Shown piece by piece: positions 1 through 34,345 of a stretch of DNA of 34,345 nucleotides. Below the pieces are notes generated by a model. It was not told where the DNA came from, searched no databases, and was given only the letters and a program-made list of their open reading frames with translations. A program made the position numbers and the translations under genes. Origin of the DNA: Dehalococcoidia bacterium (GTDB taxonomy: Bacteria > Chloroflexota > Dehalococcoidia > SHYD01 > SHYC01); NCBI GenBank assembly GCA_009693005.1, contig SHYC01000003.1:1-34345 (forward strand), given 5' to 3'. Position 1 is the stretch's first letter; each line of letters starts with the position of its first letter.

Positions 1-474
1 GCCCTTATCATAGAGCAGGTCCTTCCTGAACTGGAGGAAGAGACAAACCAGCTGCTTTCCCGGATGACAGACAACCGCATGACTCTCCGCTTCCAGACCC
101 AGCGCGCGGCCAGATCAAAGAGCGACAACATCATCGAGACTTTAGACATTATTATCGGAGACGAGCTGGGCACAAGAGCTTACGAGATGTTCAGCGGCGG
201 CGAGTCCTTCAGGATCAATTTCGCCCTCAGGGTCGCGATGTCCAAGCTCCTGGCGCGTAGGTCCGGAGCGCCGCTGCCAACTCTAATAATAGACGAGGGA
301 TTTGGGTCGCAGGACGGCCAGGGGAAGCAGCGACTGGTGGAAGCCATAAATGCCATACAACCGGACTTTCAGCGCATCCTGGTCATCACCCACGTAGAAG
401 AACTAAAGGACGCCTTCCCGGTACGAATAGAGGTGTCAAAAGGGCCAGAGGGATCCGCCTACACGATGGTTTGA
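1..474 (+). CDS. sbcC: SbcC/Rad50-type exonuclease ATPase subunit, C-terminal part (5' truncated by window)
   Basis: Frame is open from base 1; FSGGESFRINFALRVAMSKLL (ABC signature) and TLIIDEGFGSQD (Walker B/D-loop) typical of SbcC/Rad50 C-termini. Confidence 0.9.
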   Translation, partial: ALIIEQVLPELEEETNQLLSRMTDNRMTLRFQTQRAARSKSDNIIETLDIIIGDELGTRAYEMFSGGESFRINFALRVAMSKLLARRSGAPLPTLIIDEGFGSQDGQGKQRLVEAINAIQPDFQRILVITHVEELKDAFPVRIEVSKGPEGSAYTMV

Positions 475-672
475 GCAGCGGTCGGGTTGTTCCGACCGAC
501 TGGTGGCTTCAGAGAAGGTAGGAGAGAGGGCTTAAAGCCTTTTCATCACGCCTGTTACCTCTTGGACCAGAGGATCAAAGGGTTTCAATTTATACTTAAA
601 ACTGTAAGTAGAATTGGACCAGGAACACTGATTGATTTTGTCTTGGGAGGCCACTGGACGGTTGGATAAACG

Positions 673-912
673 ATGAAGGCGGTAGCGGTAAAGGTTAACT
701 TTACGATCCCGGAGCAAGTGATTGAGGCATTAAAGGAACGGGTCCACGAGCAGGGGCGCAGCGCGGTTGTAGCTGAGGCCATCAGCGAATAACTAAAGCA
801 GCTTGAGCGGGAGCAACTCGTGAGAGACCTTGCTCAGGGTTGCGCGGAGAGACGAGAGGAGGACTCGGAAACTGATACTGAGTGGGAAGGTCCCCCGCTG
901 GAGGGCTGGTAA
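673..912 (+). pseudogene. Ribbon-helix-helix-type antitoxin with in-frame TAA
   Basis: ATG 673: MKAVAVKVNFTIPEQVIEALKERVHEQGRSAVVAEAISE*LKQLEREQLVRDLAQGCAERREEDSETDTEWEGPPLEGW*; TAA at 790-792, same frame continues to TAA 910-912. Confidence 0.7.
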
Positions 913-1045
913 TGACGAAAGCTTCGAGGACACAATGGTGACTCGGAGAAGAGATAGAGGAGCGAATCCATCAAAATATCGGAGATACGGTGAAATATAC
1001 GGGGTTGACCTGGAACCGGTTATTCCCTTGAAAATAGACGCCAAC
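912..1045 (+). pseudogene. Degenerate MazF-like toxin remnant
   Basis: ATG at 912 overlaps the antitoxin stop but hits a stop after 9 codons; another frame reads KYRRYGEIYGVDLEPVI, resembling MazF N-terminus RRGEIYWVDLxP; homology ends at a dispersed repeat. Confidence 0.5.
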
Positions 1046-1049
1046 TTGC

Positions 1050-1155
1050 CGTTGCCTCAGGTTCTCGAAACGTGTCCTGAGCCTCGTCGAAGGGGCACCC
1101 GCCCGTCCTAGTTCGAGAGCCTCAAGGACCGGGCTATGCCCGTTTATTCTCATCC
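1050..1155. repeat. Dispersed palindromic repeat, copy A
   Basis: cgttgcctcaggttctcgaa...tcctagttcgagagcctcaaggaccgggct...tctcatcc matches copy B at 11371-11450, with an extra cctgagcctcgtcgaagggg segment. Confidence 0.75.
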
Positions 1156-1309
1156 TTCGGTGTGGAGACGCAAGCCCCCATGCGGGATTGGTTCGGAGAT
1201 AGGAATGGCTTGACCTACATATGGGAGTACATGTGGTAACAAATGCCTACAAAATAATTGAAGAGACTCTTCCTTTGATCGAGTAAGATAGCAAGAATAT
1301 TGGGGATTT

Positions 1310-2062
1310 TTATGCCTTGATCTTCTTCGTAATCTCCCCTCCGGCAACTTCCTTCCCCTCATCAGGCGCAACCCCATTCGTACCAGCACCATTAACGCTT
1401 TCCGGCTGCACTTGCCCATTATTCTGTTGTCGATTACGCTTGCTAATAGGTGAGATAAAGAAGTAGTAGACTCCTATTACAACCGCAACAATCATGACTA
1501 TGATGGCGCCACCTAACTGGGAAACTCTATGGACAGTCTCCTCAATCAAGCCAAACTGTAAGCCTGCAAAGTAGCCGAGTAGCAGAAATGGTACTGCCCA
1601 CATCACAGTCCCAATAGTGGTATACAGTACAAACGAGTGGTAGTTCACCTCGAAAATCCCGGCTGCGAACGATATTACCGGCCTGAGTCCGGGGACCATC
1701 CGACCAAGTATGATCGCAAGTCCGCTGTGCCTCTGGAACCATCGCTCCAAAGTCCCCACCCTGGATGGACTGAGCCTGATGTACTTTCCGTATTTGAGAA
1801 CGACAGCGTGACCGCCATTCTTCCCCACAAAGTAGAGAAACGACGCCCCGCCCAGGCTGCCTAACTCAACGGCCACCATCGCGAGAGCTGGGTTAACGAG
1901 CCCGTTGAAGACATGATAGCCGGTAATTATCAGGATTATGTCGCCCGAGACAGGCAGGGGCAGCCCGGCTTCTTCAAGGAACACAAGCAGCAACACCGCC
2001 GCGAAGTTGTAAGTGCCAAGCAGGTTTATGATTGTACCGGGGACATCCTTCAAGAACTCCAT
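1310..2062 (-). CDS. DedA/SNARE-associated family membrane protein
   Basis: VFLEEAGLPLPVSGDIILIITGYHVF and GRMVPGLRPVISFAAGIFEVNYHSFVLYTTIGTVMWA motifs; multiple TM segments. Confidence 0.92.
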   Translation of the reverse strand: MEFLKDVPGTIINLLGTYNFAAVLLLVFLEEAGLPLPVSGDIILIITGYHVFNGLVNPALAMVAVELGSLGGASFLYFVGKNGGHAVVLKYGKYIRLSPSRVGTLERWFQRHSGLAIILGRMVPGLRPVISFAAGIFEVNYHSFVLYTTIGTVMWAVPFLLLGYFAGLQFGLIEETVHRVSQLGGAIIVMIVAVVIGVYYFFISPISKRNRQQNNGQVQPESVNGAGTNGVAPDEGKEVAGGEITKKIKA

Positions 2063-2225
2063 AGGTATGGCCGCGCGCTCTCAGACGCTCCCTTCAGTGC
2101 TATCTTGATAAGAGAATACCTGTAATGAGCAAGTCGATCTAACAGGCTGGTTTTACCTCGTGCTGGCTCATCCTTCCATCTGCTTGAATTTTTAGGCCTA
2201 ATGCTGCGATGTTGTATTTCTTTTC

Positions 2226-2924
2226 TCAATAGGCCAGCGAGTCGACGATATCTTTAAGATCACTGTTTATACACGTGAATATAGGAGTATCCCTTAGGGT
2301 GTAGGAGCTGGACTCGGTATCTCTAAGCTCCATCACCAGGTCGAGGAAATCTGATGGACTGTCGGTCTCAAAGGCGAGCACGAACTCCTGGTCGTCCAGA
2401 CCATAGGAATAAGTGGTGTTGATCTTCACGGAGGGATACTTATGCCCAACCTGGAAATGCACGTTCATTATCCGCTGTCTTTCTTCCTTACTCAGAAGAT
2501 ACCAGGCCCTTGTCTTTACGAATGGGTACACGAAAAGGTACTTGGCCCCAAGTGCGACTATTCGATTCCGTGCCCCTTCCTGCCCCTCGTGCCGGTGAGA
2601 TCCCAGATACATCGACCGACGGGTCATTGCCAGGTAAGAATAGGGGGAGGACAGGTACCTGCCCAGGCCCGTGGACCTCAAGCGGCTTGCCATCTCCTGA
2701 ACAGCCTCCAGTTTGAAACCAGCGGTCCATATCAGGAAGTCGGTATCACCTCGCATACCCTGAAGATTATAAGTCCGTACCATCATATCATTGGCGAATT
2801 CCGCAACTGCTGCCTGAAACTCTTCCTTGTCGCGCTCTTTCTGCTCTTTCGGCAGCAACAGCCAAGGAGAGTCCACTTTATAGAAAGTGAACTTGACGTA
2901 CTGTCTTTGGCCTTCCTCTGACAT
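2226..2924 (-). CDS. Chlorite dismutase / HemQ (coproheme decarboxylase)-family protein
   Basis: YVKFTFYKVD, MRGDTDFLIW, GAKYLFVYPFVKTRAWYLLSKEERQRIMNVHFQVGHKY, YSYGLDDQEFVLAFETD. Confidence 0.85.
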   Translation of the reverse strand: MSEEGQRQYVKFTFYKVDSPWLLLPKEQKERDKEEFQAAVAEFANDMMVRTYNLQGMRGDTDFLIWTAGFKLEAVQEMASRLRSTGLGRYLSSPYSYLAMTRRSMYLGSHRHEGQEGARNRIVALGAKYLFVYPFVKTRAWYLLSKEERQRIMNVHFQVGHKYPSVKINTTYSYGLDDQEFVLAFETDSPSDFLDLVMELRDTESSSYTLRDTPIFTCINSDLKDIVDSLAY

Positions 2925-3103
2925 GTTACCTCCTAATCAAGGAACGAACGACACATCTTAAAATATCACATTCAGAATTTTAGAGTAGTCGCCCGATTTT
3001 AGCAACAAAAGTGACCGCCAGGAGATAAGTGGAATGACAGGCCGTGTCAACTCATACAGGCTTGTGAGCGACTCCTTCCGAATGCTATGATCTCTCCCAG
3101 GAG

Positions 3104-4312
3104 TTGCCCGTGGAACCGCTAAGCCTGTATCTGCATATCCCCTTCTGCACCGTAAAATGCCCTTATTGCGATTTTAACACCTATTCTCGCATTGAAGGAC
3201 TTATTCCCGCATATTTGGATGCCTTCCAGAGGGAGATACGCCGCTGGGGGTCGGAGGTTGGACGCGGCTATCAGGTGCAGACGATATTCTTTGGCGGAGG
3301 TACTCCCAGCTTGCTTACCGAGGAGCAGGTGTGCTCGTTACTGGAGACCTGCCACAAATCGTTTCTCGTGGCAGAGGATACGGAGATTAGCCTGGAGGCC
3401 AATCCGGAGACCGTAACCGAGGACTACATGCGCGGGCTTCTTCAGGCCGGCGTAAACCGCTTGAGCATGGGCGCACAGAGCTTCGACGAGGCTGAGCTAA
3501 AATGGCTGGGCAGGACTCATGGCAGCGAGACCATAATCATGGCCTACGAAGCGGCCAGGGCAGCCGGCTTCGAGAACATAAGCCTGGACCTGATATACGG
3601 ACTCACAGGCCAAAGTGCATCCACCTGGGAACGCACCCTGAGAAGAGCCATCCAGCTCCGACCAGACCACCTCTCACTATATGCCCTGACCATCGAAGAG
3701 GGCACTCCCTTTGGCAGGCAAGCGGCCCGGGGCCAGTTAAAACAGCCTGATCCCGACGCGGCCGCCGATATGTACCTGCTGGCAGCAGAGGCCCTTGAGG
3801 CGGAGGGCTACACTCATTACGAGATATCCAACTGGGAGTTTGGTGGACACGCCTGCCGTCACAACACCACCTACTGGGAGGACCGCCAGTATCTTGGCTT
3901 TGGCCCCGGCGCGCATTCCTACTTCGGCGGCTATAGGTTCTCGGACATCCGGTCGCCTCGCAAATACATCGAACGACTAGACCATTCCACCGGTGCAGAC
4001 CGTGACGCGGAACAAGGCACGCCGGGACTGTCCAACGAAGAGTCCATACGCCGGCTAAGCCCCATAGACATGATGGAGCATATCGACCGCGACATGGAAA
4101 TGTCAGAGACGATGGTGCTGGGCCTCCGCCTCGTGAAGGGAGTATCGAAAGAGCGCTTCAAGACCCGGTTTGGGGCAGCCATCGAGGAGATCTACGGCGA
4201 TGTTATCGAAGAGCTTAAGTCTCTGGCCCTGCTGGAAGAGGCAGAGGGTCACGTCCGGCTGACACCACGGGGCTGGCTCCTCTCCAACGAGGCTTTTGTC
4301 CGCTTTCTGTAG
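3104..4312 (+). CDS. hemW: HemW-like radical SAM protein (oxygen-independent coproporphyrinogen-III oxidase-like)
   Basis: TTG start; LYLHIPFCTVKCPYCDFNTY (CxxxCxxC), TIFFGGGTPSLL, NRLSMGAQSFDEAELKWLGRTH, HYEISNWEFGGHACRHNTTYW. Confidence 0.92.
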   Translation: MPVEPLSLYLHIPFCTVKCPYCDFNTYSRIEGLIPAYLDAFQREIRRWGSEVGRGYQVQTIFFGGGTPSLLTEEQVCSLLETCHKSFLVAEDTEISLEANPETVTEDYMRGLLQAGVNRLSMGAQSFDEAELKWLGRTHGSETIIMAYEAARAAGFENISLDLIYGLTGQSASTWERTLRRAIQLRPDHLSLYALTIEEGTPFGRQAARGQLKQPDPDAAADMYLLAAEALEAEGYTHYEISNWEFGGHACRHNTTYWEDRQYLGFGPGAHSYFGGYRFSDIRSPRKYIERLDHSTGADRDAEQGTPGLSNEESIRRLSPIDMMEHIDRDMEMSETMVLGLRLVKGVSKERFKTRFGAAIEEIYGDVIEELKSLALLEEAEGHVRLTPRGWLLSNEAFVRFL

Positions 4313-4351
4313 TTAGACAGAAAATGCTTCCTCTCTTATTCTTAGCTCTAA

Positions 4352-4564
4352 TTTTTGCCAGCCAGCGAGGATATTATTCAAGAAGCGAGGGCTACGCATA
4401 GGAGCATGGATTTGCCTGAGGACAATGTTATAGATGCCCTGGTCCTGGCAATAACCGCCAAACTCGGGTTTCAAGGACTAGAGACTCTGCCAAACATACC
4501 GTAGCGAGACTCTATAGGTCTACCAATGGAGATAGTGTATTATATGCAAAGATATACGAATTAG
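4352..4564 (+). pseudogene. C-terminal relic of a DUF429-like protein with in-frame TAG
   Basis: FLPASEDIIQEARATHRSMDLPEDNVIDALVLAITAKLGFQGLETLPNIP*RDSIGLPMEIVYYMQRYTN*; TAG at 4502-4504; no intact N-terminal part upstream. Confidence 0.6.
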
Positions 4565-4579
4565 GATGGAAGACGCGGT

Positions 4580-5041
4580 ATGACTTTAAGACAAGGTTAT
4601 CGAGCCGATATAGTAATCCGAAGTTCGAATGGTAGCCCGATCTGCGTGGTCGAAATAAAGAACCTAAAAAATTTATCCCGCGAGGATGCTATGGAACTAC
4701 GAAGTAATATGATAGCAGCTGCTATGCTGACAAACGTTTCTTATTCAATGATACTCTCTCAAGACAAAGGGTTTTTATGGAAGGAATCAAAACAGAAAAA
4801 ACCTAACTCACCACCATTGTTGGAATTCCCGATGGATAATGTGGTTACGCGTTATTTACCTTATATAACCAAACAAAACCGACTAAGAGAAACTGAACTT
4901 GAGTTAATAGTGCTAGGATGGCTTAGCGAACTTGTTATTGCGCCTCCAGCAGCGGAAACTGAGCCCGAGAAATCCCTTGATTCGGTTGGCTTTCGACAAG
5001 CTATAAAACGCGCGAGGATAACAGCCGAGGATGCTGTTTGA
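4580..5041 (+). CDS. Putative PD-(D/E)xK-type nuclease-like protein
   Basis: YRADIVIRSSNGSPICVVEIKNLKNLSREDAMELRSNMIAA...SYSMILSQDKGFLWKE: D-(x)n-ExK arrangement; overlaps next ORF by 4 nt. Confidence 0.55.
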   Translation: MTLRQGYRADIVIRSSNGSPICVVEIKNLKNLSREDAMELRSNMIAAAMLTNVSYSMILSQDKGFLWKESKQKKPNSPPLLEFPMDNVVTRYLPYITKQNRLRETELELIVLGWLSELVIAPPAAETEPEKSLDSVGFRQAIKRARITAEDAV

Positions 5042-5565
5042 TTGTATATGTAGAGTCGAATTTTGTCCTTGAGATCGCTCTTGGACAGGAGCAGGCATTA
5101 TCAGCAGAGGCTATATTATCGATGGCGGAGGATGACAGCATCGATTTGGCCTTCCCTGCTTTTGCGTTGAGTGAGCCATTTTCAACGATTACGTATCACG
5201 GAGCGGAACGGCAGAAATTGCTTAGTTCCTTGAGTCAGGAGTTGGGCCAACTGGAGCGTTCAAGAGCACATCAGGAAGTCGTATCCTTATTGCGGCCTCT
5301 ACCAATAATATTAACTGAAATTCAGAAAATGGAAACAGACCGTCTTGAGTCCACAGTCGGCCAAATGCTCAAGGTTGGTCGGGCAATCAATCTAAGCGAG
5401 ATGAGCTTTCAACAAGCATTATTATATGGGGAAGATTATAGCCTGTCGCCTCAGGACGCGATTATTTATTCTGTAATCCTTGCAGATATTAAAGAGCATC
5501 CCACTCAAGAATTGAAATGCTTTATAAGCCGAGACAAAAAAGGCTTTACCCTGCCAGCTATCTGA
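5038..5565 (+). CDS. PIN-like domain protein
   Basis: N-terminal MIVYVESNFVLEIALGQEQALSAEAILSMAEDDSIDLAFPAFALSEPF and late LSPQDAIIYSVILADI...CFISRDKKGF resemble a PIN-like fold with an acidic N-terminal motif; TTG start. Confidence 0.6.
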   Translation: MIVYVESNFVLEIALGQEQALSAEAILSMAEDDSIDLAFPAFALSEPFSTITYHGAERQKLLSSLSQELGQLERSRAHQEVVSLLRPLPIILTEIQKMETDRLESTVGQMLKVGRAINLSEMSFQQALLYGEDYSLSPQDAIIYSVILADIKEHPTQELKCFISRDKKGFTLPAI

Positions 5566-5688
5566 TCAGAACTGAGGATTCATAACTGCCAATTCCTATA
5601 CTCCTTTGATGATGCCTTATCGTTAGTTCAACACAGAGGAGTCTAAGACCATCTATTATCTATTACACACGAGGCCCAGTTATTACGC

Positions 5689-7551
5689 ATGTACGTAATC
5701 GGCACAGCAGGACACGTGGACCACGGGAAGTCGGCGTTGGTACAAGCGCTAACGGGCATCGATCCGGACCGGCTCCGGGAGGAGAAGGAGCGGGGCATGA
5801 CCATCGACCTGGGGTTTGCCTGGCTCGCTCTGCCCAGCGGCAGGTCTGTCAGCATCGTGGACGTGCCCGGACACGAGCGGTTCATCAAGAACATGCTGGC
5901 GGGTGTGGGCGGCATAGACCTTGCCCTGCTGGTAGTGGCGGCAGATGAGGGCGTGATGCCCCAGACGGTAGAGCACCTCGCCATATTAGACCTCCTTAGA
6001 ATCCAGCAGAGCGTAATAGTGATCACCAAGAAAGACCTGGTGGACGACGAATGGCTGGGACTGATAGCCGACGACGTCAAAGAAACGGTGGAAGGCACTG
6101 TGCTGGAAGACTCGCCCATAGTATCAGTCTCCGCATATACCGGGGAAGGGCTGCCGGAGCTTGCCGCCCTCCTCGACGATCTTCTTGCCAACGCTCCAGC
6201 CAAGAAAGATATCGGCAGACCGCGTCTTCCCGTGGACCGGGTCTTCACCATAGCCGGCTTTGGCACCGTCGTCACCGGCACGCTGATAGACGGCACACTC
6301 ACGGTTGGGCAAGAGGTTGAATTACTGCCTTCTCGCATCAAGACAAGGATCAGGGGCCTACAGACCCACCGGCAGAAAGAAGAGATAGCTCTTCCCGGCA
6401 CCAGAGTGGCCGCGAACCTGACAAACGTATCTACTGATGACATATCTCGAGGCGATATCGTCACCTATCCCGGATGGCTCAGGCCCACGCAGCACATGGA
6501 TGTCAGGCTGAGGTTGCTGGAAGACGCTCCCTATCCCCTGCGCCACAACGCCGGAGTCACCTTTCACACCGGCTCCGCGGAGGCTGACGCCAGAATACGG
6601 CTGCTGGAGCAGGTAGAGGTGCTGCCTGGTGAGACCACGCTGGCCCAGCTAAGACTTAGCAGCCTTGTCGCGGTCGCCAAAGGCGACTTGTTTATCATCA
6701 GGTCCACCGAATCGACCCTGGGTGGCGGCGAGATAATAGACCCCTACCCCAAGCGCCACAGGCTCCTGCACGAAGAGACCCTTCAGCAGCTAAAAGCCCT
6801 GGAGAGCGGCTCCCGACAAGAGGTCTTGCTTGGCTTACTGCACAAGGAGGAGCCTTGCAAAGCCTCGGCTTTGAGTAGTCTGTCCGGTACGCCTGAGCAC
6901 GATCTGATGGCAACTCTGAAACTCATGACGGATGACAGCCAGTTGGTGGTACTCACTCCCGGAGAGTTAGATCACAACTCCACACTTATCTCTCATGAGG
7001 GATGGTCAAAGATAGAAGACAAGATCATTACGACCTTGGAGGGCTACCACAAGCAGCACCCCCTGCGGAGCGGCATGCCAAAGAGCGAGCTGCGGAACCG
7101 CCTCCAGCTCAACGGTCAGGCGGCAGTCGAGACCGTGGAGCGCGCCGTAAAGGGAGGGCTTATAGCTGAGGCGGGAAATCTGGTGCGTTTGCCATCCCAC
7201 AAGATCTCCCTCTCTTCGCGTCAGGAGACTCAGGTCAAGGACTTCTTGAGCGCGTTGATGGCCAGCCCCTATAGCCCGCCATCAGATATAACTTTAGACC
7301 CGGAACTGCTTGGTATGCTCACAGAAGAGGGCCAGATAGTTCGTATCTCTGACAACGTGATCTTCGCAAGGGAAGCTTACGGCCAGATGGTAAACAAGAT
7401 CACCGATGAAATAAAAACAAAGGGCAAGATCACCGTCGCCGAGGTGCGGGACATGTTCAGCACCAGCCGGAAATACGCCCTGGCCTTACTTGAACATCTC
7501 GACGACGAGAAGCTAACCCGGAGAGTGGGCGACGATAGGGTCTTGCGGTAA
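5689..7551 (+). CDS. selB: Selenocysteine-specific translation elongation factor SelB
   Basis: MYVIGTAGHVDHGKSALVQALTGIDPDRLREEKERGMTIDLGFAWL, DVPGHERFIKNMLAG, plus C-terminal winged-helix-like region. Confidence 0.93.
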   Translation: MYVIGTAGHVDHGKSALVQALTGIDPDRLREEKERGMTIDLGFAWLALPSGRSVSIVDVPGHERFIKNMLAGVGGIDLALLVVAADEGVMPQTVEHLAILDLLRIQQSVIVITKKDLVDDEWLGLIADDVKETVEGTVLEDSPIVSVSAYTGEGLPELAALLDDLLANAPAKKDIGRPRLPVDRVFTIAGFGTVVTGTLIDGTLTVGQEVELLPSRIKTRIRGLQTHRQKEEIALPGTRVAANLTNVSTDDISRGDIVTYPGWLRPTQHMDVRLRLLEDAPYPLRHNAGVTFHTGSAEADARIRLLEQVEVLPGETTLAQLRLSSLVAVAKGDLFIIRSTESTLGGGEIIDPYPKRHRLLHEETLQQLKALESGSRQEVLLGLLHKEEPCKASALSSLSGTPEHDLMATLKLMTDDSQLVVLTPGELDHNSTLISHEGWSKIEDKIITTLEGYHKQHPLRSGMPKSELRNRLQLNGQAAVETVERAVKGGLIAEAGNLVRLPSHKISLSSRQETQVKDFLSALMASPYSPPSDITLDPELLGMLTEEGQIVRISDNVIFAREAYGQMVNKITDEIKTKGKITVAEVRDMFSTSRKYALALLEHLDDEKLTRRVGDDRVLR

Positions 7552-7674
7552 TAGACAGCTATTACAGACCTATGTTATATTTTGGAAACAGTGTATGCCT
7601 AGTAGAACATGCTGAGCATTACTACCGCCACTTATTGTCACTTAGATTTCACTTGCAAACTGGGGAGGTCAACG

Positions 7675-9186
7675 ATGGCTACTACTTGTCGCGATGAGGT
7701 TCTGGCCGCAGCCAAGGCAATCCTGCGAACTAGTGGAACGCACTTATTTAGTCCCCTGGAAATTGTTGAGTACCTACGAGCGAACGGTACTGATTATGCC
7801 GAGTCTACGATCCGCACCTACATAGTTTCTGTGTGCTGTATTAATGCTCCTCGGCACCATGCTACTAAATTTGCAGATTTTGAGCGGGTAGGCAGAGGTG
7901 TCTACCAGCTCGTTGTACGTGAAGCGCTCCAGACGATGGCTCCGGAGGACAACCCATACCACATGGCGCTGGCCCAGCTCAAGAAGGTAACTGATCACAT
8001 GGGCCTTGATGAGGGCATCGCGCAGATCCTTGCATCCCCTAAACGAGAGCTGACAGTCCACTTTCCGGTGCGCATGGACGACGATAGTATAAGAGTATTT
8101 ACCGGCTACAGAGTACAGCATAACATGGCAAGGGGGCCTGCCAAGGGCGGGATAAGGTACCATCCCGGCGTGAACCTGGATGAAATAAGAGCGTTATCCA
8201 TGTGGATGACTTGGAAATGCGCCTTGATCAACATTCCCTTTGGCGGCGCTAAGGGAGGGGTATGCTTCGATCCCAAAGCCCTGTCCTCAAAAGAGCTTGA
8301 GCGGTTGACCCGAAGGTATGCCTCAGAACTCTCTATACTAATCGGCCCGGAAAAAGATATTCCAGCCCCGGACGTAAACACCGACGATAGGATCATGTCC
8401 TGGTTCATGGACACCTACAGCGTTAATCAGGGTTACTCCGTGCCAGGGGTCGTTACGGGAAAGCCGGTCCATCTTGGAGGCACGGTAGGACGCGCCGAGG
8501 CTACGGGAAGAGGCTGTGCCATAATAGCCAGAGAATGCGCCAGGACTATAAAGCTCCCCTTTGAAGGCGCAACTGTAGTAGTGCAAGGCATGGGCAATGT
8601 CGGAGGAATAGCCGCGAAGACGCTGGCCCAGATGGGGTGTAAGATTATCGCGATGAGCGGCAGTTCCGGGGGAGTTTACTCGAATAAGGGTCTTGATCCG
8701 GACCGGGTGATCGCCTTCAAGAAGGGCCATGATTCCTTTGATGGGTTCCCAGATGCTGAACCCATTACCAACGCCGATCTTCTTGAGCTTCCCTGTGATA
8801 TACTTCTGCCGGCGGCCCTGGAGCGCGAGATAACCTCGCAAAACGCGGGCAGGATTGCTGCCAAGATCCTGGTTGAAGGAGCAAACGGCCCGACCACCCT
8901 GGATGCGGAGAGAGTCTTGCTGGATAAAGGCGTTTTTATCGCGCCGGATATTTTGGCCAATGCCGGCGGGGTGCTGGTCTCCTATTTTGAATGGGTACAG
9001 GACATCCAGGCGTTTTTCTGGGAGGAGGAGGTAATAAACCAGCGGCTCGAGCGCGCGATGGTCCGTACTTTCGCTGATGTTATAGAGACGGCATCCAGAG
9101 AGAAGCTGGACAATAGAAGTGCAGCTCTCCTGATAGCTGTCAAACGTGTCGCCGGTGCTATAGAAGCCAGGGGTATCTATCCATAA
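7675..9186 (+). CDS. Glu/Leu/Phe/Val dehydrogenase with N-terminal ~85-aa DUF7669-like/HTH-like domain
   Basis: ATG 7675 preceded by ggggaggtcaacg RBS (ORF track starts upstream at 7609). N-term MATTCRDEVLAAAKAILRTSG...YAESTIRTYIVSVCCINAPRHHATKFADFERVGRGVYQL; C-term GPAKGGIRYHPGVNLDEIRALSMWMTWKCALINIPFGGAKGGV, GNVGGIAAKTLAQMG, LVEGANGPTT. Confidence 0.88.
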   Translation: MATTCRDEVLAAAKAILRTSGTHLFSPLEIVEYLRANGTDYAESTIRTYIVSVCCINAPRHHATKFADFERVGRGVYQLVVREALQTMAPEDNPYHMALAQLKKVTDHMGLDEGIAQILASPKRELTVHFPVRMDDDSIRVFTGYRVQHNMARGPAKGGIRYHPGVNLDEIRALSMWMTWKCALINIPFGGAKGGVCFDPKALSSKELERLTRRYASELSILIGPEKDIPAPDVNTDDRIMSWFMDTYSVNQGYSVPGVVTGKPVHLGGTVGRAEATGRGCAIIARECARTIKLPFEGATVVVQGMGNVGGIAAKTLAQMGCKIIAMSGSSGGVYSNKGLDPDRVIAFKKGHDSFDGFPDAEPITNADLLELPCDILLPAALEREITSQNAGRIAAKILVEGANGPTTLDAERVLLDKGVFIAPDILANAGGVLVSYFEWVQDIQAFFWEEEVINQRLERAMVRTFADVIETASREKLDNRSAALLIAVKRVAGAIEARGIYP

Positions 9187-9255
9187 GGGGCTAAGGAAGG
9201 CTAAGATCCAGTAGCTTGATAAGCCTCTATGCCATGAGCAGATGCAACTATTTGT

Positions 9256-11154
9256 ATGTCTTTATTCCGTTATATGATCAGATCCCCCAGGCTAGCCCTT
9301 TGCCTCATAGTCCTTCTAGCTTTCCTGATTCGCGTACACAACCTCTCCTTTGAGAGCATTGATATGGATGAAGCGGATGCCATTGCCTTCGCTTCGATGC
9401 CTCTCAAGGATACTTTAGCCCTTTTTACCAAGCCAGGCGAGAACGGGCCTCTTTATTATCTGCTGCTAAAGGGGTGGATGGCTTTCGTAGGGCAGTCGGA
9501 GTTCGCAGTCAGGTTCTTATCGGTGATCCCAGGGGTCCTGGCTGTTCCTGTCATATACAACTTAGCCTTAATGGTCTTTGCCCGGCGCCGAGAAGGCCTG
9601 ATTGCAGCGGTCCTGGTCACCTTCTCCTCGTACCTGCTCTATTACTCGCAGATGACCAGGATGTATTCCCTGGTGCTGCTGACCAGCCTGCTTTCCGGTT
9701 ACCTGCTGCTCAAGGCGCTGGAAGAGCACAAGTGGGGGCTTTGGCTCCTATATGCTCTCTTCGCGACCTTGAGTATGTACCTTCACATCTTTGCAGCTCT
9801 GATGGTCCCCTGGCATCTTGCCTATTATTTAACCTGCATAGCACGGAAAGATGGCCGGCGGTCTCTGCGCGCGGGATTAACGGCCTTCGCAGTCGTCACT
9901 CTGCCATACTTGCCCCTCGGCCTAATTAGACTGAGTATGATTAGAAACCCAGAGGTGGTTGGCCGCCAATACTCGGGCCCGCAGTCTCCACTTGGCATGC
10001 TATCAACCCTATCCAGAGAATATGGCACCAACTTTGATGGCCTTCCGTCCGCGCTTCTCTACTCTTTCTTTGCGGGTATGACATTGGCAGGGCTGATAAG
10101 CCTGTTTCTGCCTGAGAAAAGGCGCAGGCTTCATTGGTTCCTGGTTTTCGGCCTGGCGGCGCCTATATCGTTCGCCTATGTAATAGTAAGCTTTGGCGCG
10201 CCGCTTTTTTCGTCCAGATACTTGATAATCACCCTTCCAGTCTTTTTTCTTCTCTGGGCCAGCGCCATCGCCATGCTGAGAGAGCGCATTGGGATCTGGG
10301 CCTATAGCATAATAGCGATCACAATAGTCTTAAACGGCGCTCGGTGGACGGAAAGCAGCGTGTACGGCCAGCACTTCCGTGAGGACTGGCGGGGCGGATC
10401 ATTGTACTTAAAGGAGAGAATAACGCAGGAGGACCTGCTGATAATTCCCTGGCCAAACGTAGCCAACGCCTTCAGGTACTACGCTGGCAACAGCACGGCT
10501 ATCCTCAGCGCAGACGCCGCGCTGGCCGGCGCTTCCGATATCCGGTTAGGCCCTGCGTTTCAGAAGGCTGCAGCCGGCAGAAAAAACGTCTGGTTTATGA
10601 GAGCTTACTATCAAGAGGGCGATATGGCTCCCATGAAAACCTGGCTGGAAGCGAATACGTACGTGCTTGACCACCAAAATTTTCCCGGCATATACGTCAC
10701 TCACTACCTTATTAGCGGAGGGAAGCCGGAGGTCGAGACAAAGGTATCTTTTGGGCACACGCTGATGCTGCTTGGGTACGACAGACCGAAGCCGCCACCT
10801 GATCCTGGCGGACCCTGGGCGGTCAAACTATACTGGCAAGCTCTTGTTCCTATGGACAAGGACTATGCAACGGTCCTTGCGGCTGTGGATTCTCAAGGAG
10901 AGATTATAACGAAGGTTGAGGGCGCAATAAACCAAAACAGGTATCCTACCTCGCGGTGGCAGCGTGGTTGGACCATGCCGGAGGAAAAGGAACTGAGGCT
11001 TCCAACGCTTGCAAACGGAAGCTACACCCTTATGGTTGGAGTCCAAGAATTGAACGGGGATGCACGCCTAACTCCGGACTCAGATCTGTGGCGTGATAAT
11101 CTGGCCATAATAGGGGTTGTCCAGCCTGAGAACGCGCAAAAAGAGGCTGGATGA
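9256..11154 (+). CDS. GT39/ArnT-like membrane glycosyltransferase with C-terminal beta-sandwich-like domain
   Basis: IDMDEADAIAFASMPLKDTLALFTKPGENGPLYYLLLKGWMAFVGQSEFAVRFLSVIPGVL, many TM segments; C-term YWQALVPMDKDYATVLAAVDSQGEII. Confidence 0.82.
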   Translation: MSLFRYMIRSPRLALCLIVLLAFLIRVHNLSFESIDMDEADAIAFASMPLKDTLALFTKPGENGPLYYLLLKGWMAFVGQSEFAVRFLSVIPGVLAVPVIYNLALMVFARRREGLIAAVLVTFSSYLLYYSQMTRMYSLVLLTSLLSGYLLLKALEEHKWGLWLLYALFATLSMYLHIFAALMVPWHLAYYLTCIARKDGRRSLRAGLTAFAVVTLPYLPLGLIRLSMIRNPEVVGRQYSGPQSPLGMLSTLSREYGTNFDGLPSALLYSFFAGMTLAGLISLFLPEKRRRLHWFLVFGLAAPISFAYVIVSFGAPLFSSRYLIITLPVFFLLWASAIAMLRERIGIWAYSIIAITIVLNGARWTESSVYGQHFREDWRGGSLYLKERITQEDLLIIPWPNVANAFRYYAGNSTAILSADAALAGASDIRLGPAFQKAAAGRKNVWFMRAYYQEGDMAPMKTWLEANTYVLDHQNFPGIYVTHYLISGGKPEVETKVSFGHTLMLLGYDRPKPPPDPGGPWAVKLYWQALVPMDKDYATVLAAVDSQGEIITKVEGAINQNRYPTSRWQRGWTMPEEKELRLPTLANGSYTLMVGVQELNGDARLTPDSDLWRDNLAIIGVVQPENAQKEAG

Positions 11155-11172
11155 GCGTCTCCGGATCAGGTT

Positions 11173-11283
11173 CTACTCTTTGTCGGCGCCAAAGAACACC
11201 TTTAGTATCCAGGCTGACAAGTAAGCCAATCCGATAAATATCAGAGCGATAATTATCAGTAAACACCATATTCCGCAAGTCAT
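11173..11283 (-). CDS. Candidate 36-aa single-TM small protein
   Basis: MTCGIWCLLIIIALIFIGLAYLSAWILKVFFGADKE*: hydrophobic core and charged C-terminus; no strong RBS seen. Confidence 0.3.
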   Translation of the reverse strand: MTCGIWCLLIIIALIFIGLAYLSAWILKVFFGADKE

Positions 11284-11370
11284 AATCGGTTGCCCGCCGG
11301 TCCAATCAATTTATGCTATTCATGCGAAAATAGCTTTGAAGCCGTCATTGGTTCGAAAGTGCTAGGTCGA

Positions 11371-11450
11371 CGTTGCCTGAGGTTCTCGAAGGCAACGCCC
11401 GCTCCTAGTTCGAGAACCTCAGGCAACGGGCTACGCTCATCCATTTTCAT
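11371..11450. repeat. Dispersed palindromic repeat, copy B (perfect 19-bp inverted repeat)
   Basis: GTTGCCTGAGGTTCTCGAA (11372-11390) / TTCGAGAACCTCAGGCAAC (11409-11427), 18-nt loop. Confidence 0.9.
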
Positions 11451-11463
11451 CCTCTATGGCGCC

Positions 11464-11492
11464 GCTGGCAAGCGGCATGGACGATTGCCAGC
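11464..11492. repeat. Short hairpin in repeat-rich intergenic region
   Basis: GCTGGCAA (11464-11471) / TTGCCAGC (11485-11492). Confidence 0.6.
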
Positions 11493-11530
11493 CGGAGGCC
11501 AAAGCAATCTCTCGTGAGTTGCGACCTGCC

Positions 11531-11584
11531 GAGATTGGTTCACGGAGTCTGTCCTGAACATAGCCGAAGGGCTCGCAATGACTA
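11531..11584. repeat. REP-like dispersed intergenic sequence
   Basis: gagattggttcacggagtctgtcctgaacatagccgaagggctcgcaatgact; the gtcctga...cgaaggg core also occurs in repeat copy A, and attggttcggag occurs at 1186. Confidence 0.5.
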
Positions 11585-11644
11585 ATTGATCTTATGTTCA
11601 TCCCTAGTGGTCGGAGCAACGCTCGCCAGTATTTTGCCAGCTAT

Positions 11645-11683
11645 ACCGGGATTATGCTACTATCCAAGTGATATAGTCCCGGT
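11645..11683. other. Imperfect inverted repeat (hairpin)
   Basis: ACCGGGATTAT / ATAGTCCCGGT, 11-nt arms with one wobble position. Confidence 0.5.
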
Positions 11684-11784
11684 TTATCGGTAATCCAGGT
11701 TGATGAGAGCAACTCATACGTTATCAGAATGCTGCTTTGGTGTCCAAATCTTGCAGTGAACCTGCCAAACTAAGGAGGTGCCCC

Positions 11785-12105
11785 ATGCTTGAATACCGGT
11801 TTGAACGAGAATGTCGTACCCAGCATTCTGAGTCCTACTCTATAACAGAGGAGGGACGAAAGATAGGGCGTATTGACCTGCATTTTACCTATGACGTAGT
11901 TGAAGGAAGCTTGGTTATACCGGAACGTCTTACCAGCGAAGAGATAGATGAGTTGGTCCAGCTTATAGACCAGGAGTTATTGCCATCCTCTGGGGTGCCT
12001 CGAACAGACTTCATAGTAAACGTGTTTGCCGGCCGGGAAGTAGGCATCTTTAGCGATGAGGACTTCGAGCAAGAGGACGAGCCCACTAACGGGCGTACCC
12101 CGTAG
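11785..12105 (+). CDS. Hypothetical protein
   Basis: ATG 11785 preceded by aaggaggtgcccc RBS; MLEYRFERECRTQHSESYSITEEGRKIGRIDLHFTYDVVEGSLVIPERLTSEEIDELVQLIDQELL... Confidence 0.65.
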   Translation: MLEYRFERECRTQHSESYSITEEGRKIGRIDLHFTYDVVEGSLVIPERLTSEEIDELVQLIDQELLPSSGVPRTDFIVNVFAGREVGIFSDEDFEQEDEPTNGRTP

Positions 12106-12204
12106 CAGATTTCTAACCCCGTTAAGATTAGCACCCTCATCAGCCTCCTTGTTGGCGATCATAAAGCAGCCAGGAAAACACTATCAGAGAGAAGCCTTAT
12201 CGTT

Positions 12205-12648
12205 ATGCCTATAGAACGCTTGGTGTCGGCAGGCGGAGTCCTGGTTAGAGAAATCAACGGTGAAACAGAGACGGTCCTGTGTGGTAGGCCGAGCACGGGT
12301 CTTTGGGGTCTCCCAAAAGGTACGCCCAATAGTGGCGAAACTCTAAAGGAGACAGCGCTTAGAGAGGTAGAGGAGGAAACAGGAATCAGGCCCCGAATAG
12401 AAGGTAAAATCGGTACTACCCAGTACCGGTTCAAGAGATCTCAGGACAAAGCCAGGTGTTTCAAGACCGTACACTACTACCTGATGACTCCAGTACTTGG
12501 AGATACTTCTCTCCATGATGCGGAATATGAAGAGGTAATCTGGTGTTCAATAGCGGTTGCCATCGATAAGTTGAGCCATGAAAATGACGTACAAATATTA
12601 AAATTGGCCGTCGATATGGCGGCAAGAAGAGGGGTGCCTAAACAGTAA
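12205..12648 (+). CDS. NUDIX hydrolase
   Basis: GLPKGTPNSGETLKETALREVEEETGI matches the Nudix box GX5EX7REUXEEXGU. Confidence 0.93.
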   Translation: MPIERLVSAGGVLVREINGETETVLCGRPSTGLWGLPKGTPNSGETLKETALREVEEETGIRPRIEGKIGTTQYRFKRSQDKARCFKTVHYYLMTPVLGDTSLHDAEYEEVIWCSIAVAIDKLSHENDVQILKLAVDMAARRGVPKQ

Positions 12649-12657
12649 GGAGTTCAA

Positions 12658-13290
12658 GTGTTAGATAGAATCCTGTCTTGGTTAGGCGTTACGAGTCGAG
12701 AAACAGGTAGGGCCGACAAAGTGGAAATCAAAGGCGAGAAGGTAATACTGAGAGAAAAGCGCCTGGAGGACGCCGAAAGTGACTACAAGTGGCGCTCAGA
12801 CCCTGAGTTGGCGACCTTCGATGGCGTCCCTCCTTTAAGAATGTCCTTGAACTCATATCTATCTGTCTTCAGAGAAGAACTACGGTACCCATCACGTCGG
12901 CACCGTACCTTTGCTATTGAAGACTATGATGGGCGGCATATAGGCAACTGTATGTATTACGACATTGATGAAGGAGCCGGCCAGGCAGAGCTTGGTATTC
13001 TAATCGGGGAGCGCGAATACTGGAGCAAAGGCTACGGTACAGACGCTGTAAACGCCCTGCTGCATCATATATTTGGCAGCACCAAATTAGAGAGAGTGTA
13101 TCTACACACCTTGGAATGGAATATTCGCGCCCAGAAATCATTCGAAAAGAGCGGGTTTGTCCGTATTGGAGAGGTCAAACGTAGCGACAATATCTTTATC
13201 GCCATGGAGATCTATAGGTCGTGGATGGAGACCAATGCTAAAACAGGCGCAGGCCATTTTGGGGATACTGGTGAGACATCTCCTGAATAA
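12658..13290 (+). CDS. GNAT family N-acetyltransferase
   Basis: GTG start; VILREKRLEDAESDYKWRSDPEL, ELGILIGEREYWSKGYGTDAVNALLHHIF, LHTLEWNIRAQKSFEKSGFVRIGE. Confidence 0.88.
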   Translation: MLDRILSWLGVTSRETGRADKVEIKGEKVILREKRLEDAESDYKWRSDPELATFDGVPPLRMSLNSYLSVFREELRYPSRRHRTFAIEDYDGRHIGNCMYYDIDEGAGQAELGILIGEREYWSKGYGTDAVNALLHHIFGSTKLERVYLHTLEWNIRAQKSFEKSGFVRIGEVKRSDNIFIAMEIYRSWMETNAKTGAGHFGDTGETSPE

Positions 13291-13427
13291 TGCTATAGAG
13301 TCTTCTAGCCTTCTGAAAGGACTGGTTTTGCTGCGTGCAAAGGCGCTCTGTCCGATACTCGCGTCGGGGTAATTCCGGAGACCGACAACGGCGAGCCATC
13401 AGCCCAATTACTACGCTGCAGAAGGCT

Positions 13428-14141
13428 ATGAGCTTCCTCACGATTAATAAACCTATCAAGGCCGGCTTGTTAGTGCTGGGACTGTTCCTCCTGACACGGC
13501 CAGACGGCTTTGTAATTAAGAGCAGCGCAGACACCGTCGAAGAGTATCGCTTGCCCTGGAAGTCTTCCCAGCGAATGTACACTTTGCAGGGGCAAAATCA
13601 GGGCACTCACGTTGGTTTTAGCTCCAGGTACGCCTTTGACTTTGCCCCTGGCCCGACAGACGGTTCGCAATTTGAGGTATTGGCTGTAAAGTCTGGTAAG
13701 GTTGTTATGGCTGCAGGCGCCTTTGCTCCAGGCCTTGACTGCGATCCATCAGCCTCAGCTCGTTCAAACTTTGTCCTTCTTGACCACGGGGATGGCACTG
13801 GCTCCAGATATGAACACCTGGCCCAGGGTAGCATATTGGTTAAGCTGGGGCAGCGTGTAGCACAGGGTGCGGTTCTGGCGACGAGCGGAACTACTGGATT
13901 TGTATGCGGCATAAGGCATCTCCATTACACTGCCCTTGACATAAAGACAATGGAGTCCATACACCGTCCTTTCTCGGACCCAGATGTTAAGAAGGATAAT
14001 GGCGCCCCTAAAACCGGTGAACGGTACTCGTCCACCAATATACGTATTTCATCCAAGGGCGGGAAATCCTTTCTTCCCGTGATGATGCGGGGCTATTCGA
14101 TTCCCAGCGGCAGAGAATCTACCGGCACTAGGGCGCCGTAA
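13428..14141 (+). CDS. Secreted M23 (LytM-like) peptidase domain protein
   Basis: N-terminal signal-like segment from ATG 13428; THVGFSSRYAFDFAPGPTDG...VLAVKSGKVV...NFVLLDHGDGTGSRYEHLAQGSILVKLGQRVAQGAVLATSGTTGFVCGIRHLHY. Confidence 0.82.
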   Translation: MSFLTINKPIKAGLLVLGLFLLTRPDGFVIKSSADTVEEYRLPWKSSQRMYTLQGQNQGTHVGFSSRYAFDFAPGPTDGSQFEVLAVKSGKVVMAAGAFAPGLDCDPSASARSNFVLLDHGDGTGSRYEHLAQGSILVKLGQRVAQGAVLATSGTTGFVCGIRHLHYTALDIKTMESIHRPFSDPDVKKDNGAPKTGERYSSTNIRISSKGGKSFLPVMMRGYSIPSGRESTGTRAP

Positions 14142-14308
14142 CGAGGAGTCATCCCTGGTCTCGATGTAAGCAGGCCTGTACATTAAGGAATATGATTGCC
14201 TCAAAGCATTTCTACCAGCTAACCTGTAGGAGCGGTTCATGGATCGCCTTTACCGGCGTACATAACTTATATCGTCTAGTTTCGAGGCAATAACGGGAAT
14301 TTGCATAA

Positions 14309-14845
14309 ATGGTAGATAAGCGAGATGGCCGCGTTGGGCTTGTTATTGTAAATACCGGCAGTGGCAAGGGAAAGACCACCGCCTCGCTGGGTCTAATGCT
14401 CAGGGCCTGGGGCCAGGGCATGAAGACGGTGATGCTCCAGTTTATTAAGACCAAGACCAGCAACTACGGGGAGAACAAGGCAGCCAGAAAGTTGGGCGTC
14501 GAGATGGTGCCACTGGGCGCCGGCTTCACGTGGCTGTCAAGGGACATAGAAAAGGACAAAGCGCTGGCAAGAGAGGGATGGGATGCTGCAAAACAGAGGT
14601 TGTGTTCTGAAGAGTACGACCTGGTGATTTTGGACGAGCTCACCTATACAATGAAGTACGGATGGCTATCCGTGGAGGAGGTTCTTGAGGCGCTGCGCCG
14701 GAGACCTTCGTGGCAGCATGTCGTTATTACCGGACGGGACGCCCCACCAGAGCTCATTGAATACGCAGATCTGGTCACGGAGATGAAAGAGATAAAGCAT
14801 CCTTACAAGAGCGGGGTTAAGGCGCAGCCGGGGGTGGAGTTCTAG
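14309..14845 (+). CDS. cobO: Cob(I)yrinic acid a,c-diamide adenosyltransferase
   Basis: VNTGSGKGKTTASLGLMLRAWGQGMKTVMLQFIKT, YDLVILDELTYTMKYGWL, VVITGRDAPPELIEYADLVTEMKEIKHPYKSGVKAQPGVEF. Confidence 0.93.
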   Translation: MVDKRDGRVGLVIVNTGSGKGKTTASLGLMLRAWGQGMKTVMLQFIKTKTSNYGENKAARKLGVEMVPLGAGFTWLSRDIEKDKALAREGWDAAKQRLCSEEYDLVILDELTYTMKYGWLSVEEVLEALRRRPSWQHVVITGRDAPPELIEYADLVTEMKEIKHPYKSGVKAQPGVEF

Positions 14846-15156
14846 GACAGGTCTAGAGATACCGGCGGGCAATACCAGTTGAGCCTGGTAATTATCGGCA
14901 TAACCTCTTTCAGCCTTCGTATGAGAAGGCAATAGCTGGACTGCTGGGCTTTTGTTAACTGGCTGCTGTTATAGAATCCATCAAGCTCTACGAGGTAGTC
15001 TGCCATCATGTGATCCCAGTATAAACTTTCAGATACCCTATCCCACTCTTCCAGGGTCTCCCATTCCTCTGCCAAGTCACGTAGATCATCTATAAAGCTG
15101 TGAATAGCGTTCAAGCTACGTTCAGCCCTTTGGATCACTTCGGTTGTCTGTGCCAT
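14842..15156 (-). CDS. Hypothetical protein (downstream member of overlapping pair)
   Basis: MAQTTEVIQRAERSLNAIHSFIDDLRDLAEEWETLEEWDRVSESLYWDHMMADYLVELDGFY...; 22-nt overlap with the upstream gene. Confidence 0.55.
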   Translation of the reverse strand: MAQTTEVIQRAERSLNAIHSFIDDLRDLAEEWETLEEWDRVSESLYWDHMMADYLVELDGFYNSSQLTKAQQSSYCLLIRRLKEVMPIITRLNWYCPPVSLDLS

Positions 15157-15665
15157 ATCAAATTATCTCTCATAGGATGTTGTAGGGCTTCCAGCGCCTC
15201 TTTAGGTTGGTATGCTGTTGTCCAATAGCCTATATGTATTCTGTATTCTACTATAATCCACTCTTCACCCAAAGGGCCCCGTAGATGACCGGCACGACGA
15301 ATAAAGCCTATTTGCCATTCCCCTTGGTAACGGCTAGTAAATATACCGGTCTCTTGGTCATGAACTACTTCACGAATACTCTCTAAATAGTCGTCTAATG
15401 TTATGTTAGTAAGCCATTCTCTGCCTATGATAACATGGCGAAGATAGTGTCGTTCTGCTGCGGTAAGGGTGTCGTTTCCTCTTAATACTCTACCATTCCA
15501 TTCAAGTCCCGCCAACCCGCGAGCGCGGCCGAGTGTAGGCGAAAACCCAGCCCGTGCTACGTGCTCAACTATACCCCGAAGCTCCTCTTCTGTAGGCTGC
15601 CGGACTCCGGTAGCCTACAGAATGAGTCTATCACAATCTGAGAGCTTATGGTCTGTGGCTGCCAT
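15135..15665 (-). pseudogene. Hypothetical protein; 5' part in frame but interrupted by TAG (ORF track shows only TTG 15515 to 15135)
   Basis: Minus-strand ATG 15665: MAATDHKLSDCDRLIL*ATGVRQPTEEELRGIVEHVARAGFSPTLGRARGLAGLEWNGRVLRGND...; TAG at 15617-15615. Confidence 0.5.
15590..15620. other. Strong hairpin overlapping the in-frame TAG
   Basis: CTGTAGGCTGCCGG ACT CCGGTAGCCTACAG: 14-nt arms, one wobble, 3-nt loop. Confidence 0.8.
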
Positions 15666-15679
15666 CTAATAGTAAAGGC

Positions 15680-17716
15680 TCAGTCCCTGAGGTGGTATGG
15701 TACATCTATTACCACTATGCCGGGATGAAACAGAAGAGCGGCCTTGAGACGCAAGGCCGTCTGGTTGTGGATCAGGTGCTCCCACCAGCGCCGCGGCACA
15801 TATTCAGGCAGGATGACCGTCACCGTATCGCTTGGATGCGTGTCTCGCACCGCGTCGATATAGGCTATAAGCGGATTGGTTAGGGACCGGAAGGGTGACT
15901 CGATGATGACTAGAGGCGCCTGCATCCCGAACTCCTGCCAGGACCTGCGGAACTTATCCGCTCTCTCCTCATCCTCAGCAACGTGGACCGCTATTATCTG
16001 CTCCAGAGCCGCGATGGCCTGAGCGTAGGCCAGCGCCTGCCTGGCTGGTAAGCCCAGATTAGCAATAGGAACAACCACCCTGAGGTGGATAGAACGCGGG
16101 TCCAAAGGTGTTTCAGGAGTGCTGGCCTCCGCTAAATGCAAGTAATGCCGGTGTATGGCCCACATTACACCAACGAGGATTGGTATGAGCACCATTACCA
16201 TCCAGGCCCCCAGGGCAAACTTAGAGACGCCTATTACAATGGCTACGCCTCCTGTGGCTGCAGCCCCAACACCGTTTACCGCAAGTCTTGCAACCCAGCT
16301 TCGTTCCTCTCTCCGCCGCAGCCACCAGCGCCTTACCAGCCCTGTTTGGCTCAAAGTAAAGGCAATGAACACACCTACGGTATAGAGTGGGATAAGGTTG
16401 GTGACGCTGCCTTCGTAGACCCAGACCAACAAAGCTGCTGTAAGGGACAAGACTATGATGCCGCTGGTGAAAGCCAGACGGTCACCCCTGAACATGAACT
16501 GGCGGGGTAGATACCGGTCCTGGGCTAAGATAGAGGCCAGACGTGGGAAGCCGTTAAAGGCGGTGTTACCCGCTAACACCAGCAGCAGCGCAGTTGAGAA
16601 TTGCAAGAGGTAGTAGAACCAGTTCTGCCCTGTAAAGGCCCGTGCTATCTGGCTCAGCACCGTCTCCACTTCATGAGGGTCTGGCACTACACCAACCCGG
16701 CCTGCCAGAAAGCTTAGTCCGGCGAATATGGTGGCGAATAAAGCTCCCATTATGATCAAAGTCGTCTGAGCGTTACGCACCTCGGGCTGCTGAAAAGAAG
16801 GTACACCATTTGATACCGCTTCTACTCCCGTTAATGCGACCGAACCTGAGGCAAAAGCGCGGAACACTAGCAGCAGAGTCAGTGGCGCAGCGGTATGGGC
16901 GGTAGTCCATTCTTGTGGCGCCTGATACTCTGGCGCATCGCCAGTCAAAAGTCGATACATTCCGAAAGCCACCAGGCTAAGCACACTCAGAAGATACACA
17001 TAAGTAGGCGCCATAAATACCTTACCCGACTCCCGAACACCTCGCAGGTTCACGATGGTCATGAGCGCAATGACTATTACGGCAAAGAGCACCCGTCGGT
17101 CGTGCAGCCCCGGAAAGGCAGAGGTCAGAGCAGCTATTCCCGCCGACACAGATACCGCAACGGTAAGAACATAGTCAGTGAGCAGGGCAGCAGCAGCGAC
17201 CAGCCCAGCTATCGGCCCCAAATTCTCATAGGCCACTATGTAGCTGCCACCACCTCCAGGATACGTAGCAATAACAACACGATCACTTAACACAACTATA
17301 GCAAGTATCAGTATGATGGCCAGGGTAATAGGAACGGTGAGCGTAAGCGCGGAGACGCTAGCCATTATGAGAACACGCATTATCTCTTCGGTCGCGTAGG
17401 CGGACGAGGATATGTTGTCTGAGGCGAAGAGAGATAGTCCCCGCGGGATGCCTACGCGCTCTGACAACTCGGCAGCGCTGGGAAGAGGAGTTCCGAAAAT
17501 CGTTCGCCCAAGGTTAGACAATATACGGCCCGAATAACCTTTCGGCGCAGGGGGGCGTGGAACGATCAGTCCGGGTCGGACGGTGCGGAAAGATTGTTGG
17601 CGGGCTATACGTATAACTTGATCACCAGGCTTGGCGCCGCGTATTACCTCTTTCCACTCAAGGCCGGAGTCTGAGGGCGTATTTGGCGGGTCATTATCGG
17701 AGCCTGGTAACACCAT
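15680..17716 (-). CDS. APC superfamily amino-acid permease with C-terminal soluble domain
   Basis: GIPRGLSLFASDNISSSAYATEEIMRVL, TYPGGGGSYIVAYENLG, multiple TM helices, C-term IHLRVVVPIANLGLPARQALAYAQAIA. Confidence 0.88.
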   Translation of the reverse strand: MVLPGSDNDPPNTPSDSGLEWKEVIRGAKPGDQVIRIARQQSFRTVRPGLIVPRPPAPKGYSGRILSNLGRTIFGTPLPSAAELSERVGIPRGLSLFASDNISSSAYATEEIMRVLIMASVSALTLTVPITLAIILILAIVVLSDRVVIATYPGGGGSYIVAYENLGPIAGLVAAAALLTDYVLTVAVSVSAGIAALTSAFPGLHDRRVLFAVIVIALMTIVNLRGVRESGKVFMAPTYVYLLSVLSLVAFGMYRLLTGDAPEYQAPQEWTTAHTAAPLTLLLVFRAFASGSVALTGVEAVSNGVPSFQQPEVRNAQTTLIIMGALFATIFAGLSFLAGRVGVVPDPHEVETVLSQIARAFTGQNWFYYLLQFSTALLLVLAGNTAFNGFPRLASILAQDRYLPRQFMFRGDRLAFTSGIIVLSLTAALLVWVYEGSVTNLIPLYTVGVFIAFTLSQTGLVRRWWLRRREERSWVARLAVNGVGAAATGGVAIVIGVSKFALGAWMVMVLIPILVGVMWAIHRHYLHLAEASTPETPLDPRSIHLRVVVPIANLGLPARQALAYAQAIAALEQIIAVHVAEDEERADKFRRSWQEFGMQAPLVIIESPFRSLTNPLIAYIDAVRDTHPSDTVTVILPEYVPRRWWEHLIHNQTALRLKAALLFHPGIVVIDVPYHLRD

Positions 17717-17755
17717 GTAATGAACTCTTATTCCTGCTTTGTGGGGGCCAGCCTT

Positions 17756-17776
17756 AAAATCTTTTCGAAAGATTTT
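17756..17776. terminator. Hairpin between MBL-fold gene 3' end and permease 5' end
   Basis: AAAATCTTT TCG AAAGATTTT, perfect 9-bp stem with 3-nt loop. Confidence 0.5.
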
Positions 17777-17807
17777 GTCGTATCTAATAAGACAACGAAT
17801 AAGGCAA

Positions 17808-18467
17808 TTATATACTCAACCCTAGAAACAGCTCTGCGCCAGGCAGAAAGAAAGGGTTGTACTGTTTCTCCTCACCAACCGTCGTGGGCGGGCCATGGCC
17901 AGGGTATATTACCGTATGGTCCGGCAGCGAGAAAATCTTATTCTTGACGGAGGTTATCAACGACCGTCCCGAGCCTCCCTGCCCCTCAAACCTTCCAATG
18001 GAGTTCTGGAAAAGCGTGTCCCCCGTAAATACTCCACCGTCCACGTACAGGCAGGTACTGCCGGGCGTGTGCCCTGGGGTATGCAGCACCCTTACCTCAA
18101 TAGTCCCTACCATAATAGTGGAACCATCCTGGAAGTACTCATCAGGCTCCGGCGAAGGGGTCGCCCTGGCTCCGTAGCTGCTGTGAGCAAGCCTGGCGAA
18201 CAAAGGAACATCATCCGGATGGATCACGAGCTTGGCGCCGGTGTTCTCTCTAATATAAGCATTATTGAATATATGGTCTGAGTGACCGTGAGTATTGAAA
18301 ATATACTCCAGCTTTAGTTGACGCCGCTGTATGAAGTCAAAGAGAGAATGGCTTTGCATGGTGGGGTCAACCAGCGCAGCCTTTCCGGAGACGAGGTCGG
18401 CGATTATGAAAACGCCATTATCCGTCGGGCCAACGCCATAGAAGGGATAGATAGTTGGCTCAGGCAC
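17808..18467 (-). CDS. MBL-fold metallo-hydrolase (hydroxyacylglutathione hydrolase-like)
   Basis: NTHGHSDHIFNN, VLHTPGHTPGSTCLYV, FTGDTLFQNSIGRFE. Confidence 0.9.
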   Translation of the reverse strand: MPEPTIYPFYGVGPTDNGVFIIADLVSGKAALVDPTMQSHSLFDFIQRRQLKLEYIFNTHGHSDHIFNNAYIRENTGAKLVIHPDDVPLFARLAHSSYGARATPSPEPDEYFQDGSTIMVGTIEVRVLHTPGHTPGSTCLYVDGGVFTGDTLFQNSIGRFEGQGGSGRSLITSVKNKIFSLPDHTVIYPGHGPPTTVGEEKQYNPFFLPGAELFLGLSI

Positions 18468-19065
18468 CAGGCTGCTCCAGAAATATCTGCCTCACCCTAT
18501 CATAATCTTCCGGAGTATTCAGGTCTTCAAGGGCCAGAGGCGAGTCTACCTCCACGGTAACTATTTCATCCGAATGCCGGGTCACAACTTCGCGAATGCC
18601 CAGGTTTTCCTCGGTTACTTTCGACATCTCGTCTATCAACAGGCCGGAAAAGACAGTGGGATGCCCTCTTCGGCCGTGAAAGGTAGGAATTGTTATCAGA
18701 GCATTGGCAGACCTGTGGGTCTCCAGTATCGCTTTCACGAGGGAGCTTGGCCTTGGTTGGTCTACAGACAGAAGGATCACGGCCTCTGTTCCATCCTTAA
18801 GGACCTCAGCCCCAGCCCTTACGGAGCTGGCTCTTCCCTCTTTGTATCTGCCGTTGATAACCACCACCACGTCCAGATCGACTAAAGAGTCCTGCACCTG
18901 CTCAGCCAGGTGGCCCAAGACAGCTACAATATAATTTGCGCCGGCATCTCTTAGCTGGCGCACCTGGTACTGTACTAGAGTTTCGCCGTTCCAAGGGAGA
19001 AGAGGCTTAGGTGACCCCATCCTCGTGGATTCGCCGGCAGCCAATAAGAGAGCGGCAATGGACAC
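18460..19065 (-). CDS. MocA/MobA-like nucleotidyltransferase (molybdenum cofactor cytidylyltransferase-like)
   Basis: ALLLAAGESTRMGSPKPLLPWNGETLVQYQVRQL; next to CoxS/CoxM-like genes; overlaps the MBL-fold gene by 8 nt. Confidence 0.85.
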   Translation of the reverse strand: MSIAALLLAAGESTRMGSPKPLLPWNGETLVQYQVRQLRDAGANYIVAVLGHLAEQVQDSLVDLDVVVVINGRYKEGRASSVRAGAEVLKDGTEAVILLSVDQPRPSSLVKAILETHRSANALITIPTFHGRRGHPTVFSGLLIDEMSKVTEENLGIREVVTRHSDEIVTVEVDSPLALEDLNTPEDYDRVRQIFLEQPGA

Positions 19066-19127
19066 GTTCTGGAAAACTCCTTTTGGCGTGCAGCATTCAG
19101 ACCCTGAAACTACATACTCTGTTATCC

Positions 19128-19155
19128 GTAGGAGCGCATAGATATGCGCCCCTAC
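19128..19155. repeat. Intergenic palindrome
   Basis: GTAGG AGC GCATA GA TATGC GCC CCTAC. Confidence 0.65.
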
Positions 19156-19209
19156 ATTTCCGGCAATCTCGGCCCTCTAGCATATGGACGCGCGATCTTT
19201 TATGGGTGG

Positions 19210-19677
19210 TTACATCCGGGAAGAAGCTGCCTGAATAGCCTCTACGATCTTGGTGTATCCGGTACAGCGGCACAGGTTGCCCGCTATGCCGTATCTGATC
19301 TCTGCCTCCGTGGGATGGGGATTTCTGTCAAGAAGGGCCACTGACGAGACGATCATACCGGGTATACAGAAGCCGCACTGGAGAGCTCCGAACTCAACAA
19401 ATGCCGCTTGCACCGGATGCAATACGCCGTTCTTTGCTATACCTTCTACTGTCGTGATATCTCTGTTCTCAGCCTCACCTACCAGCACCAGGCAGGTGGT
19501 AACGGGAGCGCCATCCAGCAGCATTGTACAAGCTCCACAGTCTCCGGTGCCGCAACCCTCTTTAGAGCCGGTAAGACCCAGGTCTTCTCTAACCACATCC
19601 AGTAAGGGCCGGTTGGGCTCGGTATATACCTCGTACTCGCTGCCGTTTACCTTTAGCTTAAAACTCTGCTTTGCCAT
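19210..19677 (-). CDS. (2Fe-2S)-binding small subunit of a xanthine dehydrogenase/CO dehydrogenase-family enzyme (CoxS-like)
   Basis: GSKEGCGTGDCGACTMLLDGAPVTTCL and CGFCIPGMIVSS...GNLCRCTGYTKIVEAI. Confidence 0.95.
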   Translation of the reverse strand: MAKQSFKLKVNGSEYEVYTEPNRPLLDVVREDLGLTGSKEGCGTGDCGACTMLLDGAPVTTCLVLVGEAENRDITTVEGIAKNGVLHPVQAAFVEFGALQCGFCIPGMIVSSVALLDRNPHPTEAEIRYGIAGNLCRCTGYTKIVEAIQAASSRM

Positions 19678-19706
19678 CTTATGTCCACCTCAAGAATATT
19701 TCATAA

Positions 19707-20588
19707 CTACCTGGTAGTTCTGACTCCGATTGCATCCACGGCCTGCCTCAGACATCTAATAGCCAGGACTTTCACAAGCACGTGGCGAAACTCTGCAGAG
19801 CCGCGCATGTCTGTAATCGGACGGGCCTCGCCAGAGGCGATCTGCCCCGCTTGCTCATATACCGCTTCGGAGGGTTGTTTGCCAACCAGGTACTCCTCGG
19901 TCTTTGTAGCTCTCAGAGGCACCGGCGCTACAGAGGCGAGACATACCCGAGCGTGGCTTATCGTGTTATTGCTGTCTAACCCCAAGTACACGCCAACCCC
20001 TGCAATGGCTATATCCAGCTCCTTGCGTGGGCAGTGTCTAATGTATACACCGGCGCTGTTTTGCGTAGGGGTTGGGACCCTAACTTCGGTAAGTATCTCA
20101 TCCGGCTTTAGCGCCGTCCTGCCAGGTCCCTCAAACACCTGCCACATTGGCATGGTCCTGGAACCACCTGGACCAACGATACCAACTTCAGAATCCATTA
20201 CTATGAAAGCCGGTACGGCATCTGCGGAAGGGGCCGCATTACAGACGTTTCCACCTACAGTAGCCAGGTTCATGGTCTGTAAAGAGCCTATTAGCTCGGC
20301 ACCCTGGGCCAGAACATTGAAGCGCTCATTAATTAGAGGGTGTTCTGCAACTTGCGCCATGAGGGTACCTGCCCCAATCTTTAGCCCGTCTCCATTATCG
20401 AAAGATATGCCCCGCAGCTCTTTGACAAGAGAAAGGCTTACTATATATTTTGGGTGACGTCCCCTCTCTTTCATCTGCGGTATCAGATCCGTACCGCCTG
20501 CTAAGATTTTCCCACCTTCCCCTTTTTCTCGGAGTAGAGCCACAGCCTCCGCCACACTGGTAGGCCTGTAGTATTCAAACCTGTACAT
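19707..20588 (-). CDS. FAD-binding medium subunit (CoxM-like)
   Basis: FEYYRPTSVAEAVALLREKGEGGKILAGGTDLIPQMKERG, ATVGGNVCNAAPSADAVPAFI. Confidence 0.95.
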   Translation of the reverse strand: MYRFEYYRPTSVAEAVALLREKGEGGKILAGGTDLIPQMKERGRHPKYIVSLSLVKELRGISFDNGDGLKIGAGTLMAQVAEHPLINERFNVLAQGAELIGSLQTMNLATVGGNVCNAAPSADAVPAFIVMDSEVGIVGPGGSRTMPMWQVFEGPGRTALKPDEILTEVRVPTPTQNSAGVYIRHCPRKELDIAIAGVGVYLGLDSNNTISHARVCLASVAPVPLRATKTEEYLVGKQPSEAVYEQAGQIASGEARPITDMRGSAEFRHVLVKVLAIRCLRQAVDAIGVRTTR

Positions 20589-20821
20589 CCTTCCTCCTTG
20601 CTAATCTTTTATTACGCCGTTCGGCACACTCAGGATATGCTTGCGATAGAAGATGGCTCTCATCGCGATTTTAGTAGAATCATTTTAGCCGGAATATGCA
20701 AACCCCAAATACTTGAGTAGCATCCGAAAGTCTAAAATATTCTACATCATAGTTTACCTACATACAACACGAAATATGCCTCCGATGAGACAGGTACTCC
20801 CGCTACCGTTCACCCTCCCAA

Positions 20822-20849
20822 TTGGGATCCTGAACAATTATGCTATACT
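20822..20849 (+). promoter_or_regulatory. Possible sigma70-like promoter upstream of recJ
   Basis: TTGGGA-16 nt-TATACT. Confidence 0.35.
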
Positions 20850-20966
20850 TGTTATACCGAGCCCTGTTAATAAGACTGTCTTGGCCCTCAAATTTCACTC
20901 GTCGGAAAATGCACGAACCAGCGCGTGTTAATCCACCCGACAAGCCCAGGAGACTCCTGCCCAAAT

Positions 20967-22724
20967 ATGAGAAAACCGGCTGTATGGAAGATAAACTCGC
21001 CTATTTCCCATGGTGATTATCGCGCTCTTAGAGACTACCCTCTGCTTCTGTCTCAGCTTCTATATAATCGAAACATTAGAACCGCCACCGCAGCCGAAGA
21101 TTTTATTCTGCCGGAGCATGCCTCTTTTGAAGACCCGCTTCTGATGCCCGATATGCCCCAGGCTATTGCGCGCATAAAGAAAGCCATAGCAGACCGTGAG
21201 AAGATAGCCATATACGGAGACTACGACGCCGATGGCATCACGGCGACCGCGATACTGGTATCGACCATCACTGCCTTTGGCGGCAAAGTTGAGCCGTATA
21301 TACCACACCGTGACTCCGAAGGTTACGGAGTCAATAAAGATGCGATGACGGTCCTCAGAAATAATGGTGTGGGCCTGGTGATAACCGTGGACTGCGGCAC
21401 GACCGCTTTTCAAGAGATCAGCTACGCCCGCGATATTGGCCTCGACGTGATCGTCACCGACCATCACGCCCTGACTGGTGAACTGCCGCCGGCGTCTGCG
21501 ATCATAAACCTGCGTCGGGAAGACCATAGCTATCCCTTCACGGACCTCTGCGGAGCCGGGGTAGCCTTCAAGCTGGCGCAGGGACTCATAGAGGCGGCCG
21601 GCAAGGGTCCGCCTATTACCGAGGATGATTTAATCGATCTGGCAGCCATTGGGACCGTTGCAGACATGGTACCCCTGTTGGGAGAAAACCGCCGCATCGT
21701 AAAACGCGGACTTGAGCGCATGAACGATAGACCGAGGCTGGGGCTGCGGGCGCTGCTCGATGAGGCCAATATCAGTCCGGGTAGTCTCGATGCCGGCAGT
21801 ATCGGCTTTGTTATTGCGCCCAGGCTGAATGCGATGGGCAGGCTGGACCATGCCATACATAGTTTTAAGCTTTTGACCACAGCGTCCATGGCAGAGGCGC
21901 AGCACCTGGCTCACATGCTCCAGGAGTTTAACCAGGAAAGACAGAATATTACCAGACAGGTGCTGGAAAGGGCCTCGGCTCAGGCCAAAGCCAACTATGA
22001 TGAGTCAGCGCCAATAATTATAGCGGCAGGAGAGGACTTTAACGCCGGGGTGGTGGGACTCGTGGCTACGAGGCTGGTGGAGGAATGGTATCGTCCCGCA
22101 ATCGTTTTGGAGCAAGGTGAAGAAGAGAGCCGGGGTAGCTGCCGCAGCATACCGGAAGTCAATATTGTGGGGGTTCTCAAACAGTGCGAAGACCTTTTTG
22201 AACGATTCGGCGGACATGCTCAGGCCGCCGGCTTTACTATTAAGACCAACAGGCTTCCGGAATTGAGCAGACGCCTTACGGATATCCTCTCCGCGCAGTT
22301 GGAGAACATTCGGCTTGAGCCTTCTCTTAGGATAGATGCGCCGTTGCCGTTGACAGCCATACCCGGAGACGTATTTCAGCAGATCGAGCGATTGAACCCC
22401 GTCGGCCAGGGAAACCCTCAGCCGCTTTTCATGGCGAGCAGGCTGTCTCTCGCAGAACTACGGACTTTCGGCAAAAATTCCAGCCACCTCAATCTGAAGC
22501 TGCTGGACAATGGATCGGTCTGGTCGGCCGTTGCGTTTGGAATGGGAGATAGAGCGGCAGAACTTAAAGGTCTAATGTCTGCCCGCACCCCGATAGACAT
22601 TGCCTATCGCCTGGAGATCGACGCCTGGACGGGCAGCGGCAAATTGCCTGCTGCAGAAGGCGCTCAACCTTTGCTGCGCTTGAATGTCAGAGACCTACGC
22701 CCCTTTTCGTTCAATAGAGCGTAA
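20967..22724 (+). CDS. recJ: Single-stranded-DNA-specific exonuclease RecJ
   Basis: IAIYGDYDADGITATAILVSTI, VDCGTTAFQEISYARDIGLDVIVTDHHALTGELPPASAIINLRR, GSIGFVIAPRLNAMGRL, FGGHAQAAGFT; track ORF starts at 20925, in-frame ATG at 20967. Confidence 0.93.
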   Translation: MRKPAVWKINSPISHGDYRALRDYPLLLSQLLYNRNIRTATAAEDFILPEHASFEDPLLMPDMPQAIARIKKAIADREKIAIYGDYDADGITATAILVSTITAFGGKVEPYIPHRDSEGYGVNKDAMTVLRNNGVGLVITVDCGTTAFQEISYARDIGLDVIVTDHHALTGELPPASAIINLRREDHSYPFTDLCGAGVAFKLAQGLIEAAGKGPPITEDDLIDLAAIGTVADMVPLLGENRRIVKRGLERMNDRPRLGLRALLDEANISPGSLDAGSIGFVIAPRLNAMGRLDHAIHSFKLLTTASMAEAQHLAHMLQEFNQERQNITRQVLERASAQAKANYDESAPIIIAAGEDFNAGVVGLVATRLVEEWYRPAIVLEQGEEESRGSCRSIPEVNIVGVLKQCEDLFERFGGHAQAAGFTIKTNRLPELSRRLTDILSAQLENIRLEPSLRIDAPLPLTAIPGDVFQQIERLNPVGQGNPQPLFMASRLSLAELRTFGKNSSHLNLKLLDNGSVWSAVAFGMGDRAAELKGLMSARTPIDIAYRLEIDAWTGSGKLPAAEGAQPLLRLNVRDLRPFSFNRA

Positions 22725-22916
22725 AATACCGGCCGCGTACCTGGGACGCTATTCTGAAAACAGATGACCCGGCATTAGGATAACAGTCACTAAGGTAACT
22801 GTTCACTGTTGAGGGCAAATCCGGGCAAAGGGCGTCGTGGCCGCGGGAAGTGCAGAAGGGCGGCAGCCCGTTTGCCAGGGTGTCTGAGCGGTGTCCCCTC
22901 GGAAAACTAACCTCCT

Positions 22917-22951
22917 CCCCCTTTCCAGGCCAGGAAGAAGGGGAAAGGGGG
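22917..22951. repeat. Hairpin-forming intergenic repeat
   Basis: CCCCCTTTCC (22917-22926) / GGAAAGGGGG (22942-22951). Confidence 0.65.
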
Positions 22952-23016
22952 CGATGGTAGCGGGGCAGGGCGAGGTCGCCTCCGCGAGTCTGAACAGTCA
23001 CGAATCATGATAACTA

Positions 23017-23045
23017 TTGACACTGGTAAATACTGTTGATATATT
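23017..23045 (+). promoter_or_regulatory. Strong sigma70-like promoter upstream of the SBP array
   Basis: TTGACA-17 nt-TATATT, about 230 nt before the first SBP start. Confidence 0.55.
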
Positions 23046-23138
23046 GTCGTAATATCTAAAAAATGGGTCTACCGCCCTTTTCGGATACAGTACATCCTCC
23101 GGCGCGTCTGTCCCGCTGACTTCAATACCGCGGTCGGG

Positions 23139-23190
23139 AGATATTTGTGTGACGGCTAGGGGATCGCTCCGTCAGCCGGTGAAAATATCT
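23139..23190 (+). promoter_or_regulatory. Potential structured leader RNA with alternative stems
   Basis: Outer AGATATTT/AAATATCT; inner TGACGG (23150-23155)/CCGTCA (23169-23174), which competes with CGGCT/AGCCG. Confidence 0.4.
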
Positions 23191-23277
23191 ATTAAATCGA
23201 ATCTCTGGAAGGTAAGTCAAGAAAATAAAAAGGGTACGGTCTGCTTAGGATTGAGACAATTATTAAAAGGAGAGTAA

Positions 23278-25014
23278 ATGTATCAGGGTATCAGGAGAAA
23301 CACGAAAGTTGTCCTCGGGTTGGTCTTGGGAGCGTCGCTGATGCTGGCAGCTTGCGGACCGGCGGCGCAGCAACAGCAGCCTGGCGCTGACACGCCTATT
23401 GAGAAGAAGCTCGAGGGCGGCACACAGGTAAAAACCGCTGAGGTGGCAAAGCAGCGCGGCGGTAAGCTGGTCATGGTTGGGACCGGTCAGTTTGGAAACC
23501 CGAACGACCCGCATCTGCCAGCCACCGCGACCGGCCGCGTATACTCGGTCCCCACTGGCAACGGGTTACTAAAAAGGGATATGTATAACAACTACTCTAT
23601 TGCCGCCGATCTGGCCAAGAGCTGGGACGTATCAGCGGATGGAAAAAACTATACTTTCAAGCTCAACGAGGGAGTAAAGTTTCACAACGTGGCTCCCGTC
23701 AACGGACGCGAATTTACCTCTGAGGATGCTAAATACACGCTTCTGAGGGTAACCGCTAACCCAACATTAATATTGGAGAAGTGGAAGCCGCGCTTCCAAC
23801 GGGCGCTAGAGTTCGGCGAGATCGAAAGTATTGATACTCCAGACAAGTACACCATGATAGTGCACCTAAAGAACGCCTACGCTCCCTTCATGGATGCGGT
23901 AGCAAACCCGGGCACGCTGGTTCTTCCGCGGGAGTTCGTGGAGAAGTTCCCTGAGAAGATCGTAATCGAGGGATCGATCGGCACCGGGCCATATATGCCC
24001 GTGGAGTACAGAAACCAGCAGATAGCCTCCTACAAGAAGAACCCGGACTACTGGAAAAAAGATTCGGCAGGCGGACAACTTCCCTATTTAGATGAACTGG
24101 AGTCTCTTTACTTCGCAGACATTCAAACAGAGATGGCTGCCTTCCGGTCAAGACAGATCGACGTTTCTTCCAGCGGCAGCTTGATCGGCAAGGGTACGGT
24201 GCAAGCGATTCAAAAGGATGACGCAAAGGTACAGGTATTTCGCACTCCTGTCGCCAGCATTACCAATTTCCGCTTCAATACGAAGTTCAAGGCGTTCCAG
24301 GACGTCAGAGTGAGACGCGCCTTTCACCTGGCAATCGACCGACACCAATTCGTTGACCTGGTTACAGAAGGACTGGGAGTGGTTTCAGGGCCTGTTACGT
24401 CACCGGTGTATCAGGATGTGGCGAATACCATGGACTGGCTGCTCCAGCAGCCCGGCTACCGAAAGGACAAGAAAGAGGACCTCGCCGAGGCCAAGCGCCT
24501 CATGAAGGATGCCGGCTATGAGATCGGATTTGAGACAGGCTTCATGTTAAGCTCCAGCACCCAATCCGGCGACTGGGCCGCGCTCCTGGCAGACCAGCTC
24601 AAGCCGCTTAACGTAGCTTTGAAAACAGACATAGTAGATTATGCCGGTCAGTGGCTGCCGCGCGCCACCGCTGGCGAGTTTGAACTCGCCTGGATGTCCC
24701 ACACCGTTGGTACAGACGTGGATAGCGTAATTGCATCGCATCTCTTGGGCGGTGCTCCGAGGAACTACGGAAAGTTCACCAGTTCCAAGCTGGACGATCT
24801 GGTTAAGAAAGAGCAGCTGGCTACTAGCAAGGAGGAACGCAAGAAGTGGGCGCAGGAGGCCGAGAAAGTTATATTTGAAGAGGCTCCAATGCTCTTCCTG
24901 TACACGAACACCAACACAATGCTGGCGCAGCCCTGGGTGCACAACGCCGCCGATGGAAACATCATCGGGTCATCAACCAACATGGTGGAGCAGGTCTGGC
25001 TGGAAAAGAGGTAG
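23278..25014 (+). CDS. Family-5 ABC transporter substrate-binding lipoprotein, paralog 1
   Basis: Lipobox LMLAACGPAA; LAKSWDVSADGKNYTFKLNEGVKFHN...GREFTSEDAKYTLLR...GTGPYMPVEYRNQQIASYKKNPDYWKKD. Confidence 0.93.
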   Translation: MYQGIRRNTKVVLGLVLGASLMLAACGPAAQQQQPGADTPIEKKLEGGTQVKTAEVAKQRGGKLVMVGTGQFGNPNDPHLPATATGRVYSVPTGNGLLKRDMYNNYSIAADLAKSWDVSADGKNYTFKLNEGVKFHNVAPVNGREFTSEDAKYTLLRVTANPTLILEKWKPRFQRALEFGEIESIDTPDKYTMIVHLKNAYAPFMDAVANPGTLVLPREFVEKFPEKIVIEGSIGTGPYMPVEYRNQQIASYKKNPDYWKKDSAGGQLPYLDELESLYFADIQTEMAAFRSRQIDVSSSGSLIGKGTVQAIQKDDAKVQVFRTPVASITNFRFNTKFKAFQDVRVRRAFHLAIDRHQFVDLVTEGLGVVSGPVTSPVYQDVANTMDWLLQQPGYRKDKKEDLAEAKRLMKDAGYEIGFETGFMLSSSTQSGDWAALLADQLKPLNVALKTDIVDYAGQWLPRATAGEFELAWMSHTVGTDVDSVIASHLLGGAPRNYGKFTSSKLDDLVKKEQLATSKEERKKWAQEAEKVIFEEAPMLFLYTNTNTMLAQPWVHNAADGNIIGSSTNMVEQVWLEKR

Positions 25015-25123
25015 GCATTGCAACGGCCTGCGGCTTTAGATTTCGTGAAGCGCAGGACTGCAGTTTGATGACTCACAAAGATTTTATATAGTCATACAGA
25101 TGATGTAAGAGGAAACAAAACGT

Positions 25124-26872
25124 ATGGGTTACCAGAATAGTTTAGCAGTTCGGGTTCTACAGATGATGACTGTGGTGATGATCTTGCTTGTCGTCGCTTG
25201 CGGGCCAGCCCAGCAAACGGGTGCCCCAGTAACGGGCGCTGACGTGCCTCTCGAGAAGAAACTTGAGGGCAGCACGCAGGTAAAGGCCGCCGAAGTGGCC
25301 AAGCAGCGCGGCGGGAAACTGGTGATGTCGCAAAGCAGTGCCTTCGGCAACCCCAATGACCCGCACTTGCCGGCCACCGCCACTGGCCGCATCTACTTCC
25401 AGCCAGTAACAAACGGCATACTGAAGCGAGATCTCTACGAAAAGTACGCGATAGCCGGCGATCTGGCCAAGAGCTGGGAGCTGTCGAAAGACGGCCTGAC
25501 TTACACCTTCAAGTTTAATCAAGGCGTCAAGTTCCAGAATGTTCCTCCAGTGAATGGGAGGGAGTTCACCTCCGATGACGCCAAATACTTGCTGATGAGA
25601 ATAACCGCCGACCCGTCGGTTGTTTTGGACAAGTGGAAGCCGCGCTTTCAAAGGGCGATCGATTTCGGCAAAATTGACACCCTCGATACTCCCGACAAGT
25701 ATACTCTGGTTGTCAAGCTGAAGGAGCCTTATTCTCCCTTCCTTGATGCCGTCGCAAACCCTGGTACCGTCGTGATACCCAAAGAGTTTGTGGAAAAGTT
25801 CACCGAGAAGGTCGTGCTGGAAGGAGCGGTAGGGACCGGACCCTTCATTCCGGTGGACTATAAGAACCAGCAGATAGCCTCCTATAAGAAGAACCCCGAC
25901 TACTGGAAGAAAGACTCAGCGGGTGGACAGCTGCCGTACGTCGACGAGCTTAACTTCCTGTACTTCGCAGACCTACAGACCGAACTTGCTGCTCTGAGGT
26001 CGGGCCAGTTGGACGTTAGCCGCAGTGCCGCCGATATAAACAAGGGTATGGTCACCGGACTGCAAAGGGATGTCCCGAACGTTCAGGTATTCCGCACTCC
26101 CGTTGCCAACATTACCAACTTCCGTTTCAATACAAAGGTCAAGGCCTTCCAGGATGTTCGAGTAAGGCGGGCCTTCCACCTGGCTATCGACCGCTACCAG
26201 TTCTCTGACTTGATTACGGAGGGTCTGGGCGTTGTGTCAGGTCCTGTCACCTCACCGGTATTCGCGGATGTGACCAATACAACGGAATGGCTCCAGCAGC
26301 AGCCCGGCTACAGAAAAGACAAGACTAAGGACATGGCTGATGCGAAGCAGCTGATGAAGGACGCGGGCTATGGTGACGGCCTTACGCTTGGCGCTTTGGG
26401 GTATATTTCAGCAGGCGTTTCGAGCGCCGATGTTCTCGCACTGTTGGCTGACCAGCTGAAGCCCCTGAATATCACGCTCAAATCGGAGACGGTAGACTAT
26501 GCCGGACAGTGGTTGCCGCGTGCCACCGCCGGCGAGTTCGAGTTGGCATATATGTCACATACCGTGGGCACAGACGTAGACAGTGTCATTGCGGCGCATC
26601 TGCTTGGCGGGGCACCCAGGAACTACGGAAAGTTCAGCAGTCAAAAGCTGGACGACCTGATCAAAAAAGAACAAGCCGCGATTACCTCGGAGGAGCGCAA
26701 GAAGTGGGCACAGGAGGCAGAGCAGGTGATATTTGATGAGGCCCCAATGCTCTTCTTGTACACTAATGTAAACACCATGTTAGCCAGCCCATGGGTAAGA
26801 AACGCAGCAAGCGGCGCCATAATTGGTTCAGAAGCTAACTTAGTGGAGCAGGCATGGTTGGACAAGCACTAA
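25124..26872 (+). CDS. Family-5 ABC transporter substrate-binding lipoprotein, paralog 2
   Basis: Lipobox LLVVACGPAQ; full-length similarity to paralog 1. Confidence 0.93.
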   Translation: MGYQNSLAVRVLQMMTVVMILLVVACGPAQQTGAPVTGADVPLEKKLEGSTQVKAAEVAKQRGGKLVMSQSSAFGNPNDPHLPATATGRIYFQPVTNGILKRDLYEKYAIAGDLAKSWELSKDGLTYTFKFNQGVKFQNVPPVNGREFTSDDAKYLLMRITADPSVVLDKWKPRFQRAIDFGKIDTLDTPDKYTLVVKLKEPYSPFLDAVANPGTVVIPKEFVEKFTEKVVLEGAVGTGPFIPVDYKNQQIASYKKNPDYWKKDSAGGQLPYVDELNFLYFADLQTELAALRSGQLDVSRSAADINKGMVTGLQRDVPNVQVFRTPVANITNFRFNTKVKAFQDVRVRRAFHLAIDRYQFSDLITEGLGVVSGPVTSPVFADVTNTTEWLQQQPGYRKDKTKDMADAKQLMKDAGYGDGLTLGALGYISAGVSSADVLALLADQLKPLNITLKSETVDYAGQWLPRATAGEFELAYMSHTVGTDVDSVIAAHLLGGAPRNYGKFSSQKLDDLIKKEQAAITSEERKKWAQEAEQVIFDEAPMLFLYTNVNTMLASPWVRNAASGAIIGSEANLVEQAWLDKH

Positions 26873-27190
26873 AACTACTGCCGAATTATTGACAGTAATC
26901 TTAGCAGTTGATAGAATCACTTAATTTCCAATTTAATTGGGCAACCTTATAAAAACTATAGCGTAATATCTCGATTGGGTGCAGGAAGATATCGATCAAA
27001 TCACTGTTATCGCAGGGACTATAACGTCTCATAACGCTGCCTTTTGGGGTTCCAATAGGTCGACAAGAACTCTACAGATTCATATCTGACAGCTGGCGGA
27101 AGCAGGAAGCTGATCTACGTATAACATAATTGCAACTTATATCGAAATCTGTGAAGAATAAACTAATGATGGTTGAGGTTAAGAGAAAAC

Positions 27191-28912
27191 ATGCTTAAGA
27201 GTAGTTCTTTAGGGGTCTGGAGTCTCCTGGCAGCAGTTGCGGTAATGGCTGTCCTCTTCTCTGGTTGCGGCCCGGCAGCACAACAAGCCGGGACCGAAGA
27301 AGAGAAGACGAATCGTGAGAAGCTTCAGGATACCGGCGCAAAGGCAGCCGACCAGTTGGAGATAGCCAAGGAACGGGGTGGCAGACTGACGATCCCCGAC
27401 TCAGGGGCTTTTGGCAACCCTAATGACCCTCATCTGACCGCCACAGCCACCGGCCGGACATATTCAATGCCCGTAACCAACGGAATACTCAAGAGAAACA
27501 TCTATGACAATTTCGCCATTACCCCTGACCTGGCCAAGAGTTGGGAGGTCTCGAAAGACGGCCTGACCTACACCTTCAAGTTCAACCAGGGTGTGAAGTT
27601 CCATAATGCAGCTCCAGTGAACGGCCGTGAGTTTACCTCCGAAGATGCCAAGTATACCCTGATGCGAATGACCGCCGACCCATCGGTTATATTGGAGAAG
27701 TGGAAGCCGCGCTTCCAGAGAGCTCTGGACTTTGGCAAAATGGAGGGAATGGAGACCCCTGATAAATATACCCTGGTCGTCAAGCTCAAAGAGCCTTACG
27801 CTCCCTTCATTGACGCCGTTTCCCAGCCGGGCACCCAGGTTCTCCCCAGAGAGTTCGTAGAGAAATTCCCCGAGAAGATTGTCCTTGAGGGCATGATCGG
27901 CACCGGGCCATTTATCCCGAACGACTATAAGCATCAGAGCATAGCTTCCTTCAAGAAGAATCCCGACTACTGGAAAAAGGACTCTCAGGGAGGGCAGCTC
28001 CCCTACCTGGACGAAGTTGCCGTGTTGTATTTTGCTGACGTCCCGGCTAAATATGCCGCTTTCAGGGCAAGGCAGCTCGACGTAACCGGTGTAACCGGGG
28101 AGATCATAGCGCCCATGATGAGGGACGAGCCCGGGGTCAAAAACTACTTCGTGCTCGCCCAGTCTATAATGGTCTACCGCTTCAACATGAAGTTCAAGCC
28201 CTATCAGGACGTCAGGGTCCGTAGAGCGATTCACCTGGCCATAGACCGCCAGCAGTTCGCGCTGATTATCGGACAAGGTCTGGCGGTCCCCACCGGCCCG
28301 GTAACCCCTGCGTTCCGCGATCTGGCAAACACCAACGAATGGCTTCTACAGCAGCCTGGCTACAGGCAGCCGAAGGACCAGGATATAGCCGAGGCCAAGA
28401 GACTCATGAAGGAGGCGGGATACGAGGAGGGTTTTACGACCCAGGCCCTGTTTAACACCAACACTGGCGACCATATTTCCCTCCTGCAAGACCAGTTAAA
28501 GCCGCTAAAGATAACGCTTAAGTCGGAGCAGGTAGACTATGCAGGACAGTGGGTGCCTCGCGCCACCGCCGGGGAGTTCGAGCTTGCCTATATGGCCCAC
28601 TCTGTGAGTACCGATGCCGACAGCGTTCTTTCAGCCCATCTTCTGTCTGGCGCCCCTAGGAATTACGGCAAGTTCAGCGACCCTATTCTGGACGACCTGA
28701 TCCTGAAGCAGTCCCGAGCGGTAACTCTGGAGGAACGGAGAAAATGGGCGCAGGAGGCGGAAAAACGGGAGCTAGAGGTTATGCCTATTGCCTTCGTCTA
28801 CGCTAACGCCTATGCTGACTTGGCCCATCCCTGGGTACACAACGCCGGCGATGGTCCGCTGGCCGGCTCTTTACCATTCATGGCAGAGCAGGCATGGGTG
28901 GAAAAGCATTAA
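27191..28912 (+). CDS. Family-5 ABC transporter substrate-binding lipoprotein, paralog 3
   Basis: Lipobox LFSGCGPAA; full-length similarity. Track start 27173 is TTG; ATG at 27191 is more plausible. Confidence 0.92.
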   Translation: MLKSSSLGVWSLLAAVAVMAVLFSGCGPAAQQAGTEEEKTNREKLQDTGAKAADQLEIAKERGGRLTIPDSGAFGNPNDPHLTATATGRTYSMPVTNGILKRNIYDNFAITPDLAKSWEVSKDGLTYTFKFNQGVKFHNAAPVNGREFTSEDAKYTLMRMTADPSVILEKWKPRFQRALDFGKMEGMETPDKYTLVVKLKEPYAPFIDAVSQPGTQVLPREFVEKFPEKIVLEGMIGTGPFIPNDYKHQSIASFKKNPDYWKKDSQGGQLPYLDEVAVLYFADVPAKYAAFRARQLDVTGVTGEIIAPMMRDEPGVKNYFVLAQSIMVYRFNMKFKPYQDVRVRRAIHLAIDRQQFALIIGQGLAVPTGPVTPAFRDLANTNEWLLQQPGYRQPKDQDIAEAKRLMKEAGYEEGFTTQALFNTNTGDHISLLQDQLKPLKITLKSEQVDYAGQWVPRATAGEFELAYMAHSVSTDADSVLSAHLLSGAPRNYGKFSDPILDDLILKQSRAVTLEERRKWAQEAEKRELEVMPIAFVYANAYADLAHPWVHNAGDGPLAGSLPFMAEQAWVEKH

Positions 28913-29095
28913 TAAGTACAGGACGGTCTGCGTCTTTGATGCAGCAGCATTCTCTCACAACTTACTTTTATACAAACGTGGTAATAAGGAGGATGGTGCT
29001 TATAGTTGTTGGTTGTTAATGTCCAGGACAGTAGGGCAGAATAAAGTTGAGACGGCTCACATTTTTAGTTTCTAGGGGGAAAGAAAATCGATAAT

Positions 29096-30823
29096 ATGCA
29101 CAACACTCTTGTAAGCCGAGTCTTTATAATGCTAACTCTGGCAGGAGCGCTAGCCGTAATGGCGGCATGCGGCCCGGCAGCACAGCCTTCCGAACCTACG
29201 GCGAGCAAAGAGCCGCCGAAAATGGAGGAGCGGCCCGCAGTAGAGTTAGCAAAGGAGCGGGGTGGCAAGTTGGTGGTGACTGAGACCAGCGCCTTCGGCA
29301 ATCCTAACGATCCCCACCTGGTGGTGACAGCCACCGGCCGGGTCTACTCTATGCCGGTGGTCAACTGGTTGCTAAAGCGCGACATTTATCAAAAGGGCTA
29401 TCCGATAGTGGCGGACCTTGCCAAGAGTTGGGAAGTCTCCAAGGACGGCCTAAAATATACCTTTAAGCTCCAGGAGGGCGTGAAGTTCCATGACGTCGCG
29501 CCTGTAAATGGCAGGGAGTTTACCTCTGAGGATGTAAAGTACAATCTGTTGAGGCTCACGGCTGATCCATCCGTCATCGTGGACAAGTGGAAGCCGCGTT
29601 TTCAAAGAGCCGTAGACTTCGGCAAGATCAAGAGCATAGACACTACAGACAAATATACCGCCGTAATCAATCTTGATCAGCCTTATGCGCCCTTTGTAGA
29701 CGCAATCTCTCATCCCGGAACGGCGATTCTTCCAAAAGAGTTTGTCGAGAAGTTCCCAGAAAAGGTTATCCTCGAGGGAATGGTCGGCACCGGCCCGTTC
29801 ATGCCGGGAGGTGAGTACAAGAACCAGCAGATAGCCACCTACAAGAAGAACCCAGGCTACTGGAAAAAGGACTCTGCCGGCGGCCAACTGCCGTACCTGG
29901 ATGAGCTCAACCTCCTGTATTTCTCGGACATCCAGTCGGAGCTAGCAGCCTTCCGGTCCAGGCAGATAGATACAACCAGAACCAGTTCCGACATAAAGGC
30001 CAGCACCGTGAACTCCATCAAGAAAGACCAGAGCGACGTACGAGTATTCTATACCCCAACAACGAACATCACTAACTATCGCTTTAACATGAAGTTTAAG
30101 CCGTTCCAGGATGTCAAGGTCCGGCGGGCTATTCACCTGGCCGTCGACCGGCACCAGTATGTGGACTTGCTCCTTGAAGGCGCAGGGTCGATCTCAGGCC
30201 CCGTTACTTCGGCGATATATCCTGATGTCGCCAACACAATGGACTGGCTGATGCAACAGCCCGGATATCGGAAGGACAAGACCCAGGACCTGGCGGAGGC
30301 GGTGCGGCTGATGAAAGAGGCCGGCTACCCGGACGGCTTCGAGGTAGGAATGATGACCTCAACGGGAGCACAGCCGGGAGATACCATGGCGCTGCTCCAG
30401 GACCAGCTAAAGCCCTTAAAGATCACCATAAAGCCGGAGCAGGTGGACTATGCGGGCCAGTGGCTTCCGCGCGCCACACAAGGAGAGTTTGAGTTCGCCC
30501 ATATGAACCATACCGTCACGACCGACGTCGATAGCGTGATCGGAGCGCACCTGGTTTCCGGTGCGCCCAGAAACTACGGCAAGTTCGATGACCCGGTGCT
30601 CGACGATCTCATCAAGAAGGAACTAGCCTCCGTTACCCTGGAGGAGCGCAGGAAGTGGGCGCAAGAAGCAGAGAAACGGATCTTCGATGTTGTGCCGATG
30701 CTGTTCCTATACACCCGTGTGAATACTCTCTTGGCCCATCCCTGGGTCCATAACGCTGGAGATGGCCCAGTACCAGGCTCTACACAATACGTTGTAGAGC
30801 AGGCGTGGGTAGAAAAACATTAG
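29096..30823 (+). CDS. Family-5 ABC transporter substrate-binding lipoprotein, paralog 4
   Basis: Lipobox VMAACGPAA; full-length similarity. Confidence 0.93.
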   Translation: MHNTLVSRVFIMLTLAGALAVMAACGPAAQPSEPTASKEPPKMEERPAVELAKERGGKLVVTETSAFGNPNDPHLVVTATGRVYSMPVVNWLLKRDIYQKGYPIVADLAKSWEVSKDGLKYTFKLQEGVKFHDVAPVNGREFTSEDVKYNLLRLTADPSVIVDKWKPRFQRAVDFGKIKSIDTTDKYTAVINLDQPYAPFVDAISHPGTAILPKEFVEKFPEKVILEGMVGTGPFMPGGEYKNQQIATYKKNPGYWKKDSAGGQLPYLDELNLLYFSDIQSELAAFRSRQIDTTRTSSDIKASTVNSIKKDQSDVRVFYTPTTNITNYRFNMKFKPFQDVKVRRAIHLAVDRHQYVDLLLEGAGSISGPVTSAIYPDVANTMDWLMQQPGYRKDKTQDLAEAVRLMKEAGYPDGFEVGMMTSTGAQPGDTMALLQDQLKPLKITIKPEQVDYAGQWLPRATQGEFEFAHMNHTVTTDVDSVIGAHLVSGAPRNYGKFDDPVLDDLIKKELASVTLEERRKWAQEAEKRIFDVVPMLFLYTRVNTLLAHPWVHNAGDGPVPGSTQYVVEQAWVEKH

Positions 30824-30980
30824 TGGTTTCCTACAACTTCGGTAAGCTCTAGCAGGCAAAGCTATAAGAAGCTAGAGATACGCGTTTTGTAGGCGTCGGT
30901 GAGGGAAGGAGAAACTATGGAGGCAGCGCTGTCGATGGGGATAAGGCCCTTAGATAGCGCTGCCTTGTCTATTTATCAAG
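30812..30980 (+). repeat. Structured spacer repeat, copy 1 (downstream of paralog 4)
   Basis: CTCTAGC/GCTAGAG (30847-30853/30871-30877) and AGGCAGCGCT/AGCGCTGCCT (30921-30930/30956-30965), then ttgtctattta; matches copy 2. Confidence 0.85.
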
Positions 30981-31069
30981 AATACTTAGTGGTGTAGGGG
31001 GTTAGAAGTGCCCGGCAAACAGAACACCAAGCCAATGCTTTCTCAGCGCTGTGTCCATCGCGCGGCGAG

Positions 31070-31129
31070 GGGACCGTGAGCGACTCCATCGTCGGCATGG
31101 CAGAGCAGGTCTGGTTGGAAAGACACTAG
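31070..31129 (+). pseudogene. C-terminal relic of a seventh SBP paralog
   Basis: GTVSDSIVGMAEQVWLERH* aligns with intact C-termini (e.g. GPLSDSLPFIVEQAWVEKH*). Confidence 0.75.
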
Positions 31130-31194
31130 GTGAGCCATATTAGCATTGTCCCATCAATAAGACAGAATAAAGGTGGAGGAAAAATAAAGAGAGT

Positions 31195-32907
31195 ATGTAC
31201 AAGAATAGAATAGAGTCCATAGTCCCCCTCTTTTTGGTTATTCTGGTGGCGCTGGCTATAGTCGCCTGCGGCCCCTCGGCCCAGCGTCCTCAGGAGGATG
31301 CTGTGACGACAACAAAAGAGGCGAAGAGCGCTGGGCTGCCAGCCGCCGACAAACTAGAAGTAGCCAAAGAACGTGGCGGTCTATTGAAATACCCTGCAAG
31401 TGCATTTGGCAACCCCAACGACCCACACCTGACAGCCACCGCCAACGGACGGGTCTATTCCATGCCCGTTACAAACGGGATCATCAAGCGAGACATCTAC
31501 AACAACTTTGCTATTGCCCCAGACCTGGCAAAAAGCTGGGAGGCATCCAAAGACGGTTTCACCTACACCTTCAAGTTCCAGGAAGGAGTGAAGTTCCACA
31601 ACACTCCTCCTGTCAACGGCAGAGAGTTCGTTTCAGAGGACGCCAAGTATACCCTCTTGAGACTGACCGCTGATCCATCAGTGATAGTAGAGAAGTGGAA
31701 GCCTCGTTTCCAAAGGGCCCTGGACTTCGGGGCCATCCAGAGCATTGAGACTCCAGACAAGTACACCATGGTGGTCAATCTCAAGGAGCCATATGCGCCT
31801 TTCCTGGACGCGGTATCTCAACCTGCAAGCCAAGTGATTCCCAGGGAGTTCGTCGAAAAGTTCCCTGAGAAGATCATCACTGAAGGTATGATCGGCACAG
31901 GCCCTTTCACCCCCAACGAGTACCGAAACCAGAACATAGCCTCCTACAAAAGGAACCCTGCTTACTGGAAAAAGGACTCCGCTGGAGGCCAGCTACCATA
32001 CATCGATGATCTGGCCCTCCTCTTTTTCGCCGACGAACAGACACGCTACGCCGCCTTCAGAGCCAAGCAGATCGACTTGACCTCAGTAACTGGCGAGGCG
32101 ATGAAGTCTATTATGAAGGACGAGCCAAATGTAAGGGCTCAACAGGTGCCATTTAACTCCGTATTCAACTTCCGCTTCAATATGAAGTTCAAGCCCTTCC
32201 AGGACGTCAAAGTCCGTAGAGCAATGCATCTGGCCGTTGATAGACAACAGTTCGCGGAGATAATTGGGCAAGACCTGGCGATCCCTGCCGGGCCCGTGAC
32301 TCCTATTTTCCCTGAGATGGCCAATACCATGGACTGGCTCCTATCTCAGCCAGGTTACAGGAAAGACAAGACCCAAGACCTTGAGGAAGCCAAGCGCCTC
32401 ATGAACGAGGCCGGCTATGGGGACGGCTTCGAGGTCAAGGGCATGTTCTCACTCAACACTGGTGACCACATCTCCTTGCTCCAAGACCAGCTTAAGCCCC
32501 TAAAAATCACGCTGAAAGCCGATCAAGTGGACTACGCGGGCCAGTGGGTGCCCAAAGCCACCGCTGGAGAATTTGAGCTATCCTATATGACTCACGTCTT
32601 CAGCACCGACGCAGATTCCATCTTGACTGCTCATCTTACTACTGGAGGTCCCAGAAACTATGGTAAGTTCAGCGACGCTGCTCTTGATGACCTCGTAATG
32701 AAGCAGCGGACCGCCACCAACCTGGAGGAACGAAGAAAGTGGGCACAGGAAGCCGAGAAGCGGGCGTTGGAAGTGCTACCGTTTATATTCGTTTATTCAC
32801 CTTTTAACACCAGCCTGGTCCAGCCCTGGGTGCACAACGCCGGCAATGGCCCACTTTCCGACTCACTGCCTTTTATTGTAGAACAGGCCTGGGTGGAAAA
32901 ACATTAG
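31195..32907 (+). CDS. Family-5 ABC transporter substrate-binding lipoprotein, paralog 5
   Basis: Lipobox LAIVACGPSA; full-length similarity. Confidence 0.93.
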   Translation: MYKNRIESIVPLFLVILVALAIVACGPSAQRPQEDAVTTTKEAKSAGLPAADKLEVAKERGGLLKYPASAFGNPNDPHLTATANGRVYSMPVTNGIIKRDIYNNFAIAPDLAKSWEASKDGFTYTFKFQEGVKFHNTPPVNGREFVSEDAKYTLLRLTADPSVIVEKWKPRFQRALDFGAIQSIETPDKYTMVVNLKEPYAPFLDAVSQPASQVIPREFVEKFPEKIITEGMIGTGPFTPNEYRNQNIASYKRNPAYWKKDSAGGQLPYIDDLALLFFADEQTRYAAFRAKQIDLTSVTGEAMKSIMKDEPNVRAQQVPFNSVFNFRFNMKFKPFQDVKVRRAMHLAVDRQQFAEIIGQDLAIPAGPVTPIFPEMANTMDWLLSQPGYRKDKTQDLEEAKRLMNEAGYGDGFEVKGMFSLNTGDHISLLQDQLKPLKITLKADQVDYAGQWVPKATAGEFELSYMTHVFSTDADSILTAHLTTGGPRNYGKFSDAALDDLVMKQRTATNLEERRKWAQEAEKRALEVLPFIFVYSPFNTSLVQPWVHNAGNGPLSDSLPFIVEQAWVEKH

Positions 32908-33065
32908 TGGTTTTCTAGGGCTTTGGTAAACTCTAGCCGGGCAAGTTATCACAAGCTAGAGATACACGTTTACTGGATGTCGGTGAGGGAAGGAGAAGCT
33001 ATGGAGGCAGCGCTGCCTAAGGGGATAAGGCCCTAAGATAGCGCTGCCTTGTCTATTTATTAAGA
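32896..33065 (+). repeat. Structured spacer repeat, copy 2 (downstream of paralog 5)
   Basis: CTCTAGC/GCTAGAG (32931-32937/32955-32961) and GGCAGCGCT/AGCGCTGCC (33006-33014/33040-33048); same order and spacing as copy 1. Confidence 0.85.
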
Positions 33066-33160
33066 CAGTTTGTGTATTGTAGTAAGACGCCGATTTCGGC
33101 CAAAGATAACCAGCTTTATCGCGTAAGGAGTGAGGTATGACATAAATTACGGGAAGAGTC

Positions 33161-33193
33161 ATTAAGGGCTTGAACCTGTAGATAGCGCTGCCT
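33161..33193 (+). repeat. Partial third copy of the spacer repeat 3' portion
   Basis: attaagggcttgaacctgtagatagcgctgcct resembles ggggataaggccctaagatagcgctgcct. Confidence 0.5.
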
Positions 33194-33257
33194 GCTGCAG
33201 ATGAACATGTATAAAGGCCATCGTCAAGCTAGTGTGATTATCGGATAGGAGGGTGAA

Positions 33258-34196
33258 ATGTTTGGCAAAAATAGACTGCCGAAGTGGATGTATTTAGGGG
33301 TCGTCGTCGCAGCCCTACTATTCGGCGCATGCGGCCCAGCAGCGCAAAAATCATCGGAGACCACAGGGGAAAGCAAGGTCCAGGAAGCGATACAAAAGAC
33401 CGGGGCACAATCATCAGACCAGCTCACGGTAGCCAAGGAGAGAGGTGGTAAACTCACCATCCCCGATACATCGATGTTTGGCAACCCAAACGATCCGCAT
33501 CTGCCGGCCACCGCAACCGGTCGCGACTATGCTATGCCTGCAACCAACGCGATTCTAACGAGAAACATATACGATAAGTTCTCTATCGTCCCTGATCTAG
33601 CCAAGAGCTGGGAGGTCTCCAAAGACGGCCTCACGTATACCTTCAAGTTCAACCAAGGAGTGAAGTTCCAGAACACCCCTCCAGTCAACGGTCGCGAGTT
33701 TACCTCCGAAGACGCCAAATATACTTTGATGCGAGTCACCGCGGACCCCTCCGTCATCGTGGAGAAGTGGAAGCCGAGGTTTCAGCGTGCCCTCGACTTC
33801 GGCAAATTAGATGGTATGGACACGCCTGACAAGTACACTCTGGTGGTCCGTCTTAAAGAGCCCTACGCCCCATTCTTAGACGCGGTTGCCCACCCGGGAA
33901 GCGGTATTCTGCCAAGAGAGTTCGTGGAGAAGTTCCCAGAGAAGGTTATCCTCGAGGGAATGATCGGCACCGGTGCCTTCATGCCCACGGAATACAGGAA
34001 CCAGAACATAGCCAGCTTCAAAAAGAACCCTGACTACTGGAGGAAGGACTCTCAGGGTGGCCAGTTGCCTTACATTGACGAGGTATCCTTCTTGTATTTT
34101 GCAGACATTCAAGCTCAATACGCCGCTTTTAGGGCGCGACAGATAGATATAACCAGCGTAACTACCGGATTGTCTACCATAGACTCCATTAAGAAG
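33258..34196 (+). pseudogene. Family-5 substrate-binding lipoprotein, paralog 6, interrupted by an IS element
   Basis: Lipobox LLFGACGPAA; SBP similarity ends at TTGLSTIDSIKK, immediately before the IS end; remaining C-terminal half absent from window. Confidence 0.85.
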
Positions 34197-34345
34197 TGGG
34201 GTTACCCCGTTTCGACGGACAGTTTTGTTAGGAGGCAAAGGCGGGATTCCTTTCCGCCATTCTAACACGTTCGTACTCTGCTGGAGACCTATACTCCAGT
34301 GAAGAGTGAAGCCGTCGTCGGTTGTAGAAGACCTCGATGAACTCG
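34197..34345 (-). mobile_element. IS3-family-like insertion sequence, one end (continues beyond window)
   Basis: Starts tggggttaccccgtttcgacggacag; encodes the transposase C-terminus on the minus strand. Confidence 0.85.
34228..34345 (-). CDS. IS3-family transposase, C-terminal fragment
   Basis: Reverse-complement translation [38 protein letters not shown]; (Y/F)NRRRLHSxLxYxSPxEYE is the IS3-family integrase C-terminal signature. Confidence 0.9.

Follow-up and report, generated by a model that had tools for sequence, protein, structure and literature searches.

A tandem array of family-5 substrate-binding protein (SBP) genes, five intact and one broken, all coding for lipoproteins, runs head-to-tail along positions 23278-34196 of the window, a 34,345-nucleotide stretch that makes up a whole contig of a Dehalococcoidia bacterium. 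The reading we favor, with a probability of roughly 0.55, is that the array encodes diverged receptors serving an Opp/Dpp-type importer of CoA-activated carboxylates that they share but that is not linked to them. These lineage-specific lipoproteins would act as surface receptors, each with different but related ligands, and would pass them to a common ABC importer encoded elsewhere. The best candidate importer is the permease pair on contig C115, which may draw its power from OppDF-like ATPases encoded on C40 and/or C23. What is imported would most likely be carboxylic acids, not classical dipeptides; CaiB/BaiF CoA transfer would activate them and enoyl-CoA hydratases (ECH) would process them. 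The array thus looks like an interchangeable receptor set for carboxylic-acid uptake.

Organization of the array

SBP 1 (S1, 23278..25014, 578 aa, PF00496 E 6.8e-68), with the lipobox LAAC, is followed on the same plus strand by S2 (25124..26872, 582 aa, E 9.3e-65), S3 (27173..28912, at most 579 aa, E 1.2e-68), S4 (29096..30823, 575 aa, E 1.3e-68), S5 (31195..32907, 570 aa, E 3.5e-64) and S6 (33258..34196). S3 starts with TTG, and an alternative in-frame ATG lies 18 bp inside. A first-pass annotation of this DNA had counted six SBPs of about 570 aa. The head-to-tail order and five intact genes (570-582 aa) stand, but the sixth is an N-terminal half of 313 aa, cut at the junction with an insertion sequence (IS) at 34197. 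The lipobox claim of that annotation held throughout, with the cysteine at residue 25-32 in 6/6 proteins, and by this motif S1-S6 are predicted to be exported and lipid-anchored. Strong sigma-70-like promoter matches (11/12) are present on the plus strand 5' of S1 (23017..23045) and 5' of S3 (26889..26917); these are consensus matches only, of a class found at 12 sites versus 7.6 expected. A tRNA scan of the window found none.

The spacer between S4 and S5 (30824-31194) carries a C-terminal SBP remnant on the plus strand (approximately 31031..31150), found by tblastn with S3 residues 544-579 (E 0.008) and by translation, which ends in …VSDSIVGMAEQVWLERH and a stop. Judging from this match, it is the leftover of a further, lost SBP copy. 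At the other end, positions 34197..34345 hold what is evidently the end of a multi-copy IS3-family element with a fixed end, and the contig stops within it. Its minus strand carries the transposase C-terminus, matching the NCBIfam IS3 transposase model NF033516 (E 3.1e-6 over 38 aa). Being a fragment, this 38-aa piece scores below the full-length cut-off, and Pfam did not recognise it. The same IS end recurs on 14 other contigs (15 copies in all), lying at or close to their edges; the copies have a common boundary, and their flanks were unrelated wherever inspected. None of the bin's PF00496 matches was a candidate for the missing C-terminal half of S6. The spacer remnant and the IS3 junction, like the enzyme linkage of sibling loci described below, go beyond the first-pass annotation.

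Family, fold and predicted ligands

S1-S5 match PF00496 (SBP_bac_5) with 217-232 bits against a curated cut-off of 32.4 (all E < 1e-63), and S6 scores 138.5 bits over its N-terminal half only (profile positions 2-177 of 368). The structure model of S1 (pLDDT 86) retrieved DppA and relatives in Foldseek (E 1e-38, TM 0.69-0.74), and a DppA/OppA-type fold is therefore predicted. While the array SBPs share fold and family with E. coli DppA and OppA, their sequences fall far under both NCBIfam equivalog cut-offs (100-115 bits versus 1005 for DppA, 78-98 versus 947 for OppA), and the NikA equivalog (TIGR02294) is not reached either (103-127 versus 393). Asp408 and Arg355 of DppA, which we take to be the residues holding the dipeptide ends, are not conserved in HMMER alignments, in which the loops are aligned uncertainly at ~22% identity. 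The best solved-structure match to the profile of the array's clade (type A, see below) is AgaA (6hlx), at only ~24% identity. AgaA, the agropinic-acid receptor of Agrobacterium, is itself a family-5 SBP, and its ligand is a carboxylated opine. Ligands of family-5 SBPs are very broad, including peptides, nickel, opines and haem, so that gene neighbors can point only weakly to a ligand class.

Divergence and kinship of the paralogs

Pairwise protein identity among S1-S5 is 57-71%, the upper value being that of S1 and S2. Both tree and identity bear out the proposed sub-types, with S1/S2 as a pair and S3/S5/S6 as one group. All six belong to a clade of 12 genes (type A) on five contigs: the array contig C113 (6), C4 (3), C10, C24 and C110, the C110 SBP being the tree partner of S4. 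The sister clade (support 0.984) consists of four tandem SBPs on C115. The phylogeny and dN/dS analysis suggested earlier returned this clade and a dN/dS of about 0.1 where estimable, and the genes are of old origin and evolve under purifying selection; site-wise dN/dS was uninformative because synonymous sites are saturated or nearly so. Sequence variation is highest at S1 residues 291-320 and 413-430, and the second of these stretches lines up with the part of DppA where the ligand ends lie.

These data bear on whether the paralogs are redundant copies for the same ligand that raise the dosage of one receptor. The tandem layout, with its remnants and broken copies, does indicate frequent duplication and loss, as such a role would predict. 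Dosage copies, however, are expected to stay alike, and the low identity, the saturated or near-saturated synonymous sites and the concentration of variation in two stretches make this explanation very unlikely and suggest instead receptors that differ in ligand.

The first-pass annotation had named an assembly artefact as something that could overturn its reading. This was not borne out, and we regard an assembly or binning artefact as extremely improbable and largely refuted, even though the genome is a draft (146 contigs, 74% complete) and the contig edge is a repeat. The copies differ by 29-43% in protein, which leaves no near-identical repeat to mis-join, the single-copy RecJ of the contig is nearest to same-order genomes, and comparable arrays occur in other genomes. 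No 16S rRNA was found in the bin. Nor were close homologs found outside the genome: the best among 40 relatives reached 34% over most of its length, those in same-order genomes at most 37% over partial length only, and the best in a GTDB pattern scan 31%. Near relatives thus offer no way of reconstructing the downstream side of the array.

Transporter genes in the genome

The earlier claim that no permease or ATPase gene accompanies the array holds for the contig, where neither BPD_transp_1 permease nor oligo_HPY ATPase was found up to the IS. It does not extend to the downstream flank, which cannot be judged for a transporter because the contig ends inside the IS. The genome-wide search supports orphan status, with 12 type A SBPs and 0 permeases on the contigs of all five loci, including the 72.9-kb C10. 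A permease pair lies directly downstream of the four tandem sister-clade SBPs on C115. SBPs outnumber permease pairs in the genome, and 0/3 of the Opp-type ATPases found adjoin a permease, so that unlinked transporter parts are already the rule. Thus, within the sequence visible, neither the array nor its sibling contigs show a canonical opp/dpp operon, in which a permease pair and ATPases are linked to the SBP, and what is found instead is a Borrelia-like set of several paralogous receptors, fewer permeases and unlinked parts.

An alternative we consider unlikely is that the array is a multi-receptor operon cut short, its own permease pair following the SBPs but hidden by the IS and the contig end. 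C115 displays just such an order, the window stops inside the IS just past S6, and permeases may be missing because the genome is incomplete. But on C4 and C10 the gene that directly follows the type A SBPs is ECH instead of a permease, and in a same-order genome (G002) a comparable cluster next to RecJ likewise lacks a permease (RecJ-SBP-CaiB-SBP-CaiB-CaiB-ECH-ECH-SBP). Moreover, an IS inside S6 would also part any downstream genes from the array promoters. Of the earlier proposals, the one in which specificity modules feed a remote transporter in common is the best supported, given siblings without permease, a sister clade beside a permease pair and unlinked ATPases, with docking to the C115 permease as its conjectural part.

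Catabolic enzymes beside sibling loci and in relatives

An ECH gene adjoins 4/4 sibling loci (for the array itself no ECH/CaiB linkage is visible), and the C10 locus has two CaiB genes in addition. Such adjacency is expected by chance at about 1% per locus, although the loci may not be fully independent since they are homologous. This ECH/CaiB linkage points to carboxylate uptake. Relatives show related combinations: a second site in G002 reads SBP-SBP-permease pair-CaiB-CaiB-ECH on one strand, and in a relative from the class (G031) an SBP likewise clusters with a permease pair, CaiB and ECH. In G030, 368 first-look candidate SBPs stand against about 30 permease pairs, and 118 SBPs were found in a 1.09-Mb sample. 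Another relative, G017, a single 1.5-Mb contig with 24 reductive dehalogenases, was the basis for the class placement of the array host.

Could the array proteins be non-transport receptors, for example for chemical sensing or surface scavenging? Such a role has been proposed for orphan TTT SBPs (PMC5994714), and the excess of SBPs over permease pairs, extreme in G030, agrees with it. Yet in the stretches read, no sensor kinase or chemoreceptor was recognised among the genes directly flanking type A loci; these neighbors are catabolic enzymes, and in relatives SBPs of this kind stand in operons that also contain permeases. We consider this role quite unlikely.

Comparison with known systems

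The array looks like an unusually pronounced case of an arrangement that a few other bacteria also have, and the shared-importer principle itself is already known. Borrelia burgdorferi has OppA1-A5, OppB1C1, OppB2C2 and OppDF, with receptors arising from duplication (PMC5736914). Like the array, it combines several family-5 receptors (three tandem, two elsewhere) with few permeases and one ATPase pair; in contrast, the array locus has no permease, its clade is larger (12), sibling loci lie beside ECH/CaiB, and the ligands are probably not peptides. E. coli MppA, an orphan receptor using the remote Opp permease (PMC5736914), is a precedent for the remote-permease use proposed here. In the TTT/Bug expansions of Bordetella and Rhodoplanes (434 genes), for which a shared importer was proposed (PMC5994714), lineage-specific orphan receptors likewise far outnumber membrane components and bind organic acids, as the array SBPs may; the receptor family (TctC versus PF00496) and the transporter type (ABC-type here) differ.

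A CaiB/BaiF expansion, with many genes thought to feed carboxylates into catabolism, is described for SAR202 and other Chloroflexi (PMC5395668, PMC6306507), the phylum of the array host as well. In the accessible portions of these papers the transferases are not tied to family-5 receptors. Our literature searches found no report of SBP-ECH/CaiB linkage or of a G030-like relative, and nothing relevant on family-5 SBP expansion in Chloroflexi.

Implications

The array may be one case of a class-wide design of many receptors and few pumps, in which a genome can encode as many as several hundred family-5 SBPs, arranged in modules beside catabolic enzymes (CaiB/ECH or UGSC/PrpD-type) and feeding only a few permeases; we hold this tentatively, at slightly short of even chances. 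If true, few receptor expansions in bacteria would be larger. How broad a range of compounds these uncultured bacteria take up would then be set by receptor duplication while pumps stay few, and neighboring enzymes would predict the ligand class of each receptor, so that the ligands of hundreds of uncharacterised receptors would become guessable and testable. The SBP-CaiB/ECH linkage would also supply the uptake side of the Chloroflexi CaiB/BaiF expansion, offering a partner for transferases whose abundance there is unexplained (PMC5395668, PMC6306507).

A family-5 receptor array and its interrupted last member

Contig C113, which is the entire window and part of a 1.77-Mb draft genome of 146 contigs with an estimated completeness of 74%, carries on its plus strand five intact ORFs for family-5 substrate-binding proteins (SBPs; PF00496; 570-582 aa) at 23278-32907, followed by an incomplete sixth ORF of the same family from 33258. 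The spacers between them measure 109-371 bp, and the two best sigma-70-like sites (11/12, by consensus match only) lie just 5' of SBP 1 and SBP 3. The first-pass annotation had described six lipoproteins of about 570 aa. A motif search found the lipobox cysteine in each of the six, as claimed, but SBP 6 is broken after residue 313. The observed array is real, and its description needs correction to five intact genes and one copy broken by an insertion sequence (IS).

After residue 313 the SBP 6 frame switches into a repeat end (34197-34345) that runs off the contig. This repeat end also lies at or close to an edge in 14 further contigs (C62, C143, C80, C75, C66, C140, C134, C72, C9, C138, C135, C131, C99 and C37), the copies inspected share a common boundary with unrelated flanking DNA, and the minus strand of the repeat encodes a C-terminus matching the NCBIfam IS3 transposase model. 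These features indicate that an IS3-family element interrupts SBP 6. Because the element is multi-copy, an assembly ending there is as expected; it terminates at least 15 contigs of this genome and probably explains much of its fragmentation. On C9, the element sits just past an SBP resembling those of C115 (type B, below) that carries an in-frame TAG.

A profile search found no ABC permease or Opp-type ATPase on C113, which ends in the IS after SBP 6. The proposal of a transporter-free array thus holds for the contig, but the downstream side is hidden because the assembly stops inside the element. Upstream, the array neighbours RecJ, before which come minus-strand genes for an amino-acid-permease-like protein (15680-17716), a metallo-beta-lactamase-fold protein (17808-18467) and a CO-dehydrogenase-type FAD subunit (19707-20588). 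The window also encodes the selenocysteine elongation factor SelB (5689-7551), and a scan of it found no tRNA gene.

Kinship and probable turnover of the receptors

The genome holds 23 PF00496, 15 PF00528 (permease) and 3 oligo_HPY (ATPase) matches. In a tree that took in SBPs of this genome, of the class and others, twelve SBPs (type A: six on C113, three on C4 and one each on C10, C24 and C110), 53-73% identical to SBP 2, form a single clade with support of 1.0. Its sister (0.984) is type B, a four-SBP array on C115 directly followed by a permease pair. No type A contig has a permease match, including C10 at 72.9 kb. Inside type A, SBP 1 pairs with SBP 2, SBP 3, 5 and 6 group together, as the sub-types noted at first pass had it, and SBP 4 joins the C110 protein; recent tandem duplication alone therefore does not account for the array. 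Saturation or near-saturation of synonymous sites, with a dN/dS of ~0.1 where estimable, marks the genes as old and maintained. No close homologue was found in 40 relatives, five genomes of the order or a GTDB pattern scan. The single-copy RecJ of C113 is closest to those of same-order genomes, which counts against a binning error, and the host class is probably Dehalococcoidia (Chloroflexota), judging by the relative G017, which carries 24 reductive dehalogenases on one 1.5-Mb contig.

The SBP4-SBP5 spacer holds a C-terminal remnant of another SBP, the first ~160 bp 3' of SBP 4 and of SBP 5 are homologous, and damaged homologues occur on C4, C32 and C9. Together these suggest birth-and-death turnover by duplication, although part of the damage could be sequencing error in the draft assembly. 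On C4 a frameshift splits the array's third SBP (L055:9720-11464) between two frames; this is either a true pseudogene or an error of the assembly.

Linkage to CoA-dependent enzymes

At each of the four other type A loci an SBP has an enoyl-CoA hydratase (ECH) gene for a neighbour. On C4 it follows the SBPs, on C110 and C24 it precedes the SBP, and on C10 the SBP is followed by two ECH genes and preceded by two genes for CaiB/BaiF CoA transferases. With ~14 ECH genes in the genome, chance adjacency is ~1% per locus and ~1e-8 for all four, a figure that assumes independent loci and would be weakened by common descent of a locus. That objection loses weight because other genomes show similar linkage. 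In the same-order genome G002, the genes after RecJ run SBP-CaiB-SBP-CaiB-CaiB-ECH-ECH-SBP (C28, 19025-36169; L183, L184), with no permease within the stretch read; RecJ thus adjoins both this cluster and the window array, in differing relative orientation. A second G002 locus reads SBP-SBP-permB-permC-CaiB-CaiB-ECH on one strand (permB and permC being the permease pair), a third (C106) SBP-CaiB-CaiB-permB-permC, and on C20 of G031, of the same class, SBP-permB-permC adjoins CaiB pairs. G003 has tandem runs of three and of four SBPs, with no permease in the stretch read. From these gene orders, receptors, permease pair, CoA transferases and hydratases form a recurrent set whose members often lie apart.

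Proposed working and ligands

Among the interpretations tested, receptors for a remote shared importer fit the sequence data best. This retains the earlier idea of specificity modules feeding one transporter, to which we add a ligand-class hypothesis; docking, ligand class and ligand differences among the receptors are what we infer. Lipid-anchored receptors would capture related ligands and pass them on to a permease encoded elsewhere, most plausibly the C115 pair, which would draw its energy from ATPases of C40 and/or C23. An OppDF-like pair on C40 (L056:7598-9636) and a lone ATPase near the C23 end (L067:14017-14991) are the only ones of Opp type found in the genome, and none adjoins a permease. 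The ligands are probably carboxylic acids entering metabolism as CoA esters, to which the CaiB/ECH linkage points.

Variation peaks at SBP 1 residues 291-320 and 413-430, where the measured windows show ~33-34% pairwise identity, versus 61% overall. The second peak aligns with about residues 343-360 of DppA, whose Asp408 and Arg355 hold the peptide ends; neither is conserved in the array, in alignments at ~22% identity with uncertain loop placement. Both features would fit divergent, non-dipeptide ligands. Among proteins of known structure, AgaA, whose ligand is the opine agropinic acid, is one of the closest in sequence; the closest in fold are DppA and proteins related to it, which again include AgaA. 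With scores far short of the NCBIfam cut-offs for DppA, OppA and NikA, the array proteins are family-5 SBPs without assigned specificity.

Receptor expansion and known shared importers

The 5.0-Mb genome G030, of the same class, has 368 first-look PF00496 candidates (examples lie in L153-L170 and L211-L250) versus 59 PF00528 matches; 118 candidates were scored and all were matches. A 1.09-Mb sample, part of it picked for containing SBPs, holds 118 SBPs (105 in long frames) and 7 permease pairs, and just 9 of the SBPs have a permease within 5 kb; contig starts picked by number alone hold 32 SBPs in ~0.39 Mb. Near these SBPs lie UGSC-family, MmgE/PrpD, FAD-oxidoreductase and glyoxalase-like genes. 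On its contig C9 (L155-L159) many SBPs alternate with genes of the first three kinds, and at one place the UGSC family spans two neighbouring frames (L156:4567-4884 and 4906-6261), perhaps through UGA-selenocysteine read-through. A literature search of limited breadth turned up no description of such an expansion in family 5.

Bordetella and Rhodoplanes have large orphan TTT receptor sets (434 in Rhodoplanes, comparable to the 368 candidates of G030), for which both membrane-component sharing and non-transport sensing have been proposed (PMC5994714). SAR202 Chloroflexi carry many CaiB/BaiF genes whose role is unclear (PMC5395668, PMC6306507). In Borrelia, five Opp receptors, of which three are encoded in tandem and two elsewhere, are served by two permeases and a single pair of ATPases (PMC5736914). 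In the proposed scheme the array would work like the Borrelia system, from which it differs in scale, in lying apart from permeases and in the enzymes that accompany its sibling loci.
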